From Methanobacteriota archaeon (lineage in GTDB: Archaea > JAADCQ01 > Methanopyri > Methanopyrales > Methanopyraceae): DNA of 64,000 nt. The notes under the pieces are model-generated. The model was not told the DNA's origin. It saw nothing but the letters and a program-made list of their open reading frames with translations, and ran no database searches. The stretch is taken from NCBI GenBank assembly GCA_027064305.1, contig JAMOPY010000001.1, positions 1-64,000 of the forward strand, in the 5' to 3' direction. Below, piece after piece: positions 1-64,000 of this stretch (positions are counted from its first letter, which is position 1; each line of letters begins with the position of its first letter). The position numbers were made by a program, and so were the translations under genes.

Positions 1-395
1 CCCAGAATCCACTCGAACGACATCCCGGCCGCGCTCAGCACGCAGGCCCAGCGGGCCCTCCGACCGAACCCGAGGCTGCGCGCCAGCGCGTACACGCCCA
101 GGCAGAACACCCACGCGGCCAGCACCAGCCCCACCGCGAACGCGCGCTCCCCACCGACCACCCCGGACAGCGGCGCGATCAGGTAGTAGGGCAGGAAGCA
201 GTACAGCGTCGTGTACGGGAACCCCAGGTACCAGTACGGGCACACGTCCGCGGGCGCCCTCCCCTCCAGGATCAGCCGGGCGTACTCGGCCCCGAACGCG
301 TGCGCGGGCGCGTCCCTCGGGAACAGCGGCTCCACCAGCACCGGCCCCGCACCCAGCAACGCCGCCAACAGCGCGACCCACCAGGCCCGGATCAT
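1..395 (-). CDS. Partial polytopic membrane protein (N-terminal part)
   Basis: This gene runs off the left edge of the window. Translation from the ATG at 395 begins MIRAWWVALLAALLGAGPVL, a hydrophobic signal-anchor, and continues through a loop with the charged motif RDAPAH and an aromatic-rich stretch (CPYWYLGFPYTTLYCFLPYY) into at least two further hydrophobic segments. The layout, with a first membrane helix and then a loop rich in D, H, W and Y, resembles polytopic GT-C-like or '6-pyruvoyl-tetrahydropterin synthase-related' membrane proteins, which would place it in envelope glycan synthesis. That assignment is inference from layout only. It is divergent from the secreted-protein gene at 668. 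The C-terminal part is not visible. Confidence 0.65.
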   Translation of the reverse strand, partial: MIRAWWVALLAALLGAGPVLVEPLFPRDAPAHAFGAEYARLILEGRAPADVCPYWYLGFPYTTLYCFLPYYLIAPLSGVVGGERAFAVGLVLAAWVFCLGVYALARSLGFGRRARWACVLSAAGMSFEWIL

Positions 396-667
396 CCCCG
401 CACCCACCCGTCGAATCCTCCGACGATTCCCATCCGCCCCGAGCCCCGCGCCGGGTGGGAACGGCGTCGCGACCCGAAGAAGACCCGGGCGGCGGGTCCC
501 GGCCCCCGGGTCACGGGCACAACGGCCCGCCTCAGCGCCCCTCGGCCCCCCGGACTTTTAAGCCTGTTAGTTGAGGACCGGCCCGCGGACGGGGCGCTCA
601 CCTCCTCGACGCCGATCGCCGACCGCGGCACGGGCCCGCGAGCGGAGGTCGTCGGGGGCCGGGGGAG
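396..667. other. Divergent intergenic region upstream of two envelope genes
   Basis: The stretch between the divergent starts at 395 and 668 shows no convincing coding sequence. The only AT-rich spot is around 548-572 (acttttaagcctgttagttg), which could be a TATA-type promoter for a transcript toward the gene at 668 but lies about 100 bp from its start. Nothing else is recognised. Confidence 0.4.
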
Positions 668-2629
668 GTGCTCCAGCAGGCGGTCCTGGCGACCCTCCTG
701 ACGCTATCCCCACCTCTCCAGTCCGCCCCGGGCTGGACGGAACAGCCCGACGTCACGGTCTACGTTCACGTTCATTCGTGGAGGGACGTTCTAACCTGCA
801 ACTGGAGGCTCACCGAACCGGGCACCCGCACGGCCGAGCGGACCCTGCACGCGGCCCTCTCCGAGCTCAACGTCTGTCACGAGATCGCCGGGTGCGACTG
901 GACCGTATCCACCCACTACATGGACCTGGACGTGCACCCGCGGCCCGGTGAGGTCAGAGGGTGGTGGGACGTCATCCCATTTTCGATCCGAGGCGAGGGA
1001 CGGCTCGAGTTCCCCGAACTCCGGGTAGTGGGCCGCTCCGCGGGTCCTGAGGGGCCCCGAACCGCCGACCTGACCCTGCGTCCCTCCGTCGAGGTCGTTC
1101 GACTCGGGAACCGGCGCGCGCTCCTATACGCGCTGCAGGGGTACCTAACGGTCCGAGGGACGGGCGGAGCGCGCCGGGTCGGGATCCGGCTGCGCGTGCT
1201 CATCGACCCGATCGATCCGCTGGAATCGGTGCTGAACGTTGGTGGCCCGGTGGTGGACCTGAGGAGGGCGAGCGTGACGCTGATCCCGGACGGCCTAACC
1301 CTGAGCGCTCAGCTCCTGGAGAGACTGCCCGAGGGTTCCTCCGCCTACGCGCTCGCCCGGATCGAATCCCCCGGCGGCACCCTGGCGCTCAGCACCAGGA
1401 AGCACCGCGAGGTCCGGCGCGAGCGCAACGGGGTGGTCATCGTCACCCACACGGAGCGGCCGTCGGGGGAGCTCTCCGGACTCCCCCTTCGCCCGCTCAG
1501 GATCCGGCTGGAGCTGCACGACGACGAGGGACGGATCGTGGGCACCTACGAGTACACGATCCGCGTCGGGCCCGCCGTGATCCACCCCTTCGGCCCCCGG
1601 TACCTGATCGTCTCGATCGAGGGCGGAGGGACCGGGTCGCCCGGAGTGACGGTCGCGGGCTGGCGCGCGATCGAGGGGGACGGGGAGCGCCCGGAGACCG
1701 TGCTCCTGTGGACCGCGTACCACGATGACCCGGGCGGCCGGCGCACGTTCACCCTCCTCCTCAGGCTGGCGGCCCGACTCCCGTGGACCCCACCCGACCC
1801 AGCCACCCTCCTCGACGGCCTGCTGGGAACCTCCACCACCCTCCTGACCCTCGCCCTCAGCCGGCTCCTGGGGGTGCCCCCGGAGGCCCTGTACGGGTGG
1901 CGAAGCGTTCCCCGGCTGCCCCCGAGGTACGCGCTCGCCGGCCTCGCCGCGTGCCTCACGGCCCTCGCCACCCGGCACTACCTGGGCCCGCTCACCTACG
2001 CGACCCTCGGCGTGTTCGTTCCCGAGGGCTTCCTCACCGGCGTACCCCTCGCCCTCTGGGGCCTCCGACTGATCGCCGCCGGCACCGGGCTGCCCCTCCC
2101 CGCGGTCGGCGCCCTCGGCTGGCTCGTCCAGTGGATCTTCGACGAGAACGAGGAGCCCGACGTAATCCCGCCCAACTACTGGTACCTGCCCAGGGTCGTC
2201 ATCTCCCGATCCCCGCTCTGGTACCTGGGCCGCGCGCTGGCCGACCTGGACGCGCTGCTGGAGTACCTCGCCACGGGCGCGATCCTCGTCAGCCTCCCAC
2301 TCCCGCTCGCCCAGCTCGCCTGGACCCTCCTCTGGGCCCCCACCGGCCTGACCGACCTACCCATCATCCTCCTCGCGCTGGCCCAGACGGCCCTTACCGA
2401 CCCGGGCTCCCTGGTCCCCACCGCGTGCTCGCTGCTCCCCGTACTCCCGCTCCTCGCGCCCCCACCCGCCTGGCTCACGATCCCGGCCGGCATACCCGCC
2501 CTCCTGGTCCACGCGGGCAGCGTCCTACTGTCCACGCGCCTCCTGACCGCGGAACCCACCACGACCGTCCGGGTCACCCTCACCGTCACCCGGGCCCGAT
2601 CCAACGGGGCCGCTCCCGACACCCAGTGA
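668..2629 (+). CDS. Secreted-ectodomain protein with polytopic C-terminal membrane region, unknown function
   Basis: A 653-residue protein starting at GTG 668 directly after a purine-rich GGGGGAG. Residues 1-20 (MLQQAVLATLLTLSPPLQSA) form a typical signal peptide. Residues ~21-370 are a beta-rich, presumably extracytoplasmic domain with a few Cys near the N-terminus (TCNW, NVCHEIAGCDW). From ~375 to ~640 there are several hydrophobic helices (for example LLTLALSRLLG, ALAGLAACLTALAT, ALAQLAWTLLWAP), so the protein is an ectodomain on a multi-span membrane base. No family is recognised. It sits beside two other exported proteins (2696-7234, 7299-8540) but lacks their Gly-rich/Arg C-terminal tail, ending in RARSNGAAPDTQ. 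Confidence 0.85.
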   Translation: MLQQAVLATLLTLSPPLQSAPGWTEQPDVTVYVHVHSWRDVLTCNWRLTEPGTRTAERTLHAALSELNVCHEIAGCDWTVSTHYMDLDVHPRPGEVRGWWDVIPFSIRGEGRLEFPELRVVGRSAGPEGPRTADLTLRPSVEVVRLGNRRALLYALQGYLTVRGTGGARRVGIRLRVLIDPIDPLESVLNVGGPVVDLRRASVTLIPDGLTLSAQLLERLPEGSSAYALARIESPGGTLALSTRKHREVRRERNGVVIVTHTERPSGELSGLPLRPLRIRLELHDDEGRIVGTYEYTIRVGPAVIHPFGPRYLIVSIEGGGTGSPGVTVAGWRAIEGDGERPETVLLWTAYHDDPGGRRTFTLLLRLAARLPWTPPDPATLLDGLLGTSTTLLTLALSRLLGVPPEALYGWRSVPRLPPRYALAGLAACLTALATRHYLGPLTYATLGVFVPEGFLTGVPLALWGLRLIAAGTGLPLPAVGALGWLVQWIFDENEEPDVIPPNYWYLPRVVISRSPLWYLGRALADLDALLEYLATGAILVSLPLPLAQLAWTLLWAPTGLTDLPIILLALAQTALTDPGSLVPTACSLLPVLPLLAPPPAWLTIPAGIPALLVHAGSVLLSTRLLTAEPTTTVRVTLTVTRARSNGAAPDTQ

Positions 2630-2658
2630 TTTTGTTCCGTGAACGGAAAAACTTTCAT
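2629..2658. repeat. Intergenic element, copy 1 (upstream of the giant surface protein gene)
   Basis: The sequence gattttgttccgtgaacg followed by gaaaaac lies just after the stop at 2629 and before the TTG start at 2696. It contains the inverted repeat TTCCGT-GA-ACGGAA. A related sequence occurs in the equivalent position before the next exported-protein gene (7253-7283). The AT-rich GATTTT part could be the TATA box and the palindrome a regulator site. This is inferred from two copies only. Confidence 0.4.
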
Positions 2659-2695
2659 GACCCAGAAGGACTCCTGGGTGACGGGGTGATCACCC

Positions 2696-5600
2696 TTGAC
2701 CCCCGCGGCGATCGTCCTCGCCGCGGCGCTGCTGCTGATTCCCGGCCCGACCGGCGCCGACACCGTGATCCGGGTCAGCAACTGCCCCGATCACGTCGTC
2801 GTCTGGGACGAGACGCACGACCGACCGGCCACCGTTAACCTGTGGAAAAACTACCTGTCGAACCCCCAGCAACCGGTGCAGGACGTCACCGTGAACAACC
2901 AAACCTACCACCTCGTCGAGTACAGTTTGAACGGCGACTACTTCGACTCACCGTTCGCCCACGACGTCGTGGCCCGGATCGTCGCCAAGGACGGCGGTGA
3001 CGAACCGGATCGGGACTCCGTGGATCACGTCGTGAGGAACCAGCCGGCGGGCTCGGCCGGCGACATTGAGCGGTGCCTCTCCCTCCTGGGCGTGTGCCTG
3101 TACAGCGAGGAGACCATCTCCACGCAGCAGGGTCAGTCCGTCAGGTACCACTACTTCGTGACGTGCGACGGGTGGGACGCGTACTTCGACGAGGACCTGT
3201 GGCCCACGCGGGACCTGAACGGGGACGGGCGCGACGAGCCTACCATCCTGTGGATGCCCGTGGGCTCCCGCCAAGTCCGAGAAACCGTCCCGTTCCTGAT
3301 CCAGCCCAAGAACGACAGGAACGCGGTCCTGATCGCGGAAAAGCCGGCGGACTGGAAGATCGACGTTAACGGGCAGGAAGAGAGCCTGTCCAACTGGATC
3401 GCGCGCGTCCGCCTGAGCCTGCCCCAGGTTCACGCCGAGAACGTGTACCTACTGTACGTCGTGGGCGGGCCCGCGGAGGAGCAGCCCAAGGCCACCGTTC
3501 ACGTGGACTACCTCGAGGGCGGCGAGACCACGGTCGGGTTCACGCTGCTGGACTGGTGCATCACGTCGGTCGACCCGAACCTGTTCGTGATCGACGTGAA
3601 CCGCGGCGTGGGCCTCTCCATGCCCCAACGGGTCCACCTCTTCTCCACCGGCGGTCCACCCCAGGGCAGCCACCGGGAGATCATCTGGACGCACATCCAC
3701 GCGATCAAGGTCCCGGTGGACGAGACGAGGACGCTGAAGAGCCTGTGGGTGGACGTCGACCTCTCCACCCTGAGCCCGGACCGACCGTACTACATCTGGC
3801 TGCTGGCGCTCACGATCAAGCGGGCCGACGGGACCTACCTCCTCGTTCTCGGACCCCAGCACTGGATCGAGATCGCCCCGAACCGCGGGATCAACCTGAC
3901 CGTCTCGTTCCAGAACCTGAGCACCGTCGGGAACGACCTGGCGTTCGACATGGAGGTCACGCTGGAGACCAACGACACCACCTTCGTGAACAACCTGGAC
4001 CGCGTGACCCTGTCGTTCTACGGTAACTGCACCGTCGGGGACCGGACCCGGCCGGTGCACCTGGAGGTCAGGGTCCCCCAGGACCTGGAGCGGCTGGTGC
4101 GGGACGGGCTCCGGAGCTCTTACGACCCGTCCCAGGGCAGGTCGGTCTACCGACCGCCGCAGGTCGAGTTGGGCGTGGACCAGGACGCCGCCAACGCCAT
4201 CGGCGCCAACGTTCAGAGCGTGAGCGACGTGCAGCCGGTGGAGATGGACCTGCGGGTCTGGTCGTACGACCTCACCGGCGTCCGCGACAACGCCGGTAAC
4301 GCGGTCCCCGTCTCCATCGTCGCGGTACCGGGACTGGTGCTGACGTTCACCGGGAACCCCATCAACATCACCAGCGGCAGCGTGGACTTCCTTTACTACC
4401 TGGAGAAGGGTGGGAGAGCCACCGTCGTCGCGGAGCTGACCGTCAACTTCAACACCGCAAGCGACGCCGTCAACGCCACCCGACTCCTGGTGAAGGCGGA
4501 GACACCCACCAGCCACCTGCCCCTCGCCATCGGGTACGTGGACTACAAGACCACGAACTACTCCTCCCTGAACACCGAGGACACGAAGCTCGGGGACGGT
4601 TCGGCCGTCATCCAGCCCGACTCACCGGCCGTCGACAGCGGCAGCCGGGAGCAGTCCTCCACAGGGAAGTATTACTACTTCAAGTCGCCGATCCACGTCA
4701 AGCTGTGGTTCGAAGGCCCCGCGGACGTGATCCGGAACGAGGGCATCAAGATCACCGTGTCCCTGTCGGGCACGTACGGGGCGGAGAGCAACGAGCTCGA
4801 CCTATCCCTGGACCAATCCGAGTTCGAAAAAATACCCAGGATCACCGAGTTCAAGTTCGCCAAGCACTACGACTCCCAGCAGGACAAGGCCGACATCAAG
4901 ATCGTGGCGACCGTGAAGCTACCGGACAACATGACGATCTCAGACGTGAGCACGACGGCCTCCGCGAAGGTCTACTCGAAGTCCGGCGAGCAGCAGCCCA
5001 CGCTATCCATGGTTTCACAGAGCAAGGTCGGGAGCGACAACAAGTGGGAGATCACGTACGAGGGGTCCGTCACCGGGGATCCGCTCCTGGCGCTGATCAC
5101 GTTCACGCTGGAGCCGGGCACCAGCTACACCGGGCGGGTCGGGTTCCACATCGAGTTCAACCACGTGTGGCCGGCCGACGCGTTCATCTCCGACATCAAA
5201 AGCTGCGAGCTGGTCACCTCGGACGGAACCAGGTACCTGAAGGTTGAGGCGAAGCTGACCTACTACGTCAGCGGGGACGTGACCTTAAGGTACGACGGGA
5301 ACCCGGTGCTGATGGAGGTGAACGGGCAGACCTACGTGGGAAGGTTCAGCGTTTCAACCAACAACCTCGGTCAAGGGAGCTCAACCAACAACACCGGTAA
5401 AGGGAGCAAGATTAATATCACAGAGAGCAAGGTTGACATCACACTATGGGTTCCGGCCGAGCCAGGAAAACATGTGATGGAGGTTGAATTCTCCGGTACC
5501 GTGATGAATGAGACGGTTGTCACCACGAAGACGTACTGCTACTGGGACATTACCATAACCGAACCGAAGGTCAAGGGAGCGTGGCAGGTATGGTACGATA

Positions 5601-7234
5601 ACCGAGACGGTAAAGTCCTGGTGTCGGTGATGGCCATGGATGGTCTGTCCATAGAGGCCGATCTTCAGTATCAGAGTAAGGTAGAGGAGACGAAGAAAGA
5701 GAACAACGTTGAATGGACGTATTACTACCTGGAGACTGCCAGCAAGTCTTTCCGGATATTCGCGTCCTCGGAGGAGCTGGAGCTACCCAACGGCGAGAGG
5801 ACATCAGTTCAGCGAGTGGGCGACTACGTGATCGCATGGATACCGATCAACTACGTCAAAGAGTGGATGGAGTCTGGGGGAGTGGCGACTTTCTATCTGG
5901 TGGAGAGACTAAGCAATGGGGATGAATGCAAGTACGGGTTCGGAGTTAGATTCACTAAGATCTCGTGGAGATCAGGTGACGTATGCGTGAACGTCATGCG
6001 GGTGGGAGACGTAATCGAACTGGACGTTTGGAGGGTGGATCTGGGTAACGATAACAAGGTCAAGAGTATCGATCACGTGGGGAGCAAGGTCCTGCACGGT
6101 TGCAGTGATCCGGTGTACTTAGGGGATAATCTGCTAGTGTATTACGATGGGGGTAAGGGTGCGCAGGTGTGTGGTAGGGTCGTGGTGGATGTGAACAATA
6201 AGAAGGTGGATGTGACGCCGTTGAGTGGTTTCGGTTCCGGCGTGGATGAGGATAACGATGGGCGCGCGGACTACCGGGTGCGCGCGTTCTACGACGGCGC
6301 GGATCTGGTGCTGATGGCGGTCTCGGTGGATGAGCGGGATCGGTACGCGTGCGAGCTGGTCCGTGAACCGGCCGACGTCGGCGCGGTGAGCGTGGTGGGG
6401 CCGCTGGTGATCGCACGACTCACCAACGGCACGGAACGCGCGTACTGGGTGTCCCGAAACGGTGTGAAGGAGGCGGTGGATTGCGAGGAGGTTCAGGGCG
6501 GGTTCGTGGTGTCCCTAGCGGCGGGCGGCGGGGTGGAAGTGCTGGAGGTGCTGAGCGGGAACGGGGTCGGCGTGATCGAGCGGCCGGTGGCCTCGGGTGG
6601 GAACGTGTTCCTCTTCCGGGATGGGGTCTTGGTGTCGGTGGACGATCAGGGCAAGATCGCGTCCGTGAGCCGTGCGAGCCACAGGGACGTGAGCGTCTAC
6701 GGGTCCGATGCGAGGGCGTGGGTGACCGAGGATGGGCTGGTGGTCGTCGTCAAGGGTGGTGAGGTGCTGGGCTCGTACAGGCTGCCCGGGAAGATCGTGA
6801 GCGTGGACGCCGAGCACGGGGTGGTCCTGTGTCGGGTGGACGGCGGACCGCGTCCGGTGTTGCTGACGGTGTCCGGAACGGTGTCCCCGGTGCTGCAGGG
6901 TTGGTCGGTGGATGGGAGGCGGGTGTTCGTGTTCGAGGTGGGCGGCCGGTCCGTGGTGGTGCTGGTCGCCGACGGTGAGGTGCTGGCGGTGGATGAGGCA
7001 CCGGGTCGGCCGGTGTTGTTGGAGGGTGGTGTGTTGGTGACGAGTGCGGGCGCGTGGTGGGTGACGTCGGGTGGGCTGGCGAGCCCGGAGCGGGTGAGCG
7101 GTGGTCAGGGTCGGGTGATGGGCAGGCCGGTGAGCGCGCGCGTGCGATCCTTGGGCGGTGGCGGTGGCGGCGGGGGCGGTCCGGTGATCCCGGTGCTCCC
7201 ACCCGTCCGACGCCGCCGACGGGCGACGGCTTAA
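2696..7234 (+). CDS. Giant secreted/surface protein with Gly-rich, Pro/hydrophobic, Arg tail
   Basis: A 1512-residue protein starting at TTG 2696, with GGGGTGAT just upstream. The N-terminus (TPAAIVLAAALLLIPGPTGA) is a signal peptide. Two Asp-rich loops resemble calcium-binding DxNxDG motifs: DLNGDGRDE near residue 176 and DEDNDGRAD near residue 1182. Residues ~380-1000 look like tandem beta-sandwich domains with many NxT/S sites. Residues ~1180-1480 are short repeating strands that resemble a beta-propeller. The C-terminus is a run of nine Gly, then PVIPVLPPV, then RRRRRATA, a tail shared with neighbouring exported proteins. It is probably an S-layer-like or adhesive envelope protein; no specific family is recognised. 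The DNA of the ~5340-6260 part is visibly less GC-rich than the flanks. Confidence 0.88.
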   Translation: MTPAAIVLAAALLLIPGPTGADTVIRVSNCPDHVVVWDETHDRPATVNLWKNYLSNPQQPVQDVTVNNQTYHLVEYSLNGDYFDSPFAHDVVARIVAKDGGDEPDRDSVDHVVRNQPAGSAGDIERCLSLLGVCLYSEETISTQQGQSVRYHYFVTCDGWDAYFDEDLWPTRDLNGDGRDEPTILWMPVGSRQVRETVPFLIQPKNDRNAVLIAEKPADWKIDVNGQEESLSNWIARVRLSLPQVHAENVYLLYVVGGPAEEQPKATVHVDYLEGGETTVGFTLLDWCITSVDPNLFVIDVNRGVGLSMPQRVHLFSTGGPPQGSHREIIWTHIHAIKVPVDETRTLKSLWVDVDLSTLSPDRPYYIWLLALTIKRADGTYLLVLGPQHWIEIAPNRGINLTVSFQNLSTVGNDLAFDMEVTLETNDTTFVNNLDRVTLSFYGNCTVGDRTRPVHLEVRVPQDLERLVRDGLRSSYDPSQGRSVYRPPQVELGVDQDAANAIGANVQSVSDVQPVEMDLRVWSYDLTGVRDNAGNAVPVSIVAVPGLVLTFTGNPINITSGSVDFLYYLEKGGRATVVAELTVNFNTASDAVNATRLLVKAETPTSHLPLAIGYVDYKTTNYSSLNTEDTKLGDGSAVIQPDSPAVDSGSREQSSTGKYYYFKSPIHVKLWFEGPADVIRNEGIKITVSLSGTYGAESNELDLSLDQSEFEKIPRITEFKFAKHYDSQQDKADIKIVATVKLPDNMTISDVSTTASAKVYSKSGEQQPTLSMVSQSKVGSDNKWEITYEGSVTGDPLLALITFTLEPGTSYTGRVGFHIEFNHVWPADAFISDIKSCELVTSDGTRYLKVEAKLTYYVSGDVTLRYDGNPVLMEVNGQTYVGRFSVSTNNLGQGSSTNNTGKGSKINITESKVDITLWVPAEPGKHVMEVEFSGTVMNETVVTTKTYCYWDITITEPKVKGAWQVWYDNRDGKVLVSVMAMDGLSIEADLQYQSKVEETKKENNVEWTYYYLETASKSFRIFASSEELELPNGERTSVQRVGDYVIAWIPINYVKEWMESGGVATFYLVERLSNGDECKYGFGVRFTKISWRSGDVCVNVMRVGDVIELDVWRVDLGNDNKVKSIDHVGSKVLHGCSDPVYLGDNLLVYYDGGKGAQVCGRVVVDVNNKKVDVTPLSGFGSGVDEDNDGRADYRVRAFYDGADLVLMAVSVDERDRYACELVREPADVGAVSVVGPLVIARLTNGTERAYWVSRNGVKEAVDCEEVQGGFVVSLAAGGGVEVLEVLSGNGVGVIERPVASGGNVFLFRDGVLVSVDDQGKIASVSRASHRDVSVYGSDARAWVTEDGLVVVVKGGEVLGSYRLPGKIVSVDAEHGVVLCRVDGGPRPVLLTVSGTVSPVLQGWSVDGRRVFVFEVGGRSVVVLVADGEVLAVDEAPGRPVLLEGGVLVTSAGAWWVTSGGLASPERVSGGQGRVMGRPVSARVRSLGGGGGGGGGPVIPVLPPVRRRRRATA

Positions 7235-7252
7235 CGCTCCCCCTCAAGCTCA

Positions 7253-7283
7253 AGATTTTTGTTTTACGAACGCTGGAAAACCG
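7253..7283. repeat. Intergenic element, copy 2 (upstream of the 7299 surface gene)
   Basis: The sequence gatttttgttttacgaacg followed by ctggaaaacc matches the element at 2629-2658 in order of blocks: GATTTT, T-rich, CGTGAACG or ACGAACG, GGAAAAC. It lies 15-45 nt before the start of the next exported-protein gene, a spacing that fits an archaeal TATA region. It is likely a promoter with an associated operator. Confidence 0.4.
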
Positions 7284-7298
7284 GTCGGGGGCGTGGTG

Positions 7299-8540
7299 AT
7301 GAGGCCCGTATGGGCGGTAGCGGTGGCGCTTTCGGTGATGCTGGCCCCGGGGTTGGCGGAGAAGGTACCGTCGTCGGTGCCGGGCCACTTGGATCGGGCG
7401 CCTGCCCCCTCGATCGTGAAGTCGGGGAGCGTGTCGCTGGTCTGCTGGCTGGAGCGGGCTGGTTCCGGCGTGGAGCCGGCGGTGCTGGTGGGCCAGGTGT
7501 CCGGGAGCGGGCTGCAGGGTGCGGTGAAGCTGGTGGGGCCGCGGCTGTCGTCGAAGCAGACGTGGTGGTCGGTGGCGCCGTACCGGGCGTCGAAGGACTC
7601 GGTGGAGTTGATCTGGGCGCTGCCGGTCGGTGACGATCGGGTCGGCGTGTACCTGGTGCGCGTGTCCAAGGGCGGCAAGGGGTGGTCCGCGAGCTTCGAT
7701 CCGGTGCGGTTGTACGATCATGTGCCGGTGGTGGTGAAGGGCGGTGATGGGTTCCCGGTGTGCGCCGTGGCCAGCCTGGGAGGGGATCGGGTGCTGGTGG
7801 TGTACTACAACGGCGGCTCGATCCGGGCGCGGGTGCTGGAGTACGTGAGCGTCAAGCAGCTCGGGAAGAAGGTGTGGAGGTGGGCGCTGGACCAGAAGAC
7901 GGGGCTGCCCTGGGAGCTGGAGGTGTTGAAGGGGGTGTCGAAGAACGTGTGGCTGCGGGTGGCGAGCGTGACGGCGGGCAAGGAGGTGCGGTGGGTGCTG
8001 TCGGTGTTCGATCCGGTGAAGGGGGTGTCGAAGCTGGTGGTGCTGAGGCCGTCCGGGAGCGTCGTGGCCGTGGAGCGGGTGATCGACGTGCCCGGCAAGG
8101 GGCTGGCGGTGGTGTACCCGGGCCGGCTGCCGGTGCCGGTCCTGGTGTGCGCGGGCGGCGCCCTGAAGGCGTACGTGCTGACCGGCGGGTGGAAGCTGTC
8201 GGGCGGTGCGGCGCTCGCGCAGGGGCTGCCGGGATGGGTAAGGGTGCCGGGACTGGCAAGGTGGAAGGATGGGTACGCGGCGGTGGTAGGTGGTAACGGC
8301 CCGAGGGTGATCGTGTTCGGGCTGAGCGGTAACGGCGTCTCGAAGCGGTACGAGGTGAGCCTGCCGGTGAGTTTCCTGTACCGGGTGAGCGCGTCGAACT
8401 TCGGCGGGTGGATGCTGGTCGCGGGTTACGGCAAGGGTGGCCTGGAGGTCCTCCCGGTGAACGTTCAGCCGCCCTCGTCCGGGGGTGGCGGTGGCCCGGT
8501 GCTCCCGTTCGTGCCGGTGCCCCGGCGGCGGAGGGAGTAA
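7299..8540 (+). CDS. Secreted beta-propeller-like surface protein with Gly/Pro/Arg tail
   Basis: About 413 residues from ATG 7299; GTG codons at 7293 and 7296 are in frame, but GGGGGCG spacing favours the ATG. The N-terminus (MRPVWAVAVALSVMLAPGLA) is a signal peptide. The body is a succession of short beta-strand units with recurring patterns such as DRVLVVYYNGG, RWVLSVFDP and GGWMLVAGYG, suggesting a propeller fold. The last residues are GGGGGP, then VLPFVPVP, then RRRRE, the same three-part tail as the protein at 2696. It probably belongs to the same envelope layer as that neighbour. Function is unknown. Confidence 0.82.
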   Translation: MRPVWAVAVALSVMLAPGLAEKVPSSVPGHLDRAPAPSIVKSGSVSLVCWLERAGSGVEPAVLVGQVSGSGLQGAVKLVGPRLSSKQTWWSVAPYRASKDSVELIWALPVGDDRVGVYLVRVSKGGKGWSASFDPVRLYDHVPVVVKGGDGFPVCAVASLGGDRVLVVYYNGGSIRARVLEYVSVKQLGKKVWRWALDQKTGLPWELEVLKGVSKNVWLRVASVTAGKEVRWVLSVFDPVKGVSKLVVLRPSGSVVAVERVIDVPGKGLAVVYPGRLPVPVLVCAGGALKAYVLTGGWKLSGGAALAQGLPGWVRVPGLARWKDGYAAVVGGNGPRVIVFGLSGNGVSKRYEVSLPVSFLYRVSASNFGGWMLVAGYGKGGLEVLPVNVQPPSSGGGGGPVLPFVPVPRRRRE

Positions 8541-8561
8541 GGGCTCCCCTCCACCCACCGG

Positions 8562-8592
8562 CTATGTTATGAAATTTGAAACGTTTGGGCGA
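8562..8592. repeat. Degenerate copy of the tRNA-trailer palindrome
   Basis: The sequence atgttatga-aat-ttgaaacgtttgggcg matches the element found 3' of the tRNA-Ser gene (52851-52875, including its distal aacgtttgggcg) with several mismatches in the second arm. It lies in the spacer between the surface gene ending at 8540 and the HEPN relic. No tRNA is adjacent. Confidence 0.4.
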
Positions 8593-8769
8593 CCCGCGTA
8601 CGGGCCCCGGGTGCCCCGTCGACGGGGCGGCGCTGATCGTAAGTGGGCCGGTGCGGATCGAGCCCCGCGGGCGATGACGAGTGTGGCCCCGGCGGCGGCA
8701 TCGCTGACCCGATGAGGACCTCGGAGCGCTCCGAGCCCCTCCACACTGGGCTAGGGGCCCGGTCTTGCA

Positions 8770-9066
8770 AGGTGCGTTAACTCCGGAACAAATCACTGCC
8801 AGCACGTCGAGGGCCTTCGCACGCTCGCGCACGAACTCGTCGACGCGCTCGTCTACGGTGACGTCCCGGAGAACTCCGAGAAGCTCCCGCAAATCGTGCC
8901 CCCGCGCGTGCTCCCCGGCGAGCAGGATCTGGGCGGCCTTAACCCCGAGCTGCGCGGCCTGCTCCGCCATGACCAGCGCCGGGTCGGTGTCCCCCGCGCT
9001 TTAGGAACCACCTCGCGGCCTCCAGCAAGCGGCCCGCTCCAAAATCTTCCTTCTCAGCCTCCGCAC
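8770..9066 (-). pseudogene. HEPN-domain protein relic (two frameshifts)
   Basis: Read on the minus strand from GTG 9066, the pieces VRRLRRKILERA, then RLLEAARWFLKRG, then DTDPALVMAEQAAQLGVKAA followed by GEHARGHDLRELLGVLRDV form a classic HEPN domain (amphipathic helices, AEQAAQ, RGHDL). The pieces are in three successive frames, with shifts near 9030 (gcgggccgc) and near 8993 (ggggg run), and an in-frame TAA at 9001-9003. After ...RAKALDVLAVI the similarity ends near 8770. HEPN proteins usually pair with a minimal nucleotidyltransferase as a toxin-antitoxin module, and that partner's remains lie just upstream at 9112. The gene is not expected to be functional. Confidence 0.7.
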
Positions 9067-9111
9067 TGTGAGTCCCGGGATGCGTCGGGACTCCGTCGGG
9101 CTTGGGTTAAC

Positions 9112-9357
9112 CGTCGGAATTACCGGAAGTTCGCGTCGCGGTGGCGGGATCGCGGAGGCCGCCTGGCGCGCAAGGAGGTCCGAGTGTTCGTGCTCGGGAG
9201 TGCGGTCAAGGGGGAGGAGCTGCCCGGGAGCGGCCTGGACGTGCTGATCGTGTCCGGGGAGGTGCCGGAGCGTCACCCGATCGAGTTCCGCCTCGCCACC
9301 CCGGAAGAGTGCGAGAAGGTCCGACGGGTGCTCCTCGACGGGTGCGAGGGGTTTTGA
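9112..9357 (+). pseudogene. Minimal nucleotidyltransferase (MNT) relic
   Basis: The frame reads NRRNYRKFASRW...VRVFVLGSAVKGEELPGSGLDVLIVS...PIEFRLATPEECEKV and stops at 9357. The GSxxxG...LDVLIVS pattern is that of MNT-type nucleotidyltransferases (about 90-110 residues) that partner with HEPN proteins. The usual S-D-x-D catalytic pair is S-G-L-D here, so one metal-binding Asp is lost. No ATG, GTG or TTG lies in frame between 9112 and the catalytic core, so the start is missing or frameshifted (an ATG at 9080 is in another frame). It lies divergently to the HEPN relic rather than in one operon. It could still encode a short inactive protein from GTG 9183. Confidence 0.6.
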
Positions 9358-9401
9358 CCGACCGCGGTCGGTGAGAAACTCGGGAAGTGAGGGCGTTCAG
9401 G

Positions 9402-10717
9402 TCAGGCCGGAGCGCGCCGGACCCTCCTTACCGGGATCACCGGTACCACCGGGGCGGGCGCCTCGCTGTGGTTCCATCCCCCTCCCTCCACGCGGAACAC
9501 CGTCGAGGCCTGCGCCTTTCCGAGCGGCCCCTCGTACTCCACGATCAGGGTGTAAAGACCGGGCCGCCTCGGCGCCCGGAACTCGAACGCCACGCACCCT
9601 CCGAACCCGTAGCCTTCAGGCAGCCTCACCTCACCCAGCTTCCTCGTCGACCCCCGGTTATCTTCCAGCCTGAACCTCAGGACGCCCCTCGATGGGTAAC
9701 CCATGGGTTGGTAGTCCAGCGTCACCAGGTACGGCTGGGCGTACACGATCACCCGGGAGCCGGCGCTCACGCGATGGGGCGCCTTGATTTCAAGGTGCAC
9801 CTTCAGCCGCTGGACCCGATCACCGCAACCACGGGCACGTATGGGAACCCGAACCGCCGGGTCACCTGCGGCCACTCATACCGCATCACCTCCGCACGCC
9901 TCCGCTCGTACTCGTCGAGCGACTGACTCGCCGGGTTAACGCCGACGACGCCCACGCGGGCTTCCGGGAGCACAAGCACCAGGTGGTCCGTGAGGTACAC
10001 TTGATGAACCCCGTCGGACTCGAGGGTCACACCTCCCGGCCACGCAAAGAGCTCAACCCACGCCCCGATACCCTCGGGGTCGCTGCGCAGGTAGAAGCCG
10101 TTGTTGAAGCCCGGCTGCGCCGGGACCGGCCACTCGATGACCCCGTAGTAATACAGGCTTCTTAGCACTTCCCTGTAGTGCTTCGGGTAGTACATTCGGA
10201 AGTTTGGCACCCGGTGTACCGCGGGGATCTTGAGCCTCAGGACCAGCGCCGAGCAAGAGATCGGATCCTTGGGATCGTGCCTCGGGACGACTCGGAAGTC
10301 GAGTTGGATTCACTTCCATCTCTCGCCCAGGAACTCCCACGTAACCTTTGAGCGGCCCACGGGCTCGGCCCGCTCCCACCTCACGCCGAACCGGTCGGAC
10401 AGGACCGTGGTCGTCGGGCAGAACCGGGCCTCGAGCACCTCCGTGCCCTCCGGCAGGAGCACGTGCAGCGTCACCGGCTTCCCGGGCTCCTTGGCTCGGA
10501 TGTACGCCCGGTACTCCGCGATCACGTAGTCGAGAACCCTCTCGGTGCCGCCGTGTCCCGTAGCCACCGTTCTCTCGTGGACGTCCTTGATTACCAGCCA
10601 GCCCTGCACGCCCACGTCCAGGAGCGCCTCCGGGCCCGTCCAGGAGTCGCCGTGAGCGGGCGCCAGCAGGATCAGGGCGATGATCGGAACGATCGCGACC
10701 GGGGGCGCCCGCTCCAC
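9402..10717 (-). pseudogene. Surface protein gene broken by one stop codon and one frameshift
   Basis: From GTG 10717 the protein begins with a signal peptide (ERAPPVAIVPIIALILLAPA) and runs to ...WEFLGERWK, where TGA at 10310-10312 interrupts. The same frame stays open for another ~165 codons (IQLDFRVVPRHDPKDP... to ...VAVIGSSG, stop at 9803). The coding signal then continues in another frame (RVQRLKVHLEIKAPHRVSAG...) to 9402, ending GGGWNHSEAPA, then PVVPVIPV, then RRVRRAPA. That is the same kind of tail as on the proteins at 2696 and 7299. Restored, it would be a ~438-residue exported protein. The frameshift lies at about 9805-9825. A sequencing error cannot be excluded, but two independent lesions favour a pseudogene. 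Confidence 0.7.
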
Positions 10718-11625
10718 GATTTGACCCCTTTCCGCCGAGTGTGCGGTCGGCTAGGGGCCCAGATGCCTATCAGTTGCGTCGTCCAGCCTGTCCCGCCCTG
10801 GCTGCACGACCTTCGTCCTGAGGGGCGTCGGAAACCGCGTGAGCGGAAAGGTCAGCGACGGGAACGAGCCGCTCCCCTTGGATTCCGTCCCCGCGACGAC
10901 CCTGGCGGCCCCTCAAACATCCCCGCTGGGACGACGTCGTCGGTGTTGCCGCAACTTTGGCTCGCCGCGGCTAGGGTGCCGCTTTACTCACTTGGAGTAG
11001 ACCGCGTGGTACCGTCCGTCGGCGACCCGCCGACGCTCCATCAGGGAATCGGAAGCGTCAGGGGTTCGCGCCGGTAGCGCCTCACCCGCTTAATTCGCGG
11101 AAGGTCTCTAACCGGTCCCTAAGCGCTCGACCCACCCGTCGAAAGACTCTTCCAGCACGTCCAGTTCCCAGAGGCTCATCGAAGGTCTCCCTGGATGGAG
11201 GGTCGGAGCGCTCTCTCTACCGGAGGAGCGCGTTCCCGCTGGGACCCGGCGGTTGGGGAACTCAGGAGGGCCGAGGGCTGGGCGTTGGGGTACGGGAGCT
11301 GCCCGTCCCACGGCGTGGGAGGGGGTCTCCGGTGAGATCATGAGAGGCTGCTGGGGGATGATCTAAGTCGCGGAGGGTGTCGGGATGGTCAAGATGGCCG
11401 ACGGTGGGTGGGTGGCTCGAGACCCCCTCGGACGCGCTGTTCCGGGACTGGTCAGGGCCCTGCTGAACGCGTCGGTGTGGGGAACTGAGAGCCCCGATCC
11501 TAAGTGGGCTTAACTGGGTGGCCGATTCTTCCTCATGCTTCGGGGCAACCGGGTGGCGAAGCGCTGGATGGAAAGGAGAGGGTGAGGTGGGGAAGCGGGC
11601 CGAGGGGTTGGTCGTCCCTCCCTGA
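10718..11625. other. Long spacer with little coding evidence
   Basis: About 0.9 kb between the broken surface gene and cobN. Open frames here have no family likeness, no good ribosome binding sites and Arg/Pro-rich translations typical of shadow frames in GC-rich DNA. The only convincing coding trace is the small frameshifted ORF at 11082-11179. No tRNA, repeat array or strong promoter was seen. Confidence 0.5.
11082..11179 (-). pseudogene. Tiny frameshifted ORF (about 33 residues)
   Basis: From ATG 11179, with GGGAGACC upstream, the frame reads MSLWELDVLEESFDGWVER. A change of frame near 11120 restores LRDRLETFRELSG followed by TGA at 11082. The combined product is an acidic, amphipathic helical peptide. 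The reading without the shift ends at once as LGTG. It may be the remains of a longer gene or a small antitoxin-like protein. No family is assigned. Confidence 0.35.
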
Positions 11626-14600
11626 CTATTCCAGCTCCCTTTTGATTTCCTTGACCCGCTCGATCGTTTCCTCATCGGCGTTCCAGTAGCCACGCTCGTA
11701 GGCCTCGATCAGCCGGTCGGCGACCTCCCGGAGGGCGGCGGGGTTGAGCTCCTTCATGCGCTCCCGGGTGTCCTCGTCGAAGAGGTACTCGCGGGCGACG
11801 CCCTCCCAGACCCAGTCCTCGACGGTGTCGGTCGTGGCGGCGAGGCCGACGAGGTTCTCCACCCGCTTCGCGATCTCCCGGCATCCGTCGTAGCCGTGCT
11901 TGAGCATCTCCCGCTTCCACTTCTCGTTCAGGAGCCGGGAGGCGGCGCCGGAGCGGACGACGGTCTGCAGGTCCTGGACCTCGGGGTCCTCGCCGGAGCA
12001 GGAGTCGATGACGTAGGTGTCGGCGTCCTCGGCGGCCGCGGTCAGCCCGCCGAGGAACTCGTAGTAGTGGTCGAGGTCGATGACGTCGTAGGAGCGGTGC
12101 GAGCGGACCTGGGCGGTCGCGTCCTGGCGGCCGGCCACGGTCTCGAAGAGCTCGCGGGCCTCCTCCCCGTGGATTTCCTCGCCGTACGCGTAGCCCATGT
12201 CGTTGAGGTAGGCGTCGATCAGCTCGGCCTCGTCGTCCCAGTCCGAGGACTCGACCTTGGAGCGCATGTTGTCGGCCGCGTAGAGGTCGGGTCGGGGGCC
12301 GAACACGCGGGCCTCGGGGTGCTCGTGGCCTTCCTCGCGGAGCTCCCGGACGTGCTTCCTCACGGGGTTCACGTCCTCGGGCTCGTCGAGCTCGGCGACC
12401 TTCCGCACGGCCCGGTCGATTAGCTCGACCACGTTGGGGAACGTGTCCCGGAAGATCCCGCACATGGTGATGACGACGTCCACCCGGGGCCGGTCCAGCT
12501 CCTCGGCGGGGATGGGCTCGACGTCGATCACGTTGCCGGCGTCGTCGCGGACGGGTCGGACGCCGAGGAGCTCGAAGATCATCGCGACGGTCTCGCCGCC
12601 CGTCTGCATCGTCTCGAAGGCCCAGAGGACGAGGCCCACGGTCTCCGGGTACCGGCCGTGCTCCTCCCGGTAGCGCTCGAGCAGCTCCCTCACGGCCTTG
12701 CGGGCGCGCTCCTCGGCCTCGGGGGTGGGGATCCGCCGCGGGTTGAGGGAGGTGAGGTTCCGGCCGGTGGGCACGACCTCGGGGTTCCGCTCGATCTCGC
12801 CGCCGGGGGACGGCTCGAGGTAGCGGCCGCGGAGGGCGCGGACGAGGGACTCGGTCTCGCGCTCGTAGGACTCGACCAGCCCGTCGACGAGCCCTCGGAC
12901 GGCGTCGGGGTCCGAGAACGCCTCCCGGAGCCGGTCCTCGCCCTCCTCGACGTACTCCCGGACGATCTCGACCGCCTCGTCCCGGTCGGTGGCGAGCAGG
13001 TCCCGGGACTCGGCGTAGCTCACGGCCGTCTCGGCGATCAGCTCGGGGTCCGGGTCCGCGCCCACGACGTGCAGCCCGCACGGGATCCGGTCCCGCAGCG
13101 CCCGGCGGACCATCGCCTCCACCGCGCCCACGAACGCGTCGTCGTCCTCGACCTCGAGCCGGATTCCGGCGGCCTCGACGACCTCTCGGAGCTCCTCCAC
13201 GTCCGCCCGGCCCTCGCGCACGTCCTCGCAGAGGCGCAGGAGGTCCCGGTACCCCTTCAGCTCCGGGTCGGCGAGCGGCGGGTGCAGGTGGGAGACCATG
13301 CACGCGTACGCCCGGTGCTTGGCGATCGCGGCCTCGGACGGGTTGTTCACGTTGTACAGGTACACGTGCGGGAGCGGCGTGATGAGCAGGTCCGGGAAGC
13401 AGGACTCCGAGAGCGCCTTCTCCTTGCCCGGCAGGAACTCCAGGGTCCCGTGCGTGCCGAAGTGCAGGATCACGTCCGCCCCCCACTCGCGCCGCAGCCA
13501 CTCGTAGAAGCAGACGTAATGGTGCGTGGGCGGCGTGTCGTCGTGGTACGACTCCTCGGACTCGTGGAGGCCCCGCGTCGGCTGGAAGCCCACGAACACG
13601 TCGCCCAGGTCCAGCCCGAAGATGGGGAGCGCACCGTCCACGACCAGCGGGTCCTCCTCCGGCTTGCCCCAGGCCTCGAGCACCCGCTCCCTCGCCTCCC
13701 GAGGCAGTCCCTCGAACCACTCTCGGTACCGCCCGAGCGGGACCTCGTCCGCCCTCGGCACGTCCTCCGGGCGCCGGTGCCGCAGGTCCGGGTTCCCCAG
13801 CCGCCGCAGCGCGTCGTCCGTGACCCGATCCAGGTCCACCTTCAGCCCCAGCTCGTCCCGCAGCAGCCTCAGCACGTTCCGGAGGCTCGAGAACGTGTCC
13901 AGGTAGGCCGCCTCCCCCACGTTCTCCTCGCCCGGCGGGTAGTTGAACAGCACGATCGCCACCCTCCGCGGCCCGCGCCGGCGCAGGTCCACCCACCGGC
14001 GCACCAGCTCCGCCGCCCGCTCCACGTTCTCCCCGATCGGCTCCATCGCGTGCAGGGGCACGTCCCCGAACCGGCCCACCTCCGCCTGACACGCGACCGG
14101 GGGCAGGAAGATGGCCGAGTCCAGCTCCGGCAGGGACACGTTGATCAGCAGGCTCAGCGGGTCCATCCCGAACTCGCTCTCCTCCCACTCCTCCCGGTCC
14201 AGGTACCAGACCTGCGGGGCGACGAAGTAGGGCACGTCCCACCGTCGCAGCAGCTCGATCCCCCGCTCGACCTCGCCGCCCATCGGCCCACCCACGATCC
14301 GGAAGCAGGTCAGGGCGACCACCGCGTCCGGCCGCTCACCCTCGAAGAACCGGGTCAGCGTGCCGTACGCGTCCACCGAGCAGTACGCGCCGACGGCGCC
14401 CAGCCCCTCCTCCCGGAGCGCCTCGATGACCGCGTCCACGTGCTCCAAGTTCCCGTTCGAGTAGAATAACTTGTAGAACGTGACCGGGACGAGCGTCCCG
14501 TACTCCCCGCGCAGCTCCCCCAGAAAGTCCTCGTCCACCAGCCCACGCTCCGGGTCGTAGAGCGCGCGGCCCGGGATCTCGCGCGGCGGGTCCGGCTCCC

Positions 14601-15141
14601 GAACGTCCGCGCCCGCGAGCTCGCGAGCGAGGTACAGCAGCAGGTTCTCCACGTTGTCCACGCCACCGTAGTCCCAGTACCGGAACGCCCGCATCGCGAC
14701 CTTCAGCCGCCTCAGCGCCCCGAACCAGCCCATCCTCTCCGCGAGCTTGGCCCCGCGCTCCAGCGCCTCGTCCATGCGCACGCCCGACAGGTTGTCCCTC
14801 CGACCCTCCATCATCCGTCTCAGGAACCGGAAGAGCCGACTCTTTTCCAGCCCCAGGCTCTTGAACGAGGCCCGCATGACCTCGAAGCAGGAGTGCACCG
14901 CGACGAACGGCGTTTCCTCCGCGAGCCCGTCCAGATTCACCGATCTCGCCGCGGCCGTGTCCATCACGTTCAGTACCGCGAAGTCGGCCTCGCGCATCGC
15001 CTCCACGAACTCCTCCGACCGCTCGCGCAGGTCCCACGAGTAGAACATCCGAACGTCAACCTTGCCCCTCAGGCGCTCCGCGGCCTTCGCGACGCTGAGC
15101 GAGTACGGCTGGTGCCCAATCACTACGACCGCTTTAACCAT
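11626..15141 (-). CDS. cobN: CobN/BchH-type chelatase large subunit
   Basis: A 1171-residue CobN-family protein, the ATP-dependent cobaltochelatase or magnesium-chelatase H subunit. It starts at ATG 15141 after GGGGATGATC. Recognisable blocks include the N-terminal Rossmann-like part, HFGTHGTLEFLPGKEKALSE near residue 570, PHVYLYNVNNPSEAAIAKHR near 600, and TMCGIFRDTFPNV near 890, all hallmarks of the family. In methanogens it would insert cobalt into the corrin ring (or act on another tetrapyrrole) with CobD/ChlI-type AAA+ partners that are not in this window. It stands alone with its own promoter (15173-15190). Other corrinoid genes lie at 30.2-32.3 kb and 53.4-55.8 kb. Confidence 0.92.
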   Translation of the reverse strand: MVKAVVVIGHQPYSLSVAKAAERLRGKVDVRMFYSWDLRERSEEFVEAMREADFAVLNVMDTAAARSVNLDGLAEETPFVAVHSCFEVMRASFKSLGLEKSRLFRFLRRMMEGRRDNLSGVRMDEALERGAKLAERMGWFGALRRLKVAMRAFRYWDYGGVDNVENLLLYLARELAGADVREPDPPREIPGRALYDPERGLVDEDFLGELRGEYGTLVPVTFYKLFYSNGNLEHVDAVIEALREEGLGAVGAYCSVDAYGTLTRFFEGERPDAVVALTCFRIVGGPMGGEVERGIELLRRWDVPYFVAPQVWYLDREEWEESEFGMDPLSLLINVSLPELDSAIFLPPVACQAEVGRFGDVPLHAMEPIGENVERAAELVRRWVDLRRRGPRRVAIVLFNYPPGEENVGEAAYLDTFSSLRNVLRLLRDELGLKVDLDRVTDDALRRLGNPDLRHRRPEDVPRADEVPLGRYREWFEGLPREARERVLEAWGKPEEDPLVVDGALPIFGLDLGDVFVGFQPTRGLHESEESYHDDTPPTHHYVCFYEWLRREWGADVILHFGTHGTLEFLPGKEKALSESCFPDLLITPLPHVYLYNVNNPSEAAIAKHRAYACMVSHLHPPLADPELKGYRDLLRLCEDVREGRADVEELREVVEAAGIRLEVEDDDAFVGAVEAMVRRALRDRIPCGLHVVGADPDPELIAETAVSYAESRDLLATDRDEAVEIVREYVEEGEDRLREAFSDPDAVRGLVDGLVESYERETESLVRALRGRYLEPSPGGEIERNPEVVPTGRNLTSLNPRRIPTPEAEERARKAVRELLERYREEHGRYPETVGLVLWAFETMQTGGETVAMIFELLGVRPVRDDAGNVIDVEPIPAEELDRPRVDVVITMCGIFRDTFPNVVELIDRAVRKVAELDEPEDVNPVRKHVRELREEGHEHPEARVFGPRPDLYAADNMRSKVESSDWDDEAELIDAYLNDMGYAYGEEIHGEEARELFETVAGRQDATAQVRSHRSYDVIDLDHYYEFLGGLTAAAEDADTYVIDSCSGEDPEVQDLQTVVRSGAASRLLNEKWKREMLKHGYDGCREIAKRVENLVGLAATTDTVEDWVWEGVAREYLFDEDTRERMKELNPAALREVADRLIEAYERGYWNADEETIERVKEIKRELE

Positions 15142-15172
15142 TAGATCATCCCCGTTTAAGCCGCCCGGTCTG

Positions 15173-15190
15173 AGCTAATAATTATTTCAC
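15173..15190 (-). promoter_or_regulatory. TATA-type promoter of cobN
   Basis: On the minus strand the sequence gtgaaataattattagc forms an extended AT-rich box with a preceding purine-rich BRE-like part. It lies about 35-50 nt upstream of the cobN ATG, leaving room for a short leader that includes the strong SD. It is the most AT-rich spot in the surroundings. Confidence 0.6.
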
Positions 15191-15369
15191 ACCGAGCCGC
15201 CGGATAGTAGGAGGTAGTGACAGAACGAAAGGCGATCGTCCGAGCCGTACCGGCGCGGCCCCGGCGTTCACGCTCGGTGATCACTTCTAGGAGATGAAAA
15301 ATACCTTACCTCCCGATCGTGCCGGTTCCACTTCCCCGTGGCCACGGGTCCCGGGGGGACCGCGGGCCG

Positions 15370-16077
15370 ATGGAGCCTCTGACGCTGGCCCTGCTCGTCC
15401 TTCCCGGGGACCCGAGCAACCTCACAGGGCCGGTTCTTGAGCACCCCGAGGTGCTCTTGGCCAAAGGGAGGGCGGGAGGTGGGGCGGGGAAGGTAGTGGT
15501 GAAGGTAGTCATAAAGCTCCTTCGGGCGCTCAGAAAGCGTAGGAAGCGTAGGCTCTCAGAGCTCCACGAGCTCTACCCGGAGTGGTGGGGAGTCTGGAGA
15601 TACGGCTCCGCCGCCCCCTACTGGAAGGTCCGAGTGTACTGCCGGGTGGTTCCTCTGTGCCTCCTGACCGCTTTCGCGACCCTACTCTCCGTAGGTTTTG
15701 GCCTCCTCGCGTTGCTCTGCGCGGGCGTGATCGAGAGTTCCTGGGGCTACACGGCCGCGATGTCGATCACCGCCGCCTTCGCCGGCGTCCTCCTCGAGCT
15801 GATGGGATCGTGTTACGCCATCAAGAGGTTCCTGGACGCCGCGCTCAGAGGCGAGGGCCTGAGGGGCTGTCTCCATGCTTTCAAGCTGTGCGGGGTCTAC
15901 GGCCTCTCAATGGCGCTAATCATGTACGTACTGGTCATAGCCGCAGCGATCGCGGTGGTCCGGGAGGACCTCCGTAGTCTCCCACTGCCAGTCCGGGCCT
16001 CGTCGCTGGCGGCGTTGATCGCTCCGGAGATTACGGGACTCTGGACCCTGTGGTGGGGTTTGTGGGTGGTAAGTTAA
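15370..16077 (+). CDS. Small polytopic membrane protein, intact copy of a tandem pair
   Basis: About 235 residues from ATG 15370. A GTG at 15319 is in frame but sits too close to the AT-rich box at 15294-15304 (gaaaaatacc) to leave a leader. The protein has an N-terminal hydrophobic start (MEPLTLALLVLP), a basic segment (LRALRKRRKRR), and four to five membrane helices. It ends with a Trp-rich segment (GLWTLWWGLWVVS). No family is recognised. A second, decayed copy follows immediately at 16125-16824 and keeps the same first and last motifs. Confidence 0.7.
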   Translation: MEPLTLALLVLPGDPSNLTGPVLEHPEVLLAKGRAGGGAGKVVVKVVIKLLRALRKRRKRRLSELHELYPEWWGVWRYGSAAPYWKVRVYCRVVPLCLLTAFATLLSVGFGLLALLCAGVIESSWGYTAAMSITAAFAGVLLELMGSCYAIKRFLDAALRGEGLRGCLHAFKLCGVYGLSMALIMYVLVIAAAIAVVREDLRSLPLPVRASSLAALIAPEITGLWTLWWGLWVVS

Positions 16078-16124
16078 GGGCAAGGACTCCCCCGTCGACC
16101 GAACGCGGGCCCGGGGCCCGGTGG

Positions 16125-16824
16125 GTGCTGGAGCCACTAACGCTGGTTCTGCTCGTCCTTCCCGGGGGACCCGGGGCGACTTCACAGGACCGGTTCCTGA
16201 GCATCTCGAAACGCTCCTGGCCAAGGGGGGCAGGGGCGGCGGTAGTGGCCGGGGTCAGGCTCTCCCGGGCCGGTGAAGTGCTGGAGTCCGGGGAGCTTTC
16301 CCGGGGCGCTCAAGGGGCGCCGGTTTCGGGGGCATCACTTCAGGCTGGAGCGCGAGCGGCTGCTGATCCTGCACCGGAGGGTGCGGGCTCACTACGTGGC
16401 ATCGTTCCTGTGTAAGGCTCTGGCGACTCCCGTGATGTTCCTCGCGTTCGTCGCCTTCCCGGGGCTGGCCGACGTCCTGGAGCGTGAGGACGCCCCGACC
16501 GCGTGCTTCTACGCCCTGATCGCGGCGATTTTCCTCCCCCAATTCAGACTCAGGGTCGAGGTGTCGGAGATGGAGGAAGCCGTCGAGGCCTTTTCGGACG
16601 CCGTGCTCGCCGGCAAGGGTTCCCAAAGACTGCCTCCGCTCCTTCCGAGGGCACGGCGTTCCTAAGTGAATGCTCTCGGCGCTGCTCGTGGTGGTGCTGA
16701 CCTGGACGCCGCTCGGGAGGGTCAAGAGCCGGACCCTCCTGCTACGTCGCTGACGACGGCCGTGACTCATCCGGTGCTCCCGGGACTCTGGGTGCCGAGG
16801 TGGAGCTCGTGGGTGGTCGGATGA
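16125..16824 (+). pseudogene. Decayed tandem duplicate of the 15370 membrane protein
   Basis: The sequence from 16125 reads VLEPLTLVLLVLPGGPG, matching MEPLTLALLVLPGDP of the upstream gene, and the DNA stays alignable through the following ~100 nt (cctggccaagggg versus cttggccaaaggg). The middle continues in a second frame (HFRLERERLLILHRRV... with two hydrophobic helices). The end in yet another frame reads PGLWVPRWSSWVVG before TGA 16824, parallel to TGLWTLWWGLWVVS of the intact copy. The ATG of the first copy is replaced by CTG. At least two frameshifts are needed, so this is a pseudogene covering the full length. Confidence 0.7.
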
Positions 16825-17386
16825 GCCGCCAGGGACGCCGACGTCCGCCCGACCGGCCCGCGGTCGTGAATCAAGCCCTTCCCTCGGGAGGCTGCGCCGA
16901 GGCGGGACCGCCGGTGGGAATGATGACCGCCTGGGTCCCCGAGCGGTGAGGAAACTGGGGCGGCCCTGACCCGAGGTGGGCGCGCCCGTCCGCGCGGCCG
17001 CCGCCATCATTAACCCGGACCCGCGTCGAGGCCCGGGGGCCGCCGCTCCTCCCGAGAAGTAGATGTGAGGTAGGGGTAAGCCGGGCTCGTAGTCGTAGGA
17101 GGGTCCCGACCGGTGGGCTCGAGTCCGGTCATTCCGGCTCGTTGTGGTCGGTACCTCGCGGGTCGAAATCACGTTCGATGGGTCGGAGACCCGTTGAGCG
17201 GTTCGGGTCCGGCCTTCGGTGTCGGGCCGGACGCCCGCGTTGGGCGTCGGGTACCGAACCCGGTCGGGGGCTGACGTCGCTTTCGGAGGCTCGGTATCGT
17301 GGTTTTCCGAGAACGACCGGGGCGTGCGCCGCGCTCCCGGTCCGGGAGTCTCACGTCTTACACCGACCGCCGCGTCGGGAGGCCTC
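16825..17386. other. Spacer without recognisable genes
   Basis: About 560 bp between the decayed duplicate and the gene ending at 17387. Frames on both strands give low-complexity Arg/Gly/Pro translations without family motifs or good starts. No tRNA, hairpin-T terminator or repeat was recognised. Confidence 0.45.
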
Positions 17387-17803
17387 CTACGCCTCCTCCC
17401 TGCTCACCGTGATCTCGCAGACGCCGTCCGACTTCCGGCATTCGGTCACCGTGCCGTTGTAGAGCTCTTCCAGGAGCCCGATCGTGACGCAGACGGCGTC
17501 GGTGGCTCCGCCGTCCCCCGCGATCGCCTCCGTGTTGCCCTTGAGCAGGTCTTCGACGACGCAGAAGGGACAGTCTTGAATGGTCACCCTCACCTCGTCG
17601 TCGCCCTCCTTTATCTTCACGTTGTCCCCGAAGAGGAGGTGAAGCTGTTCCTCCGGGTCCTCGTGCCCGAGTGTCCGGAGCTCCCGGGCCAGCACCCTGG
17701 AGAAGTACCTAATGAAGGCGGCTCGGGCCCGTCCCATCACCTCCCAGGAGGCTTCCTCGAGGGCCGCGACCGCGGCAATTAGCAGCTCCTCACTCCTGTC
17801 CAA
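17387..17803 (-). CDS. Cys-containing small protein, possibly V4R-like; unknown function
   Basis: From TTG 17803 (GAGGGG upstream) the product is 138 residues. A TTG at 17860 is in frame but lies upstream of the TATA-like box at 17834-17845, so the shorter form is preferred. It has an N-terminal helical part (RSEELLIAAVAALEEASWEV) and then a beta-rich part with a CPFC motif in VTIQDCPFCVVEDLL, a further Cys in DAVCVTIGLLEELYNG, and TECRKSDGVCEITV at the end. The order Cys-x-x-Cys, an 'L-E' helix, then ECR...G.CEI resembles V4R-type small-molecule or metal-binding domains of methanogens. This is a tentative comparison. Confidence 0.6.
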   Translation of the reverse strand: MDRSEELLIAAVAALEEASWEVMGRARAAFIRYFSRVLARELRTLGHEDPEEQLHLLFGDNVKIKEGDDEVRVTIQDCPFCVVEDLLKGNTEAIAGDGGATDAVCVTIGLLEELYNGTVTECRKSDGVCEITVSREEA

Positions 17804-17833
17804 AGGCGGCCCCTCGGGGGGGGGAATTCGGAA

Positions 17834-17845
17834 CGAAATATTTTC
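17834..17845 (-). promoter_or_regulatory. TATA-type box for the 17387-17803 gene
   Basis: On the minus strand ggaaaatatttc lies about 30-40 nt before the TTG at 17803 and is surrounded by GC-rich DNA. A second AT-rich stretch (aaattaaattgaaac) lies at 17866-17880. The position supports the shorter start of the gene. Confidence 0.5.
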
Positions 17846-18058
17846 CGGTTTAGTGTTCAACCAGAAAAATTAAATTGAAACTGGCTCGTTTCCCGGGCGG
17901 CTGGTAACTGTTTCTTGTTCTTGCGGCCCGAGATCGCGTCGTCGGTCCCGATTCGCCCGGTGGTGGGACGGCAAGGCTTGCGGTCTCGCACCTGGGCGTC
18001 GCCTCGGGGTCCGTGTGCGCTTTAAGCGGTGGGTGTGGTCGGGGGCGGGGGTGTTGGG

Positions 18059-20893
18059 TTGTCGGAGTCCCGTGAGGAGCGGTTGATGCGTGAGTGGGAG
18101 GAGGCGGGACTGTTCGAGGCGGATCCGGACGATCGGGAGCCGGTCTACATCACGGTCGCGTACCCGTACCCGTCCGGTTCGATGCACGTGGGGCACGCGA
18201 GGACGTACCTGGTGCCGGACATTTACGCGCGGTTCAAGCGGATGCAGGGGTACAACGTCCTGTTCCCGATGGCGTTCCACGTGACGGGCACGCCGGTGGT
18301 GGGGATCGCGGAGCGGATCAGGGAGGGTGACGAGGACACGATCCGGCTGTACCGGGACGTGTACGGGGTGCCGGAGGAGGAGCTGGAGCGGTTCACGGAT
18401 CCGGAGGCGATCGTGGAGTACTTCGCGCGCGAGTACGAGGAGAACATGCGGCGGATGGGTTACGCGATCGACTGGCGGCGGAAGTTCACGACGGTGGATC
18501 CGGAGTACCGGTCGTTCATTCGGTGGCAGTACCTGAGGCTGCGTGAGGAGGGGCTGGTGACGCGGGGTGAGCACCCGGTTCGGTACTGCCCTCGGTGCGA
18601 GAATCCGGTGGGCGATCACGACCTGTTGGAGGGTGAGGACGCGACGATCGAGGAGTTGACGCTCGTGAAGTTCCCGCTCGTGGATGGCGACCTGATCCTC
18701 GTGGCGGCAACGTTCCGGCCGGAGACGCTGTACGGAGTGACGAACGTGTGGGTGCGGCCGGACGTGGAGTACGCGGTCGTGGAGGTGGATGGGGAGCGGT
18801 GGGTGGTTTCGGAGGAGGCCTATCGGAACCTGCGGCATCAGCGGGACGGGGTTGAGAAGGTTGACACGATCTCGGGCGAGGAGCTGGTCGGTGAGCGGGT
18901 GAGGAACCCGGTCACGGGCGAGGAGGTCCCGGTCCTGCCGGCGGAGTTCGTGGACCCGAAGTTCGGGACGGGGGTGGTGTACTCGGTTCCGGCCCACGCG
19001 CCGGCGGACGCGGCCGCGTTGGAAGATTTGAGGGAGGATCCGTCGGTGCTGGAGGAGTTCGGGGTGGACCCGTCGGTCGTCGAGGGGCTCGAGCCGGTGC
19101 AGGTGATCGAGGTGGAGGGGTACGGGAGGTTCCCGGCCTACGACGCGCTGGAGGAGCACGGGATCGAGTCGCAGACGGACCCGGAGCTGGAGAAGGCGAC
19201 GCAGGAGGTGTACCGGGCGGAGCTGCACAAGGGTGTGATGGTTGTCGACGAGTTCGAGGGGGTGCCGGTGCGGGAGGCGCGGGAGGAGATCAAGTCGCGC
19301 CTGATCGAGTCGGGGGACGCGGACGTCATGTACGACTTCTCGGAGAAGCCGGTGATCTGCCGGTGCGGGACGGAGTGCGTGGTCAAGATCCTGAAGGATC
19401 AGTGGTTCCTGCGGTACTCGGACCCGGGGTGGAAGGAGCGGGCGCGGGAGCTGTTGGAGCGGATGGAGATCGTGCCGGAGGAGGTGCGGTCGAACTTCGA
19501 GGACACGATCGAGTGGTTGGAGGACTGGGCGTGCGCGCGTCGGGTGGGGCTCGGGACGCCGCTGCCGTGGGACGAGGAGTGGATCGTGGAGCCGTTGAGC
19601 GACTCGACGATTTACATGGCGTTCTACACGATCGCGCACCGGTTGAAGGGTAAGGGCGAGCTCCCGCCCGAGGTCTTCGATTACGTGTTCCTGGGTGAGG
19701 GGGATCCGGAGGAGGTCGCGGAGGAGTCGGGGTTGAACGTCGAGGAGCTGGAGGAGATGCGGCGGGAGTTCGAGTACTGGTACCCGCTGGACTGGCGGCT
19801 GTCGGCGAAGGATCTGGTGACGAACCACCTGACGTTCTTCATCTTCCATCACGCGGCGCTGTTCCCGGAGGACAAGTGGCCGAAGGGGATCGTCGTGTTC
19901 GGCATGGGCCTGCTCGAGGGCGAGAAGATGAGCTCGTCGAAGGGGAACGTGGTCCTGCTCTCGGAGGCGCTGGAGGAGTACGGGCCGGACGTGGTGCGGT
20001 TGTTCCTGGCGACGTCGGCGGAGCCGTGGCAGGACTTTGACTGGCGGGATGAGTACGTTCGGGGCGTGAAGCGGAGGCTGGAGCGGTTCGAGGCGCTGGT
20101 GAGGGATCACGCGGGGGAGTCGGTTGAGGGGAAGGACGCCGTTGATCGGTGGTTCCTGAGCGAGTTCGGTCGGGTGATCGAGGAGGCGACGGAGGCGCTG
20201 GAGCGGTTCCAGGTGCGGCGGGCGTACAACGAGGCGTTCTACGGGGTCCTGAAGCTGGTTCGGGATTACGAGCGAATGAAGGGCCACGCGCGGATCGTGG
20301 GCGAGATCGTGGAGGACTGGCTCCGGCTGCTGCACCCGGTGATCCCGTTCACGACGGACTACCTGTGGCGGGAGGTGCTCGGCAACGATTCGTTCCTGCT
20401 GGAGGAGGGGTGGCCGGATCCGGAGGAGTACCCGCGGGAGCCGGAGCTGAGCGTGGCGCGGGAGGTGCTGGAAGAGCTCGTGGAGGACGTGAGGGACGTG
20501 GAGCGGGTGATCGGTGCGGAGTCCGGGTACACGCTGCACGTGTACCTGGCGCCGGGGTGGCAGTGGGAGGCGTTGAGGATGGTGCAGGAGGGTAGGGAGT
20601 TCGGGGAGATCATGTCGGAGCTAATGAGGGACGAGAGGTTGAGGGAGAGGGGCGACGAGGTGGCGAGGGTCGTGCGGGACCTCATGAAGGAAGATCTGCC
20701 GGAGGACGTGGACGTGGAGCGGCTGCGCGAGGCGTTGAAGGAGTTCCTGGAGGCCGGGGCGCGGTTGCTGGAGCGGTCGACGGGTGCGGCCGAGGTCGTG
20801 GTGCACGGGGACGCCGAGGAGGCGCCCGGTCCGGAGGACCGGCGCGCGGCGGCGCGACCGCTGAGGCCCGGGATCTGGTTGGAGGAGGGGTAG
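18059..20893 (+). CDS. leuS: Leucyl-tRNA synthetase
   Basis: A class I leucyl-tRNA synthetase of archaeal/eukaryotic type, 944 residues from TTG 18059; GTG 18029 is an alternative. TTG fits the GGGGTG upstream and the TATA-like ctttaagc at 18019. The signature HIGH equivalent is HVGH in [15 protein letters not shown] (about residues 35-49). The KMSKS equivalent is KMSSSKGN (about 622-629). A zinc-type CPRCENP lies near 176. The CP1 editing domain lies between these motifs and the anticodon-binding helices follow the KMSSS loop. It charges tRNA-Leu in the cytoplasm. It ends 9 bp before the convergent Hmd-family gene. Confidence 0.95.
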
Positions 20894-20902
20894 GGCGGGG
20901 CG

Positions 20903-21889
20903 TTAGTTACCCTGCTTCCGGTACAGCTCCACCCACGCCCTCATCCTCACCGTCCTCCAGCCGCGCTCCCCGACCAGCTTCGTAACGGCCTCCTGCACCG
21001 CGCGCCCGGGTAGCGGGGTGAAGTTCTTCACCGGTTCGCCCTCCGGGATCTCCCCCGTAGCCTCATCCACCCACGGCTTCATGTTCGAGTACGAGTACTC
21101 GATCACCTCCTCGTCCAGCGTGGCGAGGAGTCCACCGATGCCGCCCTCCTCGATCAGCGCGGCCAGGGTGTTGAGGACGGTCATCGCCTGCCAGTCGATC
21201 ATCTCCTGGGGCGCGCCCAGGCTTTTCACGGACTGGAACTCCTTCAGCGCCTCGACGACGCGTCGTACCAGCACGACCGACAGGTCGCCCGCGATGTGCA
21301 CGAGCTCGACCGTGGGCAGCTCGTACACCCGCTTGCCGGTCGACTCGAGCACCGATTTCAGGAGCTCGTACCGGTCCTTCTCGGCCATCTCGACGCCGTT
21401 GCCCGTGCGGTACGCGGTGAGGTAGGCGCGATGTCCCTCCGTCCCCGGGATCCCGGCCGGGTGAGCTGGGACCACGGAGACCTCGTCCGGCACCTTGCGT
21501 CCGGACTCGAAGAGGGCCTCCTGGATCTCGAAGACGGAGGAGGTGCAGGTTGGGGAGACGACGGTGCCCTCCGGCAGCGAGGGGGCGATTTCCACCACGA
21601 TCCTTCGGGTGACGCCGAAGGGAGTGAAGAGGATCACCACGTCCGCGTCGGACACGGCCTGAACGTCGTCGTCCGTGAGCTCAACGCCGGCGTCCGCGAC
21701 CCGATTCACGTGCTCCGGGTCCTGCTCGTCCAGATTAGGGTCGGACAGCACCACGTCGTGGCCGGCCTTGGCGAAGTCCATGGCCATGGCGGCGCCACCG
21801 AACGGGGGCTCGCCCCCCAGCTTCTCGGCCGCCCCGATCCGCTCGTACAGGCGCTGGTTACCGAACCCTAGCACGGCCACTCGGGCCAA
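20903..21889 (-). CDS. Hmd-family protein (HmdII/HmdIII-like paralog)
   Basis: About 328 residues from TTG 21889, positioned 6 nt after GGGGGTG; GTG 21898 is an alternative. An N-terminal Rossmann start (RVAVLGFGNQ) is followed by TDDDVQAVSDADVVILFTPFG and VVSPTCTSSVFEI. The Cys of PTCT (~115) aligns with the Fe-ligand Cys of Hmd THACT, and AHPAGIP (~His 143) aligns with YHPGAVP. The C-terminal helical half (LVHIAGDLSVVL...SLGAPQEMIDWQAMTVLNTLAALIEEGGI) matches the Hmd dimerisation domain. The N-terminal GCYRTHA of catalytic Hmd is absent, so it is more likely an HmdII/III-type FeGP-cofactor-binding or regulatory paralog than the H2-forming dehydrogenase itself. Confidence 0.7.
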   Translation of the reverse strand: MARVAVLGFGNQRLYERIGAAEKLGGEPPFGGAAMAMDFAKAGHDVVLSDPNLDEQDPEHVNRVADAGVELTDDDVQAVSDADVVILFTPFGVTRRIVVEIAPSLPEGTVVSPTCTSSVFEIQEALFESGRKVPDEVSVVPAHPAGIPGTEGHRAYLTAYRTGNGVEMAEKDRYELLKSVLESTGKRVYELPTVELVHIAGDLSVVLVRRVVEALKEFQSVKSLGAPQEMIDWQAMTVLNTLAALIEEGGIGGLLATLDEEVIEYSYSNMKPWVDEATGEIPEGEPVKNFTPLPGRAVQEAVTKLVGERGWRTVRMRAWVELYRKQGN

Positions 21890-21925
21890 GCGCGGCACCC
21901 CCGTGTGGGCTGGGATTCGGAAACG

Positions 21926-22006
21926 CGTAAAGGTAAAATGGTTGTCTAGTTCGGGCGCCCCTGGTCTTTTCGCATGGTAACAGGGTCGGCGCGTTTTAAA
22001 TTAACC
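21926..22006 (-). promoter_or_regulatory. Promoter region of the Hmd-family gene
   Basis: Two AT-rich minus-strand boxes lie in the 126-bp gap between cca and the Hmd-family gene: ccattttacctttacg (21926-21941), about 37 nt before the start, and ttaatttaaaac (21993-22004), further upstream. The nearer one is placed well for a TATA box. The farther one may instead serve as a T-rich end signal or second promoter. Confidence 0.4.
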
Positions 22007-22015
22007 TTACGCTTG

Positions 22016-23488
22016 CTAACGGCGGTCGGCCAGCGCCTCCGACGCGAGCTCAAGCAGTGGATCGCCGTGGATGAACTCGCCGACCGCCCTGCGAAGCTCC
22101 GGATCCGAGGTCAGTGCCCGGGCGAGCTCCGTTCCCTCGAGGAGTCGGACCTTCCCCTCGGAGGCCCGGGCGAGATCCTTGCCGAACCCGTGGGAGATCA
22201 GGGTGTGCTCGTCCGCGTCCTCGAGGCGCCTCAGCAGGTCCTCGGGGCGGACGAACTTCCGCTTCGCGGCGGTGGCCAGGCGCCCGTCCTCCTCGACCCA
22301 GAACCGCTCGTGGGCACTTAGGAACCCGGTAACGCGGTCCTCCCGGGCCCAGGCGGGCGGGCCCGCGCGCCACTCGCGCTCCGGGAGCCCTTCGTGCTCG
22401 AACTCCAGCAGGATGTACCCGAGCTCCTCCCGGGAGTCTCGGGCGACGAGCCACCTTCGCACCTTGAATCCCTCGTTCTCGAGGACGTTGCGCAGGCTCC
22501 GAGCGGTCTTCTCGAGCTGCGGCCAGTAGATGTCCTCCACTTCGTCCGGTAGCCGGACCTCAAGCCCGATCACGTGGGCCGGGTACTTCCGGAGCCAGCG
22601 CTCGACCTCTCCTTGGTCGGGCTCGGGGGGTTCCACCCCCTCGAAGTAGCGGAGGGAGGGTTCCCTCAGGAAGGCCTTGGCGGCGAGGATGAACCGGGAG
22701 AGCTGTCGTCGGGAGAGGGCGGCCGCGACGTTCCGCTCTGGGTCGACGGGGTCGAGGACGATGAGGGCGGGGTTCTGGTCCTCGAACCGTTCCCTCACCT
22801 CGTCGTAGTCCCGGTACTCCTCGCCGACGAAGCCGGCCGGGTCCACCACGTACCCGGGGCGCCAGTCGCGCTCGGCGGCGCGGAGGACGCGCGTGAAGGA
22901 CCCGTAGTGGATGACGAGTAGCTCGCAGAGGTAGCCGGAGAACCCCTTGACGCGGACCTCCGCCCCGTAGGCGCCGATGCCCCGGGTGAAGGCCTTGAGG
23001 AGGCGGGCCTCGGCGGGGTCCTCGAGGTGCTCCCGGACGTAGCGGTTGTGGTGCGGGGTGCGGTCGACGGGGGTGAGGATCTCCCCGGGCTCGGTGTCGT
23101 AGCAGGGGACGATGTCGACCTCGAACGTGCGTCCCTCGTGCTCCACCTCGCCGCTGACGTACGGGTGGTGGGCGTACTCGCGCCGCGGCTCGCCGCCGAG
23201 CTCTCGAAGCACCTCCTCGCCGATCCTCAGGGTGGTTTCCACGATGTCGTCCAGGTCGAGGTCCTTCGGGAACACGCAGAAGACGTCGACGTCGGAGGCG
23301 CCGGGGAGCCAGGTGTCGCGGGCGACGGATCCGATCAGCTCGGCCCGGGCGTCCGGGCACTCCTCCCTGAGTCGCTCCGCGACGAGGTTCCGGACCCGCT
23401 CGGCGAAGCCCTCGACCAGTCGGCGCTCGCTCTCGTCCGGGGTGTAGCGCTCTCGGGCCTCGCGGAGGACGGCCTCGAGGTCCGTCAA
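22016..23488 (-). CDS. cca: CCA tRNA nucleotidyltransferase (archaeal class I)
   Basis: A 490-residue archaeal CCA-adding enzyme starting at TTG 23488, which overlaps the thpR stop codon and sits 5 nt after the perfect SD GGAGGTGA. The catalytic head motif is GSVARDTWLPGASDVDVF (around residues 45-63) with the DVD metal ligands, followed by FEVDIVPCY. The body (LLKAFTRGIGAYGAEVRVKGFSGYLCELL) and tail domains match the family throughout. It repairs or adds the 3' CCA of tRNAs, although the three tRNA genes in this window already encode CCA. It is translationally coupled to thpR. Confidence 0.93.
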   Translation of the reverse strand: MTDLEAVLREARERYTPDESERRLVEGFAERVRNLVAERLREECPDARAELIGSVARDTWLPGASDVDVFCVFPKDLDLDDIVETTLRIGEEVLRELGGEPRREYAHHPYVSGEVEHEGRTFEVDIVPCYDTEPGEILTPVDRTPHHNRYVREHLEDPAEARLLKAFTRGIGAYGAEVRVKGFSGYLCELLVIHYGSFTRVLRAAERDWRPGYVVDPAGFVGEEYRDYDEVRERFEDQNPALIVLDPVDPERNVAAALSRRQLSRFILAAKAFLREPSLRYFEGVEPPEPDQGEVERWLRKYPAHVIGLEVRLPDEVEDIYWPQLEKTARSLRNVLENEGFKVRRWLVARDSREELGYILLEFEHEGLPEREWRAGPPAWAREDRVTGFLSAHERFWVEEDGRLATAAKRKFVRPEDLLRRLEDADEHTLISHGFGKDLARASEGKVRLLEGTELARALTSDPELRRAVGEFIHGDPLLELASEALADRR

Positions 23489-24051
23489 AGCTTCACCTCC
23501 TCGACGGTGTGGTACTCGGGGCCTTCGGGGCGTAGGATGCTCTTCTTGAGGCGGATGGCGGTGACCTCCACGTCGCCCACCTCGACGCTGGATAGCTCTC
23601 GGATCGCCTCGACCAGTTGGGCCTTGTTCCGGCCGCTGCGGACGCGGGCGATGGTCACGTGGGGGACGAAGTCGCGGCGCTCGCGTCGGAAGCCGCGGCG
23701 GCCGAGCTCGTCCTCGAGGACGGCGGCCATGGCCTTGGTCTCGTCGGCGCCCTCGTCGACGCCGACCCACACGACCCGGATGTGGCGGATGTTGGGGAAG
23801 ACCCCGAGGCCCTTAAGCCGGAGCGTGAAGGGTTCCACGGTGTCGGCGGCCCGCTCCATCGCCTCGACGACCTCGGGCACGCGGGACTCCGGGATGTCGC
23901 CCAGGAACTTGAGGGTCAGGTGCACGTTCTCCGGCTCGACGAGCTTGAGGTCGGCGCCGGAGGCCTTGAGTCGGTCCTGTAGCTCCTGGATCCGGTCGAT
24001 CACCTCGTCCTTCTCGATGTCGATCGAGATGAACGCGCGGAACGTGGACAT
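23485..24051 (-). CDS. thpR: RNA 2',3'-cyclic phosphodiesterase (ThpR/LigT, 2H family)
   Basis: 188 residues from ATG 24051. Two HxT motifs define the 2H phosphoesterase fold: VHLTLKFLG (residues ~43-51) and PHVTIARVR (~130-138). The FRAFISIDI beginning is typical of LigT/ThpR. The enzyme opens 2',3'-cyclic phosphates at RNA ends and was originally described as a 2'-5' RNA ligase acting on tRNA halves. That fits its coupling to cca and the presence of introns in tRNAs of this genome. It is divergent from the AAA+ gene, with only 14 bp between the two starts. Confidence 0.9.
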   Translation of the reverse strand: MSTFRAFISIDIEKDEVIDRIQELQDRLKASGADLKLVEPENVHLTLKFLGDIPESRVPEVVEAMERAADTVEPFTLRLKGLGVFPNIRHIRVVWVGVDEGADETKAMAAVLEDELGRRGFRRERRDFVPHVTIARVRSGRNKAQLVEAIRELSSVEVGDVEVTAIRLKKSILRPEGPEYHTVEEVKL

Positions 24052-24065
24052 GGGGGTCGCCCCCG

Positions 24066-25196
24066 GTGAGCGGGTACTACCGCCGGGATCCGGACGAGCT
24101 GCGGGAGGAGGGGTCGGGCGGTCTGAGCCTCTCCGGGCCCCGGAACCCGGTGCCGGACGCGAAGCTCGTGGAGTTAAAACCGTTGGGCTACCCGATCCGA
24201 GAGCCCGGGATGGGCAAGGAGGTGGTGGTGGACTCGTACGAGGCGTTCAACGCGTACGCCCGGGAGCAGTGGCTGGGGGAGATCGTGAAGGAGGGGATGA
24301 TCCTCTTCGATACGGGCATCGTGCACAGTTACGCGTTCAAGGTCGTGCGGGTCGTGCCGTCCGGGGCGGGTCGGGTCACCGCCAGCACCAAGTTCGTGCT
24401 GCGGCTGCGGTCCGAGGAGGATCGCATGGAGGTGCCCCGGCTCACCCTGGACGACGTGGTGGGGCACGCGGAGGTCAAGCGCGCGTGCCGGTTGCTGGTG
24501 GAGTACCTGAGGAACCCGGAGGAGCTGTCGGAGTGGGCGCCCCGGACGGTCCTCTTCCACGGGCCCACCGGCACGGGCAAGACCCGGACGGCCAAGGCCG
24601 TGGCGGGCGAGGCGAAGGTGCCGCTGCTTCGGATCAACGCGGCCGAGCTGCTGGGTAAGTACGTGGGGGAGGCGAGCGAGCGCATCAGGCGGGCGTTCAA
24701 GCGGGCGCGGGAGTCCGCCCCGTGCGTGCTCTTCGTGGACGAGATCGACGCGCTGGGGCTGGACCGCCGGTACCAGGAGCTGCGCGGTGACGTGGTGGAG
24801 AGCGTGAACTCCCTGCTCACGAATCTGGACCGGTTGAAGGAGCGGTCCGAGGGGGTCCTGTTCATCGCGGCCACGAACCACCCGGACCTGCTCGACCCGG
24901 CCCTGAAGAACCGGTTCGAGTACGAGCTGGAGTTCCGACCGCCGGACCGGGAGGAGCGGGAGGAGCTGGTTCGGTACTACGCGAAGCGACTCCCGCTACC
25001 CCTCAAGGTGGACCCGGCCTACATCGCGGCCCGGACCTCCGGCATGTCGCACCGGGAGATCAAGGAGCGGGTGCTCAAGCGGGCGCTGCTGGAGGCCCTC
25101 CGGGACGGGGCGGACGCCATCGAGAAGGAGCACGTCCGGCGCGCCCTGAGGGAGGAGGGGGGCGACAGGCGGGGGCGGCAGGTGTACCACGGGTGA
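24066..25196 (+). CDS. AAA+ ATPase, Cdc48/proteasome-ATPase-like, single AAA domain
   Basis: 376 residues from GTG 24066. A ~120-residue N-terminal domain, rich in beta strands (KEVVVDSYEAFNAYAREQW...), precedes one AAA+ module. Walker A is GPTGTGKT (166-173), Walker B VLFVDEID (222-228), the sensor 1 region FIAATNHPDLLDPAL, then an Arg-rich NRFE segment. The region after ~285 forms the small helical lid. It is likely a hexameric unfoldase or remodelling enzyme in the cytoplasm; the substrate is unknown. It is not the canonical PAN, which has a coiled coil and a C-terminal HbYX motif: this one ends RRGRQVYHG. Confidence 0.85.
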   Translation: MSGYYRRDPDELREEGSGGLSLSGPRNPVPDAKLVELKPLGYPIREPGMGKEVVVDSYEAFNAYAREQWLGEIVKEGMILFDTGIVHSYAFKVVRVVPSGAGRVTASTKFVLRLRSEEDRMEVPRLTLDDVVGHAEVKRACRLLVEYLRNPEELSEWAPRTVLFHGPTGTGKTRTAKAVAGEAKVPLLRINAAELLGKYVGEASERIRRAFKRARESAPCVLFVDEIDALGLDRRYQELRGDVVESVNSLLTNLDRLKERSEGVLFIAATNHPDLLDPALKNRFEYELEFRPPDREEREELVRYYAKRLPLPLKVDPAYIAARTSGMSHREIKERVLKRALLEALRDGADAIEKEHVRRALREEGGDRRGRQVYHG

Positions 25197-25221
25197 GCCC
25201 GCCGCGTGCGCGGGCCCGATC

Positions 25222-25257
25222 CCCCGCCGGGTCCCCGTCCGGGGTTCCCCGGCGGGG
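25222..25257 (-). ncRNA. Archaeal SECIS element in the selD 3' UTR
   Basis: On the minus strand, starting immediately after the selD TGA, the RNA reads CCCCGCCGGG, then GAA, CCCC, GGAC, GGGG, A, CCCGGCGGGG. The two 10-nt arms pair perfectly. The internal loop is GAA on one side and a single A on the other, followed by a 4-bp GC stem and a small apical loop. This is exactly the archaeal SECIS architecture described for Methanocaldococcus and Methanopyrus selenoprotein genes, which sits in the 3' UTR. It directs UGA at 26215-26217 to be read as selenocysteine. Read on the plus strand the GAA/A asymmetry is reversed, so it belongs to selD rather than to the AAA+ gene. Confidence 0.93.
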
Positions 25258-26235
25258 TCATCGGGGGTAGTCCTCCACCTCCTCGAGCCGGGCGTCCACG
25301 ACCACTCCCTCGCCCCGCTCCACCCGTCCAACGCGACGGTACCACACGTCCCGCTCCTCGAACGCGTCCTCCAGCTCCTCCGCCCTCCCCTCGGGCACCG
25401 CGACCAGCAGCCCGCCGGCGGTCTCCGCCGACTCGCCCCGCTCCAGCCCGTACCCCAACGCCCTGGAGACCTCCGGAGTCCCCGGGATCACGGGTATCCG
25501 CTCGATGACGACCCTGACCCCGCTCCGCTCGGCCAGCTCCCGCGCGTGACCTTTGAGCCCGAACCCGGTGACGTCCGTCATCGCCGTCGCCCCCGCCTCC
25601 ACCGCCGCCTCCGCCGCGTCCCGGAGCGGTTCCGTCATCACCTTCACCGCCACGCGCTCGATTCCCTCCACGTCCAGGTGGCCGAACATGGAGTCCAGGG
25701 TATCCTCCGGCATCCTCAACAGCGCCATCGCCGGCTGCGTGCCCAGCGGCTTGGTCAAGTACAGCAGGTCGCCCGGCCGGGCACCGTCCGCGGTCACGTA
25801 CCGCTCCGCCCACCCCGTCACGCTGCCGCCCAGGATCGGCCACGGGTTCAGGATCGTGTGACCACCGGTCACCGGCGCGTCCACCTCCCGGCACTGGTCG
25901 GCGAACCCCTGCAGCATCTCCCGGACGTCCTCCTCCGGCAGCTCCCGCGGGAACCCCGAGATCACCAGCACGGAGAGCACCTCGGTGGCGCCCATCGCGA
26001 ACACGTCGTTCAGCGAGTTGTTGGCCGCGATGCGCCCCTGGACGTACGGATCCGGATGGATGGGGGTGAAGAAGTCCAGGGACTGGACGAGGTAGCCGCC
26101 GTCCACGCGCACGATCGAGGCGTCGTCGCCCACGCCCACCTCGACCCGCTCGTCCTCCGGCAGCTTCACGCCCTCCAGCAGCCGCTCTAGGTCTCCCTGC
26201 GGCAGCTTGCAGGCTCACCCGTGCAGTTCAACCAT
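25258..26235 (-). CDS. selD: Selenide, water dikinase; itself a selenoprotein
   Basis: 325 residues from ATG 26235 if TGA at 26215-26217 is read as selenocysteine. The N-terminus is then [20 protein letters not shown] (U = Sec at residue 7), matching the HG(U/C)ACK active-site loop of SelD, and joins the rest in frame. The body shows [46 protein letters not shown] and [14 protein letters not shown], all SelD signatures. The enzyme makes selenophosphate from selenide and ATP for Sec-tRNA synthesis. A conventional gene call would start at the internal GTG 26169 and lose the catalytic residue. A SECIS follows at 25222-25257. pstK, a second Sec gene, lies at 61802-62572. Confidence 0.95.
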
Positions 26236-26447
26236 CCTCACGAGATCCTTCCGCTCGTTCAACGGCGCGCTCCCCCGGACGCACCCCCGCACCGCCCCGG
26301 AAAAACCGTTGCCCCGCGGTGGACCCGTACGTATCCGATTTCTCGATGGAAAGGCGTTCACGGTGGGTGGACTTCGGATGTGGAACGCCAGTATCATACC
26401 GTTTTGAGGGTCCCAATTCTCCCTAAGCCCGGGGAGGGGGCGATCCG

Positions 26448-26670
26448 GTGAGGCTGAGGGCGCTCGGGAGCCGGGGCAGCGGGATGGTGGATGAGCTGCT
26501 GCTGTGCGCGGTCATGGTCGCCACGGCCGCGGTGATGATCACCATGATATTTCCAGGCGGTGCATCAGATCGGCCGGGCCGTCACCAGCGAGGCCGCGAC
26601 CGCGGCCTCCATCGCCTCCCACCGCTCCGTTGAGATGTGGAGCCGGTACTCGCAGGGGCTGCCCCCCTAG
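26448..26670 (+). pseudogene. Class III signal-peptide (type IV pilin-like) small protein, frameshifted
   Basis: From GTG 26448, behind GGGGAGGGGGCGATCC, the frame gives MRLRALGSRGSGMVDELLLC followed by a hydrophobic helix (AVMVATAAVMITM). This is the basic-G-x-x-x-E-hydrophobic layout of archaeal class III prepilin-like proteins, with the Glu at about +5. The frame then degenerates to GASDRPGRHQRGRDRG. One base shift near 26547-26552 restores a pilin-like amphipathic continuation, YFQAVHQIGRAVTSEAATAA and then SIASHRSVEMWSRYSQGLPP, stopping at TAG 26670. Total length is 3n+1, consistent with a single inserted base. The restored protein would be about 74 residues. Both a real lesion and a sequence error remain possible. 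Confidence 0.6.
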
Positions 26671-26673
26671 CGC

Positions 26674-27300
26674 TCAGAGTTCCCTCAGGTCCTCCTCGTA
26701 CACGTGCGCGTTCGACGCGTAGACGGTGATCGTTGTGGGCGACAGCCCCACGCGGTCCGCCACGTGCTCCTGCAGCCGGCGCAGCGCGATCACGTTGGCG
26801 ACGAGGGCCTTGCCCACGTCCCAGGAGCGGTAGAAGGCGTGAAGTTCCAGCCCGTCCTCGCCGTCCGACTGCAGCTGCACGGTCACCAGGCACGGGACCT
26901 CCTCCTCCGTTAGGTCTCGGGTGGGGTCCCAGGTGACGGCGACCGCGCGCCGGGTCTCGGGGGCGCTCCGTAACCGTTCGATGAGCCTCCTTACCTGGTC
27001 CACGTCGAAGTGTCGGCGAAGCCGGTTCCCGTAGGTGTACTCGAACCCGTGTCGCTCGGGGTCCAGCAGCTGGTTCTCGTACTCCCGGACGGCCCCTTCG
27101 TCCATCGGGTAGTCCTCGGGGACGGTGAACGCGTCCTCGCCCCGGGGGTGAAGGTGCGCGATCAGTCCGCGGAGCTCGCGCACCGGGCCTCGCTCTCGCT
27201 CGACCCGCTCGCCCCGGACCTTCACCTCGGTAACGGCCCGCCGCCAGACCTGCTCCACGGTCCGTCCTCGCACGACCACGGGTCGTTGGGCCCTGAGCAT
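26674..27300 (-). CDS. thyA: Thymidylate synthase (archaeal ThyA-type)
   Basis: 208 residues from ATG 27300 with GGTGAC upstream. The catalytic Cys lies in EEEVPCLVTVQLQ (Cys ~137), preceded by the RRAVAVTWDP strand and followed by LHAFYRSWDVGKALVANVIALRRLQEHVA and TITVYASNAHVYEEDL, as in the short archaeal thymidylate synthases. It methylates dUMP to dTMP; in methanogens the one-carbon donor is probably a tetrahydromethanopterin derivative rather than folate, which is known context and not visible here. A palindromic element (27318-27341) lies 18 nt before the start. Confidence 0.88.
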   Translation of the reverse strand: MLRAQRPVVVRGRTVEQVWRRAVTEVKVRGERVERERGPVRELRGLIAHLHPRGEDAFTVPEDYPMDEGAVREYENQLLDPERHGFEYTYGNRLRRHFDVDQVRRLIERLRSAPETRRAVAVTWDPTRDLTEEEVPCLVTVQLQSDGEDGLELHAFYRSWDVGKALVANVIALRRLQEHVADRVGLSPTTITVYASNAHVYEEDLREL

Positions 27301-27317
27301 CGCGTCACCGCCCGACT

Positions 27318-27341
27318 AACGTTACGAATGTCAAAACGATT
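27318..27341 (-). repeat. tRNA-trailer palindrome, stray copy beside a tRNA-Ser-3'-end-like sequence
   Basis: Minus strand: aatcgttttga-cat-tcgtaacgtt. It matches the palindromes that follow the three tRNA genes in this window. Just before it, in the same orientation (27342-27361), is ccccgacgccacccgg, close to the tRNA-Ser 3' end and flank (ccccggcgccacccgg at 52835-52850). No complete tRNA is present. It separates pdxS from thyA. Confidence 0.6.
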
Positions 27342-27361
27342 GGCCGGGTGGCGTCGGGGGC

Positions 27362-28249
27362 CTAGTCGCCCCGCGTCTGCATCCGCTCCTCCTCCGGGAT
27401 CTCGGAGATGTCGAGGCCGCGCATGGCGACCTCATCGCCCAGGTTCTTGGAGACCTCGGCCACGACCTCGGGATCGTCGTAGTAGGCCGTGGCCTCCACG
27501 ATGGCCTCGGCCATCTCCTGCGGCCGGTCGGACTTGAAGATGCCGGACCCCACGAAGACGCCGTCCGCGCCCAGCTGCATCATGAGGGCCGCGTCCGCCG
27601 GGGTGGCGATGCCGCCGGCCGCGAAGTTCACGACGGGTAGCCGGCCCAGGCTGGCCACCTCCGCGACCAGGTCGAAGGGGACCCCGTACTCCTTCGCCTT
27701 CTGGTACAGCTCCTCCTTATCCAGGTGGGACAGCTCGGAGATCTCCCGCCGCATGATGCGCATGTGCCGCACGGCCTCGGCCACGTTGCCCGTACCCGCC
27801 TCGCCCTTCGTCCGGATCATCGCGGCCCCCTCGGCGATCCGGCGCAGGGCCTCGCCCAGGTTCCGCGCGCCGCAGACGAACGGGACGTCGAACTCCCACT
27901 TGTTGATGTGCCGCTCCTCGTCCGCGGGCGTGAGCACCTCGGACTCGTCGATCATGTCGACCCCGATGGCCTCCAGCACCTGCGCCTCGACCACGTGGCC
28001 GATCCGGCACTTGGCCATCACGGGGATCGTGACGTGGTCCATGATCTCCTCGATCTTGGCCGGGTCGCACATGCGGGCCACGCCGCCGGCCCTCCGGATG
28101 TCGGCCGGGACCTTCTCCAGGACCATGACCGCGACCGCGCCGGCGTCCTCGGCGATCTGGGCCTGCTCGACGTTGGTCACGTCCATCACGACGCCGCCCT
28201 TCAGCATGCGGGCGAAGCCCGTCTTCACCCGCCACGTGCCGGTCTTCAC
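27362..28249 (-). CDS. pdxS: Pyridoxal 5'-phosphate synthase lyase subunit PdxS
   Basis: 295 residues from GTG 28249 with GGGGTGAT at ideal spacing; GTG 28258 is an alternative. The (beta/alpha)8 barrel shows [73 protein letters not shown] and [17 protein letters not shown]...[11 protein letters not shown]. All are hallmark PdxS motifs, including the two active-site lysines. It condenses ribose 5-phosphate, glyceraldehyde 3-phosphate and ammonia to PLP. The glutaminase partner PdxT is not adjacent. Confidence 0.96.
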
Positions 28250-28285
28250 CCTTATCACCCCGTAGACGCACGCCCTCAGTCACCA

Positions 28286-28310
28286 TCTAGTAAAAAAGCC
28301 CGGGTAAAAA
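28286..28310. promoter_or_regulatory. AT-rich divergent promoter region, pdxS and small GTPase
   Basis: The only AT-rich part of the 80-bp gap between the divergent starts at 28249 and 28330: ctagtaaaaaagccc followed by gggtaaaaacgg. The first box lies ~35-40 nt before both starts, so back-to-back TATA boxes are plausible. Confidence 0.45.
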
Positions 28311-28329
28311 CGGTGTCGGGGCACCTAGG

Positions 28330-28833
28330 ATGCTGGAGGGGTTGGAGGACGGCAGGATCAAGATCGCGGTGATCGGACCGGAGGACGCGGGGAAGACGAC
28401 GGTGGTGAGGCAGCTCTCGGACAAGTTCGCGACCGTCTCGCCCAGGGGCCGGACGATCGGCATCGACTTCGGCCGCTGCAAGTACTTCGACGGGGTGTAC
28501 CTCTTCGGAGTGCCCGGCCAACTTCGGTTCAAGTTCGTCATGAAGCTGGGGGCCCGGAACGCCGACGGGTTGATCCTGGTGATCGACTCCGCCAACCCGC
28601 AGATCGATACGGCGGTGGAGATCTACGAGCTGGTCAAGGGGGTCGTGAAGAACCCGGACCGGCTGGTCGTGTTCGCCAACAAGCAGGACCTGGAGGACGC
28701 GCTCCCCCCGGAGCGGGTGGGGGAGCTGGTCAGCGAGCGGTTGGACCTGGATCCTCCGGTCGTCGGGACCGTCGCCATCGAGGGGAAGGGTCTGAAGGAG
28801 GGGCTCGGGTTGCTGCTGGAGGAGCTCTCGTAG
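28330..28833 (+). CDS. Small Ras/Arf-like GTPase
   Basis: 167 residues from ATG 28330. G-motifs are in order: G1 GPEDAGKT (16-23), a Thr-containing switch I at RTIGIDFGRC (41-50), G3 as GVPGQ (60-64) in place of the usual DxxGQ, G4 NKQD (117-120), and a G5-like TVAIEGKGL near the end. The 'PGQ..F.F' region resembles archaeal and bacterial MglA/Arf-like GTPases such as those encoded beside Roadblock proteins. It leads a cluster with a winged-helix-like protein (28858) and a small membrane protein (29795), all on the same strand and close together. It probably acts as a switch for that set. The signal is unknown. Confidence 0.85.
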   Translation: MLEGLEDGRIKIAVIGPEDAGKTTVVRQLSDKFATVSPRGRTIGIDFGRCKYFDGVYLFGVPGQLRFKFVMKLGARNADGLILVIDSANPQIDTAVEIYELVKGVVKNPDRLVVFANKQDLEDALPPERVGELVSERLDLDPPVVGTVAIEGKGLKEGLGLLLEELS

Positions 28834-28857
28834 GGGGACCGCGCCCTGGCCCTGCCG

Positions 28858-29772
28858 TTGGACAGCCGGGCCACGCTCGCCTGCCTGCTGCTCTCCTACG
28901 GGATCCCGGTGTGCGTGGAGCCCGAGGTGGTGCGGAAGATAAACGAGCTTACGAGAGGGATCGTTCCGACGGTGCTGGACGCGTCCGTGGACCTGGAGCT
29001 CGAGTACGAGGAGAACGTACTGTACACGGACCTGACCGACCTCGTCGCCTTCGATCCGGAGCTGCTGTCGTCGCTGCTGGACGTGCTCATCGTCGTGGAT
29101 GAGGAGGCGTTCACGGAGGAGCTACCGGAGGTGCTGCACGTGCTCGTGGTGTCCTCGAGCCCGGGCCGCGTCAGGTCGAACCCCTCCGTGCCGCTGCTCT
29201 CGTTGGGGAGGCGCCGCGCGTTCTACCTAGGCCGGGGTAACCGGCTGTCGATCCCGTACTCGGAGCTGCGGTATCTGGAGGACGTGGCCGTGTGGGTGAA
29301 CGCGCGCGACGTGCTGTCCGAGGATTACGCCTACAGGCACGACGACACGCTCCTGAGGCTCGCCCTGGACCTGGTGGAGGATCGGCTGAACCTGAGCGTG
29401 TCCGACCTCTCCAGAAGCCTCAGCGTGCCGAGTCACTGGGCGCGCATCCTGATCTTCCTGATCGAGAAGTCCGAGGAGCGCGTGGTGAGGCACCGGGTGT
29501 GGGACTGGATGGAGCCGGTGGATAAGACGCTGTTCTCCGTGAAGGAGTCCGTGGACGAGTCGTTCGTGATGACCGTGACCGACGAGCTGGGGGTGCGGTT
29601 CCAGGCGTGGGCCTACTCGCTGTATCAGGAGCTGAGTTCCGGCTACCTAACGTGGAAGGAGCTGTGCAGGAGGACGGGGCTGGGGCGGGGGGAGCTGGTC
29701 AAGGTACTGTCCCTGCTGAGCCGGTTCAACGCGCTAACGTACAAGTTCCGGTACACGCCCCCGTCCATCTAA
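28858..29772 (+). CDS. Uncharacterised protein in the small-GTPase cluster
   Basis: 304 residues from TTG 28858, 24 nt after the GTPase stop. The N-terminal half (to ~150) is acidic and beta/alpha (TRGIVPTVLDASVDLELEYEENVLYTDLTDL, then LLDVLIVVDEEAF, HVLVVSSSPG), like a degenerate Rossmann or receiver-type domain. The C-terminal half has two segments with winged-helix character: NLSVSDLSRSLSVPSHWARILIFLIE (~185-210) and YLTWKELCRRTGLGRGELVKVLSLLSRF (~265-293). It may be the effector or DNA-binding output of the GTPase. No family is recognised. Confidence 0.75.
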   Translation: MDSRATLACLLLSYGIPVCVEPEVVRKINELTRGIVPTVLDASVDLELEYEENVLYTDLTDLVAFDPELLSSLLDVLIVVDEEAFTEELPEVLHVLVVSSSPGRVRSNPSVPLLSLGRRRAFYLGRGNRLSIPYSELRYLEDVAVWVNARDVLSEDYAYRHDDTLLRLALDLVEDRLNLSVSDLSRSLSVPSHWARILIFLIEKSEERVVRHRVWDWMEPVDKTLFSVKESVDESFVMTVTDELGVRFQAWAYSLYQELSSGYLTWKELCRRTGLGRGELVKVLSLLSRFNALTYKFRYTPPSI

Positions 29773-29794
29773 CCGACGCTGGGGGGTTTCCAGG

Positions 29795-30217
29795 GTGGCG
29801 TGGACCGTGATCGTTAGGGTCCAACCGGAGGGCTCCCCGGCCGCCGCGCCGGGGCTGTACGTGCTGGGACTCGCGTCGCATCACCACGCGCTGCCCGTGA
29901 CCCTGGCCGTGTCGGTGGCCGTCATCGGCGTCCTCTCCGCGTACAACGCGTACCGGGCCGCCTCCGCGGGAGATCGACCCCGGATGTTGCTCAACCTGGG
30001 CCTGGTCGTGAACGTGGTTGGGATGATGGTGGTCGGTTTCTCCGCGTACCGGTGGGGACGGTTGGTCCCCGTCACCCCGGGTCACGCTCACGAGGTTACG
30101 GTACCCTTGGGCCTGGGGACGGCGTGTTACCTCGCCTGGCTCGCGCTCTTCCTGCTGGGGAACGCGCTGGTGATCGTTGGGGTCGTGCTGCTGACGCGCC
30201 GGCGGTTACGGTTGTGA
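29795..30217 (+). CDS. Small four-helix membrane protein, unknown function
   Basis: 140 residues from GTG 29795, with a GGGGGG tract upstream and close behind the preceding gene. Hydrophobic helices appear at about residues 33-49, 64-84 and 104-133, with a basic C-terminus (TRRRLRL). Histidines cluster in ASHHHALPV and PGHAHEV on the same side, which hints at metal or heme contact but is not diagnostic. It sits between the GTPase cluster and cbiF and could belong with either. Confidence 0.7.
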   Translation: MAWTVIVRVQPEGSPAAAPGLYVLGLASHHHALPVTLAVSVAVIGVLSAYNAYRAASAGDRPRMLLNLGLVVNVVGMMVVGFSAYRWGRLVPVTPGHAHEVTVPLGLGTACYLAWLALFLLGNALVIVGVVLLTRRRLRL

Positions 30218-30230
30218 GGGGGGCGGGCCG

Positions 30231-30989
30231 GTGGGCTCCGGTAAGGTGTACTTCGTGGGCGCGGGGCCCGGCGACCCGGAGCTGATGACGCTCAAGGGGC
30301 TGCGCGTGCTCCGTCGGGCGGACCTGGTGATCTACCCGGGCTCGCTGACGCCGGAGGAGACCGTGCGGGAGTGGGCGCCGGACGCGGAGCTGGTGGACAG
30401 CTACGGTCGCTCGCTCGAGGAGCTAGTTGAGCTGATGGTGGAGGGGGCTCGGGAGGGTGGGACCGTCGTGCGGTTGGTCTCCGGGGACCCGTTCATCTAC
30501 AGCTCCCTGTGCGAGCAGGCGCGGGAGCTGCGGCGGCGCGGGGTGGAGTACGAGGTCGTGCCCGGGGTGAGCTCCGTGAACGCCGCGGCGGCCGCGCTGG
30601 GGGAGGAGCTGACCAAGCCCGGGGTCAGCCAGACGGTCATCCTGACCCGGCCCGCGGGCCGGACGGGGAAGCCGGAGGGGGAGTCCCTGAGGGAGCTCGC
30701 CCGGCACGGCTGCACGATGGTGATCTTCCTGGGAGTGCAGAGGCTGAAGCGGGTCGTGAGGGCGCTCCTGGAGGGTGGGTACTCGGAGGATACGCCGGTG
30801 GCCGTCGTGTACAAGGCGTCCATGCCGGAGGAGAAGGTGGTTCGGGGCACGCTGGGTGATATCACGGAGAAGGTCCGAAGGGCGGGGATCGATCGGACGG
30901 CGCTGATCATCGTGGGGGACGTGCTCCGGGAGGAGGGGGAGCGCTCGTACCTGTACTCCAAGGAGTACGCGAGGAGCGTGAGAGGATGA
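30231..30989 (+). CDS. cbiF: Cobalt-precorrin-4 C11-methyltransferase
   Basis: 252 residues from GTG 30231. It has the SAM-dependent tetrapyrrole methylase fold: GKVYFVGAGPGDPELMTLKG at the N-terminus, VRLVSGDPFIYSS (~86-98), YEVVPGVSSVNAAAAALG, and the CbiF/CobM-specific QTVILTRPAGRTGKPEGESLREL and VVYKASMPEEKVVRGTL. It methylates C11 in the anaerobic corrin pathway using S-adenosylmethionine. Its stop overlaps the cbiG start (ATGA), and cbiH follows, so the three genes form one operon. Confidence 0.94.
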   Translation: MGSGKVYFVGAGPGDPELMTLKGLRVLRRADLVIYPGSLTPEETVREWAPDAELVDSYGRSLEELVELMVEGAREGGTVVRLVSGDPFIYSSLCEQARELRRRGVEYEVVPGVSSVNAAAAALGEELTKPGVSQTVILTRPAGRTGKPEGESLRELARHGCTMVIFLGVQRLKRVVRALLEGGYSEDTPVAVVYKASMPEEKVVRGTLGDITEKVRRAGIDRTALIIVGDVLREEGERSYLYSKEYARSVRG

Positions 30990-31672
30990 GGGTGGGGTTC
31001 TCGCCCAAGCGGCGCCTGGAGTGGGTCGTCGTCTACGACTTCCGCGGGCTCGAGGTCACGGACCGGGTGGTGGAGTTCTTCCGACTGCTTGGCGCGGACG
31101 TGAGCGTGCGGGACGAGTTCGGGTTTGAGGGGAGCGCGGACGCGGTCGTGTACGTTTCCTCCCCGGGGATCGCGGTGAGGGCGCTGAGGCTGAGGAAGAA
31201 GGGGGAGGATCCGGTGGTTCTCCTGGTAACCCCGGAGGCCGAGGTGATCTGCCTGTCCGGTCATCACTGGGGAGGTGAGGAGGTGGCGCGGGCCCTGGCG
31301 GGATGGTTAGGGGGTTCGGTGGGCGGTTCGACGGTGGCGGAGGCGGAGGGTCGGCCCCCGGTGGAGGACGTGCTGGACGTGTTGGGCATCGATCCGCGCG
31401 AGTACCGGGAGCGGATGGTGGAGCTGGTGCGGGCGCTGGAGCGGGGCGGCGTGTGGGTGGAGGACCCCCCTCACCCGGGCGTGCTTCGGTACCTGAAGGA
31501 GCTTGGGGTGAAGGCCGGGAGCCGGGAAGAGGCCGGTCTCGTGGTGTCGGTCTCGGAGGGAAGGGTACGGGTGCGGGGGTGTGAGCGTGGGGAAGGTGTA
31601 CGTGGTGGGGATCGGTCCGGGCGATCCGGAGCTGATGACGGTGAGGGCGAGGAGGGTACTGAGGAGCGTTGA
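30986..31672 (+). CDS. cbiG: Truncated CbiG-type protein (cobalt-precorrin-5A hydrolase, N-terminal domain)
   Basis: It starts at ATG 30986, overlapping the cbiF stop. The first ~130 residues match the CbiG N-terminal domain (ADAVVYVSSPGIAVRALR, VVLLVTPEAEVICLSGHHWGGEEVARALA). CbiG opens the ring by removing the C2 unit as acetaldehyde. Typical CbiG is over 300 residues with a central and a C-terminal domain; here the reliable part ends near residue 195 (SEGRVRVRG). The open frame then overlaps cbiH by ~90 nt with a Gly/Arg-rich shadow-like tail. A TGA one frame away at ~31578-31582 abuts the cbiH start, so the natural stop may be there, with a one-base shift just before it. Confidence 0.75.
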   Translation: MRVGFSPKRRLEWVVVYDFRGLEVTDRVVEFFRLLGADVSVRDEFGFEGSADAVVYVSSPGIAVRALRLRKKGEDPVVLLVTPEAEVICLSGHHWGGEEVARALAGWLGGSVGGSTVAEAEGRPPVEDVLDVLGIDPREYRERMVELVRALERGGVWVEDPPHPGVLRYLKELGVKAGSREEAGLVVSVSEGRVRVRGCERGEGVRGGDRSGRSGADDGEGEEGTEER

Positions 31673-32348
31673 CGTGGTGATCGGGTACCGGTCGTACGTG
31701 CGCCACGCGCGCGAGGTGATCCCGGACGGCGTGGAGGTGCGGGAGTACGGGATGCGGGAGGAGAGGAAGCGGGCCAGGGAGGCGGTGCGGCTGGCGGCCG
31801 AGGGTCGGAGGGTGGCGGTGGTCAGCGGTGGGGATCCGGGGGTGTACGGGATGGCCGGTCTGGTGCTCTCGATGGCGGAGGGGGAGGGTGTGGAGGTGGA
31901 GGTGGTGCCCGGGGTCACGGCCGCCTGCGCGGCGGCGGCCCTGCTGGGCGCCCCGCTCATGCTGGACTTCGCGGTCGTGAGCCTCAGCGATCACCTGGTC
32001 CCGTTGGATGAGATCCTGGAGCGGGCTCGGGCGGCGCTGGAGTCGGACTTCGTGCTGGTCGTGTATAACCCGAGCAGCTCGGAGCGTCGGCACGCGTTCC
32101 GGGCGTTTCTGGACGTGCTGGAGGAGTCGGTGGAGCCGGAGCGGCCGGTTGGGGTCGTGTGGGACGCGTACCGGAGCCGGCAGCGGGTGGTGGTGACGCG
32201 GGCGGGTGAGCTGCGCTCGCTGGAGGATCAAATCAACATGCGCTCGATACTGATCGTCGGGAGCTCAAGGACAAAGGTGGTAGGGGAGAAGATGATCACG
32301 GAGCGGGGCTACTCCTCCCGGCGCACCGGGCGGAACTCGAGGGAGTAG
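31587..32348 (+). CDS. cbiH: Precorrin-3B/cobalt-factor III C17-methyltransferase
   Basis: 253 residues from GTG 31587, 5 nt after GGGGGTGT; GTG 31581 is an alternative. Family motifs: GKVYVVGIGPGDPELMTVRA, VVIGYRSYV, VAVVSGGDPGVYGMAGLVL, VEVVPGVTAACAAAALLGAPLMLDF and the CobJ/CbiH-specific SLSDHLVPLDEI and LVVYNPSSSERR. It performs ring contraction and C17 methylation in corrin synthesis. Its 3' end overlaps the convergent DUF35 gene by 40 nt. Confidence 0.94.
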   Translation: MGKVYVVGIGPGDPELMTVRARRVLRSVDVVIGYRSYVRHAREVIPDGVEVREYGMREERKRAREAVRLAAEGRRVAVVSGGDPGVYGMAGLVLSMAEGEGVEVEVVPGVTAACAAAALLGAPLMLDFAVVSLSDHLVPLDEILERARAALESDFVLVVYNPSSSERRHAFRAFLDVLEESVEPERPVGVVWDAYRSRQRVVVTRAGELRSLEDQINMRSILIVGSSRTKVVGEKMITERGYSSRRTGRNSRE

Positions 32349-32716
32349 TAGATCACGCCGTCCTCCCCGTCCTCGCTGACGCGTCGGAAGGTGGCCTCGA
32401 CGGGCGTACCGATGTCGATCTCGCCGGGGTCGCAGTCCACGATCATCCCGGTGACTAGCGGGCCCTCCTCCAGCTTGACGATGGCGACCACGTAGGGCGC
32501 CTTCTCCTCGAAGCCTTCCGGTGGCACCCGGACCACCGAGTACGTGTAGATCTCGCCGCGCCCGGAGAGCTCGACCTCCTTCATCTCCCCCTCTCGGCGG
32601 CACTTGGGGCAGACGACGCGGGGTGGGAAGTAGACCTCACCGCAGTTCTCGCACCGGGTGCCCACGAGTCGGTACCGGTTGTCGATGCTCCGCCAGAAGC
32701 GCGGTACGCCTCCCAC
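32309..32716 (-). CDS. DUF35 Zn-ribbon/OB-fold protein of the thiolase-HMGCS complex
   Basis: 135 residues from GTG 32716, directly after the thiolase stop. A rubredoxin-like zinc ribbon (CENCG at ~22 and CPKC at ~36) is followed by an OB-fold (GRGEIYTYSVVRVPPEGFEEKAPYVVAIVKLEEGPLVTGMI). Proteins of this type bridge acetoacetyl-CoA thiolase and HMG-CoA synthase in archaea and allow channelling between them. The order here, HMGCS-thiolase-DUF35, is the canonical one. Confidence 0.92.
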   Translation of the reverse strand: MGGVPRFWRSIDNRYRLVGTRCENCGEVYFPPRVVCPKCRREGEMKEVELSGRGEIYTYSVVRVPPEGFEEKAPYVVAIVKLEEGPLVTGMIVDCDPGEIDIGTPVEATFRRVSEDGEDGVIYYSLEFRPVRREE

Positions 32717-32719
32717 GGG

Positions 32720-33910
<1,191 letters not shown>

Positions 33911-34963
33911 TCAGAACTTGAGCTTGCGCTTCATCTTGGCGTACTCTCCGTAGGTCACGTACACGCGGTCCCGTAGGTACTCCTCCAGCAGCGGGGCCCG
34001 CTCTCGTACCTCCTCGATGCGATCGGTCACGACGAAGCTGAACGCGTCGCTGCCGGCGCCCGAGCCGTAGGAGACGAGCAGGATGCGGTCGCCGGGCTCG
34101 GCCTGGTCCAGGACCCGAACGAAGCCGAGCAGGGAGGAGCCGGAGTAGGTGTTGCCGATTCTGTCAACGACGATGGAGGGCTCGATCTGCTCGGGCTTGA
34201 ACCCGAGCTTCTGGCCGACGCGTCGGGGGAACTTCCCGTTGGGCTGGTGGAAGACGGCGTAGTCGAAGTCCTCGGGGGAGAGGTCCAGCTCCTCCATCAG
34301 GCCCCGGGCCGCGTTGATGATGTGCTTGAAGTAGGCCGGGGCGCCGGTGAACCGACCCCCGTGCCGCGGGTAGGGCTGTCCCTCGCGGCGCCAGAAGTCG
34401 GGCGTGTCGGTCGTGTAGGAGTATGTGCCCTCGAGCTCGGCCACCAGGTTGTCGCGGCCGATGATGAAGGCGGCCCCGCCCGCGGCGGCCGTGTACTCGA
34501 GCGGGTCGCCCGGGGCTCCCTGGGCCGTGTCCGCGCCGATGGCGAGCCCGTAGTCGATCATGCCGGCGACGACGAGACCCGTGCAGGTCTGGATCGCCGT
34601 GGTGCCGGCCTTGCACGCGAACTCGTAGTCGGCGGCGGTGAGGTCCGGGGTGGCGCCGATCGCGGCCGCCACGATCGTGGCGGTGGGCTTGACGGCGTAG
34701 GGTGGCGACTCGGAGCCCACGAAGATCGCGCCGATGTCGGAGGGGTCGATTCCGGCCCGGGAGAGGGCGTTCCTGGCGGCCTCCACGGCGATGGTGGCGG
34801 AGTCCTCGGTCTCGGACGGGACGCTCTTCTCCTCGATCCTCAGGCTGGACTTGATGGCCTCCGGATCCTCGCCCCAGACCGAGGCGATCTCCTCCACCTT
34901 GATCCGGTACCGGGGTACGTAGGCCCCGTACCCGACGATCCCGGCCCGTCCGTCCGGGATCAA
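33911..34963 (-). CDS. Hydroxymethylglutaryl-CoA synthase (archaeal)
   Basis: 350 residues from TTG 34963, 6 nt after GGAGGGGTG; GTG 34972 is an alternative. It begins with [20 protein letters not shown]. The catalytic Cys is in [15 protein letters not shown] (~112-126). Further signatures are [39 protein letters not shown] and [12 protein letters not shown]. It forms HMG-CoA, the first committed step of mevalonate and isoprenoid ether-lipid synthesis. It is followed by thiolase and DUF35 and preceded by an HTH regulator on the same strand. Confidence 0.95.
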
Positions 34964-34981
34964 GCGCGACACCCCTCCGGG

Positions 34982-35689
34982 TCAGCGCGCTTCGGTGAGC
35001 TCCCTAAGCTTTTTTGATATTTCCGAAATAGGGCCCTGAGCGGTGGCCAGGTTGATCATTTCGCGCTCCGCGATCTCGATCCCCAGCTCGTCCACGTCCT
35101 CCTTGTCGATCCCGTGCAGCACGACCGCGCTGGGCTTGATCCCGGCCGCCTTAATGGCCACCATCGGCGAGCGCCCGCGATCGATCCGGGTGAAAACGAG
35201 CACCCGGCTCGGGCACTCCCCGTACACCCGTAGGAGCGAGCCCGCGGGCACCTCCAGGATGGTTTTCACGCTGTCAATGATCGTGTACCCGAACACGTCC
35301 ACGTCCCCGTGGTGCACCACCGGCTCGGCCCCGATCCGATCGTAAACCTCCGTCAGCTTCCTCGGGTAGGGGAACTCCCCGATCCCCACCAGGGTGGAGA
35401 GGACCTCCTCGGACAGCAGCGCGCTCTCCAGCGCGGAGAGGACCTGACCGCCCCGCTCCTCGTCGATCTTGATCAGCGCCTCCACGAACTTCCGAACGGT
35501 GTCCACCCGGGGTGAGCGCGTCTTACCCGTTTCGTACTCGCTGATAACCGAGGGGGAGACGCCCATCTTCCTCGCGACCTCGACCTGCGACGCGTGGAAG
35601 ATTTTACGCCACTTCCTCATGACCTCCCCGGGGCGCTCGGAGGCGGCGATGTCTCCCACGATCCGCTTCAACACCAGCTCCTTCGGCAA
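34982..35689 (-). CDS. XRE-type HTH transcriptional regulator with C-terminal sensor-like domain
   Basis: 235 residues from TTG 35689, 6 nt after GGGAGGTG; GTG 35698 lies inside that SD. The helix-turn-helix is at about 28-65: WRKIFHASQVEVARKMGVSP then SVISEYETGKTRSPRVDTV. The C-terminal ~130 residues form an alpha/beta domain (VFGYTIIDSVKTILEVPAGSLLRVYGECPSRVLVFTRIDRGRSPMVAIKAAGIKPSAVVLHGID) known from archaeal XRE regulators. Its placement as the first gene before HMGCS-thiolase-DUF35 suggests control of lipid precursor synthesis, which is inference. It is divergent from the glycosyltransferase gene with 27 bp between starts. Confidence 0.88.
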   Translation of the reverse strand: MPKELVLKRIVGDIAASERPGEVMRKWRKIFHASQVEVARKMGVSPSVISEYETGKTRSPRVDTVRKFVEALIKIDEERGGQVLSALESALLSEEVLSTLVGIGEFPYPRKLTEVYDRIGAEPVVHHGDVDVFGYTIIDSVKTILEVPAGSLLRVYGECPSRVLVFTRIDRGRSPMVAIKAAGIKPSAVVLHGIDKEDVDELGIEIAEREMINLATAQGPISEISKKLRELTEAR

Positions 35690-35716
35690 GCGGAGCACCT
35701 CCCTGGGTGATCGGGG

Positions 35717-37393
35717 ATGCTCGACGGAGGACTCACGAGCCTGCTATTATTGCTCATGATACTGAGACGCCGGCGCGGGAAGGGTAGGCGGGAGTGGAAG
35801 GTGAGCGTCGTCATCCCGGCGTACAACGAGGAGAAGACCGTGGGTCGGGTCGTTCGGGCCGCCCGCAGAGTCCCGGTCGTGGACGAGGTGATCGTGGTCG
35901 ACGACGGCAGCGAGGACCGCACGGCCGAGCGGGCCCGGGAGGCTGGGGCCCGGGTCGTCTCCCACCCGGAGAACCGGGGCAAGGGGGAGGCGATGAGAAC
36001 GGGGCTCGAGCACTCCAACGGCGACGTGATCGCCTTCGTCGACGCGGACATCGAGAACATCCGGCCTGAGATGATCGAAAAGATGATTCGTCCCGTCCTG
36101 CGGGGCGAGGCGGACCTAGTCAAGACCAAGTTCCGGCGCAAGGCCGGCCGCGTGACCCTACTCACCGCCAAGCCGCTGCTGCGGTTCTTCTTCCCCGAGG
36201 TCTCCGAGCTGGAGCAGCCGCTGAGCGGTCAGATCTGCGCGAAGCGGGAGCTCCTGGAGCGCGTCGAGTTCGAGCCCGACTACGGCGTGGACATCGGGAT
36301 CATCCTCGACGCCGTCGCGCTCGGGGCCCGGATTAAGGAGGTGGACATCGGGGAGATCAAGCACGAGATGCAGCCCCTGGAGCGTCTCCACCGGATGGCC
36401 CTCCAGGTCGTCCGCACGATCCTGGACCGGGCGCACCGGTACGGGCGCATCGTCCTGCGGTGGAACGTGGGTAAGGCGCTGAACCGGGTCAACCTCGGCC
36501 TCTCCCTGGTCGCCCTGGGCCTCGCCGCGCTGTTCTACACGAACCTCCCGCTCCCCCTGGTCCTGTCGCTGGTGATCCTGGGTCTGGGCGTGGCGTTCGC
36601 CTCGCTCGTCGACTTGGTTCGGGAGCTGCTGAGGATCCAGCGGCGCCGGCGCACGCTGCGCCCCTTCCTTTACATGCACGCCTCCGTGATCATGTCCCTC
36701 TCCGTGGTCGCCGTGCTCGTTGGCGCCATGCTCTCCTCCATCCAGGTCACCGGGAGCAAGGTCGAGGTGAACCCGCTGCCGCGCAAGGTGATCTGGGGGC
36801 ACCGGGAGGTTAAGACCGAGGGCCCGTACCTCGTCCGGTACGGAGGGGGCGGTGACATTCTGCTGGGGGACAACGTGCTGCACGTCCTGAACCTGGAGCC
36901 CGGGGATCGGGTCATCTACCAGCGCTCCGAGTTCACCGTCAAGCGCGCCCCCAGGGATAACCTGGTCATCATTCCGCAGAGCCTGGCAAGGCAGCTAGGC
37001 CTCAAGCAGGGGAAGGCCACGGACTCGGAGCTCCGGCTGGCGTTCCGCAACCTGACCGTGAACCGGGAGCTGAAGGGTCAGGACGTTACGGTGAGGGTCT
37101 CCGCGGTGCTCTCCGCCACCGCGAACCCGGCCAAGGCCCTGGTGGTGAGCGTTGACGGGCGCCCCGAGGTCCGAATCCCCGTGGCCCCCCGAAACGGCCG
37201 GGTGTACGTGTACGTGTCCGGGTACGGGCTCATCCGGCTGGAGCGGGAGCGCGTCCTGTACCTGTACGGGCACCAGGTCAACCTGAGGCTGGAGGACGCC
37301 GGTACGGAGACGCTGCTGCTGTCGCCCCCGGAGCCCACGCCGCTGGCCATCATCGAGCTCAAAACCCCGTCTCCCCGGGCCGTGGTCGGATGA
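35717..37393 (+). CDS. Membrane-bound GT2/GT81-like glycosyltransferase (GpgS-like) with extracytoplasmic C-terminal domain
   Basis: 558 residues from ATG 35717 after GGTGATCGGGG. A short hydrophobic N-terminus precedes a GT-A domain: VSVVIPAYNEEKTVGRVV (~29-46), VIVVDDGSEDRTAE and the DxD-type FVDADIENIRPEM. The acceptor half (RVTLLTAKPLLRFFFPEVSELEQPLSGQI, YGVDIGIILDAVALGARIKEVDIGEIKHEMQPL) resembles glucosyl-3-phosphoglycerate synthase. Two to three membrane helices follow (~255-340). Then comes a ~200-residue beta-rich domain that should face outside. Substrate is unknown. It overlaps the radical SAM gene by 4 nt. Confidence 0.85.
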   Translation: MLDGGLTSLLLLLMILRRRRGKGRREWKVSVVIPAYNEEKTVGRVVRAARRVPVVDEVIVVDDGSEDRTAERAREAGARVVSHPENRGKGEAMRTGLEHSNGDVIAFVDADIENIRPEMIEKMIRPVLRGEADLVKTKFRRKAGRVTLLTAKPLLRFFFPEVSELEQPLSGQICAKRELLERVEFEPDYGVDIGIILDAVALGARIKEVDIGEIKHEMQPLERLHRMALQVVRTILDRAHRYGRIVLRWNVGKALNRVNLGLSLVALGLAALFYTNLPLPLVLSLVILGLGVAFASLVDLVRELLRIQRRRRTLRPFLYMHASVIMSLSVVAVLVGAMLSSIQVTGSKVEVNPLPRKVIWGHREVKTEGPYLVRYGGGGDILLGDNVLHVLNLEPGDRVIYQRSEFTVKRAPRDNLVIIPQSLARQLGLKQGKATDSELRLAFRNLTVNRELKGQDVTVRVSAVLSATANPAKALVVSVDGRPEVRIPVAPRNGRVYVYVSGYGLIRLERERVLYLYGHQVNLRLEDAGTETLLLSPPEPTPLAIIELKTPSPRAVVG

Positions 37394-38940
37394 TCCGGGA
37401 GCTGTCCACGCTGTCCCCGGACCCGAGCGCCGGGGCCCGGGTCTGCCTCCTGTACCCGAACGAGTACCGGGGCATGGCCTCAAACCTGGGGTTCCACATC
37501 GTCTGCCGACTGCTGAACGAGGACCCGGAGCTCTCCGTCGAGCGGTCGTACCTGCCCACCGACGCGTACGAGCGGCTGGGTCCCGAGCGCCGGCTCGTTT
37601 CCCTGGAGACCGGCACCGAGCTGTCCCGGTTCGACGTCGTCTGCGTCTCCCTGCAGTTTGAGCTCGACTACCCGCACGTCCTGGAGTCGCTCATCATGGG
37701 CGGGATCCCTCCGCTCCGCCGGGACCGCTCCGAGGGGGACCCGATCGTCATCGCCGGCGGTCCTTGCACCGTGAACCCCCTTCCCATGGAACCCTTCATC
37801 GACGCGTTCTACGTGGGGGAGGCCGAGGCCACGTTCCGGGAGGGCGTGCGCCGGGTCGTGGAGGCGGGGTCCCGGCGCGAGGCGCTCGAGGAGCTGGCCG
37901 ACGTCCCTGGGTTCTACGTGCCGGGTCACTCGGAGGGGACCGAGCGGGTGGGGCCGGACTCGCTGGAGGGGACGGACCCCCCGACCCTCGCGTTCGCCCC
38001 GGAGTCACCCGAGCTGAGCGGGCTCCGGGCGTACCCGGTCGAGCTCAGCCGCGGCTGCCCCTACGCCTGCAGCTTCTGCCTCGGGGGGCACACGGCCGGG
38101 GAGTGGAGGTGCCGCCCGCTGGAGCACGTGGACCGGGTCCTCCGGCACGCCCTGGACTCGCCGTACGATCGCGTGGCGCTGATCTCCGCCTCTCCCGCCG
38201 CCCACCCGGACTTCGAGACGATCGTGGACCGGTGCCTGGAGCTGGGGTTGGAGCTTTCCCTCCCGTCGCTGCGCGTGACCGACCTGGACCCGGACCTGCT
38301 GCCGACCCTCAGGGAGGCGGGCGTCCGCACGCTGACCCTGGCCCCGGAGTCCGGGTCCGAGCGGATCCGGGAGTTCCTGAACAAGCCGATCGACGAGGAT
38401 TATCTACTGGAGCTCGTGGAGACGGCCGGCCGGCTGGGGATGCGCGTGCGCCTGTACCTGATCGTGGGAGTGCCCGGGTTCCCCGTGGAGGAGGACGTGC
38501 TCGAGTCCGCCCGCCTCGTCCGCGCGTGCGCCGAGCGGGCGGAGGTGACCGTCAGCGTCAACCCGCTGATCCCGAAGGCGTTCACGCCGCTCCAGTACCA
38601 CCCGATGCTGCCGGTGCGGGAGATCCGGAGGCGCTATCGGCTGTTCGCCCGCGAGGTGAACGTCCGCGTCTCGACGGAGCGGCCCGAGCTGGCGCGCGCT
38701 CAGTCCCTGCTCTCCAGGGGTGACCGGGACGCGGCCCAGGTGGTGGAGCGGGTGCTCTGGAGGGCCCGCAGCCCGCGGGCGTGGTCGCGGGCGATGCGCT
38801 CCGTGAAGGCCCGGATCGACCCCGAGCGACCACCGAGCGGTCCGGAGGAGGTGCCGTACGATTTCATCCGCGCGGGGCCCGATCACGGAAGGCTGCACGC
38901 CCTGTACTCCCGGCTCGTCGGGCTCAGTGAGCCCCTATGA
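37390..38940 (+). CDS. Radical SAM protein with N-terminal cobalamin-binding-like domain
   Basis: 516 residues from ATG 37390. The N-terminal ~190 residues resemble a B12-binding Rossmann domain (VCLLYPNEYRGMASNLGFHIVCRLLN, FDVVCVSLQFELDYPHVLESL, VIAGGPCTVNPLPMEPFIDAFYVGEAE). The radical SAM core has the Fe-S motif CPYACSFC (~224-231) in VELSRGCPYACSFCLGGHTAGEWRCRPLE, then LTLAPESGSERIREFLNKPI. This matches a widespread archaeal family of B12-dependent radical SAM enzymes of unknown substrate. The 4-nt overlap with the upstream glycosyltransferase suggests a shared envelope or glycan role. Confidence 0.9.
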   Translation: MIRELSTLSPDPSAGARVCLLYPNEYRGMASNLGFHIVCRLLNEDPELSVERSYLPTDAYERLGPERRLVSLETGTELSRFDVVCVSLQFELDYPHVLESLIMGGIPPLRRDRSEGDPIVIAGGPCTVNPLPMEPFIDAFYVGEAEATFREGVRRVVEAGSRREALEELADVPGFYVPGHSEGTERVGPDSLEGTDPPTLAFAPESPELSGLRAYPVELSRGCPYACSFCLGGHTAGEWRCRPLEHVDRVLRHALDSPYDRVALISASPAAHPDFETIVDRCLELGLELSLPSLRVTDLDPDLLPTLREAGVRTLTLAPESGSERIREFLNKPIDEDYLLELVETAGRLGMRVRLYLIVGVPGFPVEEDVLESARLVRACAERAEVTVSVNPLIPKAFTPLQYHPMLPVREIRRRYRLFAREVNVRVSTERPELARAQSLLSRGDRDAAQVVERVLWRARSPRAWSRAMRSVKARIDPERPPSGPEEVPYDFIRAGPDHGRLHALYSRLVGLSEPL

Positions 38941-39511
38941 GGTGGGTTACGACGCCCACGATCCCTCCCACCCCGGCCATCTCCAGGCCGCGTAGCAGCA
39001 GCCTGCCCCCTCGGTCCCCGCACAGCCGACCCAGGTACGCCCCGAGCAGGAACAGGGCGACGCCCGAGACGATCACGCACGGCACGGCGCCGGCCCGAGG
39101 GTCCCCGATCGCGATCACGGTCAGGATGGGGATCATCGAGGCCGCGAAGCTGGAGCCCCCGTGGGAGATCACGCTGGTGTAGATCCGGACCCGGGCCAGG
39201 TCGTGCACCCGGGTGCTCTCCAGCTCGCCTCGGTTCAGGATCATGCGGCGCTCCAGCCGCCGGATCTCGCGCAGCTCCTCGATCTTTTCGCCCAGGTAGG
39301 AGCCGAGCCCGTTCGACAGGGCCAGGGCGACGGCCACGCTCAGCCCGGAGGAGACCACGTCGTGCAGCGTGCCGCCCCGAAGGGACGCGCTGAGCACGGC
39401 GCCCAGGCTGGCCAGGAGGCCGTCCATCGAACCCAGCGCCATGTACCGGCCCGTGCTCAGGGCGCCCCGCAGCGCCTCCTTGATCAGGTCGAGGCGCCGC
39501 AAGCCCACCAC
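38924..39511 (-). CDS. VIT1/CCC1-family membrane transporter
   Basis: 195 residues from GTG 39511. It has the family layout of an early helix with GRYMALGSMDGLLASLGAVLSASL, then VAVALALSNGLGSYLGEKIEELREIRRLERRMI (cytoplasmic helix with E-rich metal-binding face), and three further helices to the C-terminus. Relatives transport iron or manganese; here the specific metal is unknown. It is convergent with the radical SAM gene, overlapping it by 17 nt, and shares the strand with DUF211 two bases away. Confidence 0.82.
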   Translation of the reverse strand: MVGLRRLDLIKEALRGALSTGRYMALGSMDGLLASLGAVLSASLRGGTLHDVVSSGLSVAVALALSNGLGSYLGEKIEELREIRRLERRMILNRGELESTRVHDLARVRIYTSVISHGGSSFAASMIPILTVIAIGDPRAGAVPCVIVSGVALFLLGAYLGRLCGDRGGRLLLRGLEMAGVGGIVGVVTHLIGAH

Positions 39512-39513
39512 CG

Positions 39514-39804
39514 TCAGTCATCCTGCGGGGTCTTAACCTCCTCCACAATTCGGGAGCCGGCCACGACCTCATCGATGCTGTGCACGACGCCGCCCATTTC
39601 CTCGATCACGTCCTTGATCTCCTCGAAGTCCAGGTCCGTGCCCTCCACGGTAACCTTTACGTTCTCCACGTCCCGGTCCACCTCGACCAGCACGATGTTC
39701 ACACCGTCCACGCCCTCCAGCTTGGCGAGCGAGCGGGCCAGCTCCGTCGTGTCCGGCTCGAGCGGCTTCATCACGTCCAACACCAACCGTCGGATCTTGC
39801 TCAA
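39514..39804 (-). CDS. DUF211 family protein
   Basis: 96 residues from TTG 39804. The sequence SKIRRLVLDVMKPLEPDTTELARSLAKLEGVDGVNIVLVEVDRDVENVKVTVEGTDLDFEEI is the ferredoxin-like alpha/beta fold of DUF211, a small family common in methanogens and Archaeoglobus. Function is unknown; relatives have been seen to bind divalent cations in structural work. The transporter gene follows 2 nt downstream, and cfbD starts divergently 27 bp away. Confidence 0.88.
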   Translation of the reverse strand: MSKIRRLVLDVMKPLEPDTTELARSLAKLEGVDGVNIVLVEVDRDVENVKVTVEGTDLDFEEIKDVIEEMGGVVHSIDEVVAGSRIVEEVKTPQDD

Positions 39805-39831
39805 CCCCCCACCCACCCCGGGGGCCCGTGA

Positions 39832-40881
39832 TTGACCACCTGGCACCCTAGGCCCGGTCCCATCCCGGCGGCCATGTACACGCTCAGAGACCTGCTGGCG
39901 GACGCCATTATCCTCCACGGCCCTAAAGGATGTTGCTTCAGGACCGCGCGCCTGCTGGAGAAGGACGGGGTGCGCGTGCTCGTCACGGGCATGGAGGAGG
40001 ACGACTTCGTCTTCGGCGCGCACGAACGGCTCGTGCGGGCGCTCAGGTACGCGGAGGAGCGGCTGGAGCCCGAGCTCCTGGGCGTCGTGGGCACCTGCGT
40101 CTCCTCCATCATCGGCGAGGACCTGGAGGCGGCCGTGGAGGAGGCCGACCCGAGCGCGACCGTCGTCACCGTGGACGTGCACAACGGCCTGGGCCCGAAC
40201 ACGGAGGGCGTCATCCGGACCCTCGAGCGCGCCGCGGAGGCCGGGGTCATCCCGGAGCGGGAGGTGGACCGACAGCGCCGGCTGATGCGGGCCGCCGCCG
40301 AGCTGGAGCGGAGGCGCGGGATGGCGAGCCGGGAGTACCTGGAACCGTGGTCCGGACACGACCCCGGGCGCGTGGCGCGCGTCCTCCTGGACTCCGAGGA
40401 CGTGCTGGCCGTGCTCAACGCGAAGAAGGAGACGGCCTACCTGTTCGCCGACCCGGTCCTGGAGCTCGGGCGCCGCGGCGCGCGGGTACTGGCCAACCTC
40501 TCCGCGGAGAGCGGGCTGCCCAAGGTCCGGAAGGACGCGCGCACGCTCGCCCGGATCTTCCGCCGGGCCGGGGTGGAGTTCGAGGTCACCGGGGCGCTGG
40601 ACGAGTACGCCGTCACCGGCGAGCTGCTGGCCGAGCGGATCGAAGAGCTCGAACCGGAGGCCGTCCTGATCGCTGGGATCCCGCACGCCGTGGCACCCGA
40701 GGAGCTGAGCGTCGACGCCACGTTCGTGGCCGTCACGGACGGGCTACGGGAGGCAACCGCGCTGCGTCGACTGGGCTACGACTACGTGGTGGTAGAGGAG
40801 GAGGCCCACGCCCGGGTCCTTGGCCACCGGGACGTCGTGCCCTCCCGGCTGGGGGACGCCCTCCGTCAGGTCGCGACGTAA
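39832..40881 (+). CDS. cfbD: Ni-sirohydrochlorin a,c-diamide reductive cyclase, NifD-like catalytic subunit
   Basis: 349 residues from TTG 39832. The conserved start TWHPRPGPIPAAMYTLRDLLADAIILHGPKGCCFRTARLL contains the Cys residues of the NifD-like Fe-S site. VLVTGMEEDDFVFGA, GVVGTCVSSIIGEDL and VVTVDVHNGLGPN follow as in CfbD. With the NifH-like CfbC (not in this window) it reduces and cyclises Ni-sirohydrochlorin a,c-diamide in coenzyme F430 synthesis, the cofactor of methyl-coenzyme M reductase. Its 3' end overlaps the convergent permease gene by 16 nt. Confidence 0.95.
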   Translation: MTTWHPRPGPIPAAMYTLRDLLADAIILHGPKGCCFRTARLLEKDGVRVLVTGMEEDDFVFGAHERLVRALRYAEERLEPELLGVVGTCVSSIIGEDLEAAVEEADPSATVVTVDVHNGLGPNTEGVIRTLERAAEAGVIPEREVDRQRRLMRAAAELERRRGMASREYLEPWSGHDPGRVARVLLDSEDVLAVLNAKKETAYLFADPVLELGRRGARVLANLSAESGLPKVRKDARTLARIFRRAGVEFEVTGALDEYAVTGELLAERIEELEPEAVLIAGIPHAVAPEELSVDATFVAVTDGLREATALRRLGYDYVVVEEEAHARVLGHRDVVPSRLGDALRQVAT

Positions 40882-41768
40882 TGCGCCACCGTGCCGAGGA
40901 CCAGGCAGGAGGCCTGCGTCAGCGCGTACGGTCGGATCCCGCCGCCGGCCATCCGCAGAGCGATGAGGTTGGCGATCGAGGCGACGGGGGTGCCGAACCC
41001 GCCCACCGTGACCCCGTGCAGGAGACTCACCCAGTCCCCGGTCCCGGGAAGCAGGATCACGGTGGCCGGAACGTTGCTGATCGCCTGTGACAGTAGGAGC
41101 GCGCTCAGGTACGGGTCCGAGACCTGGACGTGCCACCCCAGCCACCGGATCCCGTTGGGAAGGAGCACCGCGGCCGTGAGCAGCGCCACGACGACCCAGT
41201 CCACCTCTCGGATCGATAGGGGCCGGAGCGCGGCGTACCCGAGCATGAGCGGTGGGAACCACAGGTACAGTGGTACGTGCGCGATCAGGCAGGCGGCGGA
41301 GATGGAGATGGCGGCGAGCTCCCTGGGGCTGGGTGGGGGCCCGGTGGTGGACGGTAAGCGCTCCCCCTTGAGCAGCGCGTACGCCAGGCCCGGGATCGCG
41401 AGCGCCGCCGTGATGGGCGCCTGCGCCCGCAGGAAGTCCCACACGTTCAGGTGGTAGTGGGAGTACACGATCGCGTTCTGCGGGTTCCCGAGCGGGGTAA
41501 CGGCGCCGATGGAGTTCGCGGTGATGAGGGAGGGTAGGAGCACCCGGTGCGGTCGTCGGGCCGCGTGGGCCACCACGGAGCCGACGGCGATCAGCGCGGC
41601 GTCGTTGGTCAGCACCGTGGAGAGCAGGCCCGAGGCCAGCGCGACTCGGACCGTGCCCGGGTTGCGACCGAGCAGGACCCTTCGGATCCAGTGGATGGCC
41701 CCGGTTCGCGCCAGCTCCGCGGTCACCGCGGACTGGACGATCACGAAGCCCACCGCGTTGAGGTCCAC
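40866..41768 (-). CDS. ArsB/NhaD/SLC13-type anion permease, short form
   Basis: 300 residues from GTG 41768. It has about eight to nine hydrophobic helices. The diagnostic part is GLLSTVLTNDAALIAVGSVV (~47-66) followed by LLPSLITANSIGAVTPLGNPQNAIVY, the N-D-A and G-x-P-Q-N hairpin motifs of the ion-transporter superfamily. A second hairpin half is at AISNVPATVILLPG. The length is shorter than typical ArsB (over 400), and an N-terminal helix may be missing. Substrate is unknown. Its promoter region is shared with tRNA-Glu. Confidence 0.8.
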   Translation of the reverse strand: MDLNAVGFVIVQSAVTAELARTGAIHWIRRVLLGRNPGTVRVALASGLLSTVLTNDAALIAVGSVVAHAARRPHRVLLPSLITANSIGAVTPLGNPQNAIVYSHYHLNVWDFLRAQAPITAALAIPGLAYALLKGERLPSTTGPPPSPRELAAISISAACLIAHVPLYLWFPPLMLGYAALRPLSIREVDWVVVALLTAAVLLPNGIRWLGWHVQVSDPYLSALLLSQAISNVPATVILLPGTGDWVSLLHGVTVGGFGTPVASIANLIALRMAGGGIRPYALTQASCLVLGTVAHYVAT

Positions 41769-41796
41769 CCAGATCGACAGCCGTCCCCACCCCCGA

Positions 41797-41812
41797 AAAG
41801 CTTAATACCTAG
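41797..41812. promoter_or_regulatory. Shared divergent promoter of the permease and tRNA-Glu
   Basis: The only AT-rich segment here, aaaagcttaatacctagg, lies ~28-38 nt before the tRNA-Glu 5' end (41840) and ~30-45 nt before the permease start (41768). One symmetric TATA region could serve both directions. Confidence 0.55.
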
Positions 41813-41863
41813 GATCCGGCCGGGGTTGCCCGGAGGGACGCCCCGGCGGTGTAGCCCGGTCAA

Positions 41864-41894
41864 GGGCCCGCGGATGACCGCGGGCCCGCCGATA
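41864..41894 (+). other. tRNA-Glu intron 1 (D-loop region, 31 nt)
   Basis: Inserted between the D-loop ...cggtcaa and tcat. It is a perfect hairpin gggcccgcgg-atga-ccgcgggccc plus a few bases. Because the flanking base repeats, the exact cut could be one base to the left. Its removal restores the canonical tRNA-Glu D-arm. This is a non-standard intron position. Confidence 0.8.
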
Positions 41895-41910
41895 TCATGC
41901 GGGACTTTCG

Positions 41911-41931
41911 AGGCCCGTCCGGGCCGGAGAC
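41911..41931 (+). other. tRNA-Glu intron 2 (anticodon loop 37/38, 21 nt)
   Basis: Inserted after ctttcg, at the canonical archaeal position between nucleotides 37 and 38. The insert contains ggcccg-tccgggcc, which can form the central helix of a bulge-helix-bulge motif for the splicing endonuclease. Removal joins cggga-ctttcga-tcccg. Confidence 0.85.
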
Positions 41932-41974
41932 ATCCCGCGACCCGGGTTCAAATCCCGGCCGGGGCACCAACCCA

Positions 41975-41998
41975 AATCGTTACGATTATCATAACGTT
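41975..41998 (+). repeat. tRNA-trailer palindrome after tRNA-Glu
   Basis: aatcgttacga-tta-tcataacgttt: an inverted repeat with arms cgttacga/tcataacg around three bases. It begins 5 nt after the tRNA CCA, as do the copies after tRNA-Ser and tRNA-Arg. It may be a transcription end or 3'-processing signal, or an integrase-related site. Confidence 0.7.
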
Positions 41999-42010
41999 TG
42001 CCCGCCGGGC

Positions 42011-42706
42011 TCACGGGGAGACCTCCTCCGGGCTCCCCTCCTCCACGATCTGGCCGTCTCGGAGCACGATCACACGGTCGGCCCACTCGATGAGGGAGAG
42101 GTCGTGGGTGACCACGACGACCGTCTTCCCCTCGTCGCTTAGCCTCCTGAACACCTTTATGATCCGACGCGAGTTCCTGGTGTCCAGCTGACCGGTGGGC
42201 TCGTCCGCCAGGATCACTTCGGGATCGTTGGCCAGCGCCCTGGCGATGGCCACGCGCTGCCGCTCCCCACCGCTCAGCTGGTTCGGGAACTTGTCGAAGT
42301 GCTCCTCCGAGAGCCCGACCTTGAGTAGCAGGCGCTTGGCCAGCTCCTCGTCCTCGCGTCCCGCCAGCGTCATCGGGAACATCACGTTCTCCAGCGCGGT
42401 CAGCGTCTCGATGAGGTTGAACTCCTGGAAGACGAAGCCCACGTACCGGCTGCGGATGCGGGCCAGCTCCCGGTCGCTGAGCCTTGAGATCTCCCGGCCC
42501 GCGATCCTCACCCGACCGGAGGTGGGCGTGTCCAGCGCCCCCATGATGTGGAGCAGGGTGGACTTCCCGGACCCGGAGGGTCCCACGACCATCAGGAACT
42601 CTCCGCGCCGGACCCTCAGGTTCACGCCCTTGAGCGCCTCCACCCGGGTTGAACCCGAGTCGTAGACCTTCCTCACGTTCTCCAGCTCGATGACCGGGTC
42701 GGTCAT
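42011..42706 (-). CDS. ABC transporter ATP-binding protein (MacB/LolD type)
   Basis: 231 residues from ATG 42706. Walker A is GPSGSGKST (~42-50), the signature LSGGERQRVAIARAL (~143-157) and Walker B EVILADEPTGQLDT. The VFQEFNLIETLTALENVMFPM segment is typical of the MacB/LolD/FtsE group. It pairs with the permease encoded just upstream on the same strand (42717-43820), giving a MacB-like exporter or mechanotransmission pair. The substrate is not predictable. Confidence 0.93.
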   Translation of the reverse strand: MTDPVIELENVRKVYDSGSTRVEALKGVNLRVRRGEFLMVVGPSGSGKSTLLHIMGALDTPTSGRVRIAGREISRLSDRELARIRSRYVGFVFQEFNLIETLTALENVMFPMTLAGREDEELAKRLLLKVGLSEEHFDKFPNQLSGGERQRVAIARALANDPEVILADEPTGQLDTRNSRRIIKVFRRLSDEGKTVVVVTHDLSLIEWADRVIVLRDGQIVEEGSPEEVSP

Positions 42707-42716
42707 CGTGAACCCC

Positions 42717-43820
42717 CTACTCGTGCCGGAGGGCCTTCACCGGGTCGACCTTGGCCGCCTTCCACGCCGGGTACAGGCCGGAGAGCACGCCGATGCCGGC
42801 GGCCACCAGGAACCCCTCCAGTATGACGTCCGGCGTCACGCACACGGTGATCGGCTTGCCCTTGAACTTTTGAATCACCTGGACCAGCGCGTACGTCCCG
42901 GCGGTACCGATCAGGCAGCCCAGCGCGCCGCCCGCCAGCGAGATCAGCAGCGATTCCATCAGGAACACCTTCATCACGCGGGCCTTGGTGGCGCCCACGG
43001 CCTTCATGACACCGATCTCCCGACGCCGCTCGAGGACGGACATGAGCATGGTGTTGGCGACGCCGAGACCGCCGACGAGTCCCGCGATGCAGCTGAGCAC
43101 CAGACCCGCCACCTCCACGGTCCTCAGGCTGTTGACCATGTTGTGCACGGCCTTGCTGGTCTCGATCGCCTCCACCCCCGGCACCCGCCGCTCGATCTCC
43201 CGCTTCACCCGCCTCGGGTCCCGCGTCTGCACGAACACGCAGCTGATCCCGTTCCCCCGCAGCGGCTTCACGCTGTTCAACGTCGTGATCATGCACATGT
43301 TGGCCAGCTGGGAGGAGGTGCGGAACTCACCGGCGAGGCGGAGCCGCACCCCGCTCAGGTCCACCGGGTCCCCGACCCGGGGGCGCATCTGGTTCCAGAC
43401 GAGGCTGCCCAGCGCGGCCTCTCCGTCGCGCGGGAGCCGGCCCCGGATCGGCTGCACCTTGGACCCGACGACGAAGTCGTACTGGCCGCCCTCGACCGCC
43501 GCGATCATGATCGGGGTCCGGCGGTTCCCGATCGTGACCACCCGGTTGTTGAACCAGACGGCCACCGTGCGCTGCACGCCCGGGACGCGGCGGACCTTCT
43601 CCTCCACGGACTGATCCAGCGCGCTGGAGAGCGGGTCCGGGGCGGTCTTGGACTTGACGATGAGCGAGGCGGAGCCGCCGATCGCCACCCGGATGTCGTG
43701 CTGTAGCCCCTTGGCCACCGAGGACACGCCCACCACGGCCGAGATCCCGATCGCCACGCCCAGGATCGTGATCAGCGATCTCACCTTTCTGCGGGCGATG
43801 TTTCTAACCGCCATCTTCAT
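42717..43820 (-). CDS. MacB/FtsX-family ABC permease
   Basis: 367 residues from ATG 43820, placed after GGTGATGAT; GTG 43832 is an alternative. The start MKMAVRNIARRKVRSLITIL is the usual MacB N-terminus with the first helix. It is followed by a ~200-residue extracytoplasmic domain and then three C-terminal helices with LSCIAGLVGGLGVANTMLMSVLERRREIGVMKAVGATKARVMKVFLMES, the FtsX-domain signature. It acts with the ATPase encoded 10 bp downstream. Confidence 0.92.
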   Translation of the reverse strand: MKMAVRNIARRKVRSLITILGVAIGISAVVGVSSVAKGLQHDIRVAIGGSASLIVKSKTAPDPLSSALDQSVEEKVRRVPGVQRTVAVWFNNRVVTIGNRRTPIMIAAVEGGQYDFVVGSKVQPIRGRLPRDGEAALGSLVWNQMRPRVGDPVDLSGVRLRLAGEFRTSSQLANMCMITTLNSVKPLRGNGISCVFVQTRDPRRVKREIERRVPGVEAIETSKAVHNMVNSLRTVEVAGLVLSCIAGLVGGLGVANTMLMSVLERRREIGVMKAVGATKARVMKVFLMESLLISLAGGALGCLIGTAGTYALVQVIQKFKGKPITVCVTPDVILEGFLVAAGIGVLSGLYPAWKAAKVDPVKALRHE

Positions 43821-43896
43821 TGTTATCATCACCGTTCACCACTCCCGCAACCGCTCAAGTGTCCCCCCGCAACCCCGGGTGCTCCCGGTGAATTCC

Positions 43897-44613
43897 TTAA
43901 ATTGATTCCAGGGATTTCTTTGGCGTGCCCCGACGCACGGGCTTTCCATAAATCCTTTTAATCTCCTCAGCCTTGACCGACTCACCCTCCCGGCGGACCG
44001 TGGGTCGCCCGTCCGGCTTGATCGCGTGCACGCGGAACAGCATCCCGTCCAGCTCGTAGACCTCCCCGACGGTGAACTCCTCGTCGCGGTCCACCTCGAC
44101 CTTCTCCGAAATCGTGTACCCGGAGGGCAGGTTGATCGAAACGCCGATGCGGGCCGGGATGTCCAGCGAGACGGCCCATACGGACTGGATGTCCCGCACG
44201 AGAGCCCTCTTCACGCTGTCCTCGTCGTAGGTGGCGATGTTCGTGACCTCGACGCGCTCGCCCTCCACCTCCAGCTCGTCCCCGACCTCCAGCTCCTCCC
44301 ACGGGTCCAGCTCCACCTCCTTGCACTCGGACTCCTCGTACCGGCTGATCGTCACCTTCACCTTTTTGGGCCGGTAGAAGACCAGCCGGGCCGGGTTCAC
44401 GGTCCCGCAGCTCTCGCACCGGGCCAGCACGTTGGCGACCAGCCTCGGCACGCCCCGCTCGTCGGGCCCCTTCTCGTGCACCGTGGCCCGCACGACCTCC
44501 TGAGGTACCTCCTCGTCCGGGGAGCATCCGGAGCACGGCGCGTAGATGACGCGCCCCTTCAGCTCGTCGTCGGAGAGGTCCTTCACCGTGGTCTTCGTGT
44601 CGATCGTGATCAC
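43897..44613 (-). CDS. HVO_0476-type zinc finger protein
   Basis: 238 residues from GTG 44613. Two Cys pairs form a zinc finger: IYAPCSGCSPDEEVPQEVV (~26-30) and ARCESCGTVNPARLVFYR (~65-68). The rest comprises acidic beta-rich repeats (EELEVGDELEVEGERVEVTNIATYDEDS; EFTVGEVYELDGMLFRVHAI). This matches a conserved euryarchaeal family without known biochemical role, probably binding nucleic acid or proteins of the information machinery. It is divergent from DUF371, with 29 bp between starts. Confidence 0.88.
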   Translation of the reverse strand: MITIDTKTTVKDLSDDELKGRVIYAPCSGCSPDEEVPQEVVRATVHEKGPDERGVPRLVANVLARCESCGTVNPARLVFYRPKKVKVTISRYEESECKEVELDPWEELEVGDELEVEGERVEVTNIATYDEDSVKRALVRDIQSVWAVSLDIPARIGVSINLPSGYTISEKVEVDRDEEFTVGEVYELDGMLFRVHAIKPDGRPTVRREGESVKAEEIKRIYGKPVRRGTPKKSLESI

Positions 44614-44642
44614 GTTCCCACCCCCTCCGGGGGCGGTTCGGG

Positions 44643-45059
44643 GTGGAGGTGCGGATCCGGGCCCGTGGTCATGAGAACGTAACGGGCCGGCACGGGAGCA
44701 CGTTCGAGATCACCCGGGAGCCGGAGATCGGCCCCACGGCCGACTGCATAATCGGGGTGAGGGCGGATCGGGCCTGCGCCGACCTGCCGGAGGGGTTCAA
44801 ACGGGCGCTGCGCTCCGGGGCTCGGGTGGAGGTGGAGCTGAGGTCCGGGGACCTTCGGGATCGGGTCGTGGGCCGCGGGGACCCTCGCCTTAAACTCTCC
44901 GACGAGGTTAGCATGGTGTTCCGGCGGAGCGATTACGTGGATGAGCGCACCGTGCTCGTGCGGTGCGATAAGGCGGCGCGCGACCTGGATCGGCGCCTGG
45001 TCCGGCGGCTTCGGGACCCGGACGCGGTGCTGGAGGTGCGGTTGCGGGTTCTGGGGTGA
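44643..45059 (+). CDS. DUF371 family protein
   Basis: 138 residues from GTG 44643. Sequence features include RARGHENVTGRHGSTFEITREPEIGPTADCIIGVRADRACADL then LRSGARVEVELRSGDLRDRVVGRGDPRLKLSDEVSMVFRRSDYVDERTVLVRCDKAARDL, matching the archaeal DUF371 family along its whole length. The single small domain is predicted beta-rich and its function is unknown. It ends just before the palindrome and tRNA-Arg. Confidence 0.88.
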   Translation: MEVRIRARGHENVTGRHGSTFEITREPEIGPTADCIIGVRADRACADLPEGFKRALRSGARVEVELRSGDLRDRVVGRGDPRLKLSDEVSMVFRRSDYVDERTVLVRCDKAARDLDRRLVRRLRDPDAVLEVRLRVLG

Positions 45060-45071
45060 CCCGGCGCCCCC

Positions 45072-45096
45072 AATCGTTAAGATTCTCGTAACAATT
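45072..45096 (-). repeat. tRNA-trailer palindrome after tRNA-Arg
   Basis: In the tRNA direction (minus strand): aattgttacga-gaa-tcttaacgatt. It begins 5 nt after the tRNA-Arg CCA (45102). It has the same arm order as the copies after tRNA-Glu and tRNA-Ser, with small differences in the outer bases. Confidence 0.7.
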
Positions 45097-45101
45097 GGCG
45101 G

Positions 45102-45179
<78 letters not shown>

Positions 45180-45207
45180 TTCCCCGTGCGCCCGGCACCG
45201 CGGGGCG

Positions 45208-45217
45208 CTTAATAAGA
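45208..45217 (-). promoter_or_regulatory. TATA-type box of tRNA-Arg
   Basis: Minus-strand atcttattaagc is the only AT-rich run near the gene and lies about 30 nt before the tRNA 5' end. It also overlaps the spacer just after the DUF655 stop at 45225, so transcription of the tRNA may start immediately after that operon. Confidence 0.6.
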
Positions 45218-45224
45218 TTGCGGG

Positions 45225-45836
45225 CTAGCGGCCGCGGCGACCGCGCCGTCCCTCCGGCACGAACACGCGGTACTTGTCCCTGGTCTCGCCCTTCAGCTCC
45301 GCCAGCACGCGCTCCTTGATCATGTCCTTCGGGTGACGGCGCAGGCCCTTAACCCGCTCCCGGATCTCGTCCAGGCTCTCGAACGGTTCCTTCTCCCGCT
45401 CCTCCAGGATGCGCTCGAGCGTCTTCTTTCCGATGCCGGGGAGCAGCTCCAGCTGGTGCAGCCTCGGGGTGATCGGGCGGGCCTCGTTGAAGAACCGGAC
45501 GAAGTCCTCCTCGTTCTCCTCGATGATCTTCTCGATCGCGTAGGGGAGCTCCTCCTTGGCCGTCTGCGTGAGGTCGTCGTAGTGGAGCCGGCGGTCCACG
45601 TGGTGGATCTTGTCCCGCTTGCCCCGGCCCACGTACACCTCCTCGTGCAGGTCCAGGTAGACGTCGTCCTTGGGCGTGAGTTCCAGGAGGATGAAGAAGT
45701 CCTTCCCGACCGCCTGGGCCATCGGCTTGCGCTCGTGCGGGGGGGCGTCGGGGCGGTAGGGGAGGAAGTCCAGGACGATCGCGTACTCCTCGTACGGTCG
45801 CCCTTTGGGGGGTTTCTTGTACAGCAGCTCCACCAT
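45225..45836 (-). CDS. DUF655 RNA-binding protein (helix-hairpin-helix)
   Basis: 203 residues from ATG 45836. An OB-like N-terminal part (YAIVLDFLPYRPDAPPHERKPMAQAVGKDFFILLELTPKDDVYLDLHEEVYVGRG) is followed by a helix-hairpin-helix segment, LHQLELLPGIGKKTLERILEEREKEPFESLDEIRERV, and a basic tail (GRRGRRGR). It is a conserved archaeal family encoded next to L21e and Rpb4, presumed to bind RNA or act in translation or RNA processing. It is the last gene of the rpl21e-rpoF operon. Confidence 0.92.
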   Translation of the reverse strand: MVELLYKKPPKGRPYEEYAIVLDFLPYRPDAPPHERKPMAQAVGKDFFILLELTPKDDVYLDLHEEVYVGRGKRDKIHHVDRRLHYDDLTQTAKEELPYAIEKIIEENEEDFVRFFNEARPITPRLHQLELLPGIGKKTLERILEEREKEPFESLDEIRERVKGLRRHPKDMIKERVLAELKGETRDKYRVFVPEGRRGRRGR

Positions 45837-45843
45837 CGCCGGG

Positions 45844-46251
45844 TCACTCCTCCGATCCTTCTTCCAGCTTGTCCCGGATCTCCTCGGTGACCTCAAGGAT
45901 CTCCTCGATCACGGACTCGTCGGCCCTTCTTAGTAACCTTTTACCGGCGGACTCGAGCACCGTCTTGACTTCTTCCTCGCTGCTCGGCAGCACGTCCAGG
46001 ATTCGGTGGACGAGGACCTCGATGGTCCGCTCGTTGGCGGTGAGGTCCCGGGCCACGGTGCGGAGCCGCTCCTTCGCCCGCTCCAGCGTCTCCTCGTCCA
46101 GCCGACCGAACTTTTTCAGGTACTTGACCGCCTCCCGCTGGTCGTAGGTGAGCTCCGGCTCCCGCTCCTCCAGGACCCGATCGACCGTCCTGCGCGCCTC
46201 GTGGACGCTGATGGGGCGTCGGCCGCGCACGCGGAGTGAGATGGGGGGCAA
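45844..46251 (-). CDS. rpo4: RNA polymerase subunit Rpo4 (Rpb4/RpoF)
   Basis: 135 residues from ATG 46251. The helical sequence VHEARRTVDRVLEEREPELTYDQREAVKYLKKFGRLDEETLERAKERL matches archaeal RNA polymerase subunit F (Rpb4 homologue), with the HRDC-like C-terminal helices. It forms the stalk with Rpo7 and contributes to initiation and elongation. It is encoded between ribosomal protein L21e and DUF655, the conserved archaeal order. Confidence 0.92.
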   Translation of the reverse strand: MPPISLRVRGRRPISVHEARRTVDRVLEEREPELTYDQREAVKYLKKFGRLDEETLERAKERLRTVARDLTANERTIEVLVHRILDVLPSSEEEVKTVLESAGKRLLRRADESVIEEILEVTEEIRDKLEEGSEE

Positions 46252-46264
46252 GGGGGAGGCGCCC

Positions 46265-46573
46265 CTACTTCATTTCCGGCTGCTCCTGCGGTCGTAGGTG
46301 CTCCGGGCCCACGATCAGCTTCTTCTCCTTCCCGCCGTCCCGCACCTTGACGATGTACGCTCGGCCCTGGCGGCCGATCACCTCGCCCGTACGCCCGTGG
46401 AAGCGGGGGTGCGGCATGCCGCTGTGGACGCTGGGGTCGATGACGATGTGCACCTTGTCACCCTTCTCGTACTCGTACATCAGCGGGCTCAGCGGGGAGA
46501 GGCCGCGCTCCCGGGGCTTCTTCCGCAGCTTCTTCCGCGTCCGGCTTCGGAAGCCCTTGGACTTCCTAACCAT
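46265..46573 (-). CDS. rpl21e: Large-subunit ribosomal protein L21e
   Basis: 102 residues from ATG 46573. It starts with the basic segment [69 protein letters not shown], the complete L21e signature including the SH3-like barrel. A component of the 50S subunit. It is the promoter-proximal member of the L21e-Rpo4-DUF655 set and overlaps the end of the preceding gene by 8 nt. Confidence 0.97.
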
Positions 46574-46988
46574 CCGGGCTCACCCCCAGCTCGTGCAGGA
46601 CGATCGCGAGGGCGGCCAGCTCGCCCACCTTGGCGTTCACACCGACGGTGAGGTCCGGCTCCACGTCCAGCTCGTCCCGGCGCTCTACGGGCACGATCAG
46701 TAGCGTGTCGGACGGGTTTAATTTGTTCAGCCCGCCGCGCTCCTCGGGGTCGATCAGGGCGAGTCGTCCCTCCGCGAACCGGAGCGCGTCCTCTAGGGAG
46801 TCGGTGACCATCACGGGGACGCCGGCCCGCTCCTCCGGGTGCTCGATGACCTGCTGGATCCCGTCCAGGGCCGACTTGGAGGTAGGATCCGAGTAAACGA
46901 GCAGCTCGGCGCCCAGGTTCCCGGCGATGAGCGCCGCGTGGTTCACGCGGAAGTGGCTGAAGGGGCGGTGGTAGATGACGCGGACCAC
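46566..46988 (-). CDS. Conserved methanogen-type protein, unknown function
   Basis: 140 residues from GTG 46988, placed 6 nt after GGGGTGAG. The protein is one alpha/beta domain: [47 protein letters not shown], then [76 protein letters not shown]. The pattern recalls small SPOUT-like or nucleotide-binding archaeal proteins (possibly DUF356), which I cannot settle from sequence alone. It lies between pgk and rpl21e and overlaps the latter. Confidence 0.7.
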
Positions 46989-46993
46989 GGGGC

Positions 46994-48211
46994 TCACCCC
47001 GTGAAGGGACACGTCGCCACCGCGTCCAGGGCGGGGAGCCGCTCGCCCGCGAGGAGTCGGAGCATGGCGCCGCCTCCGGTGCTCACGTGGTCGATGCCGT
47101 CGTACGCCCCGCACGCCTTGGCGGCGGCGATGATGTGCCCGCCGCCGATGACGGAGAACCCGTCCGCGGAGGCGATGGTCTCGAGCACCTCGTACGTGCC
47201 CCGCTCGAAGCCGCGCTCCTCGTAGACGCCCATCGGACCGTTCGCGATGATCATGCCGGCCCGCCGGATCTCCTCCCGGTACAGGTCGATGGTCTCGGAC
47301 CCGATGTCATGGATGGGCTCGTCCGCCGGCAGCTCCTCGACGGGTACCTCTCGACGCTCGCCCCCGGCGTTCAGGGCCACGTCCCGCGGGAGCAGGATCT
47401 TGCCGTCATCCTCATCGAGGAGCTCCCGGGCCTCGTCCAGGTACCGGGTATACCCCTTCTCCTTCAGGATCCGGCGGGAGGGCTTGCCGATGTCCACGCC
47501 GGAGGCCCAGAGGAAGAGGTTGCCGACGAGGCCGCCCAGGAGGACCCGGAGCACGTTGTCCATCTGGAGGGCCCGGCGCACGACCTTGATCGCGTCGCCG
47601 ACCTTGGACCCACCGATGACGAGGACGCCATCCTCCATCTCGTTTTTGACCATGGTCTCCAGCACCTCGATCTCCCGCTCCATGACCCGGCCCACGCAGG
47701 AGGGGAGGCGGCGGGTGAAGCCGACGAGGGACGCGTTGGAGCGGTGGGCGGCGGCGAACGCGTCGTTCACGAACACGTCGAACAGCGGGGCGAGGTTCCG
47801 GACCAGGTGCCGCCGGGCGTGCCACTCCGGGTCCCGGTTCATGCGCTCCTCCGAGTAGAACCGGACGTTCTCGAGCAGCAGAACCTGGCCCGGGTCGAGG
47901 GATCGGATCTTCTCCTTGGCCGTGGGTCCGAACACGTCCGGCACGTACTCGAACTCGTCCAGCTCCCGCTCCATGATCTTGGCGTGCGGCTCCAGCGTGG
48001 TGAAATCGTCCTCGCCCGGGCGACCCTGGTGGGCGAGGATGGCGACCCGGGCGCCCTCCTCGACGAGCTCCCGGATGGTGATCAGATGGCGTCGGATGCG
48101 CTCATCGTCCTCGATCCTGCCGTCCACGATCGTGGAGTTGATGTCCACGCGGAGGAGGACCCAGCGCTCCTCGAACTCGAAGTCGTCCATCGTGCGCAGG
48201 TCCTCGTACAC
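46994..48211 (-). CDS. pgk: Phosphoglycerate kinase
   Basis: 405 residues. The start codon is at 48211 (MYEDLRTMDDFEFEERWVLLRVDIN). It has the substrate-binding RVDINSTI, LAHQGRPGEDDFTTLEPH, DAFAAAHRSNASLVGF, IGGSKVGDAIKVV and the nucleotide site NGPMGVYE with C-terminal GGGHIIAAAK and STGGGAMLRLLAGERLPALDAV. It interconverts 1,3-bisphosphoglycerate and 3-phosphoglycerate, used mainly for gluconeogenesis in methanogens. It is followed by a conserved unknown gene and preceded by hxlB-tpiA-rpiA on the same strand. Confidence 0.96.
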   Translation of the reverse strand: MYEDLRTMDDFEFEERWVLLRVDINSTIVDGRIEDDERIRRHLITIRELVEEGARVAILAHQGRPGEDDFTTLEPHAKIMERELDEFEYVPDVFGPTAKEKIRSLDPGQVLLLENVRFYSEERMNRDPEWHARRHLVRNLAPLFDVFVNDAFAAAHRSNASLVGFTRRLPSCVGRVMEREIEVLETMVKNEMEDGVLVIGGSKVGDAIKVVRRALQMDNVLRVLLGGLVGNLFLWASGVDIGKPSRRILKEKGYTRYLDEARELLDEDDGKILLPRDVALNAGGERREVPVEELPADEPIHDIGSETIDLYREEIRRAGMIIANGPMGVYEERGFERGTYEVLETIASADGFSVIGGGHIIAAAKACGAYDGIDHVSTGGGAMLRLLAGERLPALDAVATCPFTG

Positions 48212-48223
48212 CCGGTTCTCCCC

Positions 48224-48790
48224 CTACTGGATCTTGGCGTGACGCTCCCACATGTCGGACTCATCAACACCCAGCTCCTCCGCCAACTGGGCGGCAAGAC
48301 CGTCCAAGAACGACAACATGAGCAGCTCGGAAAACGTCCGCAGGATGACCTCCTCGGGCTCCGGCAGCACGACCAGCACGTCCGCGCGCTCGGCGATCTT
48401 GGACTCGGCGTTCATCGTGACGGCCAGCACGTCCGCGCCCTCCCTCCGGGCCACGTCCGCGGCGTAGTTCACGAACTCCGTGTCGCCGGAGACGCTGAGC
48501 GCCACCAGCAGGTCGCCCGACTTGATCGCCCGCTCCGTGCTGTGCCCGACGACGTAGCACCGGGCCCCCATCTGCACCAGCCGGACCGCGAAGCACTCGC
48601 CGATGAGCCCGGTCCTCCCCATCCCCACGATGAAGATGCCCCGGTCCTCCCTGATCTTCTCCGCCAGCAGGTCCAGCGCCCGCCGCACGTCCTCCTCCGG
48701 AAGGTTCTCGCACGCGTGCTCGATCACTCGGGCCTCGTTCCTCATGATCTCAACCAGCCGTTTCAAGGTCCCCGCCCCGGTCGTCGTCAC
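48224..48790 (-). CDS. hxlB: 6-phospho-3-hexuloisomerase
   Basis: 188 residues from GTG 48790 (GTGA overlap with the tpiA stop); TTG 48766 after a GGGGACC is an alternative. The SIS domain motifs GIFIVGMGRTGLIGECFAVRLVQMGARCYVVGHS and LLVALSVSGDTEFVNYAADVARREGADVLAVT match the 6-phospho-3-hexuloisomerase family. With hexulose-phosphate synthase it runs the ribulose monophosphate pathway in reverse in archaea, making ribulose 5-phosphate. That fits rpiA and prs close by. Confidence 0.9.
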   Translation of the reverse strand: MTTTGAGTLKRLVEIMRNEARVIEHACENLPEEDVRRALDLLAEKIREDRGIFIVGMGRTGLIGECFAVRLVQMGARCYVVGHSTERAIKSGDLLVALSVSGDTEFVNYAADVARREGADVLAVTMNAESKIAERADVLVVLPEPEEVILRTFSELLMLSFLDGLAAQLAEELGVDESDMWERHAKIQ

Positions 48791-49467
48791 TCCAGGCCGG
48801 AGATCAGGTCCAGGAGCGCCTCCTTGGGGTCCTCGGCCAGCACGACGCCCGAGGCCACCAAAACGCCATCGCTACCCAGCTCGACCGCCGCGCGCACGTC
48901 CGAGCCGTCGGTGATCCCCGCCCCGCACAGGACCGCGGTGTCCTCGGACACCTCCCGCACCGCCTCCACGCTCCGCTCCACCACCTCCGGGTCCGCCTTG
49001 GACACCGGAGTACCCGTCCCGATGAGCTCCGGGGGCTCCACCGCCACCGCGTGCGGCTGCAGCGCGCCCGCGGCCCGGGCCGCCATCGCGTCGCTCGCGC
49101 AGACGATGGTCAACAGCCCCTCGTTCATGCACGCCCGGCACACGTCCTTCAGGTCGTCCAGCCGCATCCGACGCTCCGAGTGATTCAGCAGCGTCCCGTC
49201 CGCCCCGGCCTCGACCACCATCTCGGGGGTCACGTGACCCGTCCGGCTCCCGGGCTCGGCCGCGTCCACGGCCTGCGCCAGCACGAGCACGCCGTCCCCG
49301 TCCACCGCCCGCGCCACCCGATACAGGTCCGTGTGCGCCGGGCAGACGCCGATCTCCACCCCGGTCTCCTCCGCCACCTCCACCGCGACCTTGGCGAGTC
49401 GGACGGCGCGGTCGCCCACCGCCTCCGAGTACGTCTTGAAATTGATCACGATGGGGGGAATTCGCAA
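48787..49467 (-). CDS. tpiA: Triosephosphate isomerase (archaeal short form)
   Basis: 226 residues from TTG 49467; GTG 49485, overlapping the rpiA stop, is an alternative. It begins RIPPIVINFKTYSEAVGDRA. Catalytic His and Glu lie in LNHSERRM (~91-98) and VAVEPPELIGTGTPVSKADPE (~134-154, Glu in VEPPELIG), and the phosphate site in LCGAGITDGSDVRAAVELGSDGVLVASGVV. The length is typical of archaeal tetrameric TIM. Coupled to rpiA and hxlB. Confidence 0.95.
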   Translation of the reverse strand: MRIPPIVINFKTYSEAVGDRAVRLAKVAVEVAEETGVEIGVCPAHTDLYRVARAVDGDGVLVLAQAVDAAEPGSRTGHVTPEMVVEAGADGTLLNHSERRMRLDDLKDVCRACMNEGLLTIVCASDAMAARAAGALQPHAVAVEPPELIGTGTPVSKADPEVVERSVEAVREVSEDTAVLCGAGITDGSDVRAAVELGSDGVLVASGVVLAEDPKEALLDLISGLE

Positions 49468-49481
49468 GGGGATCGACCCCC

Positions 49482-50126
49482 TCACGCCCGCCCGACGATC
49501 AGCCTATCTACCTTGTCCCCCGGGAAGACTCCGGACTCCACGACGCCCGGAACGGACGCGAGCTCCCGCTCCAGCTCCCCGGGATCCCACTCCCCCTCCA
49601 CCTCCAGGTCCACGATCGGGTTGCCGTGATCCGACGCGACCGGTCCGTACTTACCCTCGCAGCGCCGCGGCCGCACCCGACCAAACCTCCGTAGCTCCCG
49701 CAGGGTCAGCTCGTAGCAGCCCCGCAGCACCTCCACCGGCACCGGCACCTCCCACAGGTCCTCCACCAGCTTCGACTCGTCCACGATCACCCAGAACTCC
49801 TCCGCCGCGTAGTCGAGCGCCTTCTCCAGCGCGTGGCAGGCGCCCCCACCCTTGATCAGGTTCCGGTCCTCATCCACCGCGTCCGCCCCGTCCACGGCCA
49901 CCGGGATCTCCTCCGGCGGCGTCGCCACGACCTCCAGCCCCAGCTCCCGGCAGACGGACAGCGTCCCCGGGATCGTCGTGAACACCCGGACCCCCGACCG
50001 ACGCTCCGCCAGCTCCCGGAGGAACGCCTCCACCGTCGTCCCCGCGCCCACCGCCACCAGGTCAACGCCCTCGGACTCCAGCGCATCCACCGCCCTCCGC
50101 GCCGCGTCCCGCTTCGCCTCCTCCAA
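49482..50126 (-). CDS. rpiA: Ribose-5-phosphate isomerase A
   Basis: 214 residues from TTG 50126, about 6 nt after GGGAGGGGTG; ATG 50150 is in frame but has no SD. Family motifs: DLVAVGAGTTVEAFLREL, EEIPVAVDGADAVDEDRNLIKGGGACHALEKAL, FWVIVDESKLVEDL and HGNPIVDLEV. It interconverts ribose 5-phosphate and ribulose 5-phosphate, linking HxlB to PRPP synthesis by Prs (51839). The usual GTGST phosphate loop reads GAGTT here. Confidence 0.95.
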   Translation of the reverse strand: MEEAKRDAARRAVDALESEGVDLVAVGAGTTVEAFLRELAERRSGVRVFTTIPGTLSVCRELGLEVVATPPEEIPVAVDGADAVDEDRNLIKGGGACHALEKALDYAAEEFWVIVDESKLVEDLWEVPVPVEVLRGCYELTLRELRRFGRVRPRRCEGKYGPVASDHGNPIVDLEVEGEWDPGELERELASVPGVVESGVFPGDKVDRLIVGRA

Positions 50127-50192
50127 CCCTCGCACCCCTCCCGAAATCATTCTAAGCGCTCGAGGGCGCGCTCGGCACGCGGGTGCGGCCGA

Positions 50193-51842
50193 ATGGGCGA
50201 ACCCCGGGATAAAATCGTGGTCATCGGCGCGGGCCCCAACCGCATCGGTCAGGGGATCGAGTTCGACTACTGCACCGTGCACGCGGTCTGGGCCATCCAG
50301 GAGGAGGGCTACCGGGCCATCATCGTCAACAACAACCCGGAAACCGTCTCCACGGACTACGACACCTCGGACAAGCTCTACTTCGAGCCCCTCACCCTAG
50401 AGGACGTGCTCAACGTCGTCGAGAAGGAGCGCCCCCTGGGCGTGCTCACCCAGTTCGGCGGGCAGACGGCCGTCAACCTCACCGTGCCGCTGGCGGAGCG
50501 CGGCGTCCCGATCCTCGGCACCGACCCGAAGGACGTGGACAAGCTGGAGGACCGGGACAAGTTCTCCAAGCTGCTTAAGCGTCTGGGCATCCCACAGCCC
50601 GAGAGCGGGACGGCCCGGGAGCCGGACGAGGCGGTCGAGATCGCGGAGCAGATCGGGTACCCGGTCCTCGTCCGCCCGTCCTACGTGATCGGCGGCCGGG
50701 CCATGGAGATCGTGTACGACGAGGAGGAGCTGCGCCGGTACATCGAGGAGGCCGCGCGCGTCTCGCCCGAGCACCCGATTCTGATCGACAAGTTCATCGA
50801 GGGCGGGATCGAGTGCGAGATCGACGGGGCGCGCGACGAGGCCGGGCACCTCCTCGTCCCGCAGATCATGGAGCACATTGAGGAGGCGGGCGTGCACTCG
50901 GGCGACTCGGCCTGCGTGGTGCCCCCGCAGACGCTGCCCGAGCACGCGCAGGAGACGATCCTCGAGTACGCGCGCGACATCGCCGAGGCCGCCAGCGTGG
51001 TCGGCCTGATCAACATCCAGTTCGTGTACGACCCGGAGGACGACACCGTCTACGTGATCGAGGCGAACCCGAGGGCGAGCCGCACGGTCCCGTTCATCAG
51101 CAAGGCCACCGGGGCGCCCCTGGCCAAGATCGCCACGAAGGCGATCCTCGGCCGTGAGATCCCGGACATCGTGGAGGAGATGGGGCTGGAGTACCCGGGC
51201 GACGCCCGGACCTTCGACCTCGACGTCGTCGCCGTGAAGGAGGCCGTCTTCTCCTTCGAGAAGTGGCCGGGCGTGGACCCGGTTCTCGGCCCGGAGATGA
51301 AGTCGACGGGCGAGGTGATGGGCATCGACCGCACCTTCGGCGCGGCCTACTGGAAGGCCCAGCTGGCCGCCGGCCACGAGCTACCGCTGGAGGGAACGGT
51401 CGTACTCTCCGTCGCCGATCGGGACAAGCCGGAGATCGTGCCCGTGGCCCGGAAGCTCAAGGAGCTCGGGTTCGACCTGCTCGCTACCCGCGGGACGGCC
51501 CGGTTCCTGCGGAACCACGGGATCGAGTGCGGGATCGTGAAGAAGGTCTCCGAGGGGCACCCGAACGTCGTCGACCTGATCCGCGAGGGTGAGGTCGACC
51601 TCGTGATCAACACGCCCACCCGGGGCAAGGACGCGCGCCGCGACGGCTACGCGATCCGGCGCGCCGCGGTCAAGTTTAAGGTCCCGTACATCACCACCGT
51701 CGCCGCCGCCAGGGCCGCCGCCGAGGCGATCGAGATGGTCAAGGAGAAGGGCGTCGCCGTGAACTGCCTGCACGACCTGCACGACGGGACCTGGACCCCG
51801 AAGCGCGTCAGCCCGGAGGAGCTCCGGGGGGCCTCCAATTGA
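50193..51842 (+). CDS. carB: Carbamoyl-phosphate synthase large chain, C-terminal half (split CarB)
   Basis: 549 residues from ATG 50193 with GGGTG upstream. It begins KIVVIGAGPNRIGQGIEFDYCTVHAVWAIQEEGY, the start of the second synthetase half, followed by FGGQTAVNLTVPLAERGVPILGT, the ATP-grasp region (LVRPSYVIGGRAMEIVYDEEEL; FVYDPEDDTVYVIEANPRASRTVPFISKATG) and the C-terminal MGS-like regulatory domain (VLSVADRDKPEIVPVARKLKELGFDLLATRGTARFLRNHGIE). A complete CarB is about twice as long; separate halves are known in Methanocaldococcus and Methanopyrus. The other half is not in the window. It overlaps prs. Confidence 0.95.
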   Translation: MGEPRDKIVVIGAGPNRIGQGIEFDYCTVHAVWAIQEEGYRAIIVNNNPETVSTDYDTSDKLYFEPLTLEDVLNVVEKERPLGVLTQFGGQTAVNLTVPLAERGVPILGTDPKDVDKLEDRDKFSKLLKRLGIPQPESGTAREPDEAVEIAEQIGYPVLVRPSYVIGGRAMEIVYDEEELRRYIEEAARVSPEHPILIDKFIEGGIECEIDGARDEAGHLLVPQIMEHIEEAGVHSGDSACVVPPQTLPEHAQETILEYARDIAEAASVVGLINIQFVYDPEDDTVYVIEANPRASRTVPFISKATGAPLAKIATKAILGREIPDIVEEMGLEYPGDARTFDLDVVAVKEAVFSFEKWPGVDPVLGPEMKSTGEVMGIDRTFGAAYWKAQLAAGHELPLEGTVVLSVADRDKPEIVPVARKLKELGFDLLATRGTARFLRNHGIECGIVKKVSEGHPNVVDLIREGEVDLVINTPTRGKDARRDGYAIRRAAVKFKVPYITTVAAARAAAEAIEMVKEKGVAVNCLHDLHDGTWTPKRVSPEELRGASN

Positions 51843-52714
51843 TCGTCCTCTCCACGGCCGAGGGGAACCGGCTCGCCCGCCGGCTGGCCGACGCGCTGGA
51901 CGCGGAGCTCGCCCCGGTGGAGGAGGACCGGTTCCCGGACGGGGAGCAGATCGTTCGGGTGCCGCCGGAGCTGGAGGGGACGGCGATCCTGGTCCACTCG
52001 ATGGTACCGCCCCAGGACGAGAACCTGGTCAAGGGCCTCATCGCGCTCGACGCCGCCCGCGAGAACGGGGCCGACCGCGTCATCGCCGTGATCCCCTACG
52101 TGGCCTACTCCCGACAGGACCGGCGCTTCGAGCCGGGCGAGCCCGTGTCCTTCCGCGCCGTGGCCCGCGCGATCTCCGCCAACGCCGACGCGTTCGTGAC
52201 CGTGGACCTGCACGAGCCCCGCACGCTCGAGTTCTTCGACGTGCCCGCCGAGAACGTGACCGCGGCCGAGGAGATCGGGAGGTACCTGCGGGAGCGGTTC
52301 GAGGGCGAGGAACTCGCGGTCATCGCCCCGGACGAGGGCGCCCGGGAGCTGGCGGAGCGCGTCGCCTCCGTCTGCGACGCGGAGCACGATCACCTGGAGA
52401 AGGAGCGGATCAGCGGCGAGGAGGTGCGCATCCACCCCAAGGAGCTGGACGTGGAGGGGCGGACGGTGGTGCTCGTGGACGACATGATCGACACGGGTGG
52501 AACCATGATCGAGGCCGCCAGGGCGCTGCGGGAGCAGGGGGCCGGGGAGCTCTACGCCGCCTGCACGCACGCGCTGCTCACCCGGAACGCGGCGTCCCGG
52601 CTGCTGGCGGCCGGCTTCCGGGACATCATCGCCACGGACACGGTCCCCACGCCGTACGAGCGGGTCAGCGCCGCGAGCCCGGTCGCGGAGGCGCTCCGCC
52701 GCCTGACGGGGTAA
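51839..52714 (+). CDS. prs: Ribose-phosphate pyrophosphokinase (PRPP synthase)
   Basis: 291 residues from TTG 51839, overlapping the carB stop (ATTGA). Motifs: EEDRFPDGEQIVRVPPELEG, ENGADRVIAVIPYVAYSRQDRRFEPGEPVSFRAVA (ATP-binding), VTVDLHEPRTLEFFDVPAENVTAAEEIG and the PRPP loop VVLVDDMIDTGGTMIEAA (~203-220). It makes PRPP from ribose 5-phosphate and ATP for nucleotide and amino acid synthesis. Pairing with carB suggests a pyrimidine-linked operon. Confidence 0.95.
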   Translation: MIVLSTAEGNRLARRLADALDAELAPVEEDRFPDGEQIVRVPPELEGTAILVHSMVPPQDENLVKGLIALDAARENGADRVIAVIPYVAYSRQDRRFEPGEPVSFRAVARAISANADAFVTVDLHEPRTLEFFDVPAENVTAAEEIGRYLRERFEGEELAVIAPDEGARELAERVASVCDAEHDHLEKERISGEEVRIHPKELDVEGRTVVLVDDMIDTGGTMIEAARALREQGAGELYAACTHALLTRNAASRLLAAGFRDIIATDTVPTPYERVSAASPVAEALRRLTG

Positions 52715-52715
52715 A

Positions 52716-52724
52716 CCTTTAAAG
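52716..52724 (+). promoter_or_regulatory. TATA-type box of tRNA-Ser
   Basis: aaacctttaaagcc lies right after the prs stop and about 30-38 nt before the tRNA-Ser 5' end. It is the only AT-rich run in the spacer. Confidence 0.6.
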
Positions 52725-52754
52725 CCTCCGTGGGGCCACCCGGGGACGGAGGAC

Positions 52755-52845
52755 GCCGGGGCGGCCGAGCCCGGTCCAAGGCGCGGGACTGCTAATCCCG
52801 TGGCCCGTATGGGCCGCCCGGGTTCAAATCCCGGCCCCGGCGCCA
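52755..52845 (+). tRNA. tRNA-Ser (GCU), C at position 8, CCA encoded
   Basis: Acceptor gccgggg pairs with ccccggc. Position 8 is C (52762). The anticodon loop ctgctaa (GCU) sits on the stem gggga-type cggga/tcccg. The long variable arm ggcccgtatgggcc is diagnostic of tRNA-Ser. T-arm ccggg-ttcaaat-cccgg, discriminator G and encoded CCA complete it. No intron. Confidence 0.95.
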
Positions 52846-52850
52846 CCCGG

Positions 52851-52875
52851 GATCGTTATGACAGACATAACGTTT
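52851..52875 (+). repeat. tRNA-trailer palindrome after tRNA-Ser
   Basis: gatcgttatga-cag-acataacgttt, starting 5 nt after the CCA. Arms cgttatg/cataacg pair perfectly. The next gene (DUF2098) starts 18 nt downstream, so the element could also act in that gene's promoter. Confidence 0.7.
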
Positions 52876-52892
52876 GGGCGGGGGTGCCCCCG

Positions 52893-53156
52893 ATGGCCCT
52901 CAAGGTGGGTGACTACGCCCGCTACGTCCGGACGGGCACCGTGGGCAAGATCGTCGACGTGAAGGAGGAGGGCGGACGACGCTGGTACAAGCTCGACTCC
53001 ACGGGACTGTACTACCGGGAGGACCAGCTGGAGCGCGCGGAGCGGGTGAAGCGTAAGGAGCGCCGGGAGGACGTGCAGGACGTTCTAAAGAAGATCAAGG
53101 AGCTCGAGGAGGCGTTCAGCGAGGCGACGGGCGACCACGTCTGCGAGGGCGGTTAA
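52893..53156 (+). CDS. DUF2098 family protein
   Basis: 87 residues from ATG 52893 after GGGGGTG. ALKVGDYARYVRTGTVGKIVDVKEEGGRRWYKLDSTGLYYREDQLE is the DUF2098 SH3-like domain of methanogens, followed by a charged helix. Function is unknown. Its stop codon overlaps that of the convergent PRC-barrel gene (gttaac). Confidence 0.88.
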   Translation: MALKVGDYARYVRTGTVGKIVDVKEEGGRRWYKLDSTGLYYREDQLERAERVKRKERREDVQDVLKKIKELEEAFSEATGDHVCEGG

Positions 53157-53410
53157 CCGCCCCGCTCCTGCCGGAACCTGATCTTCTCCTCGTCCGCCAG
53201 GATGTACTTGCCCACGGCCAGCACGGAGCTCCACGGCACCTCCACGAACCCACGCCTGCCGGACCTCTTCTTCAAGTACTCCTTCGAGGGCTCGACCAGC
53301 AGCGCCCGGATGCACTTGTCCTTCCACGCCAGCTCCACCTCCATTACCACCCCCAGATCGTTCCCCTTGTTCGTGATCACATGCTTCCGGATGAGCTCAG
53401 AGACCCTCAT
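53153..53410 (-). CDS. PRC-barrel domain protein
   Basis: 85 residues from ATG 53410 (GGAAGCGGGAG upstream); TTG 53431 is an alternative. MRVSELIRKHVITNKGNDLGVVMEVEL with KCIRALLVEP and FVEVPWSSVLAVGKYILA is a typical single archaeal PRC-barrel, the fold of the RimM C-terminus and other small adaptor proteins. The role is unknown; several archaeal relatives act in cell division or RNA metabolism. It overlaps the end of cobY by 14 nt, in the cobalamin operon. Confidence 0.85.
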   Translation of the reverse strand: MRVSELIRKHVITNKGNDLGVVMEVELAWKDKCIRALLVEPSKEYLKKRSGRRGFVEVPWSSVLAVGKYILADEEKIRFRQERGG

Positions 53411-54050
53411 CTCCCGCTTCCTGTTCGTCAAGACCGAGGAACCCCCGCACGCGGTTTAGGTCGTGAACGGTGTTAACGTTGCACGCGAGCCTGGGATCGT
53501 CGATCAGCACGCGATCCTCCGGGGTCTCCCGGACGCCACCCACCACATTGATCCCGGCCGGGACGGCCGGCACCCCTCCCACCCGGTCCGGGAACCGGCC
53601 CCAAAGGCTGAGCCCCAGCCGCACGACCCGTCGCACCGGAACCCAAACGGACATGGACGGGCGCGGGAGCGACGCCCACAGCCGCACGATCCGCTCGACG
53701 AGCCCGGGCGTCAGGGCGGGCAGGTCCGACCCGACCGTCAGCGCGGGCGTCCCGGTCCGATCGAGCGCCTCGCGCAGGTCGCGCACGTACCCGCGACCGG
53801 GGGTGAGCACGACCCTGACCCCCAGCTCCTCCGCGATCCTCCTCGTGACCCGGTGCCCGGGCGTGGTGACCACGTACACCTCGGATACGAGCCGACACCC
53901 GTCGAGCGCCCGGAGGACGCGGGCCAGCAGCGGCTCCCCACCCAACCGCACCGCCGGCTTTTCAACCCCGCCCATCCGACGGGCTCGTCCCCCGGCCATC
54001 ACCAGGGCAGGCAGCTGAGGGGGATCCCACTCAACGCCCGTGCGAGCCAT
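53397..54050 (-). CDS. cobY: Adenosylcobinamide-phosphate guanylyltransferase (archaeal CobY)
   Basis: 217 residues from ATG 54050, which overlaps the end of cobS by 52 nt; an ATG at 53999 lies inside the first beta strand and is less likely. The nucleotidyltransferase motif is [37 protein letters not shown], followed by VYVVTTPGHRVTRRIAEELG and LTVGSDLPALTPGLVERIV. The downstream half is longer than usual for CobY and includes VPAGINVVGG and LIDDPRLACNVNTVHDL. It activates adenosylcobinamide phosphate with GTP for the next enzyme, CobS. Confidence 0.9.
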   Translation of the reverse strand: MARTGVEWDPPQLPALVMAGGRARRMGGVEKPAVRLGGEPLLARVLRALDGCRLVSEVYVVTTPGHRVTRRIAEELGVRVVLTPGRGYVRDLREALDRTGTPALTVGSDLPALTPGLVERIVRLWASLPRPSMSVWVPVRRVVRLGLSLWGRFPDRVGGVPAVPAGINVVGGVRETPEDRVLIDDPRLACNVNTVHDLNRVRGFLGLDEQEAGDEGL

Positions 54051-54706
54051 ACCGCGGCACCCAGCACGTCCCCGTTCACGCCTCCGACCACCCGCTCCGC
54101 CAGCAGCAGGGAGAGCCACGAGGACGCGAGCGCGCACAGCGCGCAGACCAGCGTCGCCTCGGGCGAGTAGGGCAGGGAGAGGAGGATGGACACGACGCCG
54201 CCGAGCAGCACCTGGTCCGCGTCCACGTGCTCCGTGAAGACCCGCCCGGAGACGCTGTACCTCGGGGGTTCGCCCGCCGCGGCCAGGGGCAGCGCCGCGT
54301 ACCGGGACCACACCTCCAGCGGCACCAGCGCGTAGAACGGGATCGAGGAGAGGCACGCCGACAGCGTGATCAGGGCCAGCGCGCCTGCGGCCAGCCCGCC
54401 CACCCCGACGCGCGCGTCCTTCATCGCCCGCTCCGGATCCCCGCCGGCCATCCAGGCCAGGATCGCGTCCCCGAGGTCGACCAGGCCGTCCAGGTGCTGC
54501 GCCCCTTCCAGCAGGACGAGCGCGCCGACCACCGCCGGGCCCACGGCCGGGCTGCTCCGAAGCAGCCAGGCCACCACTCCCGCGATCAGGCCGCTGATCA
54601 GGCCGACGGTCGGTAGCCCCAGCCACGCGCGCCTGCCTACCTCCTCGGGCTCCGGGTGGGGACCGAGCGGGAGCACCGTCAGGAACCGGATCGCGCCCAG
54701 CGGCAT
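53999..54706 (-). CDS. cobS: Adenosylcobinamide-GDP ribazoletransferase (cobalamin synthase)
   Basis: 235 residues from GTG 54706. A polytopic membrane protein with FLTVLPLG at the start and the CobS signature [21 protein letters not shown] followed by [24 protein letters not shown], which carries the catalytic DGxxD-type acidic residues. It joins adenosylcobinamide-GDP and alpha-ribazole (phosphate) to give the cobamide. It overlaps cobY, and cbiZ-cobZ lies 12 nt upstream. Confidence 0.95.
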
Positions 54707-54718
54707 CGTCCGAGCCCC

Positions 54719-55789
54719 TCACTCCCGCTTGAACGCCGCGGCCATCGCTCCCCCGATCAGCCCGGCCAGCACGTCGTCGAGCGTGAGCCAGCGCTCGTCC
54801 ACCTTCCTCAGGATCCCGGGCTTCTCCCGATCGTACCGACCGAAGTTAAAGAGCCCCGCGAACCCGCCCAACTCCATCGCCACGAACTGCCCGAGCACCT
54901 CGTCGAAGTAGATCCACCCGGGGTCCTCCTCCACCCCCTCGCACTCCCGCGGTCGGGATCCCAGGCGCAGGAACCGATCCACGATCACGGCCGCGAACAC
55001 CGCCAGGGCCACGTTGGGGTTCCTCAGGGCGCGTTCGAGCTCCTCCCGCACCCGCTCCTCGCACTCCTCCGACCACTCTCCCACGAAGAGCGCCCGGCCC
55101 GCCTCGACGAGATCGTCCAGCGTGATCCCCTCCCGCTCCAGCAGCTCGGCGACCGACGGGGTGGGCGAGTACCCGGCGCGCTCGGCCGCGGTGACCACCG
55201 CCTCCTCCACGGCGCTCATCAGCCGCTCCCCGAGCCCGGTTGCGGGCCCGCAGAACACGTCCCGGTGCTCGCCCGGCGGGCACGCGACGAGGACGGAGTC
55301 CGTGGTCGTGCCGAGGCAGGGCCCCTCGTTCCCCAGCAGCAGCCGGAGGACCGCATGGCACTTGGCCTCCGTCGCCCACGCGAGCGCCTCGACCAGCGAG
55401 CGGCGGGAGAGCGGCCGCCCCACGACGACGATCACGTTCACCGTCCCGGGCCCGCACGACCCGGGCTTAGACCGGGAGCAGTAGGCGTTGCTGAACCCGG
55501 CCGTGGCCAGCGCGAAAACGTCACCCTTTTGAACCGTCGCCGCCCGCCCCACGTCCGCCGCGGTCAGGAAGGCGACGGTTTCTTCCGGATCCAGGTCCAG
55601 CTCCCGCAGCCGCTCTCGCACGTACGACCGCGGGTCCTCGTGCCTCCAGTCCCTCTCCACCCGCAGGTTCGCCACCCACCGGGCCCGACCCGTCCCCCGG
55701 GAGTAGAAGGCACTCGAAACGTACTTCACCGGTTGGTCGAACTCCACCACGACCGCGCGCTCGTCCTTCACCACGTGAAAGAACTCCAA
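54719..55789 (-). CDS. cbiZ: Fused adenosylcobinamide amidohydrolase (CbiZ) and alpha-ribazole phosphatase-like (CobZ/PgpA) protein
   Basis: 356 residues from TTG 55789 after GGGGGCTCG. Residues ~1-205 are Cbi[95 protein letters not shown] and [19 protein letters not shown]. Residues ~215-356 are a PgpA/CobZ-type phosphatase domain: [37 protein letters not shown] and [19 protein letters not shown]. The first removes a side chain from foreign cobamides for salvage. The second would dephosphorylate the ribazole phosphate or adenosylcobalamin phosphate. Both steps match the adjacent cobS-cobY. Confidence 0.85.
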
Positions 55790-55816
55790 CGAGCGAGCCC
55801 CCTGGGGGTTAACCGC

Positions 55817-57262
55817 GTGGCCGAGTCCGAGCGGCCCGAGGACGCCGGCAAGGAGTACACCACCATTTCTGAAATCTCCGGACCGCTGATGGTCGTTGAG
55901 GGCGTCGAGGGGGCCAAGTACGGGGAGGTCGTGGAGGTCGAGCTCCCCACGGGCGAAGTCCGGCACGGCCAGGTCCTGGAGACGCGCGAGGACGCCGCCG
56001 TCGTGCAGGTCTTCGAGGGCACGTCCGGCATCGACGCCACCTCGACCAAGGTCCGGTTCACCGGTGAGACGCTCAAGATCCCGGTCTCCACGGACCTGCT
56101 GGGTCGCATCCTTAACGGTCGTGGAGAACCCATTGACGGCGGCCCCGAGATCGTTCCGGAGGACGAGTTGGACATCCACGGCGCCCCGATCAACCCGGCC
56201 GCGCGCAAGTACCCGAGCGACTTCATCCAGACGGGCATCTCCGCGATCGACGGCATGAACACCCTGGTGCGCGGTCAGAAGCTGCCGATCTTCTCCGGCT
56301 CCGGACTCCCGCACAACGAGCTCGCCGCCCAGATCGCCCGGCAGGCCACCGTGCCCGGCGAGGAGGAGGAGTTCGCGGTCGTCTTCGCCGCGATGGGGAT
56401 CACGCACGAGGAGGCGGCCTTCTTCCGCCGAGAGTTCGAGGAGACCGGCGCCCTGGACCGGGCCGTGCTGATTCTGAACCTCGCGGACGACCCGGCGATG
56501 GAGCGGATCATCACGCCGCGGATCGCCCTGACCATCGCCGAGTACCTGGCCTTCGAGAACGACATGCACGTGCTAGTTATCCTGACGGACATGACGAACT
56601 ACTGCGAGGCCCTGCGTGAGATCTCGGCGGCGCGCGAAGAGGTGCCCGGTCGACGCGGCTACCCGGGCTACATGTACACGGACCTGGCCACCATTTACGA
56701 GCGGGCCGGCTGCATCCGGGGCCGGAAGGGCTCGATCACGCAGATGCCCATCCTGACGATGCCGCACGACGACATCACGCACCCGATCCCGGATCTAACG
56801 GGCTACATCACCGAGGGTCAGATCGTGCTGAGCCGGGACCTGCACCGGCGCGGTATCTACCCGCCGATCGACGTGCTGCCGTCGCTCTCGCGGCTGATGG
56901 ACGAGGGTATCGGTCCCGGCAAGACGCGGGAGGACCACGCGGACCTGGCGAACCAGCTGTACGCGGCTTACGCGGAGGGTCGGGACCTGCGCGACCTGGT
57001 GGCGGTGGTCGGCGAGGAGGCGCTGACGGAGCGCGACCGGAAGTTCCTGAAGTTCGCGGACGAGTTCGAGCAGCGGTTCGTGAAGCAGGGCCGCGACGAG
57101 AACCGGGACATCGAGGAGACGCTGGACCTGGGTTGGGAGCTGCTCGCGATCCTGCCGGAGCGGGAGCTGAAGCGGGTGAGTGAGGAGTACATCAAGAAGT
57201 ACCACCCGAAGTACCGGGAGAAGCGGGAGGAAGAGGAGGGGTTCGAGGGGTCGGAGGAGTAG
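55817..57262 (+). CDS. atpB: A-type ATP synthase subunit B
   Basis: 481 residues from GTG 55817 with GGGGG upstream. It runs [127 protein letters not shown] and [36 protein letters not shown]. The P-loop is replaced by SGSGLPHN, as in the non-catalytic B subunit. It is part of the A1 head of the A1Ao ATP synthase. atpD follows, but atpA is not upstream; a divergent cobalamin gene is 27 bp away instead. Confidence 0.96.
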
Positions 57263-57304
57263 TCCCGGCCCCCTCCCACGCTCCGTTTCCCGGGGGTGTT
57301 CCCG

Positions 57305-58006
57305 GTGACCCAGGAGGAGATCTTGGAGGACGTGAATCCGACGCGGATGGAGCTGCTTAAGCTCAAGGACCGAATTGAGCTGGCCAAAAAGGGCCACAAG
57401 CTGTTGAAGGAGAAGCGCGACGCACTCATCATGGAGTTCTTCGATTTGGTGAAAAAGGCCTCGGAGGTGCGGGAGCGGGCCGTTGAGAGGCTGATGAAGG
57501 CCTACGAGAAGCTCGCGGCGGCGAAGACCACGGTCGGCGCGGCGGGCGTGAGGTGCGCGTCGATGGCCGCGGCGGAGGAGGTGCGGGTCGACGTGGGGTC
57601 CCGCAACGTGATGGGCGTCGTCGTCCCCATCCTGGAGCGGGTGAGCGGGGACGGCGGGGTGCGGCTGGCCTACGGCTTCGCGGACACGTCCGGGGCCCTG
57701 GACGAGGCGGCGCGCGCGTTCCGGGAGGCCCTGGACGCCGTCCTGGAGCTGGCCGAGATCGAGGAGACGCTGCGGCTGATGGCGGAGGAGATCGAGCGGA
57801 CGAAGCGGCGCGTGAACGCGCTGGAGCACATCGTGATCCCGCGGCTGGAGAACACGGAGAAGTACATCGAAATGAAGCTGGACGAGCAGGAGCGTGAGAA
57901 CTTCGTCCGGCTGAAGCGGGTCAAGAGCCTGATCGAGCGGAGGCGCGTGGAGGAGCTCGAGGAGCGGCTGCGCGAGTCCGGGGCCGAGCTGCCGGAGCTG
58001 GAGTAG
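57305..58006 (+). CDS. atpD: A-type ATP synthase subunit D (central stalk)
   Basis: 233 residues from GTG 57305, preceded by GGGGGTG; GTG 57296 overlaps the SD. VNPTRMELLKLKDRIELAKKGHKLLKEKRDALIMEFFDLV is the N-terminal coiled-coil helix of subunit D. The C-terminal coiled coil is VNALEHIVIPRLENTEKYIEMKLDEQERENFVRLKRVKSLIE. It forms the rotor shaft that couples proton or sodium flow to ATP synthesis. It follows atpB by 42 nt. Confidence 0.95.
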   Translation: MTQEEILEDVNPTRMELLKLKDRIELAKKGHKLLKEKRDALIMEFFDLVKKASEVRERAVERLMKAYEKLAAAKTTVGAAGVRCASMAAAEEVRVDVGSRNVMGVVVPILERVSGDGGVRLAYGFADTSGALDEAARAFREALDAVLELAEIEETLRLMAEEIERTKRRVNALEHIVIPRLENTEKYIEMKLDEQERENFVRLKRVKSLIERRRVEELEERLRESGAELPELE

Positions 58007-58018
58007 GGGGATCCGGCG

Positions 58019-58396
58019 TTGGTCTTCGTAACCGTGGCCAAGCGCCGCGTGGCCGAGCGCGTTCGGCGGCAGCGGGAGCCGTACGATTTCAGGACAGATA
58101 CGTTCAAGGGCCAGTTCCGCCCGATCATCTCGGCCGAGGACGTGACCGTGGAGGAGGGTGAGGATCTGGTCATCGAGGTGGAGCCCATCGAGATCCCACC
58201 GCACACGATGGTGCTGTTGTCCCCGTACGCCCGTAACCCCTACGGTCACGTGATCGCCGTCGGCGAGGAGCACCCCAAGATGATGGAGATCGGGCGGAAG
58301 GTGGAGCGGGTTTACTTCGCCGCCGTGAGGCACGGGAGGATCCGGAAGGGCGACGTGCTGGGCGTGCTCATCCTAATCGACCTGAGAGGTGAGTAG
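58019..58396 (+). CDS. DUF22 family protein
   Basis: 125 residues from TTG 58019 (GGGGGATCC upstream), 12 nt after atpD. The beta-rich domain with ISAEDVTVEEGEDLVIEVEPIEIPPHTMVLLSPYARNPYGHVIAV then KGDVLGVLILIDL matches the archaeal DUF22 family. Function is unknown; co-transcription with ATP synthase subunits may be neighbourhood only. Confidence 0.85.
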   Translation: MVFVTVAKRRVAERVRRQREPYDFRTDTFKGQFRPIISAEDVTVEEGEDLVIEVEPIEIPPHTMVLLSPYARNPYGHVIAVGEEHPKMMEIGRKVERVYFAAVRHGRIRKGDVLGVLILIDLRGE

Positions 58397-58398
58397 GG

Positions 58399-58857
58399 TT
58401 GCGCGACCCCTCCCCCTCCTCCCGCGACGCCCTCGATCGAAAGCTGATTCAGGAGATACTGCGGATCAACCGGCACCTGCCGCGCCGCCGGAAGACCCTG
58501 GACGAGCTCCTGCGGGAGGAGCGACCCCACGTCGTCAATCGCGACGGGACCCGGCACTACTTCCGGCGCGAGGAGCTCGAACTGCTCGCCGAGCTGCTGC
58601 CGAAGTACCTGCACGGTCGGCTGAAGCTGCCCATACTCATCGAGCTCGGGTACTCCGGCACGGCCATCGTCCGCGGGAGGGCCGAGGTTCGCGTCGTTTG
58701 CGAGATCCTGGGGGAGGAGTGGAAGTTCGGCCAGGAGCGGGTGGAGTTGAACTACCTGGACGTTCGGAAGGTGCGCCGGAGGCTGCCCACCACGACGCAG
58801 TACATGTTCAGCACGGAACCGCTGAGGCGGGCCGATCGCGTTGCGCGAGAGGGATAA
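58399..58857 (+). CDS. UPF0216 (DUF61) family protein
   Basis: 152 residues from TTG 58399, 2 nt after the DUF22 gene. Motifs RKLIQEILRINRHLPRRRKTLDELL, RPHVVNRDGTRHYFRREELELLAELLPKYLHGRLKLPILIEL and VVCEILG are those of UPF0216, an archaeal family of unknown function. A TTG start for a small membrane protein lies within its last codons. Confidence 0.9.
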   Translation: MRDPSPSSRDALDRKLIQEILRINRHLPRRRKTLDELLREERPHVVNRDGTRHYFRREELELLAELLPKYLHGRLKLPILIELGYSGTAIVRGRAEVRVVCEILGEEWKFGQERVELNYLDVRKVRRRLPTTTQYMFSTEPLRRADRVAREG

Positions 58858-58981
58858 GCGGCGGCTGCTCGCGCTCGTGGTAAGGGTCGCTCCGCTGGCC
58901 GCCACGATTACGCTCGTGGTGGGTTTCCTCGTTCTGATCCTGCTGTTCCTAACCGGGCACGCGAAGCTGCCCGCGCGTTGA
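58841..58981 (+). CDS. Small single-helix membrane protein (46 aa)
   Basis: From TTG 58841, overlapping the UPF0216 end by 17 nt, the frame reads MRERDKRRLLALVVRVAPLA, then a hydrophobic helix TITLVVGFLVLILLFLTGH, then AKLPAR and TGA. The basic N-terminus followed by a clean 20-residue helix with short tail is typical of small membrane proteins at operon ends. The SD is the coding sequence itself (GAGGCGGGCC). It is supported by the layout only. Confidence 0.5.
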   Translation: MRERDKRRLLALVVRVAPLAATITLVVGFLVLILLFLTGHAKLPAR

Positions 58982-59097
58982 TCGGGTCAGATCCGAACAC
59001 CCCGGATACGGACGGAATGCACCCAAAACCTAAAGAACCCTGATTCCACGGAGGTACCGGACCCTGGCCCGGGAACACCGGATCCGGGGTGATCGTG

Positions 59098-59565
59098 ATG
59101 GCCGTGGAACTACCCAAGGCCGCCATCGAGCGGATCTTCCGGCAGGGTATCGGCGAGAGGAGGCTGAGCCAGGAGGCTAAGGACGTGATCTACGAGTTCG
59201 TCCCGAAGATGGCCCGGTACGCCGCCGACTCCTCCAAGGCCATCCTGGACGCTTCGGGCAAGAAGACGCTCATGGAGGAACACCTGAAGGCGCTGACCCA
59301 GGTCCTGATGGTGGACGGGGCCGAGGAGTACGACGGGGAGCTGTTCGGCCGGGCTACCGTGCGGCGCATCCTCAAGGAGGCGGGCGTCGAGCGGGCGAGC
59401 GCCGACGCCGTGGACCTGTACAACAAGCTGATCTGCCGGATCACCGAGGAGCTGGGCGAGCGGGCCGCCGAGTACGCCGACGAGGACGACCGGAAGACCG
59501 TGCAGCGCGAGGACGTGGAGCGGGCCATCACCTGCATCATGCCGCGCGCCGACGAGTTCCTCTAA
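59098..59565 (+). CDS. Archaeal histone with two fused histone folds (HMk type)
   Basis: 155 residues from ATG 59098 after GGGGTGATC. The first fold spans ~1-70 (ELPKAAIERIFRQGIGERRLSQEAKDVIYEFV...GKKTLMEEHLKALTQVL). The second spans ~78-150 (FGRATVRRILKEAGVERASADAVDLYNKLICRITEELGERAAEYADEDDRKTVQREDVERAITCIM). Most archaeal histones are single-fold; this tandem arrangement is the M. kandleri HMk architecture, a built-in dimer that wraps DNA. The stops of this gene and hef overlap on opposite strands. Confidence 0.97.
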   Translation: MAVELPKAAIERIFRQGIGERRLSQEAKDVIYEFVPKMARYAADSSKAILDASGKKTLMEEHLKALTQVLMVDGAEEYDGELFGRATVRRILKEAGVERASADAVDLYNKLICRITEELGERAAEYADEDDRKTVQREDVERAITCIMPRADEFL

Positions 59566-61820
59566 CCCCCGCTCCCCTCACGCCCCCACAGGAATCTTCT
59601 GATCTTCCTGGCCCTCCGCTCGCCGATCCCCTCCACCCTCTTCAGCTCGCTGACCTCCGCCGTGACCACCCGGCCCACGGATCCGAACCGTTCCAGCAAC
59701 CTCCTCGCTAGTTCCGGCCCCACCCCCGGGATGCACGAGAGCATCTCCACCCTCAGGTCCTCCACGTCCCTCCTGCGCCGGGGCTGCGCGGGACGCTCGT
59801 CCCGGGCCACCCGGCGCGCCATCCGGTACAGCAGCTCGGCCGTCTCACCCGGGCCCGACGACTGCAGCACGGTCAATCCGAAGTCCACCGCCAGCGCCGC
59901 GAGCGCCCCGTCCACGGACTCCGGCTCCACCTCCCGGCGCGGGTTCCCCTCCACGATCAGCACCGGACGCTCGAACTCCCGGGCCAGCTCCCGCGCCTGA
60001 TCCATCAACCGCCCGTCCTTTAGCGACTCCGCGAAGTCCCGCTCCGACTTCCGCTCCACCCCCACCCGCTCCCCGATCACGTAGTCCGCCACCTCCAGGT
60101 TATCACGCTCCAACCTCACCGGCCGCCGCCGAAGGTGCTCCACCACCCGCGTGTTCATCTCACGGGAATCCACCACGATCGTGGGCACGTGCGGCGGGAC
60201 CCCGTCCTCCTCACCGCCCTCACGCTCCCCCGAGGTGCCTTTTTCCTTCAGGAACCGCGTCAGGGAGACCGCCCGATCGCCGCCCCGCCTCCGGACCCTA
60301 CGACCGCCACCGGAGGGACGGTCCGATCGCTCGGACCGTAGCCGCCGCTGCACCCGCCGGACCGCCTTCAGCATCCTCCGCTCCCGGGCCCTTGACACGT
60401 GGAAGTAGATCTCGTCCAGCGTGGGGAACCGGCCCCGAGACACGAGCACGTAGGCCGTGCCCGAAGACCCGTCCCTAGCCGTGCGCCCGATCCGCTGCAC
60501 GGTCCGTATCTCCGAGGGGACCGGCTCGTACAGGATCACCCGGTCGCAGGCCGGTAAGTCGAGCCCCTCCTCACCCACGCTCGTGGAGACCAGCACCCGG
60601 GCCTCCCCGGACCGGACCCGCTCGACCGCCTTCATTTGCCCCTCCTCGCCCATGTGCTGCTTGCCGAGCAGGAGCGATGCGGGCACGCCCTCCTCGCTCA
60701 GGAACCGGTGTAGGAGGCGGGCCGTGTCCACGTACTGGGTGAACACGAGGACCGTCCCCGACCCGCCCACCAGCTCCAGCACCCGGGGAAGCTTCGGGTG
60801 GTCCGGGCGCCCCCGGTTCACGGCCCGCTTCGCCACCCGCACGGCGCGCTGCAGGTCCGGGTCCCCGAGCACGCGCCGGAGCGCCAGGCCCCGCTGCCTA
60901 TCCCTCAGCCGCTCCACGTACCGGAGGAACGGTCGCGTCCCCTGCGTCTCCAGGATCTCCCGGCCCTTGGCCAGCCGGATCGCCTCCGCCACCACCCCGA
61001 GCGCTCGGGCGTAGAAGTCCGACCGCTCCCGCCTTCGGGCCTTCAGCTCCCGCAGTTCCTCACGCAGCGAGAGCAGGCGACCCGTCCAGACCCCGGAGAT
61101 TCGATCCAGGACCCCCATGTCCCGGAGCGTCTCGAGCCGGCGCCGGTACGCCCGGTGCAGCCCCTCCCGCGCCTCCTCGAACCAGTCGGGTAGCTCCACG
61201 TCCACCCACTCCACCCGCACCCGGCCCAGGTAGGGCTTCACGTCCGGATCCTCCTCCGTCTTGACGATGATCCGCTCGATCCCGAGGTTCCGCACCACCT
61301 CGTTGATCCGGTCGACGTCGGAGCCGGGCGAGGCGGTCAGGCCCACGATCAGACCGTTCAGCTCCCGGGCCACGTACACGTACGGGTACCCTCCCACGGC
61401 CCGGTGCGCCTCGTCAAAGACCGCGACCGTAAACCGGTCCGGGGAGACCCGGCCCTCGATCACGTCGTTCCGGACGACGTGCGGCGTGGCGACCACCACG
61501 TCCGCCCGCTTCCATAGGGTCCCGCGCTCGTCCGGCCGGACCCGCCCCGTCAGCGCCAGGACCTCCAGCCCCTTCGTCACCCGCTCGATGAGCCGGGCGT
61601 GCTGCTCCACGAGCGGCACGGTGGGGGCCAGCATCAGGGCCTGACCGCCGCGCTCCTCCAGCGCGCCGGCGATCGTCAGCACCCCTACGACCGTCTTCCC
61701 CAGGCCGGTGGGCATCACGACGAGGGTGTTCTCCCAGCTCTCCAGGATCTCCCGGGCCGAGTTGACCTGGTACCTGCGCCGTTCCAGCACGTCCCAGCGG
61801 ATCAGTCTCCACCTGACCAT
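59562..61820 (-). CDS. hef: Hef helicase-nuclease (XPF/Fanconi-M family)
   Basis: 752 residues from ATG 61820, overlapping the pstK stop. The N-terminal superfamily 2 helicase has [12 protein letters not shown] (Walker A), [13 protein letters not shown] (DEAH) and later [14 protein letters not shown] and [38 protein letters not shown]. After a basic linker the XPF nuclease core appears ([11 protein letters not shown]...[20 protein letters not shown], with the ERKxxxD motif), followed by a helix-hairpin-helix pair ([38 protein letters not shown]). It processes stalled or branched replication forks. Confidence 0.96.
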
Positions 61821-62572
61821 CGTCTCAGGACCTCCTCCGCCCGCTCTCGAAACCGCCTCACGGCCTCCTCCGGGTCGTCGCACTCGGACGCGATCTCCCG
61901 GCGGATGCGGCTCAGGATCTCTCCCAACCTTTGAGAGGCCTTCCCCTCCCTCGCGGCCCTTTTCATGATCTCACCCATCGCCCTCCTGGTGGCCCGGTCG
62001 ACCTCGTCCACGGACTCCGGGTGGGGCCGGCGCTCGCGCTCCTCGGGCCGGTGCACCGAGAGCCCCGATCGGACGAACCTCAGGACCCGGTCCGTGACCT
62101 CCGGCTCGGTCAGTCGCAGCGCGCTCCGCTCCCACCACCGGTCCGGGTTCGGCGGCTCGAACCGCTCGTGCAGCCGGCGCACCACCTCGTCGGGGACGGG
62201 GCGGCCCCGGTCGGCGTTCCGCCGGAGGCACTCCTCCAGCGGCACGTCCAGCCACGCGATCCCCCACGGGACCTCCCGCTCCAGGGCCAGCCGGGCCAGC
62301 TCCCGGCGCATGCTGGCGTAGTAATTGGTGTCGTCGGCGATGACCAGGTCCAGACCCTCCTCCAGCAGCGCTTCCACGGCGCGGAGGAAGGTCCTGCGGG
62401 CGACTCCCTCGAGCCGGGGCCTGAACCGGCCCCGCCAGAGGAACCCGCGGATGGCGTCCGCCTCGACGTGCGCCACGTCCCAGCCCTTTCGGCGGAGGGA
62501 GGCGGCCAGCTCGGTCGCGAAACACGTTTTACCGGAGGCCGGTGGTCCCGCCAGGATCAGCAGCCTGGTCAC
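61802..62572 (-). CDS. pstK: O-phosphoseryl-tRNA(Sec) kinase
   Basis: 256 residues from GTG 62572 with GGTGAC upstream. P-loop [24 protein letters not shown] (~7-30), then [21 protein letters not shown] and [16 protein letters not shown](RRL), all features of PSTK. It phosphorylates Ser-tRNA(Sec) to Sep-tRNA(Sec) before conversion to Sec-tRNA by SepSecS. Together with selD (25258) it supports an active selenocysteine system, needed for selD's own UGA. The protein has a longer basic C-terminal tail than short PSTKs. Confidence 0.88.
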
Positions 62573-62598
62573 GCGCCGTCACCCCGGGGTGGTGCGGC

Positions 62599-63597
62599 TT
62601 GGGCATTCGCGAGAGGCTGGGGGGCTCGCGCGACCCTCGGTACCTGTTCTTCGGCGGCAAGGGTGGTGTGGGCAAGACGACCTGCGCGGCCGCGACCGCG
62701 GTCTGGCTGGCGGAGCAGGAGGGTAAGGAGGTGCTCGTGGTCTCCACGGACCCGGCGCACTCGCTCTCGGACTCGTTCGACCAGGACATCGGCTCGGAGC
62801 CGACGCCCATCGAGGGCGTGGAGGGGCTGAAGGCGATCGAGATCGACCCGGAGAAGGCGGCAGAGGAGTACGTGGAGACGATGCGCCGCGTCTACGAGAT
62901 GACGGACGACGAGAGCCTGAAGGAGATGTTCGGCGGCGAGGACATGCTGAAGGAGCAGGAGGAGCTGCTGAAAAGCTCGCCCGGTATCGACGAGGCCGCG
63001 GCCTTCCAGAAGTTCATGGAGCTCATGCGGGACGACTCGTACGACGCGATCGTGTTCGACACGGCGCCCACGGGTCACACGCTGCGGTTCCTCTCCATCC
63101 CGGACACGCTGGAGCGTCAGGTTAAGACGATGATCAAGGTGCGGAAGACGCTGCGGCAGGTTAGCAGGATGCTCAAATCCATCATCCCGTTCGCGGGGGG
63201 CGAGGACGAGAGCGAGGAGGACGAGATCCTGGACAATCTGGAGCGGATGAAGGAGGAGATCGAGGAGGTGCGGGAGATCCTCAGCGACGCCTCGCAGACG
63301 GCGTTCCGGCTGGTCGTGACGCCGGAGGAGATGGCGATCTACGAGGCCCGGCGGGCACTGAGGACGCTGAACCACTACGAGATCCCGGTGGACATGATCA
63401 TCGTGAACAAGGTGATGCCGAAGCGGGCGGAGGAGTGCGAGTTCTGCCGGACGCGGCGCGAGATGGAGGAGAAGCGGTTGAAGCTGGTGGAGAAGTACTT
63501 CGGCGACAAGGACATCGTGCAGATCCCACTGTTCGCCAAGGAGGTGCGCGGGCTCGAGCGCATCCGCGAGGTGGCGGAGGTGCTGTACGGGGAGTAG
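62599..63597 (+). CDS. get3: Get3/ArsA-family ATPase
   Basis: 332 residues from TTG 62599 after GGGGTGGTGC. Deviant Walker A FFGGKGGVGKTTCAAATAVWLA (~14-34), switch I VSTDPAHSLSDSFDQDIG, switch II IVFDTAPTGHTLRFLSIP, an acidic helical region rich in Met, and a C-terminal AEECEFCRTRREM with the CxxC that links Get3 dimers. It is likely a tail-anchored membrane protein targeting factor in the cytoplasm; arsenite pump function is less likely without ArsB nearby. Confidence 0.93.
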   Translation: MGIRERLGGSRDPRYLFFGGKGGVGKTTCAAATAVWLAEQEGKEVLVVSTDPAHSLSDSFDQDIGSEPTPIEGVEGLKAIEIDPEKAAEEYVETMRRVYEMTDDESLKEMFGGEDMLKEQEELLKSSPGIDEAAAFQKFMELMRDDSYDAIVFDTAPTGHTLRFLSIPDTLERQVKTMIKVRKTLRQVSRMLKSIIPFAGGEDESEEDEILDNLERMKEEIEEVREILSDASQTAFRLVVTPEEMAIYEARRALRTLNHYEIPVDMIIVNKVMPKRAEECEFCRTRREMEEKRLKLVEKYFGDKDIVQIPLFAKEVRGLERIREVAEVLYGE

Positions 63598-63611
63598 GTG
63601 CGGGAGCGCCG

Positions 63612-64000
63612 TTGCGCCGGTACGAGCTGCACGTTCACACGTACCTTACGGACGGGGAGCTGCTGCCGGCGGAGCTCCTCCGGCGGGCTGAGGAGCTGGA
63701 CCACGAGGTGCTGGTGTTCGCGGAGCACGTGGACCCTTCGAACCTGGAGGACGCGGTGACCCGGCTGGCGGAAGCCTGCGACCGGCTGCGTGGCCACTAC
63801 AGGACCGAGCCGGTGCCCGGGGCGGAGCTGACGCACGTCCCGCCGGGTCTGATCCCGGACCTGGCGGAGGAGGCCCGGGACCACGGGGCCGAGCTGGTCC
63901 TGGTGCACGGAGAGACGCCGGCGGAGCCCGTGAAGGAGGGAACGAACCGGGCCGCGGCGGAGTGCGATGCGGTGGACGTGCTGGCTCACCCTGGGCTCAT
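63612..64000 (+). CDS. PHP-domain phosphatase-like protein (partial, runs off the edge)
   Basis: From TTG 63612, with GGGAGCG upstream, the frame reads RRYELHVHTYLTDGELLPAELLRRAEEL, then LVFAEHVDPSNL, PGAELTHVPPGLIPDLAEEARDHGAELVLVHGE and DVLAHPGLI at the edge. The HVH, AEH, GAE and VHGE motifs are metal-binding blocks of the PHP family (histidinol-phosphatase type). It would be a small-molecule phosphatase or nuclease; the substrate cannot be told. At least the C-terminal third is missing from the window. Confidence 0.8.
   Translation, partial: MRRYELHVHTYLTDGELLPAELLRRAEELDHEVLVFAEHVDPSNLEDAVTRLAEACDRLRGHYRTEPVPGAELTHVPPGLIPDLAEEARDHGAELVLVHGETPAEPVKEGTNRAAAECDAVDVLAHPGL

Follow-up and report, generated by a model that had tools for sequence, protein, structure and literature searches.

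The selenoprotein gene selD of a Methanopyrus species, its SECIS element and a possible structural role for the terminal UGA

Introduction

SECIS-dependent insertion of selenocysteine (Sec) is well-established biology (PMC9622424, PMC11881835). In M. maripaludis the GAA/A internal loop is essential in vivo and the SECIS of sps had the highest activity among the natural elements tested (PMC11881835), and no strict distance limit applies to archaeal SECIS (PMC9622424). The closest described systems are the Sec-containing SelD (SPS) of Methanopyrus and the Methanococcales with their euryarchaeal GAA_A SECIS (PMC11227280, PMC11881835). They share with the gene analysed here the UGA in the motif HG-U-ACK, a 3' SECIS, and the GAA_A loop between GC clamps. 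A GUGA-type motif in Methanopyrus selD has been published, as has the finding that UGA stops overlap AUGA in Lokiarchaeia (PMC11227280); a complete eukaryote-like structure is not reported there for these clades.

Two further systems invite comparison. In Asgard selD the terminal UGA likewise lies within an [A/G]UGA_GA core (PMC11227280); these elements are mostly eukaryote-like (type I/II), lack a strict GAA_A hairpin, and are followed by a second hairpin with a GNRA-like loop. Eukaryotic SECIS possess an AUGA_GA kink-turn core and an apical AA. No SBP2 homologue is known in archaea (PMC2933860, PMC11881835).

The DNA examined here (the window) comprises 64,000 nt of contig JAMOPY010000001.1 in assembly GCA_027064305.1. 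It almost certainly contains, as the best explanation of the locus as a whole, the selD gene of a Methanopyrus species whose product is a Sec-containing selenophosphate synthetase. Since Sec-SelD with a 3' SECIS has already been published for Methanopyrus, the gene adds a further species and is in itself an ordinary finding, without essential difference from its described counterparts. This precedent (PMC11227280), the apparent involvement of the terminal UGA in the structure, and the probable start codon were absent from a preliminary description of the DNA. Comparisons within the genus involve the window's genome (G000) and four relatives (G001 to G004).

Results and Discussion

The selD reading frame and selenocysteine machinery

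25258..26262, minus strand: selD coding sequence from the proposed start TTG 26262; 334 aa, Sec at residue 16 (NF010705, TIGR00476, five-species comparison)
26215..26217, minus strand: UGA predicted to be read as Sec in HG-U-ACK (frame and motif; kept in the genus; aligned with Cys in PDB 2yye and 5l16)
61802..62572, minus strand: likely pstK, L-seryl-tRNA(Sec) kinase (TIGR03574, E 1.3e-69, profile positions 1-246 of 249, below the curated cut-off)

With the TGA at 26215-26217 read as Sec, the minus-strand frame from ATG 26235 begins MVELHGUACKLPQ, and the SelD body beyond it is open as far as the TGA at 25258-25260. The preliminary description had proposed this HGUACK reading, and frame and motif confirm it. 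By profile the product belongs to the SelD family (NF010705, 431.7 bits against a cut-off of 291; TIGR00476, 246.6 bits against 125), and the UGA aligns with the Cys of the SelD proteins of known structure from Aquifex (2yye) and Leishmania (5l16). The standard ORF call begins at GTG 26169 and, as had been predicted, loses the catalytic residue. Automatic annotation drops the catalytic residue of selD and also overlooks its SECIS: a search with 4227 Rfam models at E up to 5 returned no SECIS match there.

A start at ATG 26235 with a conserved N-terminus had also been claimed; the conservation is real, but the ATG is probably not the start. Homology extends 9-10 codons upstream of it (x-K-x-LVEM in all five species of the genus), the four relatives have an ATG or GTG at that distance where the window has TTG 26262, and the alignment of NF010705 to the window protein begins at profile position 11. 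Because of these three observations we regard TTG 26262 as the likelier start on comparative grounds, in which case the gene would span 25258-26262.

The N-terminal alignment with methanogen SelD that had been suggested as a check bears out the Sec codon. UGA occupies it in all five genomes of the genus and, among the Methanococcales (33 of 36 genomes match selD), in each of the 32 matches that cover the site; the same is true of 29/29 readable selD loci in an Asgard class (that of G055). Neither a Cys-SelD start elsewhere in the locus nor homologs lacking UGA, Cys or SECIS were seen. The window's genome encodes a tRNA-Sec (67.1 bits, anticodon TCA; G000:C42) and SpcS (559.5 bits; G000:C25). 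The ORF at 61802, previously named pstK, aligns full-length with TIGR03574, yet its 234 bits fall short of the curated cut-off of 290.5.

The SECIS element

25222..25257, minus strand: SECIS hairpin; stems of 10 and 4 bp separated by GAA (25245-25247) facing A (25232); GGAC loop

Starting with the first base past the terminal stop, the 36 nt of the SECIS (25257-25222) read CCCCGCCGGG-GAA-CCCC-GGAC-GGGG-A-CCCGGCGGGG, which corresponds exactly to the two stems and the GAA/A loop of the preliminary description. The archaeal layout claimed for it is likewise supported: as in a euryarchaeal SECIS, the GAA/A loop lies between GC clamps, the stem has 3 bp or more and the element is located in the UTR (criteria of PMC11881835). 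RNA folding of 25210-25262 gave -34.8 kcal/mol, a z of -2.4 relative to dinucleotide shuffles, 4 of 200 of which folded equally stably. Across 21 distinct selD SECIS sequences all nine pairs of the lower stem covary, and 98.8% of lower-stem cells are paired compared with 67% after shuffling, a figure generous to the structure because pairing was a condition for including a row. A SECIS model matches the window element with 30.9 bits, its training set including this sequence. Motif, conservation, covariation and Sec machinery together support a Sec-SelD with a canonical archaeal SECIS directly after its stop.

The terminal UGA and the AUGA/GA quartet

25258..25260, minus strand: terminal stop UGA, predicted 5' half of an AUGA/GA quartet (U25260.U25219, G25259.A25220, A25258.G25221)
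25215..25221, minus strand: GAU (25221-25219), predicted to complete the quartet on the 3' side, and CGGG (25218-25215), predicted 3' strand of a flanking stem, complementary to CCCG 25265-25262
25262..25265, minus strand: CCCG within the last selD codons, predicted to form the 5' side of the flanking stem

The terminal stop of selD is UGA in all five genomes of the genus. In its predicted pairing the window element has the core of a eukaryote-type SECIS, [A/G]UGA_GA between two helices, with 10 bp above and below it a potential 4-bp flanking stem, CCCG/CGGG, containing one bulged A; analogous flanking stems are present at other Methanopyrus SECIS. Order and spacing are those of the eukaryotic element (quartet, helix of about 10 bp, unpaired A residues, short apical stem), whereas the unpaired residues form a GAA_A internal loop and not an apical loop or bulge. 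The published GUGA motif already implies a terminal UGA within the quartet, although the text consulted of PMC11227280 does not spell it out for Methanopyrus, and the flanking stem in this genus is a small addition to that motif.

In the complete relative G002 (1,694,969 bases, one contig), SECIS were sought with a rule for the GAA_A loop, the GC clamps and the stem. The eight best elements belong to seven known selenoprotein genes, fwuB, selD, fruA, hdrA, fdhA (in the 5' UTR), vhuU and vhuD, and to one unknown gene, a new candidate. A/G-UGA stands exactly 10 nt before GAA in six of the eight, and RUGA in 15 of 17 Methanopyrus SECIS. At fruA, hdrA, vhuU and vhuD the quartet is present and another codon is the actual stop: a UAA further upstream in fruA and hdrA, another UGA some 13 nt above the quartet in vhuU and vhuD. 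The quartet UGA of fruA terminates the gene in G000 and G003, while in G001 and G002 the upstream UAA does so and AUGA/GA is still kept. The flanking stems differ by gene and are complementary throughout (CCC/GGG, CGG/CCG, CCG/CGG, CCGC/GCGG). Six G002 elements retain the quartet, four of them without using it as the stop, and we therefore regard it as a probable structural feature that in selD has fused with the stop codon. It is not a universal requirement, since the selD quartet is imperfect in two of the five genus genomes (AA instead of GA in G001, GC in G004) and most Methanococcales selD SECIS lack it.

Two simpler arguments were rejected. Terminal UGA in five of five genes is not significant by itself, UGA accounting for 57% of the stops in G002 (composition-selected ORFs) and for 37% in a small ORF sample from the window. 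The notion that UGA serves as terminal stop only where a SECIS touches it fits selD and the new candidate, but many touching SECIS follow UAA or UAG, and the terminal UGA codons of vhuU and vhuD in G002 show that termination does not depend on touching the SECIS. At best there is a limit of about 15 nt on the distance between SECIS and terminal UGA, and this is not proven.

In the Asgard class of G055 (L009, L059-L087) the terminal codon is UGA in 29/29 readable selD loci and lies within a eukaryote-like SECIS core. The end of the selD coding sequence there, GAGACCG, can pair with CGGTCTC beyond the second hairpin (GCAA or GCGA loop), which suggests a three-way junction.

Proposed mechanism

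Going by conservation and known biology, tRNA-Sec(UCA), supplied through PSTK and SpcS, would read the UGA at codon 16 as Sec under the direction of the SECIS that begins at the first base past the stop. The terminal UGA, with GA across the hairpin, would form a kink-turn-like quartet, with 10 bp separating it from the GAA/A loop above. Folded, the element would serve ribosomes at codon 16, approximately 960 nt upstream; a ribosome arriving at the terminal UGA would cover the first 10-15 nt of the SECIS and melt its base, so that normal termination follows. We put forward tentatively, as a possibility somewhat short of an even chance, that the selD stop contributes structurally to the gene's own SECIS, that its kink-turn core needs an L7Ae-type binder, that the terminating ribosome disrupts the recoding signal, and that the same element drives the candidate gene described below in G001, G002 and G004. 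If true, this would give a single mRNA a built-in means of separating two UGA codons and would constitute an archaeal version of the core seen in eukaryotic SECIS. Methanopyrus SECIS, combining the methanogen GAA_A loop with a predicted kink-turn core of eukaryote-like type, allow a direct test for an L7Ae-type binder.

Alternative readings

The standard ORF call, and nothing else, speaks for the UGA at 26215 as a true stop with SelD beginning at GTG 26169 devoid of its active-site residue. We consider this next to impossible: the N-terminal motif is conserved across the UGA in dozens of genomes, the residues above it align with the profile and with solved SelD structures, and both a SECIS and the Sec machinery are present. 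Slightly less remote, yet still very improbable, is partial decoding of the terminal UGA as Sec to yield a C-terminally extended SelD. It is the same codon on the same mRNA, a SECIS is at hand and archaeal elements have no strict distance limit (PMC9622424), but the extension passes through the SECIS itself; its short conserved PRRGTP follows from the RNA, and the extensions vary by species and in G001 and G002 end at a TAG six codons on.

The quartet and its flanking stem might instead be a functionless by-product of GC-rich sequence and a common stop codon. UGA is the commonest stop in G002, the selD quartet is broken in G004 and altered in G001, and many functional Methanococcales SECIS do without it (PMC11881835). 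Against this, RUGA recurs at an identical distance in six of the eight G002 elements, four times not as the stop, the flanking stems differ among genes and remain complementary, and the motif was noted independently (PMC11227280). We judge a by-product unlikely, while giving it appreciable weight, and retain the structural reading of the quartet as the probable one.

A candidate selenoprotein with a Sec-Gly-Sec motif

L106:733-1131 (G004:C49), minus strand: V-Sec-Gly-Sec, UGA stop, SECIS and kink-turn quartet directly behind
L184:1501-1899 (G002:C1:1183606-1184004), minus strand: 46% homolog; same V-U-G-U, SECIS and quartet
L185:1501-1836 (G001:C1:1397752-1398087), plus strand: 45% homolog; same V-U-G-U, SECIS and quartet

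Although trained only on selD, a SECIS model also hit an element of 35.1 bits in G004, immediately after the UGA stop of a small ORF, which contains TGA-GGG-TGA in frame. Homologs occur in G001 and G002; none was found in G000 and G003. Between the G001 and G002 genes the changes by codon position number 1/1/9 above the motif and 3/5/8 below it, with no indels in the compared part, and TGAGGGTGA is unchanged. The membrane segment of the G001 gene is out of frame with the rest, with a net 5-base difference from G002 (L276, G001:C1 ~1397600-1397760), because of which this copy may be damaged or misassembled.

AlphaFold2, reading across both UGA codons, models residues 28-133 as a confident strand sandwich, most of it with pLDDT above 90, in which U-G-U falls within a loop. 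A search for a close fold match to the model found none, and the protein shows a weak Ig-like/carboxypeptidase-regulatory resemblance and nothing more. There are no Cys homologs among 394 archaeal relatives. In G001 and G002 the gene comes after that of an ABC protein, for which NCBIfam gives methyl-CoM reductase component A2 as the best match, below the cut-off; this neighbour is present without the gene in G000 and G003. The protein is not named in the literature searched, which included a minority of the subscription papers. It is apparently an undescribed Methanopyrus selenoprotein candidate, predicted to be small, membrane-anchored and of sandwich fold. That a candidate with two Sec residues should apparently have gone unreported in a complete Methanopyrus genome suggests that archaeal selenoproteomes are not fully listed.

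A second hairpin and the neighbouring gene

25195..25217, minus strand: second GC hairpin with a CACGC-containing loop, just below the SECIS; its base competes with CGGG of the flanking stem

Since similar GC hairpins stand behind fruA and the G004 Sec-Gly-Sec gene, this one may be a general 3'-end feature and not part of the SECIS. It adjoins the stop of a gene convergent with selD (24066-25196, plus strand), which specifies an AAA ATPase with PRS2 N- and C-terminal domains (PF23900, PF23902).
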